64,000 nucleotides of DNA. Origin: Streptococcus parasanguinis (GTDB lineage: Bacteria > Bacillota > Bacilli > Lactobacillales > Streptococcaceae). The stretch spans positions 169,129 through 233,128 of the forward strand of contig NZ_CABFMD010000022.1 in NCBI RefSeq assembly GCF_901875555.1, written 5' to 3'. Made by a program: the position numbers and the translations under genes. This document shows, in pieces, positions 1 to 64,000 of the stretch. Within the stretch, counting starts at the first letter, position 1. Each line of letters begins with the position of its first letter. The notes under the pieces are model-generated. The model saw nothing but the letters and a program-made list of their open reading frames with translations. It ran no database searches and was not told the DNA's origin.

Positions 1-29
1 CGATTTGGGAAGAATATCAAGCCCATTAG
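1..29 (+). CDS. C-terminal end of a YozE-family (UPF0346) protein, partial
   Basis: The window opens inside a reading frame that ends IWEEYQAH followed by TAG at 27-29. Streptococcal UPF0346/YozE-family proteins, small SAM-like-fold proteins of unknown function, end in a very similar way, and in pneumococcus that gene lies directly upstream of phoH, as here. Only eight full codons are visible, so the call rests on the short match plus gene order. The phoH promoter follows the stop codon. Confidence 0.55.
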
Positions 30-69
30 AAAAGGACAGGTCGAGGATGGTTTTTTCTCGGCCTCTTTG

Positions 70-99
70 CTATAATAGAAAAAAACACAGGTAGAGAGG
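70..99 (+). promoter_or_regulatory. phoH promoter -10 and Shine-Dalgarno
   Basis: TATAAT at 70-75 is preceded by TGC, an extended -10 element; no good -35 is visible. GAGAGG at about 94-99 lies 8 nt before the TTG at 108 and is the reason for choosing that unusual start codon. Confidence 0.6.
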
Positions 100-107
100 T
101 TCTTTTT

Positions 108-1106
108 TTGCAAGAACATTCAGTTGAAATTACATTAACGCATCCAGACGATCTCTTTCATTTGTTTGGATCCAACGAGCGCCATCTTCGTTTGATGGAG
201 CAAGAATTTGGGGTGACTATTCACGCCCGGACAGAAATCGTCCAGATCATTGGGAAAGAAGAAAGCTGCGAGCAGGTTCGTCAAGTCATTCAGGCTCTCT
301 TGGTCCTCGTCAACCGTGGCATGACCATTGGAACGCCAGATGTGGTGACCGCTATTACCATGGTGAGAAATGGGGAATTGGATAAGTTCATCGCTCTCTA
401 TGAAGAAGAGATTATCAAGGATAGTTTCGGCAAGCCCATTCGGGTTAAAACACTTGGCCAAAAGATCTATGTCGATAGTGTCAAAAATCATGATGTGACC
501 TTTGGAATCGGACCAGCGGGGACAGGGAAAACCTTCCTAGCTGTGACCTTGGCCGTCACAGCTCTCAAGCGTGGTCAGGTCAAGCGCATTATTTTGACTC
601 GTCCAGCCGTTGAAGCCGGAGAAAGCCTTGGTTTCCTTCCAGGAGATCTCAAAGAAAAAGTCGACCCTTATCTCCGTCCAGTCTATGATGCTCTTTACCA
701 AATCCTGGGGAAGGACCAAACCACTCGGATGATGGAGCGCGAGATTATCGAGATAGCGCCTTTGGCCTATATGCGGGGGCGGACCTTGGACGATGCCTTT
801 GTTATTCTCGATGAAGCGCAAAATACTACCATCATGCAGATGAAGATGTTTTTGACCCGTCTTGGTTTTAACTCCAAGATGATTGTCAATGGGGATACCA
901 GTCAGATCGACCTTCCGCGAAATGTTAAATCCGGTTTGATTGATGCTCAGGAGAAATTGAAGAACATTTCTCAAATTGACTTTGTGCATTTCTCTGCCAA
1001 GGATGTTGTGCGCCATCCAGTCGTCGCAGAAATTATTCGGGCCTACGAGCCAATCCCAAATCCAGTGCTCAAAGAAAAACCGGATGTGGAAGAAGAAACG
1101 GAATAA
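108..1106 (+). CDS. phoH: PhoH family ATPase
   Basis: Cytoplasmic PhoH/PhoL-type P-loop ATPase of 332 residues, the usual length for Firmicute members. The N-terminal third (about 1-110) is the KH-like region of PhoL proteins. The C-terminal ATPase domain has Walker A GPAGTGKT at 135-142 and Walker B VILDEAQN at 232-239. The family is linked to RNA metabolism; the adjacent position of phoH and ybeY in many bacteria supports this, and here ybeY lies 8 kb downstream, separated by the accessory island. The start is TTG with a Shine-Dalgarno 8 nt upstream; no ATG fits the conserved N-terminus. A strong terminator follows directly, so the gene is probably transcribed alone or with the upstream gene. 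Confidence 0.93.
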   Translation: MQEHSVEITLTHPDDLFHLFGSNERHLRLMEQEFGVTIHARTEIVQIIGKEESCEQVRQVIQALLVLVNRGMTIGTPDVVTAITMVRNGELDKFIALYEEEIIKDSFGKPIRVKTLGQKIYVDSVKNHDVTFGIGPAGTGKTFLAVTLAVTALKRGQVKRIILTRPAVEAGESLGFLPGDLKEKVDPYLRPVYDALYQILGKDQTTRMMEREIIEIAPLAYMRGRTLDDAFVILDEAQNTTIMQMKMFLTRLGFNSKMIVNGDTSQIDLPRNVKSGLIDAQEKLKNISQIDFVHFSAKDVVRHPVVAEIIRAYEPIPNPVLKEKPDVEEETE

Positions 1107-1112
1107 AAGAAG

Positions 1113-1141
1113 AGGCAAAGATCAGAGGATCTTTGCCTTTT
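1113..1141 (+). terminator. Rho-independent terminator of phoH
   Basis: An 11-bp perfect stem (AGGCAAAGATC with its complement), an AGAG loop and a short T-run follow the phoH stop codon by 6 nt. Confidence 0.85.
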
Positions 1142-1280
1142 GAATGTTAGACATTAAACCAATTCATCAATTGGTGTGAGATTTCTCTCTTGACTCAATG
1201 ACCTTTTTACTCCTTATCCGATTGTTTTAATTGATTTTATTGTATAGAAAAGTTGGTTAAAAAGCAGGAAAAATTTGAGC

Positions 1281-1309
1281 TTGCATTCCTTTAGGTTATT
1301 TGCTAAACT
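1281..1309 (+). promoter_or_regulatory. Promoter of the GNAT gene
   Basis: TTGCAT (1281-1286) and TAAACT (1304-1309) are separated by 17 nt; AAGGAG lies just before the ATG at 1333. Confidence 0.6.
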
Positions 1310-1332
1310 AATCCCTAAAGAAGGAGTGTCAA

Positions 1333-1902
1333 ATGGAAAATTTATATGTGAAGTTAGCGGCTTATCGTGAAATGGAGACAGAGCGTTTACGTTTGCGTCC
1401 GGTCACTCTTGAGGATGCACCGGCTATGTTTGAGTATGCTTCTGATGAAGCTGTTACGCGCTATACTTTTCCAACCAATCAAAGTCTTGAAGAGACACGT
1501 AATAATATTGCCCTCTTTTACCTAGCCAGCCCACTTGGAAGATGGGGGATCGAGCTCAAAGAAAATGGAAAATTTATTGGGACGATTGATTTACTGGATT
1601 TGGATCTTTGTCTGAAAAAGGGGAGTATCGGCTATGTTCTGAATAAAGACTATTGGAACCAAGGTCTTGCGACAGAGGCTACCAAGGCAGTCATTGCCCT
1701 AGCTTTTGAACAGTTAGGGATGAACAAGCTCATTGCCGTTCATGACAAGGACAACCCAGCTTCTGGCCGGGTGATGGCCAAAGCAGGGATGCAATTTTCC
1801 CATGAAGAAGCTTATGCGATGCTAGACCCGCATGAAGAGGGGCGAATGGTGACGAGAGTCCATTATGTCCTTACTAAGGAAGAATATTTGGCAGAAAAAT
1901 GA
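1333..1902 (+). CDS. GNAT family N-acetyltransferase (RimJ/RimL-like)
   Basis: A 189-residue cytoplasmic acetyltransferase expected to move an acetyl group from acetyl-CoA to an amine. The segment ETERLRLRPVTLEDAPAMFEYA is typical of the Acetyltransf_3 (RimJ/RimL) subgroup. The core with GSIGYVLNKDYWNQGLATEA at about 95-115 includes the region of the CoA pyrophosphate loop, and the next conserved block (NKLIAVHDKDNPASGRVMAKAGM) follows. Substrate cannot be told from sequence; ribosomal-protein N-termini, peptides and antibiotics are all possible in this subgroup. The gene has its own promoter and a good Shine-Dalgarno (AAGGAG, 9 nt) and is followed by a tRNA gene. Confidence 0.85.
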   Translation: MENLYVKLAAYREMETERLRLRPVTLEDAPAMFEYASDEAVTRYTFPTNQSLEETRNNIALFYLASPLGRWGIELKENGKFIGTIDLLDLDLCLKKGSIGYVLNKDYWNQGLATEATKAVIALAFEQLGMNKLIAVHDKDNPASGRVMAKAGMQFSHEEAYAMLDPHEEGRMVTRVHYVLTKEEYLAEK

Positions 1903-1952
1903 GTCAAGATATTGACAAAAGGCCTATCTCCATGATATAGTAGATAGGTACT

Positions 1953-2025
1953 GCTGGTTTAGCTCAGTCGGTAGAGCGCATCCATGGTAAGGATGAGGTC
2001 GCCGGTTCAATCCCGGCAACTAGCA
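1953..2025 (+). tRNA. tRNA-Thr (anticodon GGT)
   Basis: A full cloverleaf can be drawn. The acceptor stem GCTGGTT pairs with AACTAGC (one G-T). The D-arm contains GCTCAGTCGGTAGAGC. The anticodon stem CATCC/GGATG encloses ATGGTAA, giving anticodon GGT at 1986-1988. The T-arm is GCCGG-TTCAATC-CCGGC. The discriminator is A and no CCA is encoded. The tRNA reads ACC/ACT codons. It marks the left border of the A+T-rich island. Confidence 0.95.
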
Positions 2026-2037
2026 TAGTAGAAGAGA

Positions 2038-2067
2038 GAAGCTTAGAGAGATCTAAGCTTCTTTTTC
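2038..2067 (+). terminator. Terminator after tRNA-Thr
   Basis: Nine-bp stem GAAGCTTAG/CTAAGCTTC with loop AGAGAT, followed by a T-rich tract, 12 nt after the tRNA end. Confidence 0.85.
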
Positions 2068-2291
2068 TTGTCTTTAAATATTCAAAAAACTTAATGGCTA
2101 CTTTAAACGTCTTTATAGGCTATCGAATTAAGGGTTAGTTAATAGGTTTTAAATTTGCTATATCAGAACCAATTCCCATACCGTATTTATCAAATTTTTT
2201 GGAAACAGTACAATGATACAATTCCTATTTTAATTTACACTAAGTTAGTCTTGAAAATATTATAACTTTTATTTTAAGGAATGAAAGTCAT

Positions 2292-2372
2292 ATGGATATT
2301 AAACTTATTAAGATCAGTTATTTATTGGACAAAGAAATCTATATTATTAGATTGGAGAAAAGCTCTTCTTAA
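2292..2372 (+). CDS. Possible small ORF, 26 codons, cut by repeat A1
   Basis: An ATG at 2292 opens 26 codons starting MDIKLIKISYLLDKE and ending in SSS. A plausible promoter (TTACAC 2235-2240, 17-nt spacer, TATTAT 2258-2263) and AAGGA at 2276-2280 precede it, although the 11-nt spacing is long. The last seven codons lie inside the left end of repeat A1, so this may be the truncated remnant of a longer gene. No family is recognised. The rest of 2068-2348 shows nothing else. Confidence 0.2.
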   Translation: MDIKLIKISYLLDKEIYIIRLEKSSS

Positions 2373-2660
2373 AAACTTTCCTTAGGTGAGTACGGACGTC
2401 AGCGAACTTCTACGAAGTTCCATGACTAATTATGGAGCCTAAGGTCTCAATAATTCCGAGTGAGGCTGGGACAAAAGTCCTAGCCTCTCAATTGTCTTTG
2501 GATTTTCGAGCAAGACGCAGTGGTTGTGTGGGCTCTATTACGCTGATTTCATCATCTTATACAGCCCTACTCAACTGTGCGGAGGTGGGACGACGAAATC
2601 GAATTCTAACGAATTACCGATTTCTGTCCCACTCTCACTTTTCTCACAGCGGAAAGTTTC
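2349..2660 (+). repeat. Dispersed repeat family A, copy 1 (composite, carries nested family B)
   Basis: It matches copies at 17847, 52409 and 63727. It runs from AGATTGGAGA through AAACTTTCC (2373-2381), a GAACTTC/GAAGTTC hairpin and an imperfect hairpin around 2425-2455, to GGAAAGTTTC at 2651-2660. AAACTTTCC and GGAAAGTTT form an inverted terminal repeat. Copies 2 and 3 have a short GTGCCTGAAAC hairpin in the middle; here that position holds a full family B element. No protein is encoded; the ORF crossing it is an accident of the repeat. Confidence 0.85.
2462..2638 (-). repeat. Dispersed repeat family B, copy 1 (nested in A1)
   Basis: About 177 bp nearly identical in reverse orientation to the elements at 22055-22230 and 57055-57229. 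Shared landmarks are the GAGGCT(G/A)GGAC...GTCC(C/T)AGCCTC hairpin at one end, an internal ATTCGTTAGAATTCGAT-like segment and GAGAGTGGGACAGAAATCG at the other end. It is shorter-range and cleaner than any coding remnant and encodes nothing conserved. Confidence 0.85.
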
Positions 2661-2783
2661 AGTAGATGATAGAATTTATTAGATTTGTAAAACAGAACAG
2701 TTTTTCTACGCCCTGTATTATATATCCTGTTTTAAGACATGGGTACAGAATTTCTGTGCGAACTATTTAAAATATAAGAGTTA

Positions 2784-3629
2784 TTATTCCACATGCTCAT
2801 TGTAATGTTGCTGATACTGTGACCTGATACTATTTTCTCCCAAAATTTCAAACACTTTAAGAGCTTGTTGCATTTTTTCTAAACCACCTCTATTATTTAT
2901 TTTAAATTCATAATAGCCCGTAGCATATAGAAATACAGTTTGTTCATAGTAGTTGAACTCATTATTTAATAATTTTTTTATCTCATAAATTAGATAAGAA
3001 CAATTTTGAAATTTTCCTTTGTCAATACTTACAATTAGGCAGTTAATTGCCAGTTGAGTAACAAGTTTTTTATTAGTCTTGTTCAATGTTGAGTAAATAA
3101 AATTTTTAATCATTTCCTTTGTTAATAAAAAAGCAGAATTATATTGAATGGTTCGGATACAATTTGCTAATAGTATAATTTCATAGTATCCCCAAGTTTC
3201 AACTTTGAACAAATAGTCAGTCAAAGATTCTAATTCTGCCTCGGATGGTGAAATCTTATTATCCAATGTATAGATTATTGATTTTACCATAATTCGTTCC
3301 AATGAATTGAGTTGATAAATTGTAGAATTAGTGAGTAAGGCTTTAATGTTGTCAACATTTTGTAGGGAATATTCTTTACGGATATATTGCATTAAGTTGC
3401 CAAATGATATCGTTTGGGTGTATTCAGTATCATGAAGAATAAGAAATTCATCCAATGAGATATGTAATTTATCTAAAATATTGATAAGTCGAATACAAGA
3501 TATCTCAGATTCCCCACGCTCGAATCTGGAAATCTGTGATTTAGAGAGATGTTTATCTGCGATAGCACAGATACTTACTTGTTTGCTCTTTCGTATTTTT
3601 CTAAGTGTTTGACCAAGTTTAGATTTCAT
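2784..3629 (-). CDS. Rgg/MutR family transcriptional regulator
   Basis: A 281-residue Rgg-type regulator: an N-terminal XRE helix-turn-helix (about 5-60, with [12 protein letters not shown] as the recognition region) and a long helical repeat domain that in characterised Rgg proteins binds a short imported peptide. ATG at 3629 is preferred over the GTG at 3644 because the protein then begins [17 protein letters not shown], the usual Rgg opening; the upstream GCGGGA is only a weak Shine-Dalgarno. The gene is divergent from a 37-codon ORF and an MFS transporter, a typical arrangement for an Rgg and its target. Base composition is far more A+T-rich than the flanks, suggesting horizontal acquisition. 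The cognate peptide cannot be deduced with confidence. Confidence 0.88.
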
Positions 3630-3673
3630 TTTTCCCGCTTTCACAACAAAAGTCTAAATAGTTTTTATTTATT

Positions 3674-3700
3674 ATACAATACTTAAAAGAGAAAAGGAAA
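3674..3700 (+). promoter_or_regulatory. Probable Rgg-dependent promoter
   Basis: TATACAAT at 3674-3680 region is a good -10 but the region about 17 nt upstream (GTCTAA) is not a -35. A weak -35 beside a divergent activator gene fits Rgg-activated transcription, which is inferred. AAAAGGAAA precedes the small ORF at 3701. Confidence 0.4.
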
Positions 3701-3814
3701 ATGGATATGAAAATTTGTATAAATTTATTCCAATTTCAAATCGATAGTTTAACAATATCTAATGTAGAATTAGTATTTAATAATATAAAATCAAATTTTG
3801 AAGGGAGATTGTAG
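3701..3814 (+). CDS. Small ORF between rgg and MFS gene, 37 residues, function unknown
   Basis: ATG at 3701 with AAAAGGAAA directly upstream opens 37 codons: MDMKICINLFQFQIDSLTIS at the start and KSNFEGRL at the end. The stop at 3812-3814 lies 4 nt before the MFS start and the MFS Shine-Dalgarno (AAGGGAGA) is inside this ORF, so the two would be translationally coupled. It does not look like a canonical SHP peptide: there is no C-terminal run of hydrophobic residues after a charged segment. It could be a signal-peptide precursor, a substrate of the exporter or a coupling leader. It is too short for routine gene callers. No homologue is recognised. Confidence 0.5.
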   Translation: MDMKICINLFQFQIDSLTISNVELVFNNIKSNFEGRL

Positions 3815-3818
3815 GGGT

Positions 3819-5033
3819 ATGAGTAAAAAAAATATAATATTACTTATTTCTAGGGGACAAACTAATAATTTTGGAAATAGAGTATATGACTACGCAAATA
3901 AAATATTCATTGCTGCATTACCAAAATCGTCAGTATTTTTTATGTCAATTTATCAATCAACAGAGGTAATAGCGCAAATATTTTTTAATTTAATAGGAGG
4001 TTTTGTTGCAGATTTTGGAAATAGGAAAAAAATACTTATTTTAACGGATATCATCGCTGCTATTTCAACATTTGTTGCTTTTTTATTTCTAGATATGCCT
4101 AATAGTACAATAGTGTTAATAATAGTCAATATCATATTAGCTATTCTAAATTCTTTTAATAATCCTGCTTACAAAGCAATAGTTAGAGATTTATTGGATA
4201 AAAACTCGATATACATATATAATTCATACAGTAGGAGTATAGCAGAGATTTTTAATATAATAGTTCCATTTTTTGGAATTTGGATTATTTCTCTATTTGG
4301 TTTCAAAGTTTCAATGTTACTAAATTCATTAAGTTTTGTCATCTCTGCGATTATAGAATCGAAATTTGCTATTAAAAGACAAGGTTTTAAAGATCAGAAA
4401 ACTGCTAAAAAAGCAGATATAATGAAAAGTATTATTGAGGGATTTTGTTATATCCTTCAAAGAAAAGAGTTCTTTATTATTTTGATATTGGTATCTGTAT
4501 TAAATTTTTTCGTCGCGGGCATAGAACTTTATTTGCCATTTATAAATAAATTTTTAAATGTTTCCTATATGTATGGATATATATTAGAGGTTCAAACTAT
4601 TGGGAAAATACTTGGAGCGTACATCAATAAGTTTTTTAAGAATGATTTCACAATGTCTGAATGTTGTAACTTTTTACTTATGTCTTCAATTGCATTGGTT
4701 CCAATTGCTTTTATTAATAATATTTATTTAATAATATTGCTTTTTGGAATTAGCTCTTTGTTCATTATGATATTCGATGTTCAAATATTTTCAAAAATTC
4801 AATCAGAGATCTCAGAAGAATTTTTAGGTAGAGTTTTTAGTACTGTTTCATTACTATCCTTGGTCTTATCTCCAGTTGGAACTTTCGTTTTTTCTATTTT
4901 GAAATTTCATTCAGCTGTGATTTTTTCTATTATTGCATTATTCCAAGTTTTGTTCTGTATTTTTATAAAAATATTGCTTTCTTTTGTTAATTCTAAACTG
5001 TCATCAGAAAATGAACCTAATGGTTTGAAATGA
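3819..5033 (+). CDS. MFS transporter, macrolide-efflux-like (MFS_3 type)
   Basis: A 404-residue integral membrane protein with about 12 hydrophobic segments and, between TM2 and TM3, GGFVADFGNRKKILILTD, the MFS loop motif. The general pattern resembles MefA/NreB-type proton-driven exporters. ATG at 3819 is chosen over a TTG at 3798 because AAGGGAGA lies 10 nt before it and because MSKKNIILL is a natural N-terminus. The substrate is unknown; linkage to an Rgg regulator and a small ORF suggests export of a peptide or small molecule controlled by cell density (inference). Composition is strongly A+T-rich with many ATA and TTA codons, unlike the neighbouring core genes, which points to transfer. 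Confidence 0.85.
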   Translation: MSKKNIILLISRGQTNNFGNRVYDYANKIFIAALPKSSVFFMSIYQSTEVIAQIFFNLIGGFVADFGNRKKILILTDIIAAISTFVAFLFLDMPNSTIVLIIVNIILAILNSFNNPAYKAIVRDLLDKNSIYIYNSYSRSIAEIFNIIVPFFGIWIISLFGFKVSMLLNSLSFVISAIIESKFAIKRQGFKDQKTAKKADIMKSIIEGFCYILQRKEFFIILILVSVLNFFVAGIELYLPFINKFLNVSYMYGYILEVQTIGKILGAYINKFFKNDFTMSECCNFLLMSSIALVPIAFINNIYLIILLFGISSLFIMIFDVQIFSKIQSEISEEFLGRVFSTVSLLSLVLSPVGTFVFSILKFHSAVIFSIIALFQVLFCIFIKILLSFVNSKLSSENEPNGLK

Positions 5034-5129
5034 AAATTAAATATAGTCTCACAAATAGTTCAGAAATATTTAATTTATCAAAAAAATAATCACGATAGCA
5101 AAACAAGAATTAATTAAAGTCGAATATAA

Positions 5130-5169
5130 GAAGACCCCATTACGATTTGATGTAATAGCTTCCCTTTTC
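5130..5169 (+). terminator. Possible terminator of the MFS gene
   Basis: GAAG/CTTC outside and ATTAC/GTAAT inside form a weak two-part hairpin ending in CCCTTTTC. The rest of 5034-5130 shows nothing. Confidence 0.3.
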
Positions 5170-5188
5170 AACAATTTTCAAAAAAACG

Positions 5189-5217
5189 TTGACAAGCACG
5201 GAAATAAGTGGTAAAGT
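5189..5217 (+). promoter_or_regulatory. Promoter of the ABC exporter leader
   Basis: Perfect -35 TTGACA (5189-5194), 17-nt spacer and TAAAGT (5212-5217). It lies about 270 nt upstream of the first ABC gene, leaving a long leader. Confidence 0.75.
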
Positions 5218-5248
5218 TAGAACAACAAAGAGAAAGGAGAAAACCATC

Positions 5249-5320
5249 ATGAACAAAGTAGATGTTTTGATGACACAATTGAATACACAACTTCTCCAAT
5301 CTCAGTTGAGTTCTATGTAA
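5249..5320 (+). CDS. Leader peptide ORF upstream of ABC exporter, 23 residues
   Basis: GAGAAAGGAGAAAACCATC gives a strong Shine-Dalgarno before ATG at 5249. The 23-codon product begins MNKVDVLMTQLNTQLLQ and ends SSM, rich in Gln, Leu and Ser. Its stop lies 12 nt before the first terminator hairpin. Position, size and strength of translation signals fit a regulatory upstream ORF like bmrB before bmrCD in Bacillus subtilis, where ribosome stalling by antibiotics lets transcription pass the terminator. No sequence homology to BmrB is claimed. Confidence 0.65.
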   Translation: MNKVDVLMTQLNTQLLQSQLSSM

Positions 5321-5332
5321 AAAATGAATGAA

Positions 5333-5461
5333 ACCCAAGATGGAGGAGTCTGTCTTGGGTTTTTTGTATGCATTTTTGCCTGCTTTAACTGAATTGGTAA
5401 TAGGCATCAGAAGGCCCAAGTGTGGACTGAGCACCTACTCAGCTCCTTGCTTGGGTTTTTT
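5333..5461 (+). promoter_or_regulatory. Tandem-terminator attenuator before ABC exporter genes
   Basis: Terminator 1: ACCCAAGA (5333-5340) pairs with TCTTGGGT (5353-5360), then a T-run. Terminator 2: CCCAAG (5415-5420) pairs with CTTGGG (5450-5455), with an inner CTGAG/CTCAG stem, then six T. The 3' arm of the first (CTTGGG, 5354-5359) is also complementary to the 5' arm of the second, so one alternative pairing would disable both terminators. The layout fits ribosome-controlled attenuation by the upstream ORF; the mechanism is inferred. Confidence 0.7.
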
Positions 5462-5487
5462 CTGTGCCATTTTGAAAAGGAGAATAT

Positions 5488-7212
5488 ATGATCAGAGCTA
5501 TTTGGGAGTATATCAGGGAGCGCAAGTGGCGATATGTGAAGATCGCTATGGTCCTGATTCTTTATGATTATACCTTATTGATCCCGACGCAAGTTATTCA
5601 GCGTCTAGTGGATCATTTGAGTCAGCAGACGTTGACGCAATCCAACTTTGTATGGGATATGGTCCTCTTGGTAGGATCAGCCATCCTCAATTACCTGACG
5701 GCTTTTTATTGGCAGTTGCGCCTTTTTCAGTCGTCAGTCCATTTCAAGGCGACCCTTCAGGGACAAGCATTTCGTAAACTAGTAGCTATGCGGCGTCCCT
5801 TTTTTGAGAAATTCCGTTCAGGAGATCTCTTGACGCGGTTCACGACGGATGTCGATGGCATGGCCGACATGGCTGGTTATGGGATGATGGTGCTCCTGTT
5901 TGGTGGTGGCTTGTTTGCCTTTATTATTCCGACCATGTTTTTCATTTCTTGGCAATTAACCTTGATTTCCTTTATTCCCATGTTCTTCCTCATCGTCTCG
6001 ACCTATTTTTTGAGTAGAAAGCAGGAGGATTATGTTGAGCAAAACCGGGAAGCAGTCGCTCAGTTGAATGATGAAGTCTTGGAGTCCATCGAAGGGATTC
6101 GGGTCATGAGGGCCTATAGTAAGCGGGACCAGCAGGTCAAACAGTTTCAGAAGAAAACAGCCAGTCTATCCAAAACAGGGGATAAAATTGCTTCTATCCA
6201 ATATTCTTTTGGCCCCTTAGCCCTGTTTTTTATTGGTTTTTCGACGGTCCTACTCTTGGTATTTGGAGGTCAGTCATTAGCAAGCGGGCAATTGAGCCTT
6301 GGCAAGTTATTGGCTTTGCAGCTGTATTTGGTCTTTTTAATTGAGCCTATGTGGATGATGGCGGACCTGATCTTGGTCTATCAGACAGGGCAAATGTCTT
6401 ATAAAAAATTAAAAGAAGTGATTGATGAAACGGATGATCTCGAGACAGATGGTCCTAACGATTTAGAGCAGATTGATTCGGTGCAGTTTAAGGATTATTC
6501 TTTCAGGTATCCTGGTGCTGAGCGAAAGAGTCTATCAGGCATTGATTGGACCATTCAGAAAGGACAGACAGTTGGAATTGTTGGTCGTACCGGAGCAGGA
6601 AAGACAACCTTGGTTCGACAATTCTTGCGGCAGTACCCAGTTGGTGAGGGAGAATTCTTGGTCAACCAGCAACCGATCGTGGACTACAACCGACACTCCA
6701 TTGAAGCTAAAATCGGCTATGTTTCCCAAGAACATATTTTATTCTCAAAATCCATTCGTGACAATATTGCTCTGGGTAAAAATGGAGCCAGTGAAGAGGA
6801 TTTGGTGGAAGCTGTAGCCCAAGCTGCTTTTGCGGATGATCTTGAGCGGATGTCTCAGGGAATGGACACCATGATTGGTGAGAAAGGGGTCTCTGTATCA
6901 GGTGGTCAAAAACAACGGATCTCGTTGGCACGTGCTTTTTTAAGGGATGCGGATCTCTTGCTGTTAGATGATTCCCTTTCGGCAGTAGATGCGAAGACCG
7001 AACAGGCCATTATTGACACCATTCAAACAGAGCGTAAAAACAAGACGACCCTCATTGTTTCCCATCGCTTGTCTGCGGTTCATCAGGCGGATTGGATCAT
7101 AGTCTTGGATCAAGGACAGATTGTAGAAGAAGGTAGAGCTAGTGATTTACTGGCTCAAGAGGGCTGGTATTATGAACAATACCAACGGCAACAAAAACAG
7201 GAAGGAGAATAA
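5488..7212 (+). CDS. ABC multidrug exporter half-transporter, degenerate ATPase site subunit (BmrC/PatA-like)
   Basis: A 574-residue half-transporter: six-helix transmembrane domain (about 10-300) fused to a nucleotide-binding domain. Walker A GRTGAGKTT lies near 367-375, the signature VSGGQ is canonical (about 470), but the Walker B end reads LLLLDDSLSAVD, with Asp in place of the catalytic Glu. The partner gene has the opposite pattern, so the pair should form a heterodimer with one competent site, as in BmrCD, PatAB and TM287/288. Start ATG has AAGGAG upstream. The next gene starts 1 nt after the stop. Likely exports drugs from the cytoplasmic membrane; expression is probably drug-inducible through the attenuator. 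Confidence 0.88.
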   Translation: MIRAIWEYIRERKWRYVKIAMVLILYDYTLLIPTQVIQRLVDHLSQQTLTQSNFVWDMVLLVGSAILNYLTAFYWQLRLFQSSVHFKATLQGQAFRKLVAMRRPFFEKFRSGDLLTRFTTDVDGMADMAGYGMMVLLFGGGLFAFIIPTMFFISWQLTLISFIPMFFLIVSTYFLSRKQEDYVEQNREAVAQLNDEVLESIEGIRVMRAYSKRDQQVKQFQKKTASLSKTGDKIASIQYSFGPLALFFIGFSTVLLLVFGGQSLASGQLSLGKLLALQLYLVFLIEPMWMMADLILVYQTGQMSYKKLKEVIDETDDLETDGPNDLEQIDSVQFKDYSFRYPGAERKSLSGIDWTIQKGQTVGIVGRTGAGKTTLVRQFLRQYPVGEGEFLVNQQPIVDYNRHSIEAKIGYVSQEHILFSKSIRDNIALGKNGASEEDLVEAVAQAAFADDLERMSQGMDTMIGEKGVSVSGGQKQRISLARAFLRDADLLLLDDSLSAVDAKTEQAIIDTIQTERKNKTTLIVSHRLSAVHQADWIIVLDQGQIVEEGRASDLLAQEGWYYEQYQRQQKQEGE

Positions 7213-7213
7213 G

Positions 7214-8950
7214 ATGAAAGTATTGAAACGATTATTATCTTGGATTACTCTTTATCCGACGGTCTTTCTTTCCGGCTTTATTTGTCTTTTACTAGCGACC
7301 ATCTTTTCTGAGCTGTCTCCTTTTCTTCTCCAAAAGATGATCGATGGGCCTTTGACTGCACTGACCCACGGTGGAGGACAAGAGGACTTGCTTCAGATGG
7401 GAGCATTTTATCTCTTAGTCTTGAGCCTAGGACAGCTGATTAGCTACCTAGGAAATCGGATCTTGCTACACGGAAGTAATCAAGTAACCGCTAGTCTGAG
7501 AGACCAAGCCTTTCAAGTCATGCAAGGTCTGCCTATTTCTTATTTTGATGATAAACCGGCTGGGAAGATCGCAACAAGAATTGTCAATGATACGGAGACC
7601 TTGCGGACCCAGTTTTATAACTCTTGTATGATACTAGTCATCTATTTGGTGCGATTTCTCTTTATCCTAGGGATTCTCTTTTACCTGAGTCCTATGATGG
7701 GGCTACTCTTGTGTCTGGTTTTTCCAATTTTCTATGGAATCCAGTATCTCTACAAGGTCATGACGGACCAGCCTATGAAGGATTTTTTTGATGCGAGAAG
7801 CGAGGTCAATACCCAAGTCAATGAACTCTTGCATGGTGCCAGTATGATTCAGCTCTATCATCAAGAGCCTGGTGTGGTAGAGGAATTTGAAGCCACTACC
7901 CAGAAGATGCTAGGAGCTAATGATCGGATCCTCTTAGCTGATTCAATCGCTTCTTGGACCTTGACAGAATTGCTCAAGTTTTTAGTGATTGCAAGTATAT
8001 TGACCATCGCTGGGATTTCTTTCCTACAGGGGAATATCGGTGTGACAGCTGGTTTCTTATTTATCAATATTAACTATGTTATCAATCTGTTTGATCTCAT
8101 GGCCAATCTTAGTCGTCAATTTCCCAATATTCGGCGATCACTAGAGACGGGGAGTCGCGTCCTTGCCTTCTTGGATCAACCCTTAGAGGCCGACGGTGTA
8201 TCGGAACTGAAGATAGAAAAGGCTCAAGTCGTGTTTGATGATGTTCAATTTGCTTATGAAGAAGGCAAGCCAGTTTTACAAGATATTGCCTTTCAGGCTA
8301 GTCCAGGTCAAACCATTGCCCTTGTGGGCCATACTGGATCGGGTAAATCTTCGATTATGAACCTGCTCTATCGTTTCTACGATCCTCAAGAAGGAGCAAT
8401 TTTGATCGATGGTCAAGATATTCGCCAAGTCTCTCGTGAGAGCCTACGAAGCCACATGGGAATTGTCTTGCAAGATCCTTATCTATTTACAGGAACCATT
8501 GCCAGTAATGTGGCCATGAGCCAGGATCACATTGATCGGGATGCGGTCAAAGAGGCGCTGAAAAAAGTCGGAGCATGGCCCTTTGTAGAGCGCCTTGAAA
8601 AGAGTATCGACCATCCAGTCGTAGAAAAGGGATCCGCTTTTTCAAGTGGCGAGCGACAGTTGATTTCCTTTGCGCGGACGCTCTATATGAATCCGAACAT
8701 CCTGATTTTAGATGAGGCGACCTCTCACATCGATACAGAGACGGAAGAAGTCATTCAGAAGGCCATGGCAGTCCTGCAAAAAGGACGGACTACCTTTATC
8801 ATTGCCCACCGCTTATCGACCATTCAAGATGCAGATCAGATCTTAGTCTTATCTGAAGGACGCATTGTAGAGCGTGGTCGACATGAGGATTTGATCGCGC
8901 AAGGCGGGATCTATGCCCAGATGAATGCCATCCAGCAAACGGTAGTGTAA
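7214..8950 (+). CDS. ABC multidrug exporter half-transporter, catalytic subunit (BmrD/PatB-like)
   Basis: A 578-residue partner of the preceding gene. ATG at 7214 (MKVLKRLLSW) is used rather than an in-frame ATG at 7142 inside the upstream gene, because GAAGGAGAATAAG sits directly before it. Six transmembrane segments precede the ATPase domain with Walker A GHTGSGKSS (about 371-379) and an intact Walker B ILDEATSHID carrying catalytic Glu. Its signature is degenerate (FSSGERQ instead of LSGGQ), so the competent site is built from this Walker A/B and the partner signature. Probable name patB-type by family, but orthology is not proven. A strong terminator follows. Confidence 0.88.
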   Translation: MKVLKRLLSWITLYPTVFLSGFICLLLATIFSELSPFLLQKMIDGPLTALTHGGGQEDLLQMGAFYLLVLSLGQLISYLGNRILLHGSNQVTASLRDQAFQVMQGLPISYFDDKPAGKIATRIVNDTETLRTQFYNSCMILVIYLVRFLFILGILFYLSPMMGLLLCLVFPIFYGIQYLYKVMTDQPMKDFFDARSEVNTQVNELLHGASMIQLYHQEPGVVEEFEATTQKMLGANDRILLADSIASWTLTELLKFLVIASILTIAGISFLQGNIGVTAGFLFININYVINLFDLMANLSRQFPNIRRSLETGSRVLAFLDQPLEADGVSELKIEKAQVVFDDVQFAYEEGKPVLQDIAFQASPGQTIALVGHTGSGKSSIMNLLYRFYDPQEGAILIDGQDIRQVSRESLRSHMGIVLQDPYLFTGTIASNVAMSQDHIDRDAVKEALKKVGAWPFVERLEKSIDHPVVEKGSAFSSGERQLISFARTLYMNPNILILDEATSHIDTETEEVIQKAMAVLQKGRTTFIIAHRLSTIQDADQILVLSEGRIVERGRHEDLIAQGGIYAQMNAIQQTVV

Positions 8951-8975
8951 GATGATCATGCAAAGAAAAAGTTTG

Positions 8976-9011
8976 AAAACCAGCCTGTATCTAGTATATA
9001 GGCTGGTTTTT
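8976..9011 (+). terminator. Terminator of the ABC exporter operon
   Basis: AAAACCAGCCT pairs with AGGCTGGTTTT around a 13-nt loop and ends in T residues, 25 nt after the stop codon. Confidence 0.85.
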
Positions 9012-9015
9012 GTGA

Positions 9016-9046
9016 TATAATAAAGTGATAATAGTGAGGTGATCCA
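9016..9046 (+). promoter_or_regulatory. Promoter -10 and Shine-Dalgarno of ybeY
   Basis: TATAAT at 9016-9021 immediately follows the terminator of the previous operon; GAGGTGATC lies just before the ATG at 9048. Confidence 0.6.
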
Positions 9047-9047
9047 G

Positions 9048-9545
9048 ATGTATATTGAAATGGTCGATGAGACGGGTCAAGTCTCTGATGAAATCTTAAA
9101 ACAAACACGAGAAATTTTGGAATTTGCGGCCCAAAAGATTGGGAAAGAAGACAAGGAGATGGCGGTAACGTTTGTGACCAACGAACGCAGTCATGAACTC
9201 AATCTTGAATACCGAGATACGGATCGTCCGACAGATGTCATCAGTTTAGAATACAAGCCTGAGATGGAGATCGCGATTGATGAGGAAGATTTGGCTGAAA
9301 ATCCAGAATTGGCAGAGATGATGGCAGAATTTGATACCTATATCGGTGAGCTCTTTATTTCAATTGACAAGGCGCGGGAGCAAGCGGAAGAATATGGCCA
9401 TAGCTTTGAGCGCGAAATGGGATTTTTGGCAGTACATGGCTTTCTTCATATCAATGGCTATGATCATTATACGCCGGAGGAAGAAAAGGAAATGTTTGGC
9501 TTACAGGAAGAGATTTTGACAGCCTATGGACTCACACGACAATAA
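9048..9545 (+). CDS. ybeY: Endoribonuclease YbeY, 16S rRNA maturation factor
   Basis: A 165-residue single-strand endoribonuclease that acts in 16S rRNA 3' processing and ribosome quality control. The zinc motif [11 protein letters not shown] near the C-terminus holds the three conserved His, and [11 protein letters not shown] in the middle is the family hallmark. ATG at 9048 matches the usual length and has GAGGTGATC 7 nt upstream; the GTG nine bases earlier overlaps that Shine-Dalgarno. First gene of the ybeY-dgkA-era-mutM-coaE chain; dgkA overlaps its end by 20 bp. Confidence 0.95.
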
Positions 9546-9924
9546 ACGAAAATGGAAAAACCGGGACTTCACTTCTAGTTTGGAGTTCGCAATTACAGGG
9601 ATTTTTACTGCCATTAAAGAGGAGCGCAATATGCGCAAGCATGCTCTTTCTTCATTAGGAGCCCTTCTTGCGGGTTTGCTTTTTCGGATTTCTGCAACAG
9701 AATGGCTCTTTTTATTGCTCAGCATCACCTTGGTCATTGCTTTTGAGATTGTGAATTCGGCCATTGAAAATGTGGTGGATCTGGCCAGTGACTATCATTT
9801 TTCGATGCTAGCAAAGAATGCCAAAGACATGGCGGCTGGGGCTGTTCTGGTCGTATCAGGTTTTGCCTTGGTGACAGGATTAATCATTTTTGTGCCCAAA
9901 TTCTGGGCTTTGGTATTTGGATAA
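9526..9924 (+). CDS. dgkA: Diacylglycerol/undecaprenol kinase DgkA
   Basis: A 132-residue membrane kinase. Gram-positive members phosphorylate undecaprenol, recycling the lipid carrier for cell-wall synthesis, and are needed for acid tolerance in oral streptococci. Three hydrophobic helices are visible and the conserved block [16 protein letters not shown] carries catalytic Glu and Asn; [10 protein letters not shown] follows. The start lies inside ybeY, so expression is translationally coupled. Era follows 29 nt downstream. Confidence 0.92.
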
Positions 9925-9953
9925 GAGGGAACATGCCCTCGTGAAAGGAAATT

Positions 9954-10853
9954 ATGACGTTTAAATCAGGCTTTGTAGCCATTTTAGGACGTCCCAATGT
10001 TGGGAAGTCAACTTTTTTGAACCACGTCATGGGGCAAAAGATTGCCATCATGAGTGATAAGGCGCAGACAACGCGCAACAAGATTATGGGGATCTACACA
10101 ACCGATAAAGAGCAAATTGTCTTTATTGATACTCCGGGGATTCACAAACCCAAGACAGCTCTCGGGGACTTCATGGTGGAATCAGCTTACAGCACTCTTC
10201 GAGAAGTCGATACGGTCCTCTTTATGGTGCCAGCGGATGAAGCACGTGGCAAAGGCGATGACATGATTATGGGGCGCTTAAAAGAGGCTAAAGTACCTGT
10301 GATTCTTGTGGTCAATAAGATCGACAAAGTCCATCCAGACCAACTCTTAGCACAAATTGATGATTTTAGAAATCAAATGGATTTCAAGGAAATTGTGCCG
10401 ATTTCAGCCCTACAAGGCAATAATGTCTCGCGATTGGTGGATATCTTAAGTGAAAATTTGGAAGAAGGTTTCCAATATTTCCCAGAAAACCAAATCACCG
10501 ATCACCCAGAGCGTTTCTTGGTTTCTGAGATGATTCGTGAAAAGGTGCTTCAATTGACCCGTGAAGAAATTCCGCATTCAGTTGCGGTCGTGATTGATTC
10601 CATGAAGCGAGACGAAGAAACGGACAAGGTTCATATCCGTGCGACCATTATGGTTGAGCGGGATAGCCAAAAAGGAATTGTCATTGGGAAGCAAGGTTCC
10701 ATGCTTAAGAAAATCGGAACCCTTGCGCGGAAGGATATCGAGCTGATGCTAGGGGACAAGGTCTTTCTTGAAACCTGGGTCAAGGTCAAGAAAAATTGGC
10801 GGGATAAGAAATTAGACCTTGCTGATTTCGGATACAACGAAAAAGAATATTAA
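9954..10853 (+). CDS. era: Ribosome-assembly GTPase Era
   Basis: A 299-residue GTPase that binds the 3' end of 16S rRNA and couples 30S assembly to the cell cycle. G-motifs are complete: GRPNVGKS (12-19), the switch region [12 protein letters not shown] (about 59-62) and NKID (about 122-125). The C-terminal KH domain contains [15 protein letters not shown], the RNA-binding GxxG-type loop. Usual length for the family. A GAAAGG Shine-Dalgarno precedes the ATG. Confidence 0.96.
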
Positions 10854-10854
10854 T

Positions 10855-10886
10855 AAGAGGTGGGCAGGGGCCTGCTTCTTGTTTTT
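10855..10886 (+). terminator. Possible weak internal terminator between era and mutM
   Basis: An AAG...CTT outer pair and GCAG/CTGC inner stem are followed by TTGTTTTTG. It could reduce read-through into mutM-coaE; the stem is short. Confidence 0.3.
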
Positions 10887-10898
10887 GAAAGGAGCCCT

Positions 10899-11723
10899 AT
10901 GCCAGAATTACCAGAAGTTGAGACCGTTCGACGAGGTCTTGAGAAATTAATTCTTGGAAAAACTATCCAGTCAGTGGAAGTAAAGTATCCAAAGATGATC
11001 CATACAGATCTAGATGCCTTCCTTCATGATCTACCGGGGCAAGCGGTTCGCGCCATGGGACGACGGGGCAAATACCTTTTGTTTTATCTGACGGATCTGG
11101 TCCTCATCTCGCATTTGCGGATGGAAGGCAAGTATTTCTTTTATCCAGATGAGGTTCCTCTTCGCAAGCACGCCCATGTCTTCTTTCACTTTACAGATGG
11201 CAGCACCCTGGTCTATGAAGATGTCCGCAAGTTTGGAACCATGGAAGTCATCATACCTGAGCTTCTAGACAGCTATTTTTTGAATAAAAAACTTGGTCCA
11301 GAACCCACGGAAGAGGATTTTAAAGGGCCAGCCTTCCAAGCTGCTCTTAAACAGTCCAAGAAACCTATTAAATCAGCTCTTTTGGACCAAAAATTGGTAG
11401 CTGGGTTGGGCAATATCTATGTAGATGAAGTACTCTATCGAGCCCAGGTTCATCCGGCACGGTTAGGTCAAAGTTTGACGGCTAGAGAAGTCAAAGCCAT
11501 CCGCAAAGAAACAATTGCCGTATTGGCTCAGGCCGTTGAAAAGGGTGGCTCCACCATTCGCTCCTACAGCAATGCTTTTGGAGAGGATGGCACCATGCAG
11601 GAAGAGCATCAAGTCTATGGAAAGACAGGTCAGCCTTGTTTGCGCTGCGGGACACCGATTGAGAAAATCCAGCTGGGGGGACGCGGGACCCATTTTTGCC
11701 CCCACTGCCAAAAGGAGAACTAG
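10899..11723 (+). CDS. mutM: Formamidopyrimidine-DNA glycosylase MutM (Fpg)
   Basis: A 274-residue bifunctional base-excision repair enzyme that removes 8-oxoguanine and cuts the abasic site. The start MPELPEVE supplies the catalytic N-terminal Pro and Glu, which fixes ATG at 10899 (AAAGGAG upstream) rather than the longer frame. The helix-two-turn-helix contains [16 protein letters not shown]. The C-terminal zinc finger has four Cys (CLRCG...CPHC). The next gene starts immediately after the stop. Confidence 0.96.
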
Positions 11724-12320
11724 ATGGCGAGAATCATCGGATTAACAGGAGGGATTGCTTCAGGAAAGTCCACTGTCACCTCCTATCTAAGAGATAAAGG
11801 TTATATGGTCATCGATGCTGATCGAGTGGTTCATGACTTACAAGCACCAGGAGGAGCCCTTTACCGTGTCTTAGTAGACCATTTTGGGAAGGAGATTCTC
11901 ACAGAAAATGGAGAACTGGATCGCGTCGCTCTCGGTCAACGAATTTTTTCAGATCCTAGTGAACGAGACTGGTCCAATCGCGTCCAAGGCCAGCTGATTC
12001 GTGAGGCTCTGGTAGATGCAAGAGACAGGCAAGCAGCTCAAACAGCTCTCTTTTTTATGGACATTCCGCTCTTAATCGAGCAGCATTATGAAGAGTGGTT
12101 TGAGGCTGTATGGTTGGTAGCTGTCTCAAAAGAAACCCAGCTCAAGCGCCTGATGGAACGCAACCACTTGTCAGAAATACAGGCTCAAGAGCGAATTGCA
12201 GCTCAAATGCCGTTAGACGAAAAAAGAGCCCATGCAGATCTGGTTCTAGACAACAATGGAGATCTCGCTGTTCTCTATACTCAGTTAGATGTGGCTCTAC
12301 AACAATTAGAAAGAAGATGA
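11724..12320 (+). CDS. coaE: Dephospho-CoA kinase CoaE
   Basis: A 198-residue kinase for the last step of coenzyme A synthesis (dephospho-CoA plus ATP). The P-loop GGIASGKS is at 9-16 and DADRVVHDL, binding the substrate, follows near 34-42; FFMDIPLLIE is the next conserved block. Start ATG abuts the mutM stop, with AAAGGAG inside mutM. Downstream, ATGA at 12317 overlaps the coaE stop, but in a frame that closes after 29 codons (see the MFS gene). Confidence 0.95.
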   Translation: MARIIGLTGGIASGKSTVTSYLRDKGYMVIDADRVVHDLQAPGGALYRVLVDHFGKEILTENGELDRVALGQRIFSDPSERDWSNRVQGQLIREALVDARDRQAAQTALFFMDIPLLIEQHYEEWFEAVWLVAVSKETQLKRLMERNHLSEIQAQERIAAQMPLDEKRAHADLVLDNNGDLAVLYTQLDVALQQLERR

Positions 12321-12324
12321 TCTT

Positions 12325-13536
12325 ATCACAAGAGAAGTCAATTGGCGTAAAAATTTATGGATCGCTTGGATCGGTTGTTTTTTCATCGGAGCTAGCCTTT
12401 CCTTAGTTGTACCGTTTATGGCCCTTTTTGTGGAAGAATTGGGCGTTACGGGCAAGGCTGTTCCTTTTTATGCAGGGATTGCTGTTGCGAGTTCTTCTGT
12501 CACCTCTGCGATCATGTCTCCTATCTGGGGAAGCCTGGCTGACCGATTTGGTCGCAAACCCATGATGCTTAGAGCTTCTATTGCCATGACTCTGACCATG
12601 GGCGGGATCGCCTTTGTGCCGTCGGTCCTTTGGCTTTTGGTTTTGCGCTTACTCAATGGTGTCTTTTCAGGATTTGTTCCTAATAGTACAGCCTTGATCG
12701 CGAGTCAAGTCCCCAAGGACCAATCAGGCTATGCCCTAGGGACCTTATCGACCGGTGTCGTGGCGGGTACCCTGATGGGACCCTTGATCGGGGGCTTCAT
12801 TGCGGAGAATTTAGGAATGCGCAATGTCTTTCTTTTAGTAGGATTCTTCTTATTTCTGGTTTCCCTTTTGACCTTCTGGGGGATCGAGGAAGACTACGAG
12901 CCTCTTCCAAAAGAAGAACAAAAATCCAGCTGGGAATTGGTAAAATCTATTCAGCAAAAAGATATTCTCTTGGGCCTCTTTTTAACCAGTATGACCATTC
13001 AAATGATCGCCCAATCTATCTCACCAGTCCTGCCACTCTATGTGAGGGCTTTAGGGCAAAAAAATAATCTCATCTTCGTGTCGGGGATGATCGTTTCAGC
13101 TATGGGAGTCTCTAGCATGCTCTTTGCAGGTTGGATGGGGAAATTAGGAGATCGCATAGGAAATCACAGGCTTTTATTGATTGCTCTTTTTTATAGTGGT
13201 TGTCTTTATATGCTGTGCGCCCAAGCACAAAATCCACTACAATTGGGGATTTTACGCTTTCTCTTTGGGATTGGAACCGGAGCCTTATTACCAGGAGTTT
13301 CTGCTTTGTTAAATCGCTTAACTCCTCCAGAAGGCATCTCACGGATCTTTAGCTACAACCAACTCTTTTACTATCTAGGGGGCGTATTAGGGCCCATGAT
13401 GGGATCTGGAATTTTCATGCATTTTGGTTACCATTGGGTCTTCTATGGAACGGCGCTCCTGGCCTTTACAGACTTATTGTTCCTCTTGTTCTTATTTAGA
13501 AAGTATTTGAAAGTGAGAGACGTACGTGCGAATTAA
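12325..13536 (+). CDS. PmrA-like MFS multidrug efflux transporter, apparent ATC start
   Basis: Twelve-helix MFS exporter at the position held by pmrA in pneumococcus (coaE-pmrA-rpmG). The body matches that family: [13 protein letters not shown] loop motif and [11 protein letters not shown]. Homologues begin M-T-E-I-N-W; here the frame upstream of the first ATG (12418) reads [11 protein letters not shown] from 12325, and codon 12325 is ATC. No ATG, GTG or TTG exists in frame between the stop at 12307 and 12418. Starting at 12418 would remove about 31 residues including TM1. Either ATC is used, the start codon is mutated, or the base is a sequencing error. With the ATC start the length is 403, matching the family. 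Confidence 0.75.
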
Positions 13537-13675
13537 AGTTCAATTGACCTGCACAAGCTGTGGCAGTCAGAATTATTTAACTAGTAAAAATACCAAAACC
13601 CATCCCGAAAAGATTGAGGTTCTGAAATACTGTCCTAAGGAAAGAAAAGTAACCTTACATATTGAATCGAAATGA
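13526..13675 (+). CDS. rpmG: Ribosomal protein L33 (RpmG)
   Basis: A 49-residue 50S protein too short for many callers. GTG start at 13526 overlaps the end of the MFS gene by 11 bp. The sequence has [14 protein letters not shown] and [12 protein letters not shown], typical of L33, with a CxxC pair plus one later Cys. Position between the PmrA-like gene and secG is the same as in pneumococcus. Translation is probably coupled to the upstream gene because no strong Shine-Dalgarno is seen. Confidence 0.93.
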
Positions 13676-13690
13676 ATTTCATGGTATAAT
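13662..13690 (+). promoter_or_regulatory. Promoter of secG
   Basis: TTGAAT (13662-13667), 17-nt spacer, TATAAT (13685-13690) with TGG before it. It overlaps the end of rpmG. Confidence 0.7.
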
Positions 13691-13716
13691 AGTGAGGATT
13701 TTAAGGAGTTTTGAAT

Positions 13717-13950
13717 ATGAGCGGAGCATTAACAACTATTTTACTAGTATTATCAGTATTGATTATTATCGCAATTTTTATGCAACCAACAAAAAACCAA
13801 TCGAGCAACGTCTTTGACGCAAGCTCAAATGACTTGTTTGAACGTTCAAAAGCGCGCGGGTTTGAAGCCGTGATGCAGCGTTTGACAGGAGTCATGATTT
13901 TCTTCTGGCTGTTGATCGCGATGATCTTAATGGTACTTTCTAGTAGATAA
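13717..13950 (+). CDS. secG: Preprotein translocase subunit SecG
   Basis: A 77-residue membrane subunit of the SecYEG channel. Two hydrophobic helices flank a polar loop (QPTKNQSSNVFDASSNDLFE). ATG at 13717 is preferred to TTG at 13711 because AAGGAG ends 8 nt before the ATG and only 2 nt before the TTG. The gene has its own promoter and a hairpin terminator follows, so it may be read separately from rnr as well as together. Confidence 0.93.
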   Translation: MSGALTTILLVLSVLIIIAIFMQPTKNQSSNVFDASSNDLFERSKARGFEAVMQRLTGVMIFFWLLIAMILMVLSSR

Positions 13951-13951
13951 G

Positions 13952-13985
13952 ATAGGCTCAGACAATGTCTTTGCCTATTTTTATT
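13952..13985 (+). terminator. Terminator or attenuator between secG and rnr
   Basis: ATAGGC pairs with GCCTAT, an inner AGAC/GTCT stem lies in the loop, and TTTTATTTT follows. Confidence 0.65.
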
Positions 13986-14015
13986 TTGCAAAACAAAGAC
14001 ACAAGTAGATAGGAA

Positions 14016-14046
14016 AAAGGAGGCTGGATAACCAGCAAAAACATTC
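14016..14046 (+). promoter_or_regulatory. rnr translation initiation region with hairpin between SD and start
   Basis: AAAGGAGG (14016-14023) is 23 nt from the rnr ATG, far too long by itself. GCTGG (14023-14027), ATAA loop and CCAGC (14032-14036) form a hairpin that would bring the two to about 9-10 nt. No closer Shine-Dalgarno or alternative in-frame start exists; a TAA lies 18 nt upstream in frame. Confidence 0.55.
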
Positions 14047-16398
14047 ATGAAAACAAGTATTAAAGAATATTTACAAGAGCATGACAAAGCCCAGATCAAT
14101 GATCTGGCAGCAGCTCTAGGAAAAGAAGGATCTAAGGATTTTCGTGACTTGGTCAAAACCATCTCTCTGATGGAACGCCGTCATGAGTTGAAATTCGAGG
14201 ATGATGGCTCTCTTCGTTTGGCTCAAAAGAAGGCCCCAGCTATTACGCTCAAGGGGATCTTTCATGCCCATAAAAATGGCTTTGGCTTTGTTAGTTTAGA
14301 AGGCGAAGAAGAGGACCTCTTTGTTGGTCGAAATGATGTCAACCACGCCATCGATGGGGATACTGTTGAGATCGTCATTACCAAGGTGGCAGACAGAAAC
14401 AAAGGAACGGCAGCAGAAGCTAAGATTATTGATGTCTTGGATCATAGCGTCAAAACGGTTGTTGGACAAATTGTTCTGGATGAGGAAAAGCCCAAATATG
14501 CCGGCTACATTCGTTCGAAAAATCAAAAAATCAACCAGCCGATCTATGTGAAGAAGCCAGCTATCCAATTGGAAGGTACCGAAATCCTCAAGGTCGAAAT
14601 TGATCAATACCCGAGCCGCAAGCACAATTATTTTGTGGCAACTGTGCGGGATGTGGTCGGTCATGTGACAGATCCAGGAATCGATGTGTTAGAAGTCTTG
14701 GAATCCATGGATATCGTCTCAGAATTTCCAGAAGAAGTGCTGAAAGAGGCTGAGCAGGTTCCAGATGCACCGTCTGCAAAGGATTTAGAGGGGCGGTTGG
14801 ATCTGCGAGAGGAGATTACCTTTACGATTGACGGAGCGGATGCCAAAGACTTGGACGATGCGGTCCATATCAAGCCACTCAAGAACGGCAATTTTGAGCT
14901 GGGGGTTCACATCGCAGATGTCTCTTATTATGTTACAGAAGGCTCAGCTCTCGACAAGGAAGCTCTAAATCGGGCAACCTCTGTCTATGTGACTGATCGG
15001 GTAGTACCCATGCTTCCAGAACGCTTGTCTAATGGGATCTGTTCTTTAAATCCGAATGTGGACCGCCTGACCCAGTCTGCCATTATGGAGATTGATCCTC
15101 ATGGCAAGGTCGTCAAGCATACCATTACCCAAACAGTGATCAATACGACCTTCCGAATGACCTATAGCGACGTCAATGATATCTTAGCAGGCGACGAAGA
15201 CAAGGCTCAAGAGTTTAAGAAAATTGTCCCAAGTATTCATCAAATGGCCACCCTGCATGGTATTCTAGAAAGCATGCGAATTCGCCGAGGAGCCCTCAAT
15301 TTTGATACCAATGAAGCTAAAATCCTAGTCAATAAAGAAGGAAAACCGGTCGACATTGTCCTCCGTCAAAGAGGGATTGCCGAGCGGATGATTGAGTCCT
15401 TTATGCTGATTGCCAATGAGACCGTGGCGGAGCACTTTACACGAATGAAACTGCCCTTCATCTACCGGATCCACGAAGATCCAAAGGCAGAAAAAGTACA
15501 GAAGTTTATCGATTATGCTTCTAGCTTTGGGATCCAAATCTACGGAACGGCTAGTGAGATGAGCCAAGAAGCCCTGCAAGAAATCATGCGCAAGATCGAA
15601 GGAGAACCCTATGCAGATGTCCTTTCGATGATGTTGTTGCGCTCGATGCAACAGGCCCGTTACTCAGAACATAACCATGGTCACTATGGGCTCGCTGCGG
15701 AATATTATACTCACTTTACCAGTCCCATTCGCCGGTATCCGGACCTGATGGTTCATCGAATGGTGCGCGAATACGGTAAATCCCAAGAAGTGGCAGAACA
15801 CTTTGAACAAGTTCTTCCAGACATTGCCAGCCAATCCTCTAGTCGAGAGCGCCGGGCTATTGATGCAGAGCGTGAAGTCGAAGCTATGAAAAAGGCCGAA
15901 TACATGGAAGACTATGTTGGGGAAGAGTACGATGCTGTGGTTTCCAGTGTAGTGAAATTTGGCCTCTTTGTGGAGCTACCCAATACGGTCGAAGGTTTGA
16001 TCCATATTACCAATCTTCCTGAATTCTACCATTTTAACGAACGGGATCTAACCCTTCGCGGGGAGAAATCGGGAGTGACTTTCCGTGTCGGTCAGCAAAT
16101 CCGGATCAAGGTGGAAAGAGCTGACAAGATGACAGGAGAGATTGATTTCTCCTATATCCCAAGTGAGTTGGATGTCGTCGAAAAAGGCCTCAAGGCCAAA
16201 GGACGTGACCGAGATGGCAATCGCAGAGATCGCAGACGCAAAGACAAAAAAGTTTCTAAGGGTTCGACCGTTAAAAGAGATGCAAAAGGAAAAGAATCCT
16301 CCAAAAAGAAAAAAGGGAAGAAACCATTTTACAAGGAAGTAGCAAAGAAAGGAGCCAAACATGGCAAAGGGCGAAGGAAAGGTCGTCGCGCAAAATAA
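14047..16398 (+). CDS. rnr: Ribonuclease R
   Basis: A 783-residue processive 3'-5' exoribonuclease that degrades structured RNA and, with SmpB/tmRNA, non-stop messages. Order: N-terminal winged helix (about 1-60), cold-shock domains (about 65-230), RNB catalytic domain with the Asp cluster in [16 protein letters not shown] (about 260-275), S1 domain (about 635-720) and a Lys/Arg-rich tail to the end. The tail is longer and more basic than needed for catalysis, as in streptococcal homologues. Overlaps smpB by 38 bp, coupling the two trans-translation partners. Confidence 0.96.
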
Positions 16399-16828
16399 AA
16401 AGGCGAGACATGACTATACAATTGTAGAAACCATTGAAACAGGAATGGTGCTGACGGGGACAGAGATTAAAAGTGTCCGTGCTGCACGGATTAACTTGAA
16501 AGACGGTTTTGCACAAGTTAAAAATGGAGAAGTTTGGCTTAGCAATGTCCACATTGCCCCTTATGAGGAAGGCAATATCTGGAACCAAGATCCAGACCGT
16601 CGTCGCAAGCTTCTTCTTCATAAAAAGCAAATCCAAAAGCTGGACCAAGAAACCAAAGGAACTGGAATGACCCTGGTGCCTTTAAAGGTCTATCTCAAGG
16701 ATGGCTATGCCAAATTGCTTTTGGGACTCGCTAAAGGGAAACATGATTATGACAAGCGTGAATCCATCAAACGTCGGGAACAAAACCGGGATGTCGCACG
16801 GGTCATGAAACAATACAATACACGTTAA
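16361..16828 (+). CDS. smpB: SsrA-binding protein SmpB
   Basis: A 155-residue partner of tmRNA needed for ribosome rescue. The OB-fold core carries [20 protein letters not shown] and the tail [14 protein letters not shown] places basic residues in the decoding centre. ATG at 16361 lies inside rnr with AAAGGAG 6 nt upstream. Ends at a strong terminator, so it is the last gene of the rnr transcript. Confidence 0.96.
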
Positions 16829-16831
16829 ACT

Positions 16832-16871
16832 AAAAAGGCAATTCTGAAACTTGTTTCAGAATTGCCTTTTT
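16832..16871 (+). terminator. Terminator of rnr-smpB
   Basis: A perfect stem of about 17 bp (AAAAAGGCAATTCTGAAA with its complement) with a short TTG-centred loop, ending in T residues; 3 nt after smpB. Confidence 0.9.
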
Positions 16872-16955
16872 CTCGGAGAGGGGCCTTTTTGCTAACTTGT
16901 AAAAAGGGACTTTTTCTTGTATGATAAGAGTACTGAAAGAATAAGGAGAAGCCAC

Positions 16956-17816
16956 ATGACACAAAAATTAATCGCCTACAAGCGCATGCCTATCTGGACC
17001 AAGGATACCATGCCAGAAGCTCTTCAAAGAAAGCACAATACCAAGGTAGGAACCTGGGGAAAGATTACTGTCTTAAAAGGTCAGTTAAGATTTATTGAAT
17101 TGACAGAAGACGGGGAAGAAATCGCGAGCCACATCTTTGAAGCAGGTGCAGAGAATCCCATGGCAGAGCCCCAGGCCTGGCATCGGGTCGAAGCGTCGAC
17201 TGATGATGTGGAGTGGTACTTGGAATTTTACTGTGAACCAAAAGACTATTTTTCCAAAAAGTACAATACCAACCCTGTCCATTCAGAGGTGCTAGAAGCA
17301 GTGGGAATTGTCCCAGCTGGAAAGGCGCTGGATCTTGGATGTGGTCAAGGCCGTAATGCCCTCTTTTTAGCCCAACATGGTTTTGATGTGACAGCCGTCG
17401 ATCAAAATGAGCTGGCCTTAGAGATACTCCAAAGTATTGTTGCCGAAGAAGATTTAGAGATGCCAGTCGGGCTTTATGATATCAATGCTGCATCGCTCAC
17501 CCAAAACTATGATTTCATCGTGTCAACTGTGGTCCTCATGTTTTTAGAGGCAGAGCGGATCCCAGCGATCATTCGCAATATGCAAGAGCATACCAACCCA
17601 GGTGGCTATAATCTCATTGTCTGTGCCATGGATACAGAAGATTATCCTTGTCAGATGCCCTTCTCGTTTACCTTTAAAGAAGGAGAATTGGCGGAGTATT
17701 ACAAGGATTGGGAATTGGTCAAGTACAATGAAAATCCTGGCCACCTCCATCGTCGAGATGAGAATGGAAATCGAATTCAACTTCGATTTGCAACCATGTT
17801 AGCAAAGAAAAAATAA
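16956..17816 (+). CDS. tehB: TehB-type SAM-dependent methyltransferase
   Basis: A 286-residue protein with the N-terminal cupin-like domain of TehB proteins (about 1-90, DUF1971 type) and a class I methyltransferase domain with LDLGCGQGRNALFLA (about 120-135). TehB detoxifies tellurite by methylation; the physiological substrate in streptococci is not known. ATG at 16956 has AAGGAG upstream, and MTQKLIAYKRMP is the usual opening; earlier in-frame starts lack one. A probable -10 TATGAT lies near 16921. Its terminator hairpin is directly followed by repeat A2. Confidence 0.88.
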   Translation: MTQKLIAYKRMPIWTKDTMPEALQRKHNTKVGTWGKITVLKGQLRFIELTEDGEEIASHIFEAGAENPMAEPQAWHRVEASTDDVEWYLEFYCEPKDYFSKKYNTNPVHSEVLEAVGIVPAGKALDLGCGQGRNALFLAQHGFDVTAVDQNELALEILQSIVAEEDLEMPVGLYDINAASLTQNYDFIVSTVVLMFLEAERIPAIIRNMQEHTNPGGYNLIVCAMDTEDYPCQMPFSFTFKEGELAEYYKDWELVKYNENPGHLHRRDENGNRIQLRFATMLAKKK

Positions 17817-17820
17817 AGAA

Positions 17821-17846
17821 AAAGCAGGATGTTAGGATCCTGCCTT
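17821..17846 (+). terminator. tehB terminator hairpin, U-tract replaced by repeat A2
   Basis: GCAGGAT...ATCCTGC hairpin 4 nt after the tehB stop. Instead of a T-run, only TT remains before the repeat begins with CAGATTGAAG at 17847. An identical 26-bp segment recurs at 18108-18133 with its T-run intact. Confidence 0.7.
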
Positions 17847-18008
17847 CAGATTGAAGACAAAGTCATATAAAAAACTTTCCTTAGGTGAGTACGGACGTCA
17901 GCGAACTTCTTCGAAGTTCCAAGACTTAGTTTTGAGCCTAGGGTCTCAAAACTCCCGAGTGCCTGAAACGTTATTGTTTCAGGCACTTTTCTCACAGCGG
18001 AAAGTTTC
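17847..18008 (+). repeat. Dispersed repeat family A, copy 2
   Basis: It begins CAGATTGAAGACAAAGTC, then AAACTTTCC (17872-17880), a GAACTTC/GAAGTTC hairpin, a GTTTTGAG/CTCAAAAC hairpin, a GTGCCTGAAAC/GTTTCAGGCAC hairpin and GGAAAGTTTC at the right end (17999-18008). This is the simple form of the element. The rest of 18009-18107 is A+T-rich with nothing recognised. Confidence 0.88.
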
Positions 18009-18107
18009 GGTATTTTCTTGAATCAATTTAAAAATTGGAACTCATTTTTATTTTTTTTGCAAAATCGCTTAACTTATTTTACTTTAAAGTAGTTTGTCTA
18101 CATTCTA

Positions 18108-18138
18108 AAAGCAGGATGTTAGGATCCTGCCTTTTTGC
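18108..18138 (+). terminator. Second, intact copy of the tehB terminator
   Basis: The 26 bp at 18108-18133 are identical to 17821-17846, and here the hairpin is followed by TTTTT. This is probably the original or duplicated terminator displaced 287 bp from the tehB stop. Confidence 0.75.
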
Positions 18139-18190
18139 TTTCTTACAAACAAGTTGAACAAGGTGATCAGATCTTTTTTCATTTGCAAAA

Positions 18191-18224
18191 AGAAAAACCT
18201 TCTCCAGAAGGGTAGGAAAAGGTT
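18191..18224 (-). terminator. Terminator of the TetR gene
   Basis: Read on the minus strand, AACCTT...AAGGTT with a long loop is followed by TTTCTTTTT, 8 nt after the TetR stop. Confidence 0.55.
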
Positions 18225-18231
18225 GGGGGAT

Positions 18232-18774
18232 TTAGTTCCAGCTGGCAAAGTCGCAGACACTGAGAATGATCGTTCCAATTTCAATGGGGTCCTCTTTTGC
18301 ACCCGATTCTAACCAGGTAACAATTACAGATTCGATCGTAGCGATGAAAATTTCTAGACCATACTTGTATGGAACTTGAAAGTCTGAAATGATGTGTTCT
18401 TTAGCGTGGGGAGTATCGTCCAGTGCATGAAGGGTAAAACTTCTTACCAATTTACTAAAGTCCGAGCAACAGGATTGTGACAATGCATATATAAAATCAT
18501 AATTCTCTTTAATAGCGGTCAACACATTGAGAAAGTTTACCTTGACAGGACTTCCTTCAACGAAGAGGCTATCCAATTCTTGCATCATGTCCATTTTCAT
18601 TTGCTCAAACATGTCGTATTTATCAACATAATGCAGATAGAAGGTCCCGCGGTTAATTCCAGCGGTTTCGGTTAATTGTCGAATAGTGATACTGTCAAAA
18701 GGTTGTTGTAAGAGCAGTTTCGAGAGTGCATTCCGTAAGTCTGACTTGGTTGTTGTTTGTCTTTGGCGTACCAT
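18232..18774 (-). CDS. TetR/AcrR family transcriptional regulator
   Basis: A 180-residue repressor-type protein. The N-terminal helix-turn-helix has ITIRQLTETAGINRGTFYLHYVDKYDMF (about 30-57), the signature of TetR proteins of the DhaS/TetR_C_8 group; the C-terminal helical domain would bind an unknown ligand. AAAGGA lies 6 nt before ATG. No adjacent target gene is evident: the upstream side carries A+T-rich intergenic DNA toward the convergent-side end of mntH, so it may act on itself or at a distance. Confidence 0.88.
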   Translation of the reverse strand: MVRQRQTTTKSDLRNALSKLLLQQPFDSITIRQLTETAGINRGTFYLHYVDKYDMFEQMKMDMMQELDSLFVEGSPVKVNFLNVLTAIKENYDFIYALSQSCCSDFSKLVRSFTLHALDDTPHAKEHIISDFQVPYKYGLEIFIATIESVIVTWLESGAKEDPIEIGTIILSVCDFASWN

Positions 18775-19063
18775 ATGTTCCTTTCTATAGTTGTATAAAT
18801 CTGTTTCTATTTGTTTGATTTTAAAATAATTTATATGTTAAATAATTTTACTCAACTAATAAATAGAATTATACTCCAAAAAAAAGAAATGGACAAGAAA
18901 TCCTATTTTTGTACAATTAATAAAAAATGTACAAAAATTTTACAAATTTATGAATGACGGGCACTGACAAGATTTTGTGAAAAGCTCACAACAACTAGTG
19001 ATTAAAAATAATTCCCTCCTCAAAAAATGGTCAGGAAATTTTTAGGAACACAATAGAAAGCAA

Positions 19064-19109
19064 GAAAAAAGGAGTGGGACAGCAGCGCTTTGCTGACTGT
19101 TCCACTCCG
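19064..19109 (-). terminator. Terminator of mntH
   Basis: On the minus strand GGAGTGGAACAG pairs with CTGTCCCACTCC and is followed by TTTTTTC. Between 18775 and 19064 only an A+T-rich region with the TetR promoter is seen. Confidence 0.85.
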
Positions 19110-19115
19110 CCTTAT

Positions 19116-20462
19116 TTATTTGATAAAGGTGGTGTAGATCAAATTTAAATTTAAGACCGTTAAGACGATGGCGACCAGATAGCCTAATAAGGTATTCCAT
19201 TTGGCGTTGACATGTTCTCCCATGATTTCTTTATTAGAGGTAAAGTATACCAGGGGAAAGATGGAGAACGGTAGGGCAAGCGATAGGAAGACTTGGGAAT
19301 AGACCAAGAGGTCATCCAAGACATGCTCTTGATCTCCAAATAAAATAGCTACAATAATCACAGGAAGAAGAGCGAAAATCCGGGTCATAAGCCGTACCAT
19401 CCACTGCGGTAGACGGAATTTCAAGAAGCCTTCCATAACGATTTGACCGGTCAACGTTCCCGTAATGGTCGAGTTTTGACCACTAGCCAACAAGGCTATG
19501 GCAAAGAGGGTCGACAAGAATGGACTGGCAATTGCCCCAGCGATTTGGTTGTCCTTGAGAGCATTGTACATGCTGGAGAAGGCACCGATCTTATCACCAT
19601 GTCCAAAGAAGAGAGCTGCCCCAAGGATAAGGAGTAGAGAGTTGACGACAAAGGCCAAGCCCAACTCAATATTGGAGTCCCAGGTCATAAAGCGTACGGC
19701 ACGCTTGATATCAGCTTGGTCCTTGTAGTCCACTCGACGGGTTTGAGAGATGGATGAGTGAAGGTAGAGATTGTGGGGCATGACAGTGGCTCCGATAATC
19801 CCAAGAGCCAAGGTCAAGGCTTCATTTCCTTTTGGAAGCCCGATCCCTAGTACTTCTTTTTGAGGTAGATAGCCGGCAAAGATCCCACCGATATCTGGTT
19901 TCGATAGAAAGACCAGATAGGCAAAGATGACTAGAATCGTTAAGATCAGAGTCGAAACGATGGCTTCAATTTTCCGAAAACCAAGGTGCATCAATCCCAA
20001 TAAGAGGAAGACGTCAAAAATGGTGATCAGAATGGAAAAGAGCAAAGGCCATCCAAAAAGGAGGTGGAGAGCGATCCCAGAGCCGATGACTTCGGCTAAG
20101 TCTGTAGCCATGAGGGCTAATTCAATAACGACCCATAAGGTATAGCGAAGCCATTTAGGGAGGTGATGAGCGGTTGTTTGAGCTAGATCCTTACGATGAA
20201 CAATCCCTAATTTTCCGGCCATTTGTTGCAATTGCATGGCAATCAAAGAAGAGAGGAGAACGATCGATAAGAGAAGGTAGCGATATTGGGCACCGCCGAC
20301 CACACTGGTAATCCAGTTACCAGGGTCCATATAGCCAACGGCCACCAGACTACCTGGTCCTGAAAAGAGAAGAAGGGTTTTCCAAAAAGGGATTCCTTTT
20401 GGCACCTTGATGGACTGATTGATTTCTTGAAGGGATTTCCTTTCAATATGTTGTAAACTCAT
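19116..20462 (-). CDS. mntH: Nramp family Mn2+/divalent metal transporter MntH
   Basis: A 448-residue proton-coupled importer of Mn2+ (and Fe2+) in the cytoplasmic membrane, about 11 helices. DPGN (46-49) in helix 1 and MPHNLYLHS in helix 6 carry the metal-binding residues. ATG at 20462 (MSLQHIE) is preferred over the in-frame start 12 codons upstream because AGAAAGG lies 8 nt before it. Upstream is an extended -10. Mn2+ import supports oxidative-stress defence in streptococci. An operator for a DtxR-type regulator is likely but none is identified with confidence. Confidence 0.93.
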   Translation of the reverse strand: MSLQHIERKSLQEINQSIKVPKGIPFWKTLLLFSGPGSLVAVGYMDPGNWITSVVGGAQYRYLLLSIVLLSSLIAMQLQQMAGKLGIVHRKDLAQTTAHHLPKWLRYTLWVVIELALMATDLAEVIGSGIALHLLFGWPLLFSILITIFDVFLLLGLMHLGFRKIEAIVSTLILTILVIFAYLVFLSKPDIGGIFAGYLPQKEVLGIGLPKGNEALTLALGIIGATVMPHNLYLHSSISQTRRVDYKDQADIKRAVRFMTWDSNIELGLAFVVNSLLLILGAALFFGHGDKIGAFSSMYNALKDNQIAGAIASPFLSTLFAIALLASGQNSTITGTLTGQIVMEGFLKFRLPQWMVRLMTRIFALLPVIIVAILFGDQEHVLDDLLVYSQVFLSLALPFSIFPLVYFTSNKEIMGEHVNAKWNTLLGYLVAIVLTVLNLNLIYTTFIK

Positions 20463-20502
20463 AATGAGCCTTCTTTCTAAGAAATAATCCAATTTCACTT
20501 TA

Positions 20503-20530
20503 ATTATAGCATAAAATTTATAATAGTCTA
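20503..20530 (-). promoter_or_regulatory. Promoter of mntH
   Basis: On the minus strand TGCTATAAT (TATAAT at 20508-20503) is an extended -10; the -35 is weak (TAGACT). An A+T-rich stretch overlaps it. Confidence 0.5.
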
Positions 20531-20673
20531 TTAGAATTAGAGGTTTTCTTGCCCTTTTTAGTGAAAAATCCTTTGAAACTCAAAGAAATAGAAAGAAAAG
20601 AACTTCCTATAAATCGTTGCTTCAGGCTGAAAGATTTTTGAGGCTCTGTTATAATGGAAGAAAGGAGTAGATC

Positions 20674-21516
20674 ATGACGAAAATTGCTTTACTTTCGGAT
20701 ATCCATGGGAATATGACTGCTTTGGAGGCAGTCCTTGCGGATAGCCAAAGAGCCAAGGTGGACGAATACTGGCTTTTAGGAGATACCTTAATGCCTGGTA
20801 CAGGTAGACGTGCACTCTTGGACTTGTTGGAGGAACTACCGATTACGGTTAAAGTCCTCGGTAACTGGGAAGATAGTATGTGGCGGGCCATGAAGGGAAT
20901 GCTAGACCCTAAGAGATCGAGCCATCGCTACCTCATGCGCCAGTGCCAATATATTCTCGAAGAAATCACCCCCCAAGAAATCGAAGCCATGCAGGAGATG
21001 CCTATGCAGGTCCACCGAGAAATGAGTGGCTTGAAAATCGGGATTACCCACCACTTGCCGGATAAGAATTGGGGGCGTGAACTGATCCATATTGGAGAGC
21101 AGAAAGATTTCGACCGTTTGGTGACCAATCCTGCCTGTGATATCGCAGTCTATGGTCACATTCACCAGCAGTTTTTCCGCTATGGTTCAGGTGGAGAACT
21201 CATCCTCAATCCTGGCTCGATTGGCCAACCTTTCTTCTTAGAAAAGAACTTGCGCAAGGATCTTCGGGCCATGTACGCTATTCTTGAATTGGATGAAGTA
21301 GGTCTTAAGGATGTTGATTTTAGACGGGTGGATTATGACGTCGCTAGGGAACTCCAACTCGCCAAAGACCTGCATCTGCCATACTACCAAGTTTATTATG
21401 AGAGTTTGGTCAATGGCATTCACCATACGCACAACCATGAGCTTCTTCATGAGATTGAACACAGAGAAGGTCATGATCTCGAAATCGATGCTTGGTTACA
21501 GACCTTCTTTTCATAG
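20674..21516 (+). CDS. Calcineurin-like metallophosphoesterase family protein
   Basis: A 280-residue cytoplasmic phosphoesterase of the YfcE/DR1281-like group. Metal ligands are in SDIHGN (D9, H11), LLGDT (about 35-39), the GNWED block replacing the usual GNHD/E, GITHHLP and YGHIHQQFF. Residues 190-280 form an extra C-terminal region ending in an HHTHNHELLHEIEHREGHD stretch rich in His, unusual for simple YfcE proteins and possibly metal-binding. TATAAT at 20650-20655 and AAAGGAG give expression signals. Substrate unknown. Confidence 0.85.
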   Translation: MTKIALLSDIHGNMTALEAVLADSQRAKVDEYWLLGDTLMPGTGRRALLDLLEELPITVKVLGNWEDSMWRAMKGMLDPKRSSHRYLMRQCQYILEEITPQEIEAMQEMPMQVHREMSGLKIGITHHLPDKNWGRELIHIGEQKDFDRLVTNPACDIAVYGHIHQQFFRYGSGGELILNPGSIGQPFFLEKNLRKDLRAMYAILELDEVGLKDVDFRRVDYDVARELQLAKDLHLPYYQVYYESLVNGIHHTHNHELLHEIEHREGHDLEIDAWLQTFFS

Positions 21517-21552
21517 TGTAACTATTGACATTACATCTAAAAAGAGTATAAT
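21517..21552 (+). promoter_or_regulatory. Promoter and palindromic operator of the Rrf2 gene
   Basis: TTGACA (21525-21530), 16-nt spacer, TATAAT (21547-21552). TGTAA (21517-21521) and TTACA (21531-21535) form a 19-bp palindrome centred on the -35 element, positioned for repression by the downstream regulator. Confidence 0.6.
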
Positions 21553-21598
21553 GAAGAGAAAGAAAATGCTTTGCTGACTAGATTGAGAGGAATGAAGG

Positions 21599-22048
21599 AT
21601 GCAAATTTCGAGTCGGTTTACAATCGGGACTCATGTCTTGATCATGATTGCTCTACAAGGAGAAAAAACAAAAGTAACCAGTGATTTTTTGGCAGAGAGT
21701 GTTGGTGTGAATCCTGTTATTATTCGAAAGACCTTGTCTCAGTTAAAGAAAGCGGGATTGATCCATGTAGCGCGTGGGACAGGAGGAGCTGAACTCGCTA
21801 AAGCAGCCGATGAGATCAGTCTGCTGGATATCTATCAAGCGGTCGAATGCTTAGGTTCGACAGGCCAATTATTTGGTTTCCATGAAAAACCCAATCCAAA
21901 TTGCCCAATAGGTCACAATATCCACCATGTCTTAGATGGGAAACTCGAAGACATTCAGACTGCTATGGAAAAAGAGATGGCTCAAACCACATTAAAAGAC
22001 GTCGTGGAAGATACGCAGAAAAGAATGAATCTCGGATCCGTTTCATAA
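21599..22048 (+). CDS. Rrf2 family transcriptional regulator
   Basis: A 149-residue winged-helix regulator. N-terminal MQISSRFTIGTHVLIMIAL, the recognition region NPVIIRKTLSQLKKAGLI and the wing ARGTGGAELA are typical of YwnA/Rrf2 proteins. Only two Cys are present (ECLG and PNCPIG), not the three-Cys set of IscR/NsrR, so an Fe-S cluster is unlikely. A palindrome over its own promoter suggests autoregulation. Repeat B2 follows the stop codon and supplies the terminator. Confidence 0.88.
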   Translation: MQISSRFTIGTHVLIMIALQGEKTKVTSDFLAESVGVNPVIIRKTLSQLKKAGLIHVARGTGGAELAKAADEISLLDIYQAVECLGSTGQLFGFHEKPNPNCPIGHNIHHVLDGKLEDIQTAMEKEMAQTTLKDVVEDTQKRMNLGSVS

Positions 22049-22054
22049 GAAAAA

Positions 22055-22230
22055 TGAGAGTGGGACAGAAATCGGTCATTCGTTAGAATTCGATTTCGTC
22101 GTCCTACCTCCGCACAGTTGAGTAGGGCTGTAAAAGCTGATGAAATCAGCCTAGTAGAGCCCACTCAATCACTGCGTCTTGCTTGACAATCCAAAGAAAA
22201 TTGAGAGGCCAGGACTTTTGTCCCAGCCTC
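22055..22230 (+). repeat. Dispersed repeat family B, copy 2
   Basis: About 176 bp between the convergent Rrf2 and pepQ genes. It starts TGAGAGTGGGACAGAAATCG and ends in the hairpin GAGGCCAGGAC/GTCCCAGCCTC, followed by ATTTTTTATATTT, which makes a terminator for the plus strand. ORFs across it on both strands are spurious. Confidence 0.88.
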
Positions 22231-22288
22231 ATTTTTTATATTTATTGACAAAACATTCTGTTTGCTACGACTTGGATCTACAAAAGGT

Positions 22289-23371
22289 TTAGTCAAAGTA
22301 AAGCAAGTCTTTGCTGGTTTCTGTAAAGAGTCCAAAGCCGTCTTTTGTGACATAGCCACAGTCTTCGATACGGACTCCGACTTTACCTGGGATATAGATC
22401 CCTGGTTCGACAGAGAAACACATACCTTCTTCAAGTACCATGTCATTTCCTTCCATAATAGAAGGGAATTCATGCACATCCATACCGATCCCGTGTCCGA
22501 GGCGGTGGTTGAAGTATTCACCATAGCCAGCTTTTTCTATGACGCTCCGTGCAGCCCGGTCTACGTCATGTGCGGTTACACCTGGTTTGATCATGTCAAT
22601 GGCTGCTTGTTGAGCTTCTAACGTCAAGTGGTAGATTTCTTTTTTGAAATCATCTGGTTTTCCAACTGCAACGGTACGAGTCATATCTGATGCATAACCA
22701 TTCACCATACAGCCAAGGTCAAAGAGCAAGAGGGCATCGTTTTCGACTTTGTTGCTTCCAGGAATTCCGTGTGGGTTAGCTGCATTATTCCCCGTCAAGA
22801 CCATAGTTTCAAAACTCATTTCATAACCTAGGCGTTTGATACCAAAGTCGATTTCTGCTACGATATCCGTTTCTGTTTTATCCAGTGTGATGGCGTCAAA
22901 TCCCATATTGACAGCCTTATCTGCATATTGGCCAGCCACCAACATTTTTTGGATTTCATCGGCAGACTTAATCAAGCGCATCCGGTTAATTCGTGGTGTC
23001 AAGTTGGTAAATGTTGCTTTTTCAAAGACTGTACGCAAGCCATTGTATTTTGTAAGGATCAAGTTATCATATTCAAGTGCAACGGTTTTGGCATCTGGTT
23101 TTGCGATAGCCCCTTTAATCTTTTCCCAAGGGTTTTCAGAATCCACATAGCCAACCACTTGGAAATCGACAACTGCAGTCGCCCGTTCCACTTCAAGTGC
23201 AGGAACGAAGAGAAGGGGTTCGTGGTCTGTAAAGACGAACAAGAAGAGTTGGCGTTCGTGGGGATCACTGTAAAATCCAGTCAGGTAATTGATCGTGACA
23301 GGATCAGATACAACAGCGACATCTGTTTTTTCAGTTTCAAGAAAATCGACGATTTGATCTAATTTAGACAT
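22289..23371 (-). CDS. pepQ: Xaa-Pro dipeptidase PepQ
   Basis: A 360-residue cytoplasmic prolidase of peptidase family M24 that releases proline from dipeptides. Metal ligands are in LLFDLGCMVNGYASDMTR (two Asp), NHRLGHGIGMDVHE (His), FSVEPGIY (Glu) and GVRIEDCGYV (Glu). The N-terminal domain starts MSKLDQIVDFLETEKTD. It is divergent from ccpA, an arrangement shared with other streptococci and lactococci, and likely controlled from the same intergenic region. AGAAGG precedes the ATG on the minus strand. Confidence 0.95.
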   Translation of the reverse strand: MSKLDQIVDFLETEKTDVAVVSDPVTINYLTGFYSDPHERQLFLFVFTDHEPLLFVPALEVERATAVVDFQVVGYVDSENPWEKIKGAIAKPDAKTVALEYDNLILTKYNGLRTVFEKATFTNLTPRINRMRLIKSADEIQKMLVAGQYADKAVNMGFDAITLDKTETDIVAEIDFGIKRLGYEMSFETMVLTGNNAANPHGIPGSNKVENDALLLFDLGCMVNGYASDMTRTVAVGKPDDFKKEIYHLTLEAQQAAIDMIKPGVTAHDVDRAARSVIEKAGYGEYFNHRLGHGIGMDVHEFPSIMEGNDMVLEEGMCFSVEPGIYIPGKVGVRIEDCGYVTKDGFGLFTETSKDLLYFD

Positions 23372-23451
23372 AATGCTACCTTCTTTCTATGGATCTATTT
23401 TGTCAAATTTTCCCCAAAAAAGCAAGAGTTTACAAATTTTTACCAAAATAC

Positions 23452-23513
23452 TTGAAAGTGTTTACAATACATGATAAAATAGGAATAATTAGAGAGTGAA
23501 AACGAAATTTTCA
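23452..23513 (+). promoter_or_regulatory. ccpA promoter with cre-like site
   Basis: TTGAAA (23452-23457), 17-nt spacer, TAAAAT. TGAAAGTGTTTACA (23453-23466) differs by one base from the strong cre TGAAAGCGTTTACA and covers the -35, suggesting CcpA autoregulation. A second palindrome, TGAAAA/TTTTCA centred on CGAAA (23497-23513), lies in the leader. Confidence 0.65.
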
Positions 23514-23531
23514 AAAATGAAAGGAAATCTT

Positions 23532-24536
23532 ATGAATACAGACGATACAGTAACGATTTATGATGTCGCCCGTGAAGCAGGGGTTTCAATGGCAACCGTT
23601 AGTCGTGTAGTGAATGGAAATAAAAACGTTAAAGAAAATACACGTAAAAAAGTTTTGGAAGTGATCGAACGTTTAGACTATCGTCCAAATGCTGTTGCGC
23701 GTGGTCTTGCTAGCAAGAAAACCACAACAGTCGGTGTTGTGATTCCAAACATTACCAACAGTTATTTCTCCACCTTGGCTAAAGGGATCGATGACATTGC
23801 CGAAATGTACAAGTACAACATCGTTCTTGCAAATAGCGATGAAGACGATGACAAAGAAGTTTCAGTGGTAAATAACCTCTTTTCAAAACAAGTGGATGGG
23901 ATTGTTTTCATGGGCTATCACTTGACAGAAAAGATTCGCTCAGAATTTTCACGTTCTCGGACACCTGTTGTCCTTGCTGGGACAGTCGATGTTGAACACC
24001 AATTACCAAGTGTCAATATCGACTACAAGCAAGCGACTGTTGATGCTGTTACACAGTTGACAAAACACAATAAGAAAATTGCTTTTGTAAGTGGCCCATT
24101 GGTGGATGATATCAATGGAAAAATCCGTTTGGCGGGCTATAAAGAAGCTTTGAAAGCGAAAAAATTGAGCTATAGTGAAGGGCTTGTGTTTGAATCTAAA
24201 TACCGTTACGATGAAGGCTACAACTTGGCAGAACGCATCATTGCATCAAAAGCAACAGCTGCCTTTGTGACAGGTGATGAATTAGCTGCAGGTCTTTTGA
24301 ACGGTTTGTCTGATAAAGGTATCAAAGTACCAGAAGATTTTGAAATCATTACCAGCGATGACTCACAAGTAACTCGTTACACGCGTCCAAATCTATCAAC
24401 GATTGGCCAACCTTTATATGACCTTGGGGCGATCAGTATGCGTATGTTGACCAAGATCATGCACAAAGAAGAGTTGGAAGAACGCGAAGTGCTGTTGTCT
24501 CATACGATCAACCAACGTGGAACGACGAAAAAATAA
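23532..24536 (+). CDS. ccpA: Catabolite control protein A (CcpA)
   Basis: A 334-residue LacI-family master regulator of carbon catabolite control; with HPr-Ser46-P (made by HprK, encoded at 49811) it binds cre sites. The helix-turn-helix TIYDVAREAGVSMATVSRVV (about 8-27) and hinge RPNAVARGLASKKT are followed by the periplasmic-binding-protein-like core. ATG at 23532 with AAAGGAAATCTT is used; the earlier in-frame start lies in the leader palindrome. Hairpin terminator downstream. Confidence 0.96.
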   Translation: MNTDDTVTIYDVAREAGVSMATVSRVVNGNKNVKENTRKKVLEVIERLDYRPNAVARGLASKKTTTVGVVIPNITNSYFSTLAKGIDDIAEMYKYNIVLANSDEDDDKEVSVVNNLFSKQVDGIVFMGYHLTEKIRSEFSRSRTPVVLAGTVDVEHQLPSVNIDYKQATVDAVTQLTKHNKKIAFVSGPLVDDINGKIRLAGYKEALKAKKLSYSEGLVFESKYRYDEGYNLAERIIASKATAAFVTGDELAAGLLNGLSDKGIKVPEDFEIITSDDSQVTRYTRPNLSTIGQPLYDLGAISMRMLTKIMHKEELEEREVLLSHTINQRGTTKK

Positions 24537-24587
24537 GGATTAGTAGACTAGAGTCTCGACTTGGGAAGACGTGTCTACTAGTCTGAT

Positions 24588-24621
24588 AGGTTAGAACATC
24601 ACTGTTCTAGCCTCTTTTTTT
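24588..24621 (+). terminator. Terminator of ccpA
   Basis: AGGTTAGAACA pairs with TGTTCTAGCCT and seven T follow. A second inverted repeat, AGTAGAC/GTCTACT, lies just upstream (24541-24581). Confidence 0.85.
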
Positions 24622-24642
24622 ATACTGCAAACAGGTAGAGAC

Positions 24643-24671
24643 TTGCTGGGCACTCTTTATTTCGGTATAAT
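24643..24671 (+). promoter_or_regulatory. Promoter giving a leaderless glycosyltransferase mRNA
   Basis: TTGCTG (24643-24648), 17-nt spacer, TATAAT (24666-24671). Only seven bases separate the -10 from the ATG at 24679, so the expected start of transcription is at or next to the A of ATG and no Shine-Dalgarno is possible. Confidence 0.6.
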
Positions 24672-24678
24672 AGAAAGT

Positions 24679-25677
24679 ATGAAAGTTTTACTGTATTTAG
24701 AAGGAAAATCCGTACTACAAAAATCAGGAATTGGTCGAGCCTTGCAGCACCAAATGCATGCACTTGATTTGGCTGGAATTCCCTATACGACAGATATTTT
24801 GGGAGATTATGATGTGGTGCATATCAATACCTATGGACCTCGGAGTTTTCTCTTGCTCCATGCAGCAAAACGTCGTGGAAAAAAAGTCATCATGCATGGC
24901 CATTCAACCCGTGAGGATTTTGAGAATTCCTTTATTGGATCTAACCTTTTTGCGCCCTTGTTTGGAAAGTATTTGGCTCATATGTACCAAAAGGCAGACT
25001 ATGTCATCACGCCTTCTGAGTATTCCAAACACTTGATCCAGTCCTATGGAGTGACGACTCCGATCATTGCCGTCTCCAATGGAATTGATTTGGAAAAATA
25101 CAAAAAAGATCCCAAGAAAGAAGAAGTCTTTCGTAAGCATTTCAAGATACAAGAAGGTCAAAAGGTTGTCATTTGTGCGGGGCTTTATTTTAAACGCAAA
25201 GGAATCGAAGATTTCGTCGAAGTCGCTCGTCGTATGCCGGATGTGCGCTTTATTTGGCTAGGTTCTATCAACAAATGGATCATTCCGCGTAAGATCCGCC
25301 GTTTGGTGGAAAAGGATCATCCAAGTAATGTGGAATTTCCTGGTTATTTCAAGGGAGCAGTCTTCCAAGGGGCTATGACGGGAGCGGACGCCTTTTTCTT
25401 CCCATCCTATGAGGAAACAGAAGGAATTGTTGTTTTAGAAGCCTTGGCTAGCCATCAACATACGGTCTTGCGGGACATTCCCGTTTACAATGGCTGGATC
25501 GACGAGAGCTCATCTGAATTGTGCCACAATGTGGATGAATTTGTGGATTCCTTGAACAAGGTCTTGAATGGACAAGTGGACAAGCGGGAGGCTGGCTATA
25601 AGGTTGCTGAAAGTCGTTCGATCGACTTAGTGGCCCATCAATTGGTCGAAGCCTATCAAACAGTTTTGGAGATGTAA
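24679..25677 (+). CDS. cpoA: CpoA-like glycolipid glycosyltransferase (GT4)
   Basis: A 332-residue GT-B glycosyltransferase resembling pneumococcal CpoA, which adds the second sugar (galactose) to glucosyl-diacylglycerol in the membrane. Markers are SGIGRALQHQMHALDLAG near the N-terminus, GIDLEKYKK, and the GT4 motif PSYEETEGIVVLEALA (about 260-275) with the EX7E glutamates. ATG at 24679 is the only start giving MKVLLYLEGKSV; it is immediately downstream of a -10. Its stop is 1 nt before the next gene, and both act on the same lipid pathway, feeding lipoteichoic acid anchors. Donor specificity is inferred from family. Confidence 0.8.
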   Translation: MKVLLYLEGKSVLQKSGIGRALQHQMHALDLAGIPYTTDILGDYDVVHINTYGPRSFLLLHAAKRRGKKVIMHGHSTREDFENSFIGSNLFAPLFGKYLAHMYQKADYVITPSEYSKHLIQSYGVTTPIIAVSNGIDLEKYKKDPKKEEVFRKHFKIQEGQKVVICAGLYFKRKGIEDFVEVARRMPDVRFIWLGSINKWIIPRKIRRLVEKDHPSNVEFPGYFKGAVFQGAMTGADAFFFPSYEETEGIVVLEALASHQHTVLRDIPVYNGWIDESSSELCHNVDEFVDSLNKVLNGQVDKREAGYKVAESRSIDLVAHQLVEAYQTVLEM

Positions 25678-25678
25678 G

Positions 25679-27001
25679 ATGCGTGTAGGGTTATTTACAG
25701 ATACCTATTTCCCGCAAGTGTCGGGAGTGGCGACCAGTATTCGGACGCTCAAAACAGAATTGGAAAAATTGGGTCACACGGTCTTCATTTTTACAACGAC
25801 CGATAAAGATGTGAACCGCTATGAAGATTGGCAGATCATTCGGATTCCAAGTGTGCCCTTCTTTGCCTTTAAGGACCGTCGAGTTGCCTATCGTGGCTTC
25901 TCAAAGGCACTTGCCATTGCCAAGCAATACCAGTTGGATATTATCCATACCCAGACAGAGTTTTCACTGGGCCTCTTGGGAGTGTGGATTGGACGCGAGT
26001 TGCGGATTCCAGTCATCCACACCTACCATACCCAGTATGAGGACTATGTTCGTTACATTGCTCGAGGCATGGTCATTCGCCCAAGTATGGTCAAATACAT
26101 TGTGAGAAGTTATATGAATGATCTGGACGGCGTCATCTGCCCGAGTGAGATCGTCTATGACTTGCTTCAAAAGTACAAGGTTAAGGCAGAAAAAAGAATT
26201 ATTCCGACAGGGATTGATCTGGCTAAATTTGACCGACCAGAGATCACCTCGACAGAGACAGCTGCTCTGCGTGAAAAATATGAAGTAGCAGAAGATGAAA
26301 CACTCTTGTTGAGCCTGTCGCGGGTCTCTTATGAGAAGAACATTCAGGCCGTTATTGCGGCTCTTCCTGATGTCCTCAAGGTCAATTCTAAGGTCAAGTT
26401 GATCGTTGCTGGGGATGGTCCTTATCTGGATGATTTGAAAAAGCAGGCCGCCAAGCTCGAAATTTCAGATGCGGTGATCTTTACGGGGATGATTCCGCCA
26501 AATGAGACGGCTCTCTACTACAAGGCGGCGGACTTCTTTATTTCGGCATCTACTAGTGAGACCCAAGGCTTGACCTATTTGGAAAGTATCGCTAGTGGCA
26601 CGCCTGTTATTGCGCATGGCAATCCTTATCTGGACCATGTGATTGATGATCCCATGTTTGGAAAACTTTTCTATGAAGAAAGTGATCTAGCAGCCGCTAT
26701 TGTAGAAGCGATTGAAGCTAAATCTGCAATCGATGAGGCCAAATGGGCTGCAAAGATCGATGATATTTCCGCAGCGACCTTTGGTCGTCGGGTTTACGAA
26801 TTTTACCTGGATAAAATCATTTCCAAAGATTTTACAAATGATATCACTCCAGAACAAAGTCGTATGAAACGGATGTCCAAGAAAATTGTTAAAATTCCAA
26901 CCAAGGTCATTGCTCTTCCGGTCAATGGATCGGTGAAAATGATGAAGGCTTCAGTCAAACAAGTCAAGAAAATCCGTAAAATCACGCATTTCTTTGATTG
27001 A
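25679..27001 (+). CDS. 1,2-diacylglycerol 3-glucosyltransferase-like GT4 enzyme
   Basis: A 440-residue GT-B enzyme that most likely makes monoglucosyl-diacylglycerol, the substrate for the CpoA-like neighbour. FTDTYFPQVSGVATSIRTL and FIFTTTDKD at the N-terminus, HTQTEFSLGLLG and the motif SASTSETQGLTYLESIASG (about 300) are typical. The C-terminal 60 residues are strongly basic (KIVKIPTKVIALPVNG...KKIRKI), suited to binding acidic phospholipids of the inner membrane face. Starts 1 nt after the previous gene with GGAG inside it. No terminator lies between it and the thrS leader. Confidence 0.82.
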   Translation: MRVGLFTDTYFPQVSGVATSIRTLKTELEKLGHTVFIFTTTDKDVNRYEDWQIIRIPSVPFFAFKDRRVAYRGFSKALAIAKQYQLDIIHTQTEFSLGLLGVWIGRELRIPVIHTYHTQYEDYVRYIARGMVIRPSMVKYIVRSYMNDLDGVICPSEIVYDLLQKYKVKAEKRIIPTGIDLAKFDRPEITSTETAALREKYEVAEDETLLLSLSRVSYEKNIQAVIAALPDVLKVNSKVKLIVAGDGPYLDDLKKQAAKLEISDAVIFTGMIPPNETALYYKAADFFISASTSETQGLTYLESIASGTPVIAHGNPYLDHVIDDPMFGKLFYEESDLAAAIVEAIEAKSAIDEAKWAAKIDDISAATFGRRVYEFYLDKIISKDFTNDITPEQSRMKRMSKKIVKIPTKVIALPVNGSVKMMKASVKQVKKIRKITHFFD

Positions 27002-27016
27002 AAATAAAACTTTTTC

Positions 27017-27044
27017 TTGCAAAATTTTTCAATCGTGCTATAAT
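27017..27044 (+). promoter_or_regulatory. Promoter of thrS T-box leader
   Basis: TTGCAA (27017-27022), 16-nt spacer, TATAAT (27039-27044), just after the glycosyltransferase stop. Confidence 0.75.
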
Positions 27045-27258
27045 AACTGTCAGAGACATATCAAATCTAGGAAATCTAATAGAGAGCGCGTGAAGCTGGA
27101 AATCGCGTAGAGGATAGGTTTGGGACTACTCGAGATACTTTTATGCAAACATAAAACGGTGGCCACGTTAGAGCCAATCAGAGGTGTCCCTCTTTTTTGA
27201 GGAACATAAATGAAGGTGGAACCACGTTGCGACGTCCTTTCGAGGATGTCGCTTTTTT
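27045..27258 (+). promoter_or_regulatory. T-box riboswitch upstream of thrS
   Basis: The T-box sequence AAGGTGGAACCACG is at 27213-27226 and is followed by a terminator, GCGACGTCC pairing with GGATGTCGC (27229-27252), and six T. A stem I with CAAATCT/AGGTTTG and a GCGCG/CGCG inner stem lies upstream. Uncharged tRNA-Thr would favour the antiterminator and thrS expression. The specifier codon is not assigned; ACT in the GGGACTAC region is a candidate. Confidence 0.93.
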
Positions 27259-27327
27259 GTATTCATCCTCTGCTTGAAGACACCTCTTCCCAAACATTAC
27301 TTACGAAATTAATTTAAGGAGAAAACC

Positions 27328-29271
27328 ATGATTAAGATTACTTTTCCAGATGGCGCTGTTCGTGAATTCGAATCTGGCGTTACAACTTTTGAAATTGCCC
27401 AATCGATCAGCAATTCCCTAGCTAAAAAAACTCTTGCTGGTAAATTCAACGGCAAATTGATAGACACAACTCGTGCCATCACCGAAGATGGAAACATCGA
27501 AATCGTGACACCTGATCACGAAGATGCCCTTTCCATCTTGCGTCACTCTGCTGCTCACTTATTTGCTCAAGCAGCTCGTCGTCTTTTCCCAGATATTCAT
27601 TTGGGGGTCGGTCCAGCGATTGAAGACGGCTTCTACTACGATACAGACAATCAAGCGGGTCAAATCTCTAACGAAGATCTTCCTCGTATCGAAGAAGAAA
27701 TGAAGAAAATCGTGAAAGAAAACTTCCCATCTATCCGTGAAGAAGTGACTAAGGATGAAGCGCGCGAAATCTTCAAAAATGATCCATACAAATTGGAATT
27801 GATCGAAGAACACTCTGAAGATGCAGGTGGCTTGACCATCTACCGTCAAGGTGAATACGTAGACCTTTGCCGTGGCCCACACGTCCCATCAACAGGTCGC
27901 ATCCAAGTCTTCCATCTTCTTAACGTTGCTGGTGCTTACTGGCGCGGTAATAGTGACAATGCCATGATGCAACGGATTTACGGTACAGCTTGGTTTGACA
28001 AGAAAGATTTGAAGAACTACCTTCAAATTCGTGAAGAAGCTAAAGAACGTGACCACCGTAAACTTGGGAAAGAACTTGATTTGTTCATGATTTCTCAAGA
28101 AGTTGGTCAAGGTCTTCCATTCTGGTTGCCAAATGGTGCAACGATTCGTCGTATCCTCGAACGCTATATCGTGGACAAGGAAGTGGCTGCGGGCTACCAA
28201 CACGTTTACACTCCACCAATTGCTTCTGTTGAACTATATAAGACTTCAGGTCACTGGGATCACTACCGTGAAGATATGTTCCCTCCAATGGATATGGGAG
28301 ATGGGGAAGAATTTGTCCTTCGTCCAATGAACTGTCCACACCACATCGAAGTCTACAAACACCATGTTCACTCTTATCGTGAATTGCCAATCCGTATCGC
28401 TGAAATCGGTATGATGCACCGTTACGAAAAATCAGGTGCCCTTACAGGTCTTCAACGTGTCCGTGAAATGTCTCTTAATGATGGACATACCTTCGTTGCT
28501 CCAGAACAAATCGAAGATGAATTCAAGAAAATCCTTCAATTAATCATCGATGTCTATGAAGATTTCAACTTGACGGATTACCGCTTCCGTTTGTCTTATC
28601 GTGATCCTGCAGATAAACACAAATACTTTGACAATGATGAAATGTGGGAAAATGCTCAACGCATGTTGAAAGCAGCCGTTGACGACATGGGTGTTGAATA
28701 CTACGAAGCCGAAGGGGAAGCAGCCTTCTACGGACCAAAATTAGATATCCAAATGAAGACAGCTCTTGGTAAAGAAGAAACCCTCTCTACCATCCAGCTT
28801 GACTTCTTGTTGCCAGAACGCTTTGATCTCCACTATATCGGAGCTGATGGCGAAGAACATCGTCCAGTTATGATTCACCGTGGAGTTATCTCAACCATGG
28901 AACGCTTCACAGCTATCCTGATTGAAAACTACAAGGGAGCCTTCCCAACATGGCTTGCTCCTCACCAAGTCACTGTGATTCCTGTTTCAAACGAAAAACA
29001 CGTGGACTACGCTTGGGAAGTAGCGAAGAAACTTCGTGACCGTGGTGTCCGTGTCGATGTCGATGAACGCAATGAAAAAATGCAGTTCAAGATTCGTGCT
29101 TCTCAAACTCAGAAGATTCCTTACCAATTGATCGTTGGAGACAAGGAAATGGAAGAGAATGCTGTAAACGTCCGTCGTTATGGTCAAAAAGAAACAGAAA
29201 CTATGCCAGTAGATGCATTTGTAGAATTGATTCTTGCAGATATCGCCAATAAATCTCGTGTTGAGAAATAA
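27328..29271 (+). CDS. thrS: Threonyl-tRNA synthetase
   Basis: A 647-residue class II synthetase charging tRNA-Thr. Order: TGS domain (1-62), editing domain with the zinc-like HxxxH ([11 protein letters not shown], about 72) and the later CRGPHV segment, catalytic core with motif 2 [18 protein letters not shown] and motif 3 [13 protein letters not shown], and the anticodon-binding domain (about 545-647). AAGGAG lies 7 nt before ATG. Expression is controlled by the T-box. Its last 19 residues recur as a remnant at 30817. Confidence 0.97.
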
Positions 29272-29306
29272 ACCATTTAACCTAGAACAAAATCTCAGCC
29301 ACCTAA

Positions 29307-29338
29307 AAAGCAACAACTGAAATAGTTGTTGCTTTTTT
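29307..29338 (+). terminator. Terminator of thrS
   Basis: AAAGCAACAACT pairs with AGTTGTTGCTTT, followed by T residues. The stretch 29339-29482 shows nothing else. Confidence 0.88.
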
Positions 29339-29482
29339 ACATTTTGATTAACCTGAGCTAGTAGTGATTGGTCAAACCACCACAAATAGTATCCTCATCA
29401 ACGATCCTTTCTATCCACTAATTTTTGGTTATAGGATATCCTCCTAAGATTTGCTTCCATGAGTTAGATAAGTTGACTATCC

Positions 29483-30532
29483 TCAATCCTTATCTGCTTT
29501 ATTTTCTTTTGCGAGGTCATCTTGTGAATCTTTTTCAGATAGTTTTTGATCAATATACTTGTCAATGGTTTCATAAAATTCCTTGGTCATCTCACTATCT
29601 ATTTTTTGCGAATTATTGACTTGATTGACTTTCAATTGAACAGATTGAATACCGTAAGAGGCTTGTTTTTGGCGAATAGTTTCTAATTCTTCTTCTGAAA
29701 TCGGATCTCCAATAACCGTCAAGACCAATTCATTATTACTTGACTTGTAAACTTGATTAATGACCGTATAATTGGCGAACTCTTTTCCTACGAACTGTTT
29801 GATCTCTTGTTTTCGTTTTTCATTCATCGTCAGAGTGACTGCTGAATAGCTGGCTGGAAGAACCAATAATACAATCAAGGATATCAAGCCAATTTTCATT
29901 TTAATGTTTAGCTCTTTAAATGAACTTAAGGCAGATTTTTTCATCATAATTCTTGTTCCAACAATGTTGGTTAGCATGATAAAGACACAGTTGATCGAAA
30001 AAAGATAAAGAGCCCCAAATAAAAATCGTACATTTCCAATAGCTAAGCCATAACCCGCAGTACAGATAGGTGGCATCAGAGCTGTTGCAATGGCTACTCC
30101 TGGCACGATATTGTTTGCTTCTTTTTTCCTTGAACCAATGACACCTGCTATCCCACCCGCAATAGCAATGAGAACATCCCAAATGGTTGGAGAGGTTCGT
30201 GCAATCAACTGGCTACTTGCATAAGATAAGGGAGAAATCCAGAAATACAGAGTCGATACAAGCAAACTGACCAATACTTGAGTAAATAAAACCTTTAGAG
30301 ATTGCTCGATTAAACGCGTATCAAAAATAGCTAAACCAAACCCCAGTCCAACAATCGGTGTCATAAGAGGGGAAATCAGCATGGATCCAATAACGACAGC
30401 TGTTGAATTCATATTTAGACCTATAGAGGCAATAAAAATCGAACACATCAAAATCAGTGTATCTCTTAATCGAACATGAAGGTCATCATATAGTTTCTCA
30501 CGGAATTCACGTGTTGAATAGTTTCCGGACAT
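29483..30532 (-). CDS. DUF389 family membrane protein (TIGR00341-like)
   Basis: A 349-residue membrane protein with about six hydrophobic helices in residues 20-240 and a soluble C-terminal tail. The DUF389 core is seen in SMLISPLMTPIVGLGFGLA and IVPGVAIATALMPPICTAGYG. Function is not established for the family. The gene is antiparallel to its core neighbours and sits between thrS and a leftover copy of the thrS 3' end, so the block appears to have been inserted there. Shine-Dalgarno AAAGGAG precedes the ATG on the minus strand. Confidence 0.8.
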   Translation of the reverse strand: MSGNYSTREFREKLYDDLHVRLRDTLILMCSIFIASIGLNMNSTAVVIGSMLISPLMTPIVGLGFGLAIFDTRLIEQSLKVLFTQVLVSLLVSTLYFWISPLSYASSQLIARTSPTIWDVLIAIAGGIAGVIGSRKKEANNIVPGVAIATALMPPICTAGYGLAIGNVRFLFGALYLFSINCVFIMLTNIVGTRIMMKKSALSSFKELNIKMKIGLISLIVLLVLPASYSAVTLTMNEKRKQEIKQFVGKEFANYTVINQVYKSSNNELVLTVIGDPISEEELETIRQKQASYGIQSVQLKVNQVNNSQKIDSEMTKEFYETIDKYIDQKLSEKDSQDDLAKENKADKD

Positions 30533-30816
30533 TGGTTACTCCTTTTATTTCATATAATCTTGTTTCTGCATGGATGATGGTAGAGAGACTTCTGTCTAAA
30601 CTGACATATTTTTAATTCTCACCTGTGATTCTTTTGAACATTATCTTTTAAATATCCATCAGTCCATCCTACATATTATATCAAAAATTTTACAGTGTTT
30701 CTCTGAAGAAATCAATTAATTGAACAGATAGAGAAAGGAAGAAATTTTTGTATCCTTATCCGAAGAAAAAAACGACATCTCCTCTGAAAGTAGATACCGT
30801 TTTAATGTTTAAACAT

Positions 30817-30876
30817 GATGAGTTTGTAGCAGCAATCCTAGCTGATATCGCCAACAAATCTCGTGTTGAGAAATAA
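30817..30876 (+). pseudogene. Remnant of a thrS 3' end
   Basis: Sixty bases decode D-E-F-V-A-A-I-L followed by [11 protein letters not shown] and TAA, matching the ThrS C-terminus [19 protein letters not shown] at 16 of 19 positions; no start or upstream ThrS sequence is present. It is a scar, not a gene. Its DNA has diverged mildly from the intact copy. The rest of 30533-31022 holds the DUF389 promoter side, a terminator and the vicR promoter. Confidence 0.8.
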
Positions 30877-30885
30877 TGAAAAAAG

Positions 30886-30909
30886 AAAAGATTGAGCTCA
30901 GTCTTTTTT
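30886..30909 (+). terminator. Terminator after the thrS remnant
   Basis: AAAAGATTGA pairs with TCAGTCTTTT (one G-T) and T residues follow, 10 nt after the remnant stop. It probably was the terminator of the displaced thrS copy. Confidence 0.6.
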
Positions 30910-30965
30910 CATGCTTTTATTTGAAAGTCTAGCCATTGAGGCTCCACATTTCTTCATAAGTTTGA

Positions 30966-30971
30966 TATAAT
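30966..30971 (+). promoter_or_regulatory. vicR promoter -10
   Basis: TATAAT about 50 nt before the vicR ATG; the -35 is poor (TCCACA). Confidence 0.5.
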
Positions 30972-31022
30972 AAGAAAATAGAGATTGATAAGGAAAAGTA
31001 GCATTAGAAACAGGTATGTAAG

Positions 31023-31724
31023 ATGAAAAAAATATTAGTAGTTGATGATGAAAAACCAATTTCAGATATTATCAAATTTAACATGGCAAAAGAGGGCTAT
31101 GAAGTCTTGACAGCCTTTGATGGCCGGGAAGCTTTGGAAGTCTTTGTGGCTGAGAATCCGGACATTATTATTCTAGATTTGATGTTGCCAGAGATTGATG
31201 GTTTGGAAGTAGCGCGTACGATTCGCAAGACCAGCAATGTGCCCATCATTGTCCTATCTGCTAAAGATACGGAATTTGATAAGGTGATCGGACTTGAAAT
31301 TGGGGCTGATGACTATGTCACCAAACCTTTCTCTAATCGGGAATTGCAAGCGCGTGTGAAGGCCTTGTTGCGTCGTTCGGAGTTTGCGGCTGATCCTCAG
31401 CTTGAAAATGAGGCCGACACTGAGATTGTCATTGGAGATCTTCACATTCTTCCAGATGCTTTCTTGGTTCAAAAAGGCAATAAAGAATTGGATCTAACCC
31501 ATCGTGAGTTTGAATTGCTCTATCACCTTGCGACTCATGTCGGTCAAGTCATGACCCGTGAGCACCTTCTTGAGACGGTGTGGGGCTATGATTACTTTGG
31601 TGATGTTCGGACGGTGGACGTGACGGTTCGTCGTTTGCGTGAAAAAATCGAGGACACACCGGGACGTCCAGAATATATCTTGACTCGCCGTGGTGTCGGA
31701 TATTATATGAGAAACAATGATTGA
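31023..31724 (+). CDS. vicR: Response regulator VicR (WalR)
   Basis: A 233-residue OmpR-family regulator of peptidoglycan hydrolases and lipid genes. Receiver domain (1-120) has the acidic pair D8/D9, phosphorylation site D52 in [11 protein letters not shown] position in VLSAKDTE and K in YVTKPFS. The winged-helix domain follows with [25 protein letters not shown]. Essential in several streptococci. Overlaps vicK by 8 bp. Confidence 0.96.
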
Positions 31725-33069
31725 TCAACTAAAACAATTTGTCATGTCGTCGAACTTTGTCTTTGTTTTGATTACGGTTGGGTTTATCATTGTGGTTGCC
31801 TTGCTTCTCCTAGAAAACCGTAGGGACAATATCAAGCTCAGACAACTAAATACCAAAATTAAAGATCTGATTGCTGGGGATTACTCTGAAGTGGTCGACA
31901 TGCAAGGAAGTCCAGAACTGACGGATATGACCAACAGTATCAATGATCTGTCTGAAGTCATTCGTCTGACGCATGAAAACCTAGAGCAGGAAACCAAGCG
32001 GCTGACCAGTATTCTTTCTTACATGACAGACGGGGTGCTTGCGACCAACAGACGGGGTCAGATCATCATGGTCAATGAAATGGCAGCCAAGCAATTAAAT
32101 GTCAATCCAGATGAGGTGCTCAATACCAGTATTCTTGATTTGCTCTCGATCGGAGACGACTATGATCTGCGCAGCTTAATTACTGAAGTACCAGAGTTAA
32201 CCATCGATTCCCAGGATGAAAATGGGGAGTACTTAAGCCTTCGTGTGCGCTTTGCTTTGATTCGTCGCGAGTCAGGTTTTATCTCTGGTCTGGTAGCTGT
32301 CTTGCACGATACGACAGAGCAGGACAAGGAAGAGCGGGAACGTCGCCTCTTTGTCTCCAATGTCAGCCATGAATTGCGGACCCCATTGACCAGTGTCAAA
32401 TCTTACTTGGAAGCCTTGGACGATGGAGCTATATTTGAGCCGGTGGCACCAGATTTTGTCAAGGTTTCACTGAATGAAACCAACCGCATGATGCGTATGG
32501 TCACAGATCTTTTGAGCTTGTCACGAATCGATAATGAAACTAGTCAGTTGGACATCGAGTTGACCAACTTTACGGCCTTTATTACCTTTATTTTAAACCG
32601 GTTTGATAAGATCAAGAGTCAATCGCAAGAAGATACCAAGAAGTATGAACTGATCCGTGAATACCCAATCACCCCGATTTGGGTTGAAATTGATACGGAT
32701 AAAATGACCCAGGTAATCGACAATATCCTAAACAATGCCATCAAATACTCACCCGATGGTGGGAAAATCAAGGTAGGGATGAAAACAACAGACGCCCAGT
32801 TGATTATCTCTATCTCAGATGAGGGCTTGGGAATTCCCAAGAAAGACTTGCCACGCATTTTTGATCGCTTTTACCGAGTGGATAAGGCGCGTAGCCGGGC
32901 CCAAGGTGGGACTGGTCTGGGCTTAGCCATTGCTAAGGAGATCATTAAGCAGCACAAAGGCTTTATTTGGGCCAAGAGTGAATATGGTAAGGGATCTACC
33001 TTTACCATTGTCTTGCCGTACGACAAAGATGCGATTAAAGACGACTGGGATACAGAAGAGGAAGAATAA
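31717..33069 (+). CDS. vicK: Sensor histidine kinase VicK (WalK)
   Basis: A 450-residue kinase with a single N-terminal transmembrane helix (about 12-30), the streptococcal form lacking the extracellular sensor loop of Bacillus WalK. Then HAMP, PAS (about 90-200), dimerisation domain with H218 in [12 protein letters not shown], and ATPase domain with N, G1 and G2 boxes ([32 protein letters not shown]). It phosphorylates VicR and monitors the cell wall. Overlaps vicR and is followed 7 nt later by vicX. Confidence 0.96.
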
Positions 33070-33076
33070 GGAGTCA

Positions 33077-33886
33077 ATGACAGAAGAGGGATTTAAGTAC
33101 AGTATTTTAGCTTCAGGTTCTAGTGGAAATTCTTTCTACCTTGAGACACCAAATAAAAAACTGCTCATTGATGCAGGGCTATCAGGGAAAAAGATTACGG
33201 GACTACTTGCCGAAATCGATCGCAAACCAGAAGACTTAGATGCCATTTTGATTACGCACGAACACTCAGACCATATCCATGGTGTGGGTGTTTTAGCGCG
33301 GAAGTATGGAATGGATCTCTATGCTAATGAAGCTACTTGGAAGGCCATGGAAGGAACCAAGTATCTAGGAAAGGTCGATGATGCTCAAAAGCATATCTTT
33401 GAAATGGGAAAGACCAAGACATTTGGCGATATCGATATCGAAAGTTTTGGGGTCAGTCACGATGCTGCAGCCCCTCAATTTTACCGCTTTATGAAGGATG
33501 GCAAGAGCTTTGTCATGCTGACGGATACGGGCTATGTGAGCGATCGTTTGGCAGGAATCGTCGCGGATGCGGATGGCTATCTGATTGAGTCCAACCATGA
33601 TGTAGAAATTCTTCGAGCAGGTTCGTATGCTTGGCGTTTGAAGCAACGGATCTTGTCTGATCTGGGTCACCTTTCAAATGAAGATGGGGCAGATGCCATG
33701 ATCCGGACCTTGGGAAATCGCACCAAGAAGATTTATCTGGGGCATTTGTCAAAAGAGAACAATATCAAAGAATTGGCCCATATGACCATGGAGAACCAAC
33801 TGGCTCGGGCAGATCTAGCAGTCGGTCATGATTTTGAAGTGCTGGATACCTCGCCAGACACTGCAACTCCATTGACGAAGATATAA
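33077..33886 (+). CDS. vicX: VicX (WalJ/YycJ) metallo-beta-lactamase-fold protein
   Basis: A 269-residue cytoplasmic MBL-fold hydrolase or exonuclease-like protein that is the third gene of the vic operon. The metal motif THEHSDHIHG (about 60-70) and later ligands in TDTGYVSD and HLSKENN are present. ATG at 33077 with AAGGAG upstream; the longer frame starts inside vicK without a signal. Role is genetically tied to the VicRK pathway and DNA processing but not biochemically settled. Strong terminator follows. Confidence 0.93.
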   Translation: MTEEGFKYSILASGSSGNSFYLETPNKKLLIDAGLSGKKITGLLAEIDRKPEDLDAILITHEHSDHIHGVGVLARKYGMDLYANEATWKAMEGTKYLGKVDDAQKHIFEMGKTKTFGDIDIESFGVSHDAAAPQFYRFMKDGKSFVMLTDTGYVSDRLAGIVADADGYLIESNHDVEILRAGSYAWRLKQRILSDLGHLSNEDGADAMIRTLGNRTKKIYLGHLSKENNIKELAHMTMENQLARADLAVGHDFEVLDTSPDTATPLTKI

Positions 33887-33891
33887 GATGG

Positions 33892-33915
33892 AAAACCACC
33901 TGCGGGTGGTTTTTT
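33892..33915 (+). terminator. Terminator of the vicRKX operon
   Basis: AAAACCACC, TGCG loop, GGTGGTTTTTT. Confidence 0.9.
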
Positions 33916-33951
33916 GATAGCTGTTGAAAATCCCTTCACCTAGTAATGAAT

Positions 33952-33980
33952 TTGCTCTTTACCTTAAATTCGTGTATGAT
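33952..33980 (+). promoter_or_regulatory. Promoter of the lipoprotein gene
   Basis: TTGCTC (33952-33957), 17-nt spacer, TATGAT (33975-33980), with TG two bases before the -10. Confidence 0.55.
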
Positions 33981-34041
33981 AGTAAAGGACGAATTCTGAG
34001 TTGCAAATATCGTGTTTCATTAAAACAGAGGAGTAATTGAA

Positions 34042-34587
34042 ATGAAAAAGGTGATGTTATTACTGGCAAGTTTAGTTGCTTTAACAGCTTGTAGTCAGTC
34101 TAAGCAAGATACGAAAGAGTCAACCTCCACTCAAACGGCGAAGGAAACAAAAGTATCAGAGTCTTCTAAAAAAGAAAAAGAATTGAAATTTGTGGTGGCC
34201 CCTCAATATGAAGGAAAGACGTCTGATCTTATTGAGTTAGGGAAGAAATTGGTTAAAGAACATCCTGAAGTTGGTAGCGAGGGGAATATGGCGGTCTATT
34301 TTACCGGGGCTGTTTCAGATGGCAGGGCGGCACTCATGCTGGTCAATAAGACAGATGTAGATATCAAGAAAAATTTGAACTTTTCAATTACCTGGACTTA
34401 TGATGGAAAGGCTATTTTTGAGAATCAAAAGGTCAGTTATTTTTTCAAGGATAGTGGCAAATTACCCTCTTATACAGCAACTCTAATCTTATTACCATTG
34501 AACGAGGAACAAATGGGGATTGTGAATGAAATGTCAGCCCCATCTAAGATGACGCTTCAAATGTCAGATGTGAGTGTTGTAGAGTGA
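34042..34587 (+). CDS. Putative lipoprotein, function unknown
   Basis: A 181-residue exported protein. Residues 1-16 form a signal peptide with lipobox LTAC, so Cys17 would be lipidated by Lgt (encoded at 50740) and anchored outside the membrane. A Ser/Thr/Lys linker (about 18-48) precedes a folded domain (about 50-181) beginning LKFVVAPQYEGKTSDLIELG. No family is recognised. Own promoter and GAGGAG Shine-Dalgarno. The next gene, a membrane protein, follows 33 nt later, probably in the same transcript. Confidence 0.75.
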   Translation: MKKVMLLLASLVALTACSQSKQDTKESTSTQTAKETKVSESSKKEKELKFVVAPQYEGKTSDLIELGKKLVKEHPEVGSEGNMAVYFTGAVSDGRAALMLVNKTDVDIKKNLNFSITWTYDGKAIFENQKVSYFFKDSGKLPSYTATLILLPLNEEQMGIVNEMSAPSKMTLQMSDVSVVE

Positions 34588-34620
34588 TTATGAAACAAGA
34601 AACATACAAAGGAGAAGAAA

Positions 34621-35007
34621 ATGCGCCTTGTTTATCTTACGATTGGTTTTATATCATTGGGACTAGGAATTATTGGAATTCCTTTGCCGATTTTACCGAC
34701 AACCCCCTTTTTATTGCTGTCCATGGCTTGCTTTGCTAAAAGTTCCAAACGCTTTGAAAAGTGGCTCTACCAAACCAAGCTTTATCAGACCTATGTAGCG
34801 GATTACCGAGAGACCAAATCGATTGCCAAAGAACGGAAGAAATGGATCCTTCTTCAGATCTACATTCTGATGGGCATTTCGATCTATCTGGCACCGATTA
34901 TTTGGGTGAAGCTTGCTTTAGGAGCTTTGACGATTTTTATCACCTTTTATCTCTTAAAAGTGATCCCCAATAAGCCGGAAAATCAAACAGACGAAGATCC
35001 TGATTAA
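34621..35007 (+). CDS. DUF454 (YbaN) family inner-membrane protein
   Basis: A 128-residue protein with three predicted membrane helices. The motif GIIGIPLPILPTTPFLLLS (about 18-37) followed by ACFAKSSKRFEKWL is diagnostic of DUF454. Function is not known. AAGGAG lies 4 nt before the ATG region (AAGGAGAAGAAA). No membrane-linked gene besides the upstream lipoprotein adjoins it. Confidence 0.85.
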   Translation: MRLVYLTIGFISLGLGIIGIPLPILPTTPFLLLSMACFAKSSKRFEKWLYQTKLYQTYVADYRETKSIAKERKKWILLQIYILMGISIYLAPIIWVKLALGALTIFITFYLLKVIPNKPENQTDEDPD

Positions 35008-35066
35008 AAATGGAGAAATCAGGCCATAGAACTAGGAAAAGAAGTGCGTTCGTGCTTCTTTTTTGG

Positions 35067-35106
35067 TATACTAAAGTGTATGAATTTATTAGAAAGTAGG
35101 CTTTCC
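35067..35106 (+). promoter_or_regulatory. Promoter -10 of the rnc-smc-ftsY operon
   Basis: TATACT at 35067-35072. Seven bases later an in-frame ATG (35080) could start a leaderless, 9-residue-longer Rnc; the conserved start is ATG at 35107. Confidence 0.45.
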
Positions 35107-35808
35107 ATGGAGAAATTACAAGCCCTGTTATTGGAACGGTTTCAGATCGTTTTTTCAGATAGCAGTTTATTAGAAACTGCCTTTACGCACACTTCTTACG
35201 CTAATGAGCATCGCCTCTTAAAAATTTCACATAACGAACGTTTGGAATTTTTAGGAGACGCTGTTCTTCAATTAGTTATTTCCGAATATTTGTACAAGGA
35301 ACACCCCAACAGACCGGAAGGAGATTTGTCTAAATTTCGTTCCATGATTGTCCGCGAAGAAAGTCTGGCTGGGTTTTCTCGGGATTGCCAATTTGATCTC
35401 TATATCAAACTGGGCAAAGGCGAAGAAAAATCAGGTGGCCGGGATCGTGATACCATCCTTGGTGACTTATTTGAAGCCTTTTTAGGTGCTTTGTTGCTGG
35501 ATAAAGGGGTGGACGCTGTCAAACGCTTCATCTATCAGGTCATGATTCCCAAGGTTGAAACGGGTCAATTTTCTCAAGTCATTGACTATAAGACTCGTTT
35601 GCAAGAACTCTTACAGGTTCATGGGGATGTGGAGATCCAATACCGAGTGATTAGTGAGTCGGGTCCTGCTCATGCCAAAGAGTTTGAGGTGGAAGTATTC
35701 GTGAACGGCAAAACTCTAGGTCGTGGTCATGGTCGCTCCAAGAAATTAGCGGAGCAAGAAGCAGCCCGCAATGCAGTTGAAACGAGGAAAGATGGCTCAT
35801 GTATCTAA
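35107..35808 (+). CDS. rnc: Ribonuclease III
   Basis: A 233-residue double-strand RNA endonuclease for rRNA processing and mRNA decay. The catalytic motif [13 protein letters not shown] (about 40-52) holds the acidic residues, with D and E repeated in [10 protein letters not shown]; the C-terminal dsRNA-binding domain (about 160-228) ends in [20 protein letters not shown] at 35107 (MEKLQALL) matches homologue length; ATG at 35080 is possible. Overlaps smc by 10 bp. Confidence 0.95.
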
Positions 35809-38800
35809 AAGAGATTGAAATACAAGGCTTTAAATCCTTTGCGGATAAGACCAAGGTCGTATTTGACAAAGGGGTCACTGCTGTTGTAGGGCCTAATGGA
35901 TCTGGAAAATCAAATATCACGGAGAGCTTGCGCTGGGCCCTGGGGGAATCCAGTGTCAAGAGTCTACGTGGGGGCAAGATGCCCGATGTCATTTTTGCAG
36001 GGACAGAAGCGAGAAAACCCTTGAATTATGCTTGTGTAACGGTTGTTTTGGACAACCAGGACAGTTTTATACAGCAAGCGGGGAAAGAAATTCGGGTCGA
36101 ACGCCATATTTATCGCTCAGGAGACAGTGAGTACAAGATCGATGGCAAGAAAGTACGTCTCAGAGATGTGCATGATTTGTTCATGGATACGGGATTGGGA
36201 CGAGATTCCTTCTCCATCATCTCTCAAGGACGGGTGGAGGAGATCTTTAACTCCAAACCGGAAGAACGCCGGGCTATCTTTGAAGAAGCTGCCGGAGTCT
36301 TGAAATTTAAGACGCGTCGCAAGGAAACAGAGACCAAGCTGAATCAAACCCAGGAGAATTTGGACCGTCTAGAGGACATCATCTATGAATTAGAAGGACA
36401 GATCCAGCCTCTTGAAAAGCAAGCGACGGTTGCTCGTCGTTTCTTGGAATTGGATCAAGAACGCCAGGTACTCTTGCTGGATGTTTTGGTTGCCCAAGTC
36501 GATCTGACAAAGGACCTTTATGAAAAGGCTGACCAAGAAGAAAAAGCCATTCAAGAACAGTTGGCCTCTTATTACCAACGTCGTCAGGTTCTAGAAGAAG
36601 ACAATGTCCGCATCAAGAAAGCCCGACATCAGTTGGATGAAAGCTTAGCTGAGGACCAGGCGAGCTTGCTAGAGGTCACTCGTTTGATCAGTGATTTGGA
36701 AAAGCAAATCGAAGTCGCTAAGCTGCAATCGAGTCAAGCAGCCCATAGTCGCAAGGAAAATCTAGAGCGACTGGATGCTGTTTTGGCCCGTCTGGAAGAA
36801 GCAAAACAAGAGCTGGCTCAAAAACAAGAGACGCTAGCAACTCTTCAACAAAGACTGACAGAGAACCGTCAGCAACAAGAGCAGTTGGAAAAAGAATTAG
36901 CCAACTATGAAGAAGATCCGGAACAAGTCATTGAGCATCTACGTGAGCAGTATGTGGAGCTCTTACAGACAGAAGCTGAAAAATCTAATGAGCGGACAGC
37001 GATTGAGAGCCGAATCCAAGCGCTCCTACAAGAATCTAGCCATCGTCAAGAGGACTTGACCAAGGCGCAATCCAATTTTGAAGCTGCCAAGGAAAAAGAA
37101 GGTCGACAATTGGAGGAGTTGGATCAGGCACAAGCGACGGTCAAAGACCTATTAGCAGAATACCAAAATCAATTGGTAAAAGTGGAGCAGGCCAAAGCTG
37201 CCTACCAAGAGGCTCAAACGGCTATGTTTGACTTGATGGATGAGAGCAAGAACAAACGGGCGCGGATCAATAGTTTGGAAGCCATTCAGAAGAACCATAG
37301 TAACTTCTATGCAGGCGTCAAGAGCGTCTTACAAGAAGCGGACCGCCTAGGAGGCATCTGTGGGGCTGTTAGTGAGAATTTGAGTTTTTCAAAAGACTAC
37401 CAAACAGCGCTTGAAATTGCTCTGGGAGCTAGTAGCCAACAGATCATTGTCGAGGATGAAAAGGCCGCAACACGAGCAATTGACTTCTTAAAACGCAATC
37501 GCTTAGGACGGGCAACCTTCCTTCCGCTAACGACGATCAAAGCCCGTCAACTCTCTCCGCGGAATATGGAGTTGATTCAAACCAGTGCAGGATTTTTAGG
37601 ACTTGCGAGTGACTTGGTGACTTATGAGAATCGTTTTAAACAGATTTTCCAAAACTTGCTTGGAGTAACGGCCATCTTTGACACGACGGAGCATGCGCGT
37701 GAGGCGGCTCGTAAAGTCAACTATCAAGTTCGAATCGTGACCCTAGATGGGACCGAATTGCGGACGGGTGGATCTTACGCCGGTGGTGCCAATCGTTCCC
37801 AAAATACGGTCTTTGTCAAACCAGAATTAGACAGTTTAAAACAGGAAATGCAAGCTCTGGATGCTCGTTTGAGGGAAGCTGAGCAGGAGGTAGAGACCAA
37901 GGACAATCTGCTCAAGCAGGCGCAAGAATACCTGGCTTCCATTCAAAGCCAGGGTGAGCAAGCGCGTCTGGAGCAACAGCGGGCCCAATTGGCTTACCAA
38001 CAATGCCAAGAGCAACTGAAAGAAATTCAGGAACTCTTAGAGGCTTTGAAGTCAGAATTGGCAACAGATGCGACCCAATCTCTACAAGAAGAGCAGGAGT
38101 CCCTTACCGAGCAATTGGCAGCGATTGAGCTTCAAAAAGAAAACTTGAATCGCGACATTGAAACCATGAAGTCGGATAAAGATGTCCTGCAACAAAAGGT
38201 GCAAAACCTGCAAGAGCAATTGGCAGGACTGCGACTCCAACAGACGGAATATAAAAGTCAACAAAGTTACGAGCAAACAGATGCTCGGCGTTTGGAAGAA
38301 ACGATCACTCAGTTGGAAGTAGAAGAGCATCAGTTGCAATTGCTGATTGAACAAGGCGAGGCCCAAGTTCAGACAGTCGATGTAGAGCAGCTAGCCAATC
38401 AATTGACGCAGGCTCAAGCCAAGAAAACGGACTTGGAACAAGGGATCATTCGAAAACGCTTTGAGCTGGATGATTTAGAAGGCCAGGCCGAAGATGTGGC
38501 AGAACAGATGGAACAAGCGCGCAAGAAAAACGAAGAGTGGATTCGTCAACAAGCTAAGGCTGAAGCGACACGTGAAAAGCATGCAGATCGCTTGAACAAG
38601 CTCTTAACGCAAATTACTGATGAATTCATGCAAAGCTTTGACCAAGCCAAAGAACAGGCCAAACCTATTGAAAATCTTGCGGCAGCTGAAAACCAGCTCA
38701 AGAGCATCGAAAAAGACATTAAGGCGCTGGGTCCTGTCAATGTGGACGCGATCGAGCAGTACGATGAGGTGAAGGGGCGTTTTGATTTCCTTTCTAGCCA

Positions 38801-39335
38801 ACGAGAGGACGTCTTGGAAGCTAAAAATATGCTCATGTCTACCATCAACGACATGAATGATGAAGTCAAGGAACGCTTTAAATCAACCTTTGAAGCCATT
38901 CGTGAATCCTTTAAGGTTACTTTCCGTCAAATGTTTGGAGGTGGTTCTGCTGATTTGATCCTGACAGAGCCAGATCTTCTGACAGCTGGTGTTGAGATTT
39001 CTGTGCAACCACCTGGTAAAAAGATCCAATCCTTAAACCTCATGAGTGGTGGAGAAAAAGCCTTGTCAGCCTTGGCCCTCTTGTTCTCGATTATTCGCGT
39101 CAAGACCATTCCATTTGTGATTCTAGATGAGGTAGAGGCGGCTCTGGATGAAGCCAATGTCAAACGATTTGGTGATTACCTCAATCGCTTTGATAAGGAA
39201 AGCCAATTTATCGTCGTGACCCACCGGAAGGGAACCATGTCAGCAGCTGATTCCATTTACGGTGTGACCATGCAGGAATCAGGGGTTTCTAAAATCGTCT
39301 CAGTAAAATTGAAAGACTTAGAAAATGAAGAATAA
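35799..39335 (+). CDS. smc: Chromosome segregation protein SMC
   Basis: An 1178-residue condensin ATPase, the usual size. N-terminal Walker A GPNGSGKS at 31-38; two long coiled coils (about 170-500 and 670-1020) rich in Gln, Glu and Leu; hinge domain (about 510-665) with the GGSYAGG loop; C-terminal signature [15 protein letters not shown] and Walker [18 protein letters not shown]. Works with ScpA/ScpB in origin segregation. Its 3' end overlaps the following HAD gene by 11 bp. Gene order rnc-smc-HAD-HAD-ftsY is the same as in pneumococcus. Confidence 0.97.
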
Positions 39336-40131
39336 TGATATCAAATTGATCGCTACGGATATGGATGGAACCTTTCTAAATGACCAACATCAGTACGATC
39401 AAGCCCTCTTAGGCAAGGTATTAGCGAGTTGCAAGGAAAATGGAGTGTATTTTGCTGCAGCAAGTGGGCGTGCCCTCCTTTCGCTAAAGACTCTTTTTAA
39501 AGGGTTTCAAGACCAAATGATTTTTATCGCTGAAAATGGCAGTGTGGTGGAATTTCATGGAGAAGATCTCTATGAAGCCACCATGTCCAAAGACTTTTAT
39601 TTGGGTGTATTTGAAACTTTAAAATCCTCTCCCTATGCGGATCCAAACAAGGTTCTCTTGACAGGGAAAAAGGGAAGCTATGTCTTAGAAACAGTAGATC
39701 CCGACTATCTGACCTTGAGTCAGCACTACAATGAAAACATTCAAAAAGTGAAAAGCTTAGCAGATATTCAGGATGAAATTTTCAAATTGACCACCAACTT
39801 TGATGCAGCTCTTGTCTTTGAAGGAGAGCAATGGGTCAATGAGCATATCCCAGGCGTCAAAGCAATGACGACAGGTTTTGAATCGATTGATATTGTCCTC
39901 GATTATGTCGATAAGGGAGTGGCGCTTACTGCCTTAGCGGATAAACTAGGGATTTCGATGGATCAGGTGATGGCTTTTGGAGACAACCTAAATGACCTCC
40001 ATATGATGCAGGTCGTGGGCCATCCTGTAGCACCAGAAAATGCACGTCCGGAAATCTTAGCGATTGCTGAAACAGTCATCGGCCACCATGCGACTGGTTC
40101 AGTTCTGCGTTATATGGAGGAAGTACTATGA
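39325..40131 (+). CDS. Cof-type HAD-superfamily phosphatase (first of pair)
   Basis: A 268-residue haloacid dehalogenase-like hydrolase. Motif I ATDMDGTFL with both Asp near residues 11-13, motif II in AASGRAL, and motif IV FGDNLNDLHMM (about 213-223) are intact; the C2B-type cap lies between. Probably dephosphorylates sugar phosphates or FMN-like substrates. Start overlaps smc by 11 bp and the end overlaps the next HAD gene by 4 bp, so translation is coupled. Confidence 0.9.
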   Translation: MKNNDIKLIATDMDGTFLNDQHQYDQALLGKVLASCKENGVYFAAASGRALLSLKTLFKGFQDQMIFIAENGSVVEFHGEDLYEATMSKDFYLGVFETLKSSPYADPNKVLLTGKKGSYVLETVDPDYLTLSQHYNENIQKVKSLADIQDEIFKLTTNFDAALVFEGEQWVNEHIPGVKAMTTGFESIDIVLDYVDKGVALTALADKLGISMDQVMAFGDNLNDLHMMQVVGHPVAPENARPEILAIAETVIGHHATGSVLRYMEEVL

Positions 40132-40949
40132 GTCAGATTGCCTTGATTGCACTGGATTTAGATGGGACCTTGCTTAATTCTGAAAAAAAGATTTCTACCC
40201 GTAATCGGGCGGCCCTTGCTGCTGCACGGGCTCAAGGTATCAAAGTGGTATTGACCACTGGTCGTCCTTTGAAAGCCATGGATTTTCTCTTGGAAGAATT
40301 GGGAACAGCCGGTCTCAAAGAAGAGTATACAATTACCTTCAACGGTGGCTTGGTGCAGCGAAACAATGGCGAAATCCTTTCGAAAATCGTTTTTACGAAA
40401 GAAGATGTCGATCGTATCCATGATGAAACAGCTCGTCTAGGCCTTCCTCTTGATGCCATCAGTGAGGGAACTGTTTATGAGATTCATGCGGATCGGAAGT
40501 CTCTATACTCCCGTTACAATCCGTACTTGAACTTTATTGAGGTGGATGCGAACGACTTACCCGACACCATCTCCTATAACAAGTGTGTGACCGCTTTTGA
40601 TCAAGAATTTTTGGATTCAGCTATTGCACAGATAAAGCCTGAGCTCTTTCAAAACTATGAAATTTTTAAATCTCGGGACATGCTACTGGAATGGTGCCCC
40701 AAAGATGTTCACAAGGCAAGGGGATTAGCAGCATTGGCTACCTTCTTGGGCTTTGAGGCGGATCAAGTCATGGCTTGTGGAGATGAAGCCAACGATCTAT
40801 CCATGATCCAGTGGGCTGGACTTGGGGTAGCTATGGGAAATGCAGTGCCAGAAGTAAAGGAAGTCGCAGCCCTTGTTGCACCTATGACGAACGACCAAGA
40901 CGCTGTCGCATGGGCAATTGAAAATTATGTGCTAAAGGAGAGTGAATAA
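40128..40949 (+). CDS. Cof-type HAD-superfamily phosphatase (second of pair)
   Basis: A 273-residue paralogue-like relative of the preceding protein. LIALDLDGTLL (motif I), VLTTGRPLKA (motif II) and MACGDEANDLSMIQW (motif IV) are complete. ATGA overlap with the upstream gene; the ftsY ATG follows the stop directly. The cap sequences of the two HAD proteins differ strongly, so different substrates are likely. Conserved linkage to ftsY is not explained functionally. Confidence 0.9.
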   Translation: MSQIALIALDLDGTLLNSEKKISTRNRAALAAARAQGIKVVLTTGRPLKAMDFLLEELGTAGLKEEYTITFNGGLVQRNNGEILSKIVFTKEDVDRIHDETARLGLPLDAISEGTVYEIHADRKSLYSRYNPYLNFIEVDANDLPDTISYNKCVTAFDQEFLDSAIAQIKPELFQNYEIFKSRDMLLEWCPKDVHKARGLAALATFLGFEADQVMACGDEANDLSMIQWAGLGVAMGNAVPEVKEVAALVAPMTNDQDAVAWAIENYVLKESE

Positions 40950-42572
40950 ATGGGATTATTTGATCGTTTATTTGGTAAAAAAGAAAAGACAGAAAAAGTC
41001 CTTCCGACTTCTGAAGAAGTGACGGAAAACAAAGAGCAAGAAGTAGCTGATACAGAGGAGCCAAAAGCTGTTTCCCAAGACCGGGACGAGCAAAAGATCT
41101 CTGACATGGAGGCTTATTACCAAGAGCTTAAAGAGCGGATTGCAGCCACACATCAACCTGTTTCAACCGTCACTCAAGAAGAGTCATCAGAGGAACCTCT
41201 TGTTGAAGAAAAAGAGAGTGTAGAGGCTAGTGAGGACCAAGCGCCAGTAGAAGAAATCACGGAAGTAGCCATCCCTGCTGAACCAGTAGAAGAAATCACG
41301 GAAGTAGCCATCCCTGCTGAGTCGGCAGAAGAAATTGCAGAAGTGGAAGCTCCTGCTGAACCAGTAGAAGAAATTGCAGAAGTGGAAACTCCTGCTGAAC
41401 CATCAGAAGAATTTGTAGAAGTGGAAGCTCCTGCTGAACCGGCAGAAGAAATTACAGCAGTGGAAATCCCTGCTGAGCCAGCAGAAGAAATCACTGAAGA
41501 GGCAGCCCCAGCTGAACCGGCAGAAGAAATTACGGAAGTAGCCATCCCTGCTGAGTCGGCAGAAGAAATCACTGAAGAGGCAGCCCCAGCTGAACCGGTG
41601 GAAGCTCCAGATCAGGAAGCTCAATCCGAGGTCGCACCTCAGCAAGAGACCATTCAGGAAAAATATGATCGTAGCTTGAAAAAGACACGGACTGGATTTG
41701 GCGCACGTCTCAATGCCTTCTTTGCCAATTTCCGTTCAGTCGATGAAGAATTCTTTGAAGAATTGGAAGAACTCTTGATCATGAGTGACGTTGGGGTTCA
41801 GGTTGCCTCCAATTTAACCGAAGAATTACGCTATGAAGCCCGGTTGGAGAATGCTAAAAAACCAGATGCTCTCAAGCGCGTGATCATTGAAAAACTAGTA
41901 GATTTGTATGAAAAAGATGGCCAATTTAACGAAGCCATCCAATTTCAAGAGGATCTCACTGTCATGCTCTTTGTCGGGGTTAATGGTGTCGGAAAAACCA
42001 CTTCTATCGGGAAATTAGCGCACAAATACAAACAAGAAGGCAAAAAAGTCATGTTGGTTGCGGCGGATACCTTCCGTGCAGGAGCAGTAGCTCAACTGGC
42101 AGAATGGGGACGTCGCGTGGATGTTCCAGTTGTGACAGGCCCTGAAAAATCAGATCCGGCAAGCGTTGTCTTTGATGGAATGGAACGCGCCATTGCGGAG
42201 AACGTCGATATCTTGATGATTGATACGGCTGGCCGTCTGCAAAACAAGGACAACCTCATGGCAGAGCTTGAAAAAATCGGACGGATTATCAAGCGTGTTG
42301 TGCCGGAGGCACCGCACGAAACCTTACTTGCGCTCGATGCTTCGACGGGTCAAAATGCCTTGGTTCAAGCCAAAGAGTTTTCAAAAATCACACCTGTAAC
42401 TGGGATTGTCTTAACCAAGATTGATGGAACGGCTCGAGGTGGGGTCGTGCTTGCGATTCGTGAAGAATTGGATATCCCAGTGAAGTTGATTGGATTTGGA
42501 GAAAAGATTGATGACATCGGACCATTTAACTCAGAAAACTTCATGCGTGGCCTTTTAGAAGGATTGATTTAA
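40950..42572 (+). CDS. ftsY: Signal recognition particle receptor FtsY
   Basis: A 540-residue SRP receptor GTPase that docks ribosome-SRP complexes on the membrane. The N-terminal A domain (1-230) is acidic and carries nine 13-residue repeats (100-216). The NG domain (about 235-540) has G1 GVNGVGKTTSIGKLA, DTAGR and TKIDGTARGG. The amphipathic membrane-targeting start MGLFDRLFGKKEK is intact. The repeats make it longer than many homologues. Last gene of the rnc operon; terminator follows. Confidence 0.95.
   Translation: MGLFDRLFGKKEKTEKVLPTSEEVTENKEQEVADTEEPKAVSQDRDEQKISDMEAYYQELKERIAATHQPVSTVTQEESSEEPLVEEKESVEASEDQAPVEEITEVAIPAEPVEEITEVAIPAESAEEIAEVEAPAEPVEEIAEVETPAEPSEEFVEVEAPAEPAEEITAVEIPAEPAEEITEEAAPAEPAEEITEVAIPAESAEEITEEAAPAEPVEAPDQEAQSEVAPQQETIQEKYDRSLKKTRTGFGARLNAFFANFRSVDEEFFEELEELLIMSDVGVQVASNLTEELRYEARLENAKKPDALKRVIIEKLVDLYEKDGQFNEAIQFQEDLTVMLFVGVNGVGKTTSIGKLAHKYKQEGKKVMLVAADTFRAGAVAQLAEWGRRVDVPVVTGPEKSDPASVVFDGMERAIAENVDILMIDTAGRLQNKDNLMAELEKIGRIIKRVVPEAPHETLLALDASTGQNALVQAKEFSKITPVTGIVLTKIDGTARGGVVLAIREELDIPVKLIGFGEKIDDIGPFNSENFMRGLLEGLI
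41247..41597 (+). repeat. Nine 39-bp coding tandem repeats in ftsY
   Basis: Nine in-frame 39-bp units encode 13-residue repeats of the type (V/A)EEI(T/A)EVAIPAE(P/S), residues 100-216 of FtsY. Units 1 and 2, and units 7 and 9, are nearly identical in DNA, showing recent duplication. Copy number could vary between strains by slippage. Confidence 0.93.
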
Positions 42573-42583
42573 CCGTACAATAG

Positions 42584-42622
42584 AAAAAGACAAATTGTTA
42601 GAAAGGCAATTTGTCTTTTTTG
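42584..42622 (+). terminator. Terminator of the rnc-ftsY operon
   Basis: AAAAAGACAAATTG pairs with CAATTTGTCTTTTT; a T-run follows. Confidence 0.9.
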
Positions 42623-42637
42623 TTTCCTTGCGCTATC

Positions 42638-42660
42638 AAAAAACCACCCGAAGGTGGCTT
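42638..42660 (-). terminator. Terminator of zwf
   Basis: Minus strand AAGCCACC, TTCG loop, GGTGGTTTTTT, 4 nt after the zwf stop. Confidence 0.88.
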
Positions 42661-42663
42661 GCC

Positions 42664-44130
42664 TTAATTCTTAGGCTCAGGTTTCCACACCCATTCTGCT
42701 CCGTATTCTGCAAGGAGATCATCAGAAGCAGTTGGTCCCATGGACCCTGACTTGTACTCATAGAGCGGTGCTCCATTTTCAGCCCAGAGTTTTTCAATTC
42801 GATCAATTAATTGCCATGAAGCGCGAACTTCGTGCCAATGGCTATAATTGGTGGAATCATTGTTCAACACATCATAAATCAATTTTTCATATGGCTCTGG
42901 TGAAGCTCCAGTTGCCGTTGCATCCGTTTCATAGTCGAAAGAAATCGGCGCGATACTGAACTGCTCGCCCACTTCTTTTCCATTGATGCTCAATGAAAAG
43001 CCTTCATTTGGCTGAATATAGATGGTCAAGACGTTAGGTCGTAAACTGTCTCCAAAGATAGAATCTGTTTGCTTAAAGACCACATTGACCATGGTTCCTT
43101 TCTTAGTTAGACGTTTCCCAGTACGGAAGAAGAAAGGTACTCCTTGGAACCGATCGCTATCGACAAAGAAAGCTCCAGAAGCATAGGTTTCCGTAGTAGA
43201 TTCAGGATCGACATTTGGTTCACTGCGATAAGAGATATCTTTTTTTCCTTCGATGGTTCCAGAATGGTATTGGCCACGGATGAAGAATTTCTTTAATTCC
43301 TCATCAGTAGGATTGTGCATTTGCTCGAACACTTTAACTTTTTCAGCACGAATCGCATCCTTGGTAAAGGTAGCAGGTTTATCCATAGCAAGCAAAGACA
43401 AGAGCTGAAGGGTATGGTTTTGCACCATGTCCCGAAGGGCTCCAGAGTGATCATAGTAGCCACCGCGTTCTTCAACACCCAAGCGTTCTGCAAAGGTAAT
43501 TTGGATGTTGTCAATGAAGTCTCGGTTCCATAGGTTATCAAAAATCAGATTGCCGAAACGAATGGCAAAGATATTTTGGATCATTTCTTTTCCAAGGTAG
43601 TGGTCAATCCGGAAGATTTGTTCTTCATCGAAGGTTTCTTCCAATTCCTTGTTGAGTTGACTGGCCGTTTCTAGGTCTGTACCAAAAGGTTTTTCAACGA
43701 TCAAGCGCTCAAAGCCTTGTCCATCCACAATGCCTTCTGATTTCAGGTGTTTGGCAATGGTTCCAAAAAATTGAGGAGCCATGGATAAGAAGAAGACCTT
43801 GTTGTGTTCTGTTTGGTATTTCTCATCCAAGCTGGTTTGCAATTCGCGCAGAGCGATGTAATGCTCTGTATCATTGACGTCATGACTTTGGTAGTAGAAA
43901 TGACTGGCAAATTCTTGAGCTTGTTGGGGGCTATCTGCCAGATCTGTGATGGATTCTACCACGACCGATTCAAAGTATTCCTTGCTCCATGGTCTGCGGG
44001 CTGTTCCGATCACTGCAAAGTGTTCAGATAGATTTCCTGATTTATAGAGTCTAAAAAGGGATGGATAGAGTTTGCGCTTAGCTAAATCTCCACTGGCCCC
44101 GAAAATGGTGACAATAACTTTTGAAGACAT
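42664..44130 (-). CDS. zwf: Glucose-6-phosphate dehydrogenase
   Basis: A 488-residue enzyme oxidising glucose 6-phosphate with NADP+ in the first step of the pentose phosphate pathway. N-terminal GASGDLAKRKLYP is the dinucleotide-binding region and RIDHYLGKEMIQN the active-site signature. It supplies NADPH, which the glutathione reductase encoded at 57236 would use. Single-gene transcript by its own terminator and the antiparallel neighbours. Minus-strand region upstream of the ATG is A+T-rich with no clear -10. Confidence 0.96.
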   Translation of the reverse strand: MSSKVIVTIFGASGDLAKRKLYPSLFRLYKSGNLSEHFAVIGTARRPWSKEYFESVVVESITDLADSPQQAQEFASHFYYQSHDVNDTEHYIALRELQTSLDEKYQTEHNKVFFLSMAPQFFGTIAKHLKSEGIVDGQGFERLIVEKPFGTDLETASQLNKELEETFDEEQIFRIDHYLGKEMIQNIFAIRFGNLIFDNLWNRDFIDNIQITFAERLGVEERGGYYDHSGALRDMVQNHTLQLLSLLAMDKPATFTKDAIRAEKVKVFEQMHNPTDEELKKFFIRGQYHSGTIEGKKDISYRSEPNVDPESTTETYASGAFFVDSDRFQGVPFFFRTGKRLTKKGTMVNVVFKQTDSIFGDSLRPNVLTIYIQPNEGFSLSINGKEVGEQFSIAPISFDYETDATATGASPEPYEKLIYDVLNNDSTNYSHWHEVRASWQLIDRIEKLWAENGAPLYEYKSGSMGPTASDDLLAEYGAEWVWKPEPKN

Positions 44131-44240
44131 TTAAGTACCTATTTCCTATTTTATTAACCATATTTTACCATAAAATCTACAAGATTTCCTATACAGAAAC
44201 TAAGTTCCTCACAATTTCCAATTGAGTGTGACTCGGTGAA

Positions 44241-44274
44241 AGAAAAAGCTAGAACACAGGTTGGTTCTAGCTTT
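44241..44274 (-). terminator. Terminator of the YcgQR-like operon
   Basis: Minus strand AAAGCTAGAAC pairs with GTTCTAGCTTT, followed by TTCTTTC, about 40 nt after the stop of the next gene listed. Confidence 0.75.
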
Positions 44275-44312
44275 GACTGGTATAAGATATTTGACTCACA
44301 ACCCAAGCTCCA

Positions 44313-45128
44313 TCAGAATACGCGATAGACATAAGGATTGTCGGGTTTTGTAATGGTCTGGCAATCTCTAATGTGGAGGACTGGCAAGCTTTGCTTGAGC
44401 TGCTTGTGGTATTCAATGGACAAGGTTCCTTTGGCCTGGATCCAAGTATTGTTTTCGAAATGCTGAGGGGCCCCGGTCGTTAAGAGGCCGTAGACGCCGG
44501 AATCTGCAATACAGTGGATGATCCCAAAGCGAAAGAGGAATTGACTGTCTTTGTTATTAGGGTCATTGTAGACAAAGCCAGTTAGCTCGATCGTCTTTCC
44601 TGCAAATTGGTCAGGATAATCATAAATCACTTCCATGACTTCCATGTAATTCTCAGTAGTCACCTGGATCACCTTTTTATCCACATATTTCTTTGCTGCC
44701 TGCTTCATTTCTGATTCATAGGCAGACTTGGTGAAATAGCTACTGGTATCCGGTTTGAGATACTGAGTGGTTGTTCCTTCGTCCTGCTGGATTTCCTTGG
44801 AAGAACCAGCCGCCACTGGGAAGTGATAGCCTTTGGCAGAGACTGTTTGGGAATCTAACGTTACGGTTGGGAAAAATAGACCGACAAACAAAGGAATACA
44901 GAGCAAGAAGATACTCGCCACTTTTGCCCAGAAGCCAGATAGATGACTGTGGATTTTCATTTGTTTGACCCAGATAATCAGCTGCACAAGAGCTAAAACA
45001 AAGGACAAGAACATGGAAATATAAGCCAAGTAAGAGTAGTGTAAGTTGATGTATTGATTGAGCTTACCAGATAATTGCAAATACATGGTGAGTTCAAAAT
45101 AGCCAGCTAATATCAAGAAACGAATCAT
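44313..45128 (-). CDS. TIGR03943 family membrane protein (YcgQ-like)
   Basis: A 271-residue protein with three or four N-terminal membrane helices (about 1-110) and an extracellular C-terminal domain (about 120-271) containing FAGKTIELTGFVYND and an IHCIADSG segment. The family is always found beside DUF318 permeases. ATG at 45128 (MIRFLILAG) overlaps the permease stop by 4 bp and is used instead of the longer frame, which starts inside the permease. A role in metal or small-solute handling is suggested for this pair in other bacteria but is not proven. Confidence 0.82.
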   Translation of the reverse strand: MIRFLILAGYFELTMYLQLSGKLNQYINLHYSYLAYISMFLSFVLALVQLIIWVKQMKIHSHLSGFWAKVASIFLLCIPLFVGLFFPTVTLDSQTVSAKGYHFPVAAGSSKEIQQDEGTTTQYLKPDTSSYFTKSAYESEMKQAAKKYVDKKVIQVTTENYMEVMEVIYDYPDQFAGKTIELTGFVYNDPNNKDSQFLFRFGIIHCIADSGVYGLLTTGAPQHFENNTWIQAKGTLSIEYHKQLKQSLPVLHIRDCQTITKPDNPYVYRVF

Positions 45129-46030
45129 AGCACTACCCCCACAAACCAAGCATAAAGGAGCACAACTCCACAAACAATTCCGATAAATTGCCAGATGAAA
45201 CGAGCCTTGAGATAATTTTTCATCATGAGGAGATTTTTGACATCCAGCATGGGACCAATCACCAAAAAGGCTAGAACAGGCGCTAGTCCAAAACTGCTCA
45301 GAAGAGAGGATCCAACAAAGGCGTCAGCCTCGCTACAAAGTGACAGGAGAAAGGACAAAACCATCAGTAAGAGAATGGCCACAACCGGTGTCGCACTGAT
45401 TGAGGTGAGGATCCGTGTTGGAACATAGACTTGGACGAGGCTGGCAAAGAGACAACCAAATACTAGGTAGCGTCCTGTGTCAAAGAATTCATCAATGGCC
45501 TGCACCAAGACTTGAAAGAGCTTTTGGCCTTTGCTCAAATCACTAAAATCATGTTCATGCACAGGCTTGCGCTGTTCTTTTTGGATCGAATCTGTTTGAA
45601 TAAAACCAAGAAAGATCCCTAGTACCGCTGCGACTAGAAGCGATCCCAAAGCGCGGTAGAGAGCCATCTTTAGGGAATTTCCAAATGCAGAATAGGTTGC
45701 AAAGAGAACGATGGGATTGATGACGGGTGCTGTCACCAGAAAGGGAACAGCAGTATAACTAGGAACCTTCTTCTCTAAAAAGCGATTGATAATAGGAACA
45801 ATCCCACATTCGCAGGAAGGAAAGATGAAACCGACAAAAGTCCCAAAGAAAATCCTCCCAAATTTATTTTTAGGGAGAAAACGGTAGACCCTCTCTGGGG
45901 TGATATAGACCTCAATGATCCCTGAAATGATACTTCCGATTAGGACAAAGGGCAGGGCCTCAATGATAATCGAAAGAAAAATAGCCCCAGCCTGCAAGAC
46001 GCTTGAGGGGAGATGTTGAAAGACGGCCAT
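45125..46030 (-). CDS. DUF318 family permease (YcgR-like)
   Basis: A 301-residue integral membrane protein, about eight helices. Two conserved motifs are clear: FIFPSCECGIVPIINRFLEK with the CxC pair (about 69-90) and SLCSEADAFVGSSL. A His/Asp/Lys-rich loop (VHEHDFSDLSKGQK) separates two halves. Probable partner of the TIGR03943 protein, coupled by ATGA overlap. The ATG is 2 nt after the stop of a 49-residue small protein gene. Confidence 0.85.
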   Translation of the reverse strand: MAVFQHLPSSVLQAGAIFLSIIIEALPFVLIGSIISGIIEVYITPERVYRFLPKNKFGRIFFGTFVGFIFPSCECGIVPIINRFLEKKVPSYTAVPFLVTAPVINPIVLFATYSAFGNSLKMALYRALGSLLVAAVLGIFLGFIQTDSIQKEQRKPVHEHDFSDLSKGQKLFQVLVQAIDEFFDTGRYLVFGCLFASLVQVYVPTRILTSISATPVVAILLLMVLSFLLSLCSEADAFVGSSLLSSFGLAPVLAFLVIGPMLDVKNLLMMKNYLKARFIWQFIGIVCGVVLLYAWFVGVVL

Positions 46031-46032
46031 GG

Positions 46033-46182
46033 CTATTTAGCCTTCTCGTCTTCTTTTTTAAGAGCTTTTTGAGCCTTCTTTTTCTCATCTGGGAAATCGA
46101 CTTTCTTTTCTACATCTGGAAAACTCGCAAAGTTTTCAAACATTTTATCAAGATCATCTGTCTTAGAAAATTTAATAGCCAT
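46033..46182 (-). CDS. Small SPJ_0845-family-like protein, 49 residues
   Basis: Minus-strand ATG at 46182 with a strong AAGGAGG 7 nt upstream opens 49 codons: MAIKFSKTDDLDKMFENFAS at the start and a Lys/Glu-rich end (KALKKEDEKAK). It resembles a small highly charged protein family of unknown function in streptococci, recalled as SPJ_0845-like. The stop lies 2 nt before the permease ATG, so it leads this three-gene operon. Too short for standard length cut-offs, but translation signals are the best in the operon. Confidence 0.78.
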   Translation of the reverse strand: MAIKFSKTDDLDKMFENFASFPDVEKKVDFPDEKKKAQKALKKEDEKAK

Positions 46183-46312
46183 TTTTGGGCCTCCTTATTC
46201 ATTTTCTATCATTATAACAAAAAGGAAAGAGCAAGGGGGAAATGGAGCATAAAAGTCAAGGAGGAAACCGAAGCAATCGGTAGCTAGGGGCCTTGGCTAC
46301 GGTAAAATATGC

Positions 46313-46318
46313 TATAAT
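46313..46318 (+). promoter_or_regulatory. Promoter of tex, likely leaderless
   Basis: TATAAT with TGC before it (extended -10), ending 7 bases before the tex ATG at 46326. No Shine-Dalgarno is possible in so short a leader. Confidence 0.55.
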
Positions 46319-46325
46319 AGAAGCT

Positions 46326-48452
46326 ATGGATAAATATGAAAAAATAGCCCAAGAATTGGGTGTAAGCTTAAAACAAATCGATACCGTATTGAGCCTGACC
46401 GCAGAAGGCTCAACCATTCCCTTCATTGCCCGCTATCGAAAAGATCTGACAGGAAATTTAGATGAAGTAGCGATCAAGGCCATTATTGACCGGGATAAGT
46501 CCTTAACAGCCCTAGCTGAACGGAAGGAAACCGTCCTAGCCAAGATTGCTGAACAAGGCAAGTTGACGGATGCGCTTAAGCAGGCAATTGAAGCTGCTGA
46601 AAAATTAGCGGATGTCGAAGAACTCTATCTGCCTTATAAGGAAAAACGGCGGACCAAGGCCACGATTGCCCGAGAAGCAGGTCTTTTCCCCTTGGCGCGC
46701 CTTATTCTACAAAATAGTCCAGACTTGGAAGCGGAGGCACAGAAATTTATCTGTGAGACCTTCCCAACTGAAACAGCGGCTCTAGCTGGTGCAGTAGATA
46801 TTTTGGTAGAGGCTATTTCAGAGGACACCCAACTGCGGGCTCTCACCTATCAAGAAATTCATGGGTATTCCCTCATGACGTCAACCTTGAAGGATGAAAG
46901 CTTAGATCCTAAGCGAACTTTTGAAATCTACTATGATTTTTCTGAAAAGATCAAGAGTATGCAAGGTTACCGGACGCTTGCTCTCAATCGTGGGGAAAAA
47001 TTGGGCGTTCTTAAAGTCGGATTTGAGCACCATCTGGATCGAATCATTCGTATTTTTGAGGCACGATTTAAAACGAAAAATACCTATGTCGATGAGGTAA
47101 TTCAGCAGGCCGTCAAGAAAAAAATTGTACCAGCGATCGAACGCCGGATTCGAACAGAGTTGACTGAGGCTGCCGAAGACGGTGCTATCCAATTATTCTC
47201 TGAAAATCTACGGAATCTATTGCTCATTCCTCCATTGAAGGGTCGCGTGGTCCTTGGTTTTGACCCAGCCTTTCGGACAGGTGCCAAATTAGCCGTTGTC
47301 GATGAAACAGGAAAGATGCTCACAACCCAGGTCATCTATCCAGTTGCCCCTGCCAAACCAGCTCAGATCGAGCAAGCTAAAAAGGATCTGTCCTCCTTGA
47401 TCATGGAGTTTAACGTAGAGATTATTGCCATTGGAAATGGAACCGCCAGCCGTGAAAGTGAGGCCTTTGTCGCAGAGGTGCTCCATGACCATCCAGGGGT
47501 CCGCTATGTCATTGTCAATGAAAGTGGAGCGTCTGTCTATTCGGCAAGTGAGTTGGCCCGCCATGAGTTCCCAGAATTAACTGTTGAAAAACGTTCGGCT
47601 ATTTCTATTGCTCGCCGCCTGCAAGACCCCTTGGCCGAATTGGTGAAAATTGACGCCAAATCGATTGGTGTGGGTCAATACCAGCACGATGTCAATCAGA
47701 AGAAATTGACCGAAGGCTTGGACTTTGTGGTGGATACGGTCGTTAACCAAGTTGGGGTCAATATCAATACCGCTAGTCCCTCTCTCTTAGCGCATGTAGC
47801 CGGGCTCAATAAAACTATCTCTGAAAATATCGTCAAATACCGGGAAGAAGAAGGAATGATCCTTTCACGAGCACAGATAAAAAAAGTCCCTCGTCTCGGA
47901 GCCAAGGCTTTCGAGCAGGCGGCGGGATTCTTACGCATTCCTGAAAGTAAAAACATTTTGGACAATACTGGCGTCCACCCTGAAAGTTATAAGGAAGTTG
48001 AAAAACTTTTTGAACTCCTTGGGATTACCGAACTCGATGAATCTGCTCAAGAAAAATTAAAAGCTGTCAAGATAGAGGAAATGTCGACCCAGCTTGATCT
48101 GGGACCAGAAACTCTAAAAGATATTATTGCTGATCTCTTAAAACCGGGTCGCGACTTGCGGGATTCCTTTGATGCACCAGTGCTCCGTCAGGATGTCTTG
48201 GATATTAAAGATCTCCATATCGGTCAAAAATTAGAAGGGGTTGTGCGTAATGTGGTTGATTTCGGAGCCTTTGTCGATATTGGTATTCACGAGGATGGCT
48301 TGATTCATATCTCCCATATGAGCAAGCAATTTATCAAGCATCCAAGCCAAGTCGTCTCAGTAGGTGATTTGGTAACTGTCTGGGTGAAGAAAATCGACGT
48401 GGAACGCGAAAAAGTCAACCTCAGTTTGGTAGCACCGAATGAATCTGACTAA
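46326..48452 (+). CDS. tex: RNA-binding transcription accessory protein Tex
   Basis: A 708-residue cytoplasmic protein with the Tex layout: N-terminal helical region (1-190), YqgF-like nuclease fold (about 320-450, [20 protein letters not shown]), helix-hairpin-helix pair (about 485-560, [20 protein letters not shown]) and C-terminal S1 domain (about 630-700, [17 protein letters not shown]). ATG at 46326 ([12 protein letters not shown]) is used; the longer frame from 46293 overlaps the -10. Homologues affect transcription and stress survival. Overlaps sprT by 14 bp. Confidence 0.93.
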
Positions 48453-48894
48453 CTATGTCCGCCAAGTGTCTCTGGAAGATTTTGGGAGAGAATTCCGTCA
48501 TCAAGCAGTGTGGAATCCGCGTCTCCAAACCACAGGAGGCCGTTTCTTTCCCAAGGATCGACACCTCGATTTTAACCCCAAGATTTACCAGACTTTCGGA
48601 TTAGAAACCTTTCGCAAAATCGTCCGTCACGAACTCTGTCATTACCATCTTTACGATCAAGGTAAAGGCTATCGCCACAAAGACCCAGCCTTTAAGCAAC
48701 TCCTCCATCAAGTGGATGGTCTTCGTTTCACTCCCTCTCTACCAGATAGGACTAGGCGAGTCAAGTGCATCTATCTCTATCAATGTCCCCATTGTGGTCA
48801 AGAGTATAGACGAAAGCGAAAAATCGATCTGCAGAAATATGCCTGCGGTCGCTGTCGCAGCCGCCTGCAATTCCTTGAAATGAGGCAGGAATAA
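48439..48894 (+). CDS. SprT family protein (zinc metalloprotease-like)
   Basis: A 151-residue protein with the zincin motif HELCHYH (about 63-69) and a C-terminal zinc ribbon of two CxxC pairs (CPHCG and CGRC). The SprT domain relates to SPRTN-type proteases, but no substrate is known for bacterial members. Its start lies inside tex, as in other streptococci, so translation is coupled. Confidence 0.9.
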
Positions 48895-48968
48895 GAATCG
48901 GTCTTTAGGCGGATCTCTTTCAAGTTAGACTTTGCTAAAATAGGTCTAACTAGAAAGAGGAACATCAA

Positions 48969-49250
48969 ATGACATCATCATTTTACAAATTAAAACGACA
49001 TCGCCTAGTTTCAGGTGTGCTAGCTGGCTTAGCTGATAAATTTGGTCTAAGCGTGACCCTACTACGCTTCTTGTTTATTCTTTTTACGGTTTCTCATGCC
49101 TTTATCGGTGTGATTATCTACTTACTGTTAGATACGACCTTACCTTATAAGGAAGAGGAGGAGCAGGAAATGTTTGACTACGGGCCTCGACCTCGTCGGA
49201 GAAAAGAGGCCGAACCCATCCATGATCAGAATGATAGTCCGTTTTTCTAA
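48969..49250 (+). CDS. PspC domain membrane protein
   Basis: A 93-residue protein: short N-terminal PspC domain with LKRHRLVSGVLAGLADKFGL, one hydrophobic helix (about 30-57) and a charged C-terminal tail (EEEEQEMFDYGPRPRRRKE). PspC proteins of Gram-positives act in envelope-stress responses. AAAGAGG Shine-Dalgarno. The following gene starts 12 nt later with AAGGAG, so the two form an operon. Confidence 0.85.
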   Translation: MTSSFYKLKRHRLVSGVLAGLADKFGLSVTLLRFLFILFTVSHAFIGVIIYLLLDTTLPYKEEEEQEMFDYGPRPRRRKEAEPIHDQNDSPFF

Positions 49251-49262
49251 AAGGAGATCCGG

Positions 49263-49631
49263 GTGAAGCAGAAGTTCTATTACCTTGCTTTTATTCTATA
49301 TCTCTTCTTCAGTTTTATAGGACAGTTTTTCATTTTAAATCGTGTTTTTGGAGAAGGAGTTGGAACAGTTTTTATCGGAATGCTCCTTTTTCCACTGGGC
49401 ATTTGGAATAGTCTCTTCTACCTCTTGTTTCTGACAACAGAAAAGGCAAGAGAGCCACAAATTTATCGGTTTTCGATTTTATTTCTTCCGATGTTGTACC
49501 TGGTTTTGTCCTTGCTGGGGGGAGGACCTGCCGCCTTTATGCTCGGCTTGATCGCATTTCCTTCAAATGCAGTGGTCTATGCAGTTTCTACCGGAATCAA
49601 ATCCATGATCAAAAATTTCTTGCAAGGCTGA
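49263..49631 (+). CDS. Hypothetical membrane protein, 122 residues
   Basis: GTG start at 49263 with AAGGAGATCCGG upstream. Four hydrophobic segments (about 5-25, 35-55, 72-88, 92-112) and few charged residues indicate a small integral membrane protein; no family is recognised. Co-transcribed with the PspC-domain gene, suggesting a shared envelope role (inference). A terminator follows. Confidence 0.65.
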   Translation: MKQKFYYLAFILYLFFSFIGQFFILNRVFGEGVGTVFIGMLLFPLGIWNSLFYLLFLTTEKAREPQIYRFSILFLPMLYLVLSLLGGGPAAFMLGLIAFPSNAVVYAVSTGIKSMIKNFLQG

Positions 49632-49669
49632 AGGCTGGAGTATTCTTCAGATGTTACCATCATTTCCTA

Positions 49670-49702
49670 GAGGTTAGAGACCTTTGTCTTAGCCTCTTTT
49701 TA
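49670..49702 (+). terminator. Terminator of the PspC operon
   Basis: GAGGTTAGAGAC pairs with GTCTTAGCCTC around CTTT, then TTTTTAG. Confidence 0.8.
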
Positions 49703-49775
49703 GTCGCATTAAAAAGGAGTTGAAAATGGATCTTTCAAATGACACTTCAGTCTCTCGTCTGAAGAGAAAATCTGC

Positions 49776-49781
49776 TATAAT
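49776..49781 (+). promoter_or_regulatory. hprK promoter -10
   Basis: TATAAT preceded by TGC (extended -10), 30 nt before hprK; AAGGGAG is the Shine-Dalgarno. Confidence 0.6.
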
Positions 49782-49810
49782 AGAGAGAGAATTTTAAAAG
49801 GGAGAATGAT

Positions 49811-50743
49811 ATGGCAGTTACTGTTCGCGATATACAGGAAAAGCTTCGTCTGTCAGTTGTTTATGGGGATGATAACCTCTTAAGCAAGGAAATTACGACT
49901 GCAGACATTTCACGTCCAGGTCTTGAAATGACGGGCTATTTCGATTATTACACACCTGAGCGAATTCAGCTTGTAGGAATGAAAGAATGGTCCTACCTGG
50001 TGAAGATGAGCTCTCACAACCGACATCAGGTCTTGCGCAAGATGTTCCAGCCAGAGACACCTGTCATCATTGTCGCGCGGAATTTAGACATTCCAGAAGA
50101 AATGTTGCGTGCTGCTGAAGAAAAGCAACTAGCCATTTTGAAGAGCAATGTTGCGACGAGTCGTTTGTCTGGAGAGCTTTCTAGCTATTTGGATAGTCGG
50201 CTAGCAGAGCGTACCAGTGTACACGGTGTCTTGATGGATATTTATGGGATGGGTGTCTTGATCCAAGGAGATAGCGGAATCGGTAAAAGCGAGACAGGTC
50301 TGGAACTTGTCAAACGGGGGCACCGCCTCGTAGCAGATGACCGAGTCGATATCTATGCGAGAGACGAGATGACCCTTTGGGGAGAGCCAGCTGAAATCCT
50401 ACGCCACTTACTAGAGATCCGTGGTGTCGGAATTATCGATGTCATGAGTCTCTATGGCGCGAGTGCTGTCAAGGATTCATCACAAGTCCAAATCGCTGTT
50501 TACTTGGAAAATTATGCTAAGGATCAGGTCTATGATCGTCTTGGTAATAATGCAGAAGAGTTAGAAATCGGTGGCGTGACCATTCCTCGTATTCGCATCC
50601 CTGTGAAGACTGGCCGTAATATTTCGGTCGTGATTGAAGCAGCAGCCATGAATGTTCGGGCCAAAGAAATGGGCTATGATGCTACCAAAACTTTTGAAGA
50701 ACGTTTGTCCCAGTTGATTAGTCAAAATGAGGTGAAGGAATGA
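49811..50743 (+). CDS. hprK: HPr kinase/phosphorylase HprK
   Basis: A 310-residue bifunctional enzyme that phosphorylates HPr on Ser46 with ATP or removes the phosphate, producing the co-regulator of CcpA. Walker [10 protein letters not shown] lies at about 154-162 and the HprK signature ([20 protein letters not shown]) at about 203-222. Usual length. Overlaps lgt by 4 bp (ATGA). Confidence 0.96.
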
Positions 50744-51522
50744 ATCCAGTAGCTCTTCAATTAGGTCCAATCAATATTCGCTGGTATGCAATTTGTATTG
50801 TCTCTGGCTTGATTCTAGCTGTTTATCTTTCCATGAAAGAAGCACCTCGGAAGAAAATTGATCCTGATGCCATCATTGATTTTATTCTGATCGCCTTTCC
50901 TCTTGCAATTGTGGGGGCCAGACTCTATTACGTTATTTTCGAATGGGGCTATTATAGCCAGCATCTTGGTGAAATTTTTGCTATCTGGAACGGAGGAATC
51001 GCGATTTATGGTGGTCTCTTAACTGGGGCATTGGTCTTGTATCTATTTTCTCGTAGACGCTTGATCGAGCCAATTGATTTTTTGGATATTGCTGCTCCAA
51101 GCGTCATGATTGCACAGAGTATTGGTCGTTGGGGAAACTTCTTTAACCAGGAAGCTTATGGAGCTGCTGTCAAAAGTCTCAACTACCTGCCCTCTTTTAT
51201 TCGAGACCAAATGTATATAGATGGCAGTTATCGTCAGCCGACTTTCTTATATGAATCCAGTTGGAATCTGCTAGGATTTTTCTTGATCTTGATTCTTCGT
51301 AGGAAGGCCCAATTTTTGAGGCAAGGTGAGATCACAGCCTTTTACCTTATCTGGTATGGTTTTGGTCGGATGATCATCGAAGGAATGCGGACGGATAGCT
51401 TGATGTTTGCGGGCTTACGTGTTTCCCAGTGGTTGTCGATGATCCTGATTCTAGTTGGACTCGCCATCATCATCTACCAACGTCGCAAAAAAGCCCCTTA
51501 TTATGTAGAAGCAAAGGAGTAA
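50740..51522 (+). CDS. lgt: Prolipoprotein diacylglyceryl transferase Lgt
   Basis: A 260-residue membrane enzyme with about seven helices that attaches diacylglycerol to the lipobox Cys of exported prolipoproteins. The Lgt signature [13 protein letters not shown] with the essential Arg lies near residues 130-142; GLTGALVL-type helices and [14 protein letters not shown] complete the core. Overlap with hprK and a 3-nt gap to the next gene make a four-gene operon, as in pneumococcus. Confidence 0.96.
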
Positions 51523-51525
51523 CAT

Positions 51526-51909
51526 ATGTTTATTGAAATCGTATACGGCCTCCTAGGCCTTGCCTTAGTAGCGCTTGTCATTTATATGATTTTTTTCCTC
51601 TCAAAGATTGGAAAAGTTGTAGATGAGACGCAAAAAACGATTCAAGTGTTGACATCAGATGTCAATGTCACCTTGCATCAGACCAATGATCTATTGGCAA
51701 AAGTCAATGTTTTAACAGATGATTTGAATCAAAAAGTTGCAACGATTGACCCGCTATTTACAGCCGTAGCAGATCTTTCCGTGTCAGTTTCAGATTTGAA
51801 TGATCAAGCTCGTCAATTAGGTTCCAAAGCTGTATCAGCTGGTGGAAAAACAGTGAAAGCCTCTATCGGATTAAAAGCGATTCAGATGGCTTCAAAATTA
51901 TTTAAATAG
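51526..51909 (+). CDS. DUF948 domain membrane-anchored protein
   Basis: A 127-residue protein: one N-terminal transmembrane helix (about 3-25) and a long heptad-patterned helix (about 28-110, VVDETQKTIQVLTSDVNVTL). Related to general-stress YtxG-like proteins of Bacillus, and paired with a YtxH-like gene as there. AAAGGAG precedes ATG. Confidence 0.85.
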   Translation: MFIEIVYGLLGLALVALVIYMIFFLSKIGKVVDETQKTIQVLTSDVNVTLHQTNDLLAKVNVLTDDLNQKVATIDPLFTAVADLSVSVSDLNDQARQLGSKAVSAGGKTVKASIGLKAIQMASKLFK

Positions 51910-51923
51910 AATCGAGGAAGAAT

Positions 51924-52382
51924 ATGGGACGTTTATCTAGTTTATTAATTGGGGTCATTTCAGGTGCTTCAGCAGCCTACTATTTATCAACTGAGCAAGG
52001 AAAGAAAGTTACTAAAAAAGTGGTGCGCTTCGTAAAAGATTATCAAGAAGATCCTCAAGAAGTACATGAATCAGTTAAACAAACTGCTAAGGATGTTTCA
52101 AAACAAGCTGCAGAAGTGATCCAACAAACAAAAGAAAAAGTTGGATCTGGAGAAATTACGACAGGAACTGTTTTGGAATCTGTCAAAGAAAAAACGCAAG
52201 ATGTGGTTGAAAAATCTCAAGAAGTCTATCACTCATTTAAGGATAAACTTCAAAAAGAAAATCTAAGTGGAAATGACTTGGTTCAATCCATTCGCAAACA
52301 AACAGAATCAGAAGACATCGTGCTAGACTTGGATGAAAAAGATCTTGAAAAAGCAGCTGAAGAAGAAACAAAAGAAGTATAA
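51924..52382 (+). CDS. YtxH domain protein
   Basis: A 152-residue protein with an N-terminal hydrophobic segment (LSSLLIGVISGASAAYYLS) and the YtxH motif TEQGKKVTKKVV, then an acidic helical tail (EEETKEV at the end). YtxG/YtxH pairs are stress-linked in Bacillus. AGGAAGAAT precedes ATG. The terminator hairpin after the stop is directly joined to repeat A3. Confidence 0.85.
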   Translation: MGRLSSLLIGVISGASAAYYLSTEQGKKVTKKVVRFVKDYQEDPQEVHESVKQTAKDVSKQAAEVIQQTKEKVGSGEITTGTVLESVKEKTQDVVEKSQEVYHSFKDKLQKENLSGNDLVQSIRKQTESEDIVLDLDEKDLEKAAEEETKEV

Positions 52383-52384
52383 AA

Positions 52385-52408
52385 AATGAGGCTCAGTGAG
52401 CCTCATTT
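52385..52408 (+). terminator. hprK operon terminator hairpin, truncated U-tract
   Basis: AATGAGGCT, CAGTG loop, AGCCTCATT; only one further T occurs before CAGATTGAAG of repeat A3. Confidence 0.7.
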
Positions 52409-52570
52409 CAGATTGAAGACAAAATCATCTTAGAAACTTTCCTTAAGTGAGTACGGACGTCAGCGAACTTCAAAGAAGTTCCATGACTTAGTTTTGAATC
52501 TAAAGTTTCAAAACTCCCGAGTGCCTGAAACAATTATGTTTCAGGCACTTTTCTCACGGCGGAAAGTTTC
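52409..52570 (+). repeat. Dispersed repeat family A, copy 3
   Basis: Same length (162 bp) and layout as copy 2: AAACTTTCC at 52434-52442, GAACTTC hairpin, GTTTTGA/TCAAAAC hairpin, GTGCCTGAAAC hairpin and GGAAAGTTTC at 52561-52570. The A+T-rich stretch 52571-52730 shows nothing recognised. Confidence 0.88.
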
Positions 52571-52730
52571 AATAGATGGTTGAATAACTTTAACTCGTAA
52601 AAAGTATTTATTCTTATAGAATCCCTAGGAAGCCTTTGAATTATCAAACACCATACCAAGTTTTTCTGAGTTACATGAAAAGTCTAACTTAATTTGACAA
52701 CTTAGGAATTAAAAAAATTCGACTAAAATA

Positions 52731-52759
52731 AAAAAATCAGGCGAACCTGATTTTTATTA
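52731..52759 (-). terminator. Terminator of the DUF3270 gene
   Basis: AAAATCAGG, CGAA, CCTGATTTTT with A- and T-runs on both sides; it can work in both directions and also closes the plus-strand unit. Confidence 0.8.
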
Positions 52760-53047
52760 TTTTCGTTTATTGTAGTAAATTCGGAATCCTTGAATACTAG
52801 CAAAGCTAGAACCAATCGCTAAAGCAAAGGCGAAGAAGGTATTCATTTTCGTTGCTAAAAAGATAAAACTAAATACAACCGTCAACACACAGAAAATAGC
52901 GATATTTAAAAAATATAGCAATTCACTTAATTGAGGTGCGGGTTCAACTTCAGGAGCATAGTCCTGAATAGGGGTTTCTTGGGTTTGTTTGGTTAATTCG
53001 ATATAATCGAATTCTTCACCATAGTGTCTTAAATTTCTTACGGGCAT
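52757..53047 (-). CDS. DUF3270-like small membrane protein
   Basis: A 96-residue protein with a polar N-terminus (MPVRNLRHYGEEFDYIELTK), two membrane helices (about 43-65 and 70-88) and a short basic end (YYNKRK). Matches the streptococcal DUF3270 pattern; function unknown. AGGAGAGAG Shine-Dalgarno on the minus strand. Confidence 0.75.
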   Translation of the reverse strand: MPVRNLRHYGEEFDYIELTKQTQETPIQDYAPEVEPAPQLSELLYFLNIAIFCVLTVVFSFIFLATKMNTFFAFALAIGSSFASIQGFRIYYNKRK

Positions 53048-53164
53048 TTTCTCTCTCCTAACAGTACTCTATTATTCTATCATGAATTCAGGTATATAAA
53101 TGTTACAAAAATGTTACAAATTTTACAAAATGAATAAATTTTTCTAGAATATCGGAATTTTTGT

Positions 53165-53176
53165 TATAATGGTTCT
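53165..53176 (+). promoter_or_regulatory. Promoter of the first U32 gene, likely leaderless
   Basis: TATAAT (53165-53170) preceded by TGT (extended -10) with six bases before ATG at 53177. The mRNA would start at or inside the start codon. Confidence 0.55.
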
Positions 53177-54106
53177 ATGAAAAATATTATAATTACAGCA
53201 ACAGCAGAGAGTGTTGAGCAAGCGCAAGCCCTGATCAATGCAGGGGTTGACCGAATCTATGTCGGTGAAAAAGACTACGGATTACGATTGCCTCAAACTT
53301 TAAGCTATGACGAAATAAATCGAATTGCCCAATTAGTCCATGCTGCTGGCAAAGAATTGACAGTGGCTGTAAATGCACTCATGCACCAATCGATGATGGA
53401 TTCAATCAAGCCTTTCTTAGATTTTCTGAAGGAAATTCAGGCTGATTATATTACTGTCGGAGATGCGGGCGTTTTTTATGTCCTGAAGCGTGACGGCTAT
53501 CCGTTTAAAACTATTTATGATGCCTCTACCATGGTCACTTCTAGCCGCCAGATTAATTTCTGGGGAAAACAAGCAGGAGCTTCTGAAGCTGTTTTGGCCC
53601 GTGAGATTCCATCTGCCGAACTATTTGTGATGGCAGAAAATTTACAGATACCGGCTGAAGTCTTGGTTTACGGTGCTAGCATTATTCACCATTCGAAGCG
53701 TCCTTTGCTTCACAATTATTATAATTTTATCAAGACAGAAGAATCGGTTACCAAGGAGCGTGATTTGTTCCTAGCGGAGCCGGGAGATCCGGATTCCCAT
53801 TACTCTGTCTACGAAGACAAGCATGGAACACATATTTTTTCAAACAATGATTTGGATATGATGACCAAGCTCTCTGAGTTGGTTGAGCATGGGTATGATC
53901 ATTGGAAACTGGATGGTGTCTACTGTCCGGGTGAGAACTTTGTCAAGATTACAGAATACTTTATCAAAGCCCGTGATTTGATCCAAAAAGGAACATTTAC
54001 ACAGGATCAAGCCTATCTGTTTGAAGAAGAAATCCGCAAATTGCATCCAGCTAATCGTGGTTTGGATACTGGTTTCTATGATTATGAACCAGATCGTGTA
54101 AAATAA
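53177..54106 (+). CDS. Peptidase U32-family protein, TrhP1/YrrN-like
   Basis: A 309-residue TIM-barrel-type U32 protein. In Bacillus the pair YrrN/YrrO (TrhP1/TrhP2) is needed for prephenate-dependent 5-hydroxyuridine at tRNA position 34, and lengths (309 and about 425) match this locus. At the U32 signature this protein reads VYGASIIHHSKRPLLHNYYN, without the cluster-binding Cys, so it is probably the non-catalytic partner. MKNIIITATAESVEQAQ start lies 6 nt after a -10. An 11-bp hairpin separates it from the second U32 gene. Confidence 0.85.
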   Translation: MKNIIITATAESVEQAQALINAGVDRIYVGEKDYGLRLPQTLSYDEINRIAQLVHAAGKELTVAVNALMHQSMMDSIKPFLDFLKEIQADYITVGDAGVFYVLKRDGYPFKTIYDASTMVTSSRQINFWGKQAGASEAVLAREIPSAELFVMAENLQIPAEVLVYGASIIHHSKRPLLHNYYNFIKTEESVTKERDLFLAEPGDPDSHYSVYEDKHGTHIFSNNDLDMMTKLSELVEHGYDHWKLDGVYCPGENFVKITEYFIKARDLIQKGTFTQDQAYLFEEEIRKLHPANRGLDTGFYDYEPDRVK

Positions 54107-54119
54107 TAAAAAAACTAGG

Positions 54120-54163
54120 GCTTCTTCGTTTGTGAGTTTTCCTTTTTCAGGGAACGAAGAGGC
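54120..54163 (+). other. Inverted repeat between the two U32 genes
   Basis: GCTTCTTCGTT pairs with AACGAAGAGGC (11 bp, one G-T) with a 22-nt loop. There is no T-run after it, so it is not a classical terminator; it may stabilise or process the mRNA. Confidence 0.5.
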
Positions 54164-54200
54164 GATTCATAAATCGACAATCTTGTAAATTGGAGAAAAC

Positions 54201-55487
54201 ATGACAAATACAAAAAAACGTCCAGAGGTCTTGGTACCTGCTGGAACCTTAGAAAAATTAAAAGTTGCCGTTAATTATGGGGCAGACGCTGTATTCGTTG
54301 GTGGACAAGCCTATGGTTTACGTAGTCGTGCCGGAAACTTCACCATGGATGAGCTCCGTGAAGGAATTGAATATGCTCATGCCCGTGGAGTGGATGTACA
54401 CGTAGCTTCGAACATGGTGACACATGAAGGAAATGAAAAAGGAGCTGGTGAGTGGTTCCGCGAATTGCGGGATATGGGACTGGATGCTGTGATCGTATCA
54501 GACCCGGCCTTGATTGAAATCTGCTCAACCTATGCGCCAGGTCTTCATATTCACTTGTCTACCCAAGCTTCTGCGACCAATGTAGAAACCTTCCATTTCT
54601 GGAAAGAATATGGCTTGACTCGTGTCGTCTTGGCTCGTGAGGTGTCCATGGAAGAGTTAGCTGAGATCCGTAAGCGTACAGACCTTGAGATTGAGGCCTT
54701 TGTGCATGGAGCCATGTGTATTTCCTATTCAGGACGGTGTACGCTTTCCAACCACATGTCTGACCGAGATGCCAATCGTGGTGGCTGTTCCCAATCTTGC
54801 CGTTGGAAATACGACCTTTACGACATGCCATTCGGCCAAGAACGTAAGAGTATCAAAGGCCAAATCCCAGAAGAATACTCTATGTCAGCTGTGGATATGT
54901 GTATGATCGAACATATCCCTGATATGATTGACAATGGAGTTGACAGCTTGAAGATTGAGGGTCGGATGAAATCAGTCCATTATGTATCAACGGTTGCCAA
55001 CTGTTATAAGGCCGCTTGTGATGCTTATATGGAAAGTCCAGAAGCCTTTTATGCTATCAAGGATGATTTGATCAATGAATTGTGGAAGGTGGCTCAACGT
55101 GAGTTGGCGACTGGTTTCTACTACCAAACACCTACCGAAAATGAACAATTGTTTGGAGCACGTCGAAAGATTCCTCAATATAAGTTTGTAGGAGAAGTCG
55201 TAGACTTTGATCCATCTACCATGGTTGCGACCATTCGTCAACGGAATGTCATAAATGAAGGGGATCAAGTGGAATTCTACGGACCTGGCTTCCGTCATTT
55301 TGAATGCCATATTCAGGATTTGCACGATAAAGACGGTGTTAAAATTGATCGTGCACCAAATCCGATGGAACTCCTTACCATCACCGTTCCACAGGAAGTC
55401 AAACCAGGAGATATGATCCGTTCTTGTCAAGAAGGTTTGATCAATCTTTACTCAAAAGATGGCGCAAGTAAAACTGTTCGAGTATAA
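54201..55487 (+). CDS. Peptidase U32-family protein, TrhP2/YrrO-like
   Basis: A 428-residue enzyme with the complete U32 signature EAFVHGAMCISYSGRCTLSN (about 165-185) and further Cys in NRGGCSQSCRW, expected to hold an Fe-S cluster. Probable role with the upstream partner: hydroxylation of U34 in tRNAs. The C-terminal domain (about 330-428, FVGEVVDFDPSTMVA) is a small beta-barrel typical of the longer U32 proteins. GGAG lies 7 nt before ATG. Confidence 0.88.
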   Translation: MTNTKKRPEVLVPAGTLEKLKVAVNYGADAVFVGGQAYGLRSRAGNFTMDELREGIEYAHARGVDVHVASNMVTHEGNEKGAGEWFRELRDMGLDAVIVSDPALIEICSTYAPGLHIHLSTQASATNVETFHFWKEYGLTRVVLAREVSMEELAEIRKRTDLEIEAFVHGAMCISYSGRCTLSNHMSDRDANRGGCSQSCRWKYDLYDMPFGQERKSIKGQIPEEYSMSAVDMCMIEHIPDMIDNGVDSLKIEGRMKSVHYVSTVANCYKAACDAYMESPEAFYAIKDDLINELWKVAQRELATGFYYQTPTENEQLFGARRKIPQYKFVGEVVDFDPSTMVATIRQRNVINEGDQVEFYGPGFRHFECHIQDLHDKDGVKIDRAPNPMELLTITVPQEVKPGDMIRSCQEGLINLYSKDGASKTVRV

Positions 55488-55502
55488 CAAAAAAAGAGAG
55501 GG

Positions 55503-55820
55503 TTAAACCTCTCCTTTTTGTTGGGCGATGCGAATATTATTTGGGACCAAACTGATTTTCTGGATCTCAGAAATCCGAATAATCGTGGACATACTCTTTT
55601 TAAAATTTTTCACGATCAGTTGTCGGCGATCTTGGTCATATTTGACAATATCGCCTGTAAAACTCTTGTTTGAAAAAATAACATGAACCCCTTGTTTTTT
55701 TCGCAATGCTTGTTGAATGATTTCAATAATTCTCTCATCTTCTAATGGGGCAGGGGTACTGACTTTTCCATTGAAAAATTCATTTGCTCGGTCTTTAACG
55801 ATCTCGAGAAATTTTTTCAT
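55503..55820 (-). CDS. Hypothetical protein, possible YolD-like fold, 105 residues
   Basis: Minus strand ATG at 55820 (MKKFLEIVKDRANEF) with GGAG 9 nt upstream; the longer frame begins within the divergent region. An N-terminal helix, a helical segment (EDERIIEIIQQALRKK) and beta-rich C-terminal half (GVHVIFSNKSFTGDIVKYD, TIIRISEIQKISLV) resemble the general layout of YolD-like proteins, but similarity is weak and not certain. Antiparallel to the neighbouring genes. Confidence 0.55.
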   Translation of the reverse strand: MKKFLEIVKDRANEFFNGKVSTPAPLEDERIIEIIQQALRKKQGVHVIFSNKSFTGDIVKYDQDRRQLIVKNFKKSMSTIIRISEIQKISLVPNNIRIAQQKGEV

Positions 55821-55925
55821 AGCTAAATTCTCCATAACTTGATACAATATATTATAGATAATTTCAACGATTTTGTAAATGATTTACGAATAATAGAGAT
55901 GAGAAGGCAAGAAAGGAGTCGTGAA

Positions 55926-56141
55926 ATGGCAGAATTTTCATTCCAAATCGAAGAACATCTACTGGTCTTGTCAGAAAATGACAAGGGTTGGACCAAAGAA
56001 TTAAACCGTGTAAGTTTTAACGGTGCACCTGCAAAGTATGACCTTCGGACATGGAGTCCCGATCATACAAAGATGGGCAAGGGGATTACGCTTACCAATG
56101 AAGAATTTCAAGTGCTGTTAGATGCTTTTAAAAATGGATAG
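55926..56141 (+). CDS. YdbC/PC4-domain protein
   Basis: A 71-residue protein with a PC4 (p15) single-strand nucleic-acid-binding fold. MAEFSFQIEEHLLVLSEND, GWTKELNRVSFNG and YDLRTWSPDHTKMGKGITLT are typical of the streptococcal YdbC family. ATG at 55926 with AAGGAGTCGTGAA upstream; the longer reading frame has no signal and overlaps the divergent gene. Predicted to bind ssDNA. Confidence 0.88.
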   Translation: MAEFSFQIEEHLLVLSENDKGWTKELNRVSFNGAPAKYDLRTWSPDHTKMGKGITLTNEEFQVLLDAFKNG

Positions 56142-56143
56142 AC

Positions 56144-56175
56144 AAAAGGAGTTGAGGACTGGTCCTCGCTCTTTT
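56144..56175 (+). terminator. Terminator of the YdbC gene
   Basis: AAAAGGAG...GAGGA, CTGG loop, TCCTC...CTCTTTTTG. Confidence 0.7.
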
Positions 56176-56311
56176 TGTGTTTCGATATAAGTTAAAACTA
56201 TAGATAGATCAAAGATATTAGATTACCCCAAACCCTTGTTTATCAAGCACTAGAGTGATACAATGAATTCATTCATTGCTTAATGTATAACTATAAGCAG
56301 GAGGAAGAAAG

Positions 56312-57043
56312 ATGTCAGATTTACTAAGTATTTATAATGAGTTGCAAGCTAAAAAATGGGTGGATTTGAGTCACCAAATCAATGCCGATAGCCCACACTT
56401 TCCAGCTCTTCCAGCCTTGAAGCAAGAGGACCTCTTTACACTCAAAGATGGTTTTCATGTTCAAAAATTCACGGTTGTGGGGCAATACGGAACACATATT
56501 GATGCGCCGATTCACTTTGTGGAAGGTGGTCGTTGGTTGGATGAGATTGCTCTCAAAGATCTTCTCTTGCCACTTTATGTCATCGACAAATCGAAAGAAG
56601 TTGCAGCCAATCCAAACTTTATCTTGAGCAAACAAGATATCTTAGACTTTGAAGCAGAGCATGGACAAATTGCAGAAGGGGCCTTTGTGGCCTTCCGTAG
56701 TGATTGGTCAAAACGTTGGCCAGATCAAGATGCCATGCGTAACCTTGATGAAAATGGGGTTCAACAAAGTCCAGGATGGAGCCGTGAAGCTCTAGAATTT
56801 TTGATTCATGAACGCCATGTCAAAGCAGTAGGCCATGAAACCTTTGATACCGATGCGGGTATTCCAGCAGCAGAACATGGTTTGGTCAATGAATATTATC
56901 TCTTGGAACAAAACATCTACCAAGTAGAAGTATTGAATCAATTGGATCAAGTACCAGCTGTTGGTGCTTTGATTTCGATTGCTTTCCCACATTGGGACAA
57001 GGCAACTGGCTCACCAGTTCGTGCCATTGCCATCTTACCATAA
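56312..57043 (+). CDS. Cyclase family protein (kynurenine formamidase-like)
   Basis: A 243-residue metal hydrolase of the Cyclase/KynB superfamily. The signature QYGTHIDAPIHF (about 59-70; HxGTHxDxPxH) supplies metal ligands, and GHETFDTDAGIPAAEHG (about 178-194) is the second block. Real substrate unknown; kynurenine formamidase, isatin hydrolase and related amide hydrolases share this fold. AGGAGGAAGAAAG is a strong Shine-Dalgarno. Repeat B3 supplies the terminator. Confidence 0.88.
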   Translation: MSDLLSIYNELQAKKWVDLSHQINADSPHFPALPALKQEDLFTLKDGFHVQKFTVVGQYGTHIDAPIHFVEGGRWLDEIALKDLLLPLYVIDKSKEVAANPNFILSKQDILDFEAEHGQIAEGAFVAFRSDWSKRWPDQDAMRNLDENGVQQSPGWSREALEFLIHERHVKAVGHETFDTDAGIPAAEHGLVNEYYLLEQNIYQVEVLNQLDQVPAVGALISIAFPHWDKATGSPVRAIAILP

Positions 57044-57054
57044 GCTAAGAAAAA

Positions 57055-57229
57055 GAGAGTGGGACAGAAATCGTTAATTCGTTAGAATTCGATTTCGTCG
57101 TCCCACCTCCGCACAGTTGAGTAGGGTTGTAAAAGCTGATGAAATCAGCGTAGTAGAGCCCACTCAACCACTGCGTCTTGCTCGACAATCCAAAAACTAT
57201 GAGAGGCTAGGACTTTTGTCCCAGCCTCT
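57055..57229 (+). repeat. Dispersed repeat family B, copy 3
   Basis: About 175 bp in the convergent gap between the cyclase and gor genes. It begins GAGAGTGGGACAGAAATCG and ends in GAGGCTAGGAC/GTCCCAGCCTC followed by TTATTTTTTAT, a plus-strand terminator. It fills the intergenic region almost completely. Confidence 0.88.
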
Positions 57230-57235
57230 TATTTT

Positions 57236-58585
57236 TTATCGCATGGTTACGAATTCTTCTGATCCAGTTGGGTGAATGGCAACGGTAGCGTCGAAATCGG
57301 CTTTTGTCGCTCCCATCTTGATAGCAACGGCAAATCCTTGGATCATTTCGTCCACTCCATATCCAAGACCGTGAAGGCCAACGACTCTTTCTTCTGGTCC
57401 TGCAGTGATGAGTTTAAATTTTGCTTGCTGGCGGTGTTGGGTTACAGCGGTGTACATGGAAGCAAATTGAGAAGTATAGACTTTGATATTCTCTTTTCCA
57501 TAAGTTTGTTGGGCTTCTTCCTCCGTTAAGCCAACCGTTCCGATAGCAGGGTGAGAAAAGACAACGGTCGGGATACTTGTATAATCCATTTTGGCATCGA
57601 CTTTTCCATTGAATAGTCGTTCAGAAAGAGTGCGTCCAGCTTTAATAGCGACAGGGGTTAATTCTTTTTCTCCTGTGACATCGCCAAGGGCATAGATTCC
57701 TGGAATAACTGTATTCTGGTATTCGTCCACTGCAATGAATCCTTTTTCATTTAAGGTGACACCTGTAGCTTCCAAATTGAGATCCTGGACGTTTGGTTTT
57801 CGTCCTGTTGCCCAGATGACATGTTCAGCCACGTGGCTGGTCATATCTTCAAAATAGATCTTCACACGACCATCTGCTAATTTTTCAAGCTTCATGGGAA
57901 CCTTATGTTTGTGAAGTGGGAGGTTTTGTTTTTCCATCTCTTCCATTAAGCCATCGACAATATAGGAATCAAAACGACGTAAAACCCGATCTTTTCGGAT
58001 GAAGAGGTCTGTTTGAACGCCTAAATGGTGGAGCACACCGGCTAGTTCCACCGCGATGTAGCCTGCCCCAATAATGGCAACAGATGTAGGGAGTTCTTCC
58101 CAAGCAAAGACATCATCAGAAGTTTCGCCGAATTCTGCTCCAGGAACAGAAGGAATATGAGGATGGGCTCCAGTCGCAATTACGATATGCTTGGCATGGA
58201 TCCTTTCTCCATTGACCTCAATCGTATGAGCATCCACAAAACGAGCACGCCCTTCAATCAATTCGACTCCATTGCGTTTAAAACTACCATCATAAGAATT
58301 CCGAGAACGATCTATATAGGCTTCGCGATTCTTTCTTAAGGTTGCAAAATCAAATTTGGTCTGTTCAGAAGTAAATCCATAGTCTGGTCCATAATCGCGA
58401 ATAGCTTCTGCGATTTGTGCACCATACCACATAATCTTTTTAGGCACACATCCTCTGTTGACACAGGTGCCCCCCAATTGTTTTTCTTCGATGACAGCAG
58501 CGCGTGCTCCGTGCTCCCCAGCCCGGTTCATCGTAGCGATTCCTCCACTACCTCCACCGATTGAAATAATATCAAATTCTTTCAT
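57236..58585 (-). CDS. gor: Glutathione-disulfide reductase
   Basis: A 449-residue FAD/NADPH flavoenzyme keeping glutathione reduced. FAD-binding [17 protein letters not shown] at the N-terminus, redox disulfide [13 protein letters not shown] (C41/C46 region), NADPH-binding [11 protein letters not shown] (about 173-183) and C-terminal [12 protein letters not shown] with the catalytic His. Streptococci lacking glutathione synthesis can still import it. Minus strand, AGGAGG before ATG; NADPH source would be zwf. Confidence 0.95.
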
Positions 58586-58763
58586 GTTTTCCTCCTAAAT
58601 GGGATTTCAGTTTGATTGTAATATCAACTGTTACAAAAGTCAAGGGTTTAGCATAATACCAAGCATTTTAATTTCATTTTCCGTGTTAATTTTAGATAGA
58701 AAAGCAAGGAAATATGGTATACTATGGTATAGAATAAAACGCTTTCTTTGATGGAGAAAAACG

Positions 58764-59921
58764 ATGAAGAAATTGAAAAAATGGCAACTTTTTACAGCTG
58801 CAGGCGCAGCAATTGCGATGATTGGAACAGGCAGTGTGATGATGTTTTCACATCCAAGTACTTCTGATCAAGCAATCACGAAAGAAACTCCAATGGTGCA
58901 AACGGTCAAGGATGGATCGATCGCTTCTTCTGTCTTGTTAACTGGGAAGGTTACTGCCAATCAGGAACAGTATGTCTATTTTGATGGGACCAAAGGGGAT
59001 TTGCAGTCGATTTTGGTCAATGTAGGAGATCAAGTGACGGCTGGTCAGCCAATCGTTCAGTATAGCAGTACGGAGGCCCAAACAGCTTATGATGCCGCCG
59101 TTCGTGCTGTCAATAAGGCAGATCGTCAGTTAAATGATTTACTGACAAATGGTGTGACTATTGATACGACAGGAGATGAAGAAGCAGATGCCAAGTCAGC
59201 TTCACAGACCCAACGAACTGTTGATTCTCAAGCTAGTGATTTACGAGATGCCAAGTCTGACGCGGTCGATAATATGAACAAGGCTAAGGCGCTTCTGGAT
59301 GCGACAACAGTCAAGAGTAATACAGATGGTACCGTGGTCGAAGTCAATAAAGATGTTTCAAAATCAACCACGGGTACCAATCAAACTCTGGTACATATTG
59401 TGAGCAACGGTCACTTACAAGTCAAAGGAGAATTGTCTGAATACAATTTGGCCAATATCTCTGAGGGTCAGGAAGTGGTCCTTACTTCCAAAGTTTATCC
59501 AGATAAAACTTGGACAGGAAAGATTTCGTATGTAGCCAACTATCCGACTGACGCGGGTCAAGCAGGTGCCAACGCAACAGGTGGAACACAAGGAAGCGGT
59601 GGAGCCAAGTACCCATTCACAGTAGATATTACCAGTGAGATTGGGGAACTCAAACAAGGCTTTTCTGTCAATATTGAAGTCAAAAGTTCTACTCAACATC
59701 CCCTTGTTCCCGTGACAAGTGTCATGGCTGATGGAGATACGAGTTATGTATGGACGGTCGAAAATGGTAAGGCTAAGAAAGTAAAAGTGACGCTTGGTGA
59801 CGCCGATGCTGAAAACCAGGAAATCTTGTCAGGCTTGAAGAAAGATGCTCAAGTTATTGTGAATCCTAATGAGAAACTGGAAGATGGAAAAGAGATCGGA
59901 AAATATGACAAAATTGATTGA
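58764..59921 (+). CDS. MacA-like efflux adaptor (membrane fusion) protein
   Basis: A 385-residue membrane-anchored protein: N-terminal signal anchor (about 8-28), lipoyl-type half motif (GKVTANQEQYVYFDGTK), a short coiled-coil hairpin (about 110-180), the second lipoyl half DATTVKSNTDGTVVEVN and a beta-barrel with a Gly/Ala-rich insertion (QAGANATGGTQGSGG). First gene of a MacAB-like exporter; in pneumococcus the homologous three-gene system contributes to antimicrobial peptide resistance. Overlaps the ATPase gene by 17 bp. Confidence 0.88.
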   Translation: MKKLKKWQLFTAAGAAIAMIGTGSVMMFSHPSTSDQAITKETPMVQTVKDGSIASSVLLTGKVTANQEQYVYFDGTKGDLQSILVNVGDQVTAGQPIVQYSSTEAQTAYDAAVRAVNKADRQLNDLLTNGVTIDTTGDEEADAKSASQTQRTVDSQASDLRDAKSDAVDNMNKAKALLDATTVKSNTDGTVVEVNKDVSKSTTGTNQTLVHIVSNGHLQVKGELSEYNLANISEGQEVVLTSKVYPDKTWTGKISYVANYPTDAGQAGANATGGTQGSGGAKYPFTVDITSEIGELKQGFSVNIEVKSSTQHPLVPVTSVMADGDTSYVWTVENGKAKKVKVTLGDADAENQEILSGLKKDAQVIVNPNEKLEDGKEIGKYDKID

Positions 59922-60600
59922 ACTAAAAGGCATCAATAAGACCTATAAAAATGGGGATCAGGAACTTCGTGTCTTAAAAGACATCAATTTAGAAGTCGAA
60001 GAGGGAGAATTTGTGGCCATTATGGGTCCATCCGGTTCAGGGAAATCAACCTTGATGAACGTTATTGGCCTGTTGGACCGCCCGACCAGTGGAGAGTACT
60101 TTCTAGAAGGCCAGGAAGTTGGAAACCTCAGTGAGAAAAAATTAGCGCGTGTTCGAAATGAACAGATCGGTTTTGTCTTTCAACAATTCTTTCTTCTCTC
60201 CAAGCTCAATGCCTTTCAAAATGTAGAACTGCCTCTCATTTATGCAGGGGTTCATCCTGCTAAAAGAAAGGAATTGGCTGAGCAATATCTTGAAAAGGTA
60301 GAGCTCCATTCTCGCATGCACCATTTGCCTTCAGAGCTCTCAGGGGGTCAAAAACAGCGGGTTGCGATAGCTCGTGCCCTCGTCAATCAGCCAGCTATTG
60401 TCTTAGCAGATGAGCCGACTGGTGCCTTAGATACCAAGACAGGTGAGCAAATAATGGATTTACTAACCAAGCTAAATGAAGAAGGAAAGACCATTATCAT
60501 GGTTACGCATGAACCAGAAATTGCAGCCTTTGCTCATCGTCGCATCGTCATTCGTGACGGAGTGATCTCCTCAGATAGCAAGCTGGAAAGGGGGACCTAA
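59905..60600 (+). CDS. ABC transporter ATP-binding protein (MacB-type/LolD-like)
   Basis: A 231-residue ATPase. ATG at 59905 (MTKLIELKGINKTYK) lies inside the adaptor gene and fits all LolD/MacB-type ATPases; the longer frame does not. Walker A GPSGSGKST (about 40-48), signature LSGGQKQR (about 143-150), Walker B IVLADEPTGALD and the H-loop THEPE are all intact. Overlaps the permease by 1 nt. Confidence 0.93.
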   Translation: MTKLIELKGINKTYKNGDQELRVLKDINLEVEEGEFVAIMGPSGSGKSTLMNVIGLLDRPTSGEYFLEGQEVGNLSEKKLARVRNEQIGFVFQQFFLLSKLNAFQNVELPLIYAGVHPAKRKELAEQYLEKVELHSRMHHLPSELSGGQKQRVAIARALVNQPAIVLADEPTGALDTKTGEQIMDLLTKLNEEGKTIIMVTHEPEIAAFAHRRIVIRDGVISSDSKLERGT

Positions 60601-61943
60601 TGCAAAATTGGAAATTTGCGATCAACTCGATTATGAGCCATAAATTACGGTCTTTCTTGACCATGGTAGGGATTATTATTGGGGTTGCTTCTGTCGTTGT
60701 CATCATGGCTCTTGGAGATGGCATGAAAGCTGGTGTTACCAAGACCTTCACTAAGGACCAAGAATATGTACAAATCTCCTATTCTCCAAATAAGAGTGGT
60801 TATGTGACAGGGGTTAATGTCGGCCCTTCTGATGATACTGGAGAAGGTGGAGGCGGAGGCGAAAGTGGTCCTGCAGCCGAAGATAGAGGGATGGCAGCCC
60901 CATCGGATATAGAAGGAGAAAATGCTGAAGATATTGATGGTCAAGTACAAGAAGCACCACCAGTTGTGCAAGAATCCTGGGTCAAGGAATTAACCAAGAT
61001 TCAAGGGATCGATGGCTACTATGTTGGCAATACCTCCAATGCAACCATTGCTTTTCAAAAGAAAAAAGCAGACGGGGTGAATATCCAAGGGGTAAATGAG
61101 ACCTATTTTTCTGTTAAGAAGGTGGAACTCCTATCTGGCCGAAAATTAACGCCTGCAGATTATAGTAATTTTTCGCGGGTTGTGCTTCTGGATGAAGGGT
61201 TAGCACAAAAATTATTTGGATCTGAGAATCCGCTGAATCAGGTGGTCTCTGTTGGAGACAACAATTATCGGGTTGTTGGTGTATTTAAAGATCCAAATGC
61301 GGGGACAGCCCTTTACGGAGCTTCTTCAGGTGGTAGTGCCCTAATGGCCAATACCCAACTAGCTTCTGAATTTGGAACAGACGAGATTCAAAATATTGTC
61401 GTTCACGTTCCAAATGTGAAAGAAATCAAATCTGTTGGGATCGAAGCTGCTCAAAAGCTAACAGAGCTTTCAGGTGTTCGCCAAGGGGAATTCCAAATCT
61501 TTAATTTGGATAGCTTCCTAGAGGAAACCAACAAAGTGCTCGGAATTATGACGACAGTGATCGGTGCTATTGCAGGGATCTCCCTCTTAGTTGGTGGAAT
61601 AGGAGTCATGAATATCATGCTTGTCTCTGTTACCGAACGGACGAGAGAAATCGGTCTTCGCAAAGCTTTGGGAGCAACTCGAGGTAAGATTCTGGTTCAA
61701 TTTTTGATAGAATCTATGGTCTTGACCATCATTGGAGGGCTGATTGGTCTTGGCCTTGCTTATGGTGTGAATAGCTTAATTACTTCCCTTGCTGCAGCCT
61801 CCTTAGAAGGACCACCAATTATTTCCTTAAACGTCGCCATCGGTAGCATTATTTTCTCTGCTTTTGTAGGCATTATCTTTGGGATTTTACCAGCAAATAA
61901 GGCTTCTAAGTTAAATCCGATCGAAGCACTGCGTTATGAATAA
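60600..61943 (+). CDS. ABC transporter permease (MacB/FtsX type)
   Basis: A 447-residue permease: TM1 (about 18-40), a large extracellular domain (about 45-310), and three C-terminal helices (about 315-440). GIGVMNIMLVSVTERTREIG followed by LRKALGA is the FtsX/MacB core. A Gly-rich, acidic linker (GEGGGGGESGPAAEDRG, about 80-97) lies near the start of the extracellular domain and is likely disordered. With the adaptor and ATPase it forms a tripartite pump. Confidence 0.92.
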   Translation: MQNWKFAINSIMSHKLRSFLTMVGIIIGVASVVVIMALGDGMKAGVTKTFTKDQEYVQISYSPNKSGYVTGVNVGPSDDTGEGGGGGESGPAAEDRGMAAPSDIEGENAEDIDGQVQEAPPVVQESWVKELTKIQGIDGYYVGNTSNATIAFQKKKADGVNIQGVNETYFSVKKVELLSGRKLTPADYSNFSRVVLLDEGLAQKLFGSENPLNQVVSVGDNNYRVVGVFKDPNAGTALYGASSGGSALMANTQLASEFGTDEIQNIVVHVPNVKEIKSVGIEAAQKLTELSGVRQGEFQIFNLDSFLEETNKVLGIMTTVIGAIAGISLLVGGIGVMNIMLVSVTERTREIGLRKALGATRGKILVQFLIESMVLTIIGGLIGLGLAYGVNSLITSLAAASLEGPPIISLNVAIGSIIFSAFVGIIFGILPANKASKLNPIEALRYE

Positions 61944-61949
61944 AAAAAT

Positions 61950-61997
61950 AGGAGCGAGTCAGGATGAATGGATCAAGATTCACCACGCTCCTTTTTT
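61950..61997 (+). terminator. Terminator of the MacAB-like operon
   Basis: GGAGCG pairs with CGCTCC, with GAAT/ATTC inside, then a T-run of six. The stretch to lysS at 62203 shows only a -10 (TAGAAT near 62170). Confidence 0.75.
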
Positions 61998-62187
61998 GTA
62001 TTTTTGTCGAACCCTTTTCAATCATATTGCCTTATACAGGTTAAACTGATTGAGCAGTCAATGACGGTGTTCAGATATTTTTGAGTATTCATTCAGGAAA
62101 CCGCATTTCTTCTTCCATCATATTTTTGTTTAATTGGTAAATATTAGTGAATTTCTGGTCTAAATATGGTAGAATAGGAAAGAATAA

Positions 62188-63693
<1,506 letters not shown>

Positions 63694-63702
63694 GCTAAAA
63701 AA

Positions 63703-63724
63703 ACACTGATCTTGCGATCAGTGT
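63703..63724 (+). terminator. lysS terminator hairpin, U-tract absent
   Basis: ACACTGATC, TTGC loop, GATCAGTGT. An A-run precedes the stem, but only AT and then CAGATTGAAG of repeat A4 follows. Confidence 0.7.
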
Positions 63725-63726
63725 AT

Positions 63727-64000
63727 CAGATTGAAGAAAAAGTCTTCTAAAAAACTTTCCTTAGGTGAGTACGGACATCAGCGAACTTCTACGAAGTTTC
63801 ATGACTAAATTAAGATACAGAGGGCGTCTGTGGATAAAGTCAAAATAGGAAGTTTAACGCAGAATCTTTCGATTCTAGGAGAACTTATCTTTTTGACACA
63901 ATCCGCAGCCCTTGTTCAATTTGTATTGAGCCCCTTCGCTCTTTAATTTCTGGGCTCAGGCTAAAACAGTTTCCCAAACTGTTTTACTCTCAATAATTCC
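63727..64000 (+). repeat. Dispersed repeat family A, copy 4 (variant, cut by window end)
   Basis: It begins CAGATTGAAGAAAAAGTC with AAACTTTCC at 63752-63760 and the GAACTTC/GAAGTTT hairpin, then diverges after 63815 into about 170 bp not found in copies 1-3. That DNA has TGAGCCC/GGGCTCA and AAACAGTTT/AAACTGTTT hairpins. It returns to the shared CTCAATAATTCC at the window end, so it looks like an inserted module. Confidence 0.7.

Follow-up and report, generated by a model that had tools for sequence, protein, structure and literature searches.

A divergent rgg-exporter locus of Streptococcus parasanguinis with an SHP-type receptor and no adjoining shp gene

Introduction

What does an Rgg regulator respond to when the small gene that it faces is not recognisable as a pheromone gene? 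The question is raised by a locus within a 64-kb stretch of S. parasanguinis DNA (the window). A preliminary description had placed a peptide-responsive-type rgg opposite a 37-codon ORF followed by an MFS gene, in an A+T-rich block behind tRNA-Thr, and had proposed that the small ORF encodes a new type of signal peptide exported by the MFS protein. The gene order and coordinates were confirmed, as follows.

2784-3629, minus strand: rgg, 281 aa, Rgg2/Rgg3-type SHP receptor and regulator, as judged from PF21259, TIGR01716, a solved relative and sequence constraint
3701-3814, plus strand: 37-codon ORF (35 codons from the conserved ATG at 3707), most likely a remnant; frame lost in the nearest relatives (L001/L062 and L002/L063)
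3819-5033, plus strand: MFS exporter, 404 aa, matching PF07690 and, more weakly, PF05977 (MFS_3)

The reading that we favour, at a probability of roughly 0.47, is that the locus is an operon remnant without a pheromone, a receptor-only circuit that drives an exporter and is probably cued by foreign SHPs.

Results

The regulator resembles SHP receptors

The rgg frame starts at ATG 3629, and its product combines an Rgg-family helix-turn-helix regulator with an Rgg C-terminal domain (PF21259, E 1.1e-48; TIGR01716, E 1e-50), as in SHP/Rgg group I and in agreement with the preliminary assignment to peptide-type Rggs. The closest solved structure is the protein of entries 10lg, 6w1e, 6w1f and 7ji0 (E 2.2e-125), identified as S. 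thermophilus Rgg3 in PMC9765709.

We defined 99 near-invariant positions from 30 full-length Rggs that are accompanied by shp. The window Rgg keeps 98 of them, with the single difference in the DNA-binding part and all 63 positions of the C-terminal domain retained. For comparison, leave-one-out differences for the 30 shp-linked Rggs range from 0 to 20 (15 of them at zero), and 20 other loci without an intact shp show 0 to 5 differences. Folding instead of ligand binding may be the cause of this near-invariance.

These positions bear on the possibility that the Rgg acts without any peptide, being constitutive or redox-tuned, for example, with the MFS protein as a general efflux pump. Cys45, whose role in redox tuning we assume, is present in the window Rgg. 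In addition, stand-alone Rggs are mentioned in PMC12445099. However, the 63 of 63 C-terminal positions kept from pheromone-linked Rggs, in themselves no proof of binding, argue for a peptide receptor, and we regard a peptide-free regulator as unlikely, albeit a serious contender.

In the Rgg tree, the window and loci L062 and L063 form a branch of their own (100/100), with L066, L064 and L092 as the next rows by path. Rgg identity to the window is 98% in the two nearest relatives (genomes G216 and G001) and 69% in locus L053, discussed below.

Both rgg and the MFS gene look constrained, as judged from substitution patterns. Specifically, the window and L062 differ by 28 synonymous and 5 non-synonymous changes in rgg (dN/dS 0.04) and by 34 synonymous and 22 non-synonymous changes in the MFS gene (dN/dS 0.16); against L063, the ratios are 0.05 and 0.14, respectively. 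L062 and L063 differ from each other by 1 and 1 changes in rgg and 3 and 5 in the MFS gene, too few to show constraint. Both ORFs are open in all three loci. The ratios and the open frames count against the whole locus being a decaying remnant without function, a reading in whose favour stand the missing pheromone part, the absence of a biosynthetic gene between rgg and the MFS gene, and a small ORF that differs freely between relatives; on balance, we find complete decay improbable.

The promoter region is conserved and shp is missing from its place

Among the 284 genomes of the genus search, 262 contain some Rgg match. The locus set comprises 56 loci, namely the window and 55 Rgg hits with identities of about 49-98%, each covering the larger part of the protein or the pieces of a broken one; hits below about 48% identity were excluded. 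Most loci were taken with 10 kb on the target side, and some are cut by contig ends. Partial Rgg hits were dropped (G022, in three pieces, G173, G053, G067, G166 and a second hit in G272), some of which lie at contig ends and some of which are perhaps decayed rgg genes. The alignment of the 56 loci outlines the following elements between rgg and the small ORF.

3630-3651, no strand assigned: putative Rgg-box-like operator TTTTCCCGCTTTCACAACAAAA, conserved in the 56-locus alignment and one base off the two nearest relatives
3675-3680, plus strand: -10-like TACAAT of the divergent promoter TTTATTATACAATA, the same element as in the aligned promoters
3694-3698, plus strand: Shine-Dalgarno sequence AAGGA, 8 nt before ATG 3707, in the same place as the ribosome-binding site of the relatives' shp

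The window keeps 44 of the 51 promoter columns that are conserved at 80% or more in the 53 other loci. A conserved, putative operator and promoter thus lie between the genes, as in SHP/Rgg group I. A sigma-70 consensus scan of 3600-5500 gave zero plus-strand matches between rgg and the start of the small ORF, which bears out the earlier remark that the promoter has no consensus -35.

SHP/Rgg group I is defined, in PMC13361665, by a divergent shp whose peptide carries a conserved Asp. For shp calling, we scanned the first 420 bp beyond rgg for small ORFs, inspected 14 unclear loci in three frames and assigned the labels by hand, by which an shp of an unrecognised kind (in the distant L106, for example) would be missed. 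On these labels, 33 of the 56 loci have an shp-like ORF, in 7 it is broken, and 16 have none, the window and its two relatives among them. The shp-like ORFs end in DIIIIVGG or similar, with some altered (DIIIIVGR, DIIIIAGG, a lost stop). An intact adjacent shp is thus missing from 23 of 56 loci, a fraction that gives no comparison of shp loss with rgg loss, as loci keeping shp without rgg escape an Rgg search. The Rgg frame is full-length in all 23 loci without an intact shp and is not full-length in 3 of the 33 with shp. A tree restricted to the 53 loci whose Rgg is full-length requires at least 13 switches between an intact and a non-intact shp, a soft figure with 20 of the 49 inner branches open.

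In the window, no shp occupies its usual place, and the exact pattern DI(I/L)IIVGG has zero matches in the whole 64 kb. Likewise, the exact patterns DI(I/L)IIVGG and DIIIVGG have zero matches in G001 or G216, with variants such as DIIIIAGG falling outside these patterns. The strain may have an shp elsewhere in its genome. The window therefore resembles the S. thermophilus Rgg3 system of group I in Rgg sequence, divergent promoter, operator-like box and -10, but without shp at its place it falls outside the two-gene definition.

Because rgg has a low dN/dS, the near-invariant Rgg positions are retained and 44 of 51 promoter columns are kept, receptor and promoter look functional even though no shp adjoins them.

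Further Rgg2/Rgg3-type loci without shp are L076, L083, L084, L088 and L098; L078, L079 and L085; and L089. By eye, ABC-transporter-like genes lie behind the promoter region in the first five and in L089.

The small ORF is most likely a scrap

Two further elements concern the small ORF itself.

3709-3736, plus strand: tentative remnant of an shp gene start, aligning locally over 28 bp with the beginning of shp in L053
3801-3807, plus strand: AAGGGAG, the likely ribosome-binding site for MFS translation, with an 11-nt spacer, kept in both nearest relatives

Compared with G216 and G001, the promoter and Shine-Dalgarno region align closely, while a 57-bp portion of the small ORF is missing from both. 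In both relatives ATG 3701 is replaced by TTG, and ATG 3707 is kept with a frame that stops after 8 codons (MKICLNFY). The preliminary description had named loss of the reading frame among related loci as evidence against its proposal, and the frame is indeed conserved in neither of the two nearest relatives (n=2); moreover, 33 of the 56 loci have an shp-like ORF at this position. The proposal that the small ORF encodes a new peptide type is thus not supported.

The idea of a new pheromone, exported by the MFS protein, does have points in its favour: the ORF lies in the right place, with a Shine-Dalgarno sequence before ATG 3707, and when the 189-bp gap was shuffled 3000 times, an ORF of 37 or more codons opening with ATG arose 47 times (115 times if GTG and TTG also counted as starts), a length that is unusual, not decisive. 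Nevertheless, with the frame reduced to 8 codons in both relatives, a product that lacks an SHP-like hydrophobic end and has zero Pfam or NCBIfam matches at E 0.1, and an export route for Rgg peptides that runs through PptAB in studied species (PMC7564271, PMC5167397), we consider this reading highly improbable. For the same reason of PptAB-dependent export, the MFS protein is unlikely to export a signal of its own, as had been suggested.

The small ORF ends 4 nt before the MFS start at ATG 3819 and contains AAGGGAG, the MFS Shine-Dalgarno sequence, as originally noted. This arrangement would suit an ORF that is translated as a leader of the MFS gene and acts by attenuation or translational coupling, with no signalling role; in both relatives, too, the kept ATG opens a short ORF. 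Against such a leader, the relatives' short ORF stops upstream of the MFS Shine-Dalgarno sequence, and a terminator scan of 3600-5500 (loops of 3-8) gave zero plus-strand hairpins, making coupled translation a poor candidate.

The start of the ORF has a probable origin. Specifically, 3709-3736 aligns with the L053 shp start at a score of 27, against a shuffle mean of 17.2, with 8 of 1000 shuffles scoring as high; it also occupies the same position as that shp start, behind the same promoter. The small ORF thus probably begins with a trace of an shp start, as far as a 28-bp alignment can tell, and the 37 codons are most likely a scrap, made of that probable start followed by further sequence.

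We also considered whether the tail of the ORF could be what remains of the 3′ end of a GNAT-CmoA gene, such as precedes the MFS gene in L053, after deletion of the rest; by eye this seemed plausible. Shuffling rejected this candidate: in protein alignments to four homologues, 1988, 1794, 119 and 1751 of 2000 shuffles were at least as good, and in two DNA alignments 225 and 773 of 1000. As this match failed its test, no deletion end is located on the 3′ side.

Leaderless peptide systems of the RopB type offer another comparison. They are named in PMC12445099 and PMC13361665, and the 8-codon ORF (MKICLNFY) of the two relatives recalls them. However, that frame is confined to L062 and L063 and is read through in the window, and the Rgg subfamily differs.

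The exporter is related to that of a microcin C-like cluster

The MFS assignment was upheld (PF07690, E 8.4e-24). The protein is 95% identical in G001 and G216 and 77% identical in G239, and these three are the only ones of the 284 genomes with a match of at least 75%. Beyond the window's own entry, a large protein database contains eight MFS clusters at 98-100% identity and a further three at 84%, 79% and 78%, of which the 78% cluster is that of G239. Plasmid matches come from 10 records, all below 60% identity, and viral contigs contain no relatives of the MFS or GNAT-CmoA proteins.

Within 10 kb on the target strand, 23 of the 56 loci carry an MFS gene of one of the kinds covered by the search, namely 13 of 33 with shp, 4 of 7 with a broken shp and 6 of 16 without shp; three of these last six are the window and its two relatives. 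One parallel is L103 (G249), where rgg is followed by an MFS gene directly behind the promoter without shp; this MFS protein belongs to another subgroup, is 31% identical to that of the window, and its read-through match holds one stop. In L057-L060, MFS relatives (40-45%) come last in same-strand gene runs of biosynthetic appearance, as judged by eye. L055 and L056, whose MFS relatives are 47% identical, lack this arrangement.

The G239 metagenome genome (L053/L061) has the order rgg, shp, ThiF-methyltransferase, NodU-type carbamoyltransferase, GNAT-CmoA and MFS. The L053 ThiF-methyltransferase is 45% and 47% identical over 99% to ThiF proteins (612-613 aa) of Bacillus amyloliquefaciens and B. 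subtilis, and the CmoA part scores 218.3 with TIGR00740 (cut-off 193.3). According to the review PMC12250964, the B. amyloliquefaciens type of microcin C has an MccB with a C-terminal carboxymethyltransferase domain and an MccS-like enzyme. With its CmoA above the cut-off and its ThiF-methyltransferase identities, L053 fits this carboxymethyl-cytidine type. G239 is the only one of the 284 genomes with a full-length match to the ThiF-methyltransferase; 186 of 284, G239 included, match one of its two parts. The GNAT-CmoA protein of L053 has a 76% identical counterpart named from S. thermophilus. In L053 the N-terminal domain of the carbamoyltransferase is incomplete, as profile positions 1-115 are absent from the ORF; by eye, the missing part lies in another frame. 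At about 2812-2869 of L053, also by eye, an MccA-like candidate frame ends in ..RVLN*, with no start codon seen.

The window exporter is thus 77% identical to the last gene of a B. amyloliquefaciens-type microcin C-like block; in contrast to such clusters, the window has no biosynthetic gene between rgg and the MFS gene, where in particular no ORF encodes an MccB-type ThiF adenylyltransferase as present in L053. MccC is an exporting MFS transporter (PMC9239234), to which the window MFS is linked through its resemblance to the L053 MFS.

The window may be a stripped version of an L053-like operon. Its MFS protein is nearest to that of G239, while the Rgg tree places G239 elsewhere, in a group of 24, so rgg and the MFS gene may have different histories and have been joined by recombination. 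The L053 cluster, the sole one in 284 genomes and from a metagenome, may be a cousin and not the ancestral form. Stripping of a larger operon is therefore a likely history, though short of proven.

The microcin C-like block linked to Rgg/SHP covers 916-7191 of L053, in this Streptococcus metagenome genome. Beyond it, at 8648-10465, lies by eye a large-serine-recombinase-like gene.

A receptor-only circuit

The anatomy of the locus is well supported: receptor and promoter are of the SHP type, the pheromone gene is missing from its usual position, and an exporter lies behind. In the favoured receptor-only circuit, an SHP/Rgg operon of the Rgg2/Rgg3 type, with target genes ending in an exporter and possibly forming a microcin C-like peptide-nucleotide cluster as in L053, would have lost the part of shp that encodes the pheromone, together with whatever biosynthetic genes it had, and retained rgg, the operator, the promoter and, directly behind, the MFS gene. 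Rgg would still bind SHP-type peptides, taken up from SHP-producing neighbours, and in the bound state would activate the MFS gene, whose product would pump out an inhibitor made by those neighbours. We infer the foreign cue and the protective pump from this arrangement.

Receptors in print that lack a pheromone gene provide a precedent. PMC9765709 counts putative eavesdroppers among the RRNPPA receptors, and the window likewise keeps a receptor without an adjoining propeptide gene; that count covers only Rap and AimR, apart from a comment about PrgX, whereas the window holds an Rgg2/Rgg3-type receptor with an exporter as neighbour. S. thermophilus LMD-9, as tabulated in PMC7564271, also has MFS genes in its rgg loci. 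Two of the three MFS rows belong to loci with a listed shp, unlike the window locus; the table gives 59.7 and 28.9 for MFS genes of shp/rgg loci and 2.2 for another. No paper on this rgg-MFS locus, or on loss of shp with retention of an exporter, was recognised in a full-text literature search, which drew mostly on titles and the starts of abstracts and covered subscription journals thinly.

If the circuit works, this commensal would read the density signal of another strain as a warning and gain protection without the cost of a signal or a toxin. Eavesdropping, as proposed for RRNPP receptors, would then have a naturally occurring example. The genus suits a test of eavesdropping, since the peptides are cheap to make and the test is simple. 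More broadly, and tentatively, streptococci might repeatedly convert SHP/Rgg operons to receptor-only circuits, with signal and biosynthesis lost, receptor and exporter under selection, and non-producers stepping up a pump when the pheromone of a competitor reaches them. The window would illustrate this cleanly, and its exporter has a relative in a cluster for a peptide-nucleotide antibiotic. We hold this generalisation to be somewhat doubtful. The locus also counsels caution, as a short ORF beside an orphan Rgg need not be its pheromone.

The locus lies on an inserted A+T-rich island

The rgg-MFS block has a GC content of 0.267, against 0.423 for the 64-kb window, and in a sliding comparison across the window (step 50) no non-overlapping stretch of the same length is as low. 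The block follows a tRNA-Thr gene at 1952-2026, the sole Rfam match at gathering score, behind which lies an insertion.

2078-5164, no strand assigned: A+T-rich island, inserted behind tRNA-Thr and ahead of the patA leader, absent from L118 (G215) and L119 (G007); GC 0.282

The island measures 3.1 kb. In G215 and G007, two close relatives without it, homology to the window ends at 2066 and 2077 and restarts at 5165, in the patA leader, the two ends lying about 30 bp apart. The insertion is present in G216 and G001. The preliminary reading of a foreign, A+T-rich block was therefore right.

An intergenic repeat of about 180 bp (GGCTGGGACAAAAGTCC...) lies within the island at 2462-2642 and again in the window at 22231-22048 and 57228-57048, the other copies being 93% identical. 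Each of G001, G216, G215 and G007 contains at least 40-42 scored matches (121-136 first-look candidates), and G239 none. The repeat is a high-copy element of the S. parasanguinis species group.

Just beyond the island, at 5250-5370, inspection by eye showed a stem-loop with a run of T's behind it and a short ORF (MNKVDVLMTQLNTQLLQSQLSSM); two ABC transporter genes, which we take to be patA/patB, come next. The loop is longer than the 3-8 nt allowed in the terminator scan. This element is probably of the known PatAB attenuator type (PMC4319486).
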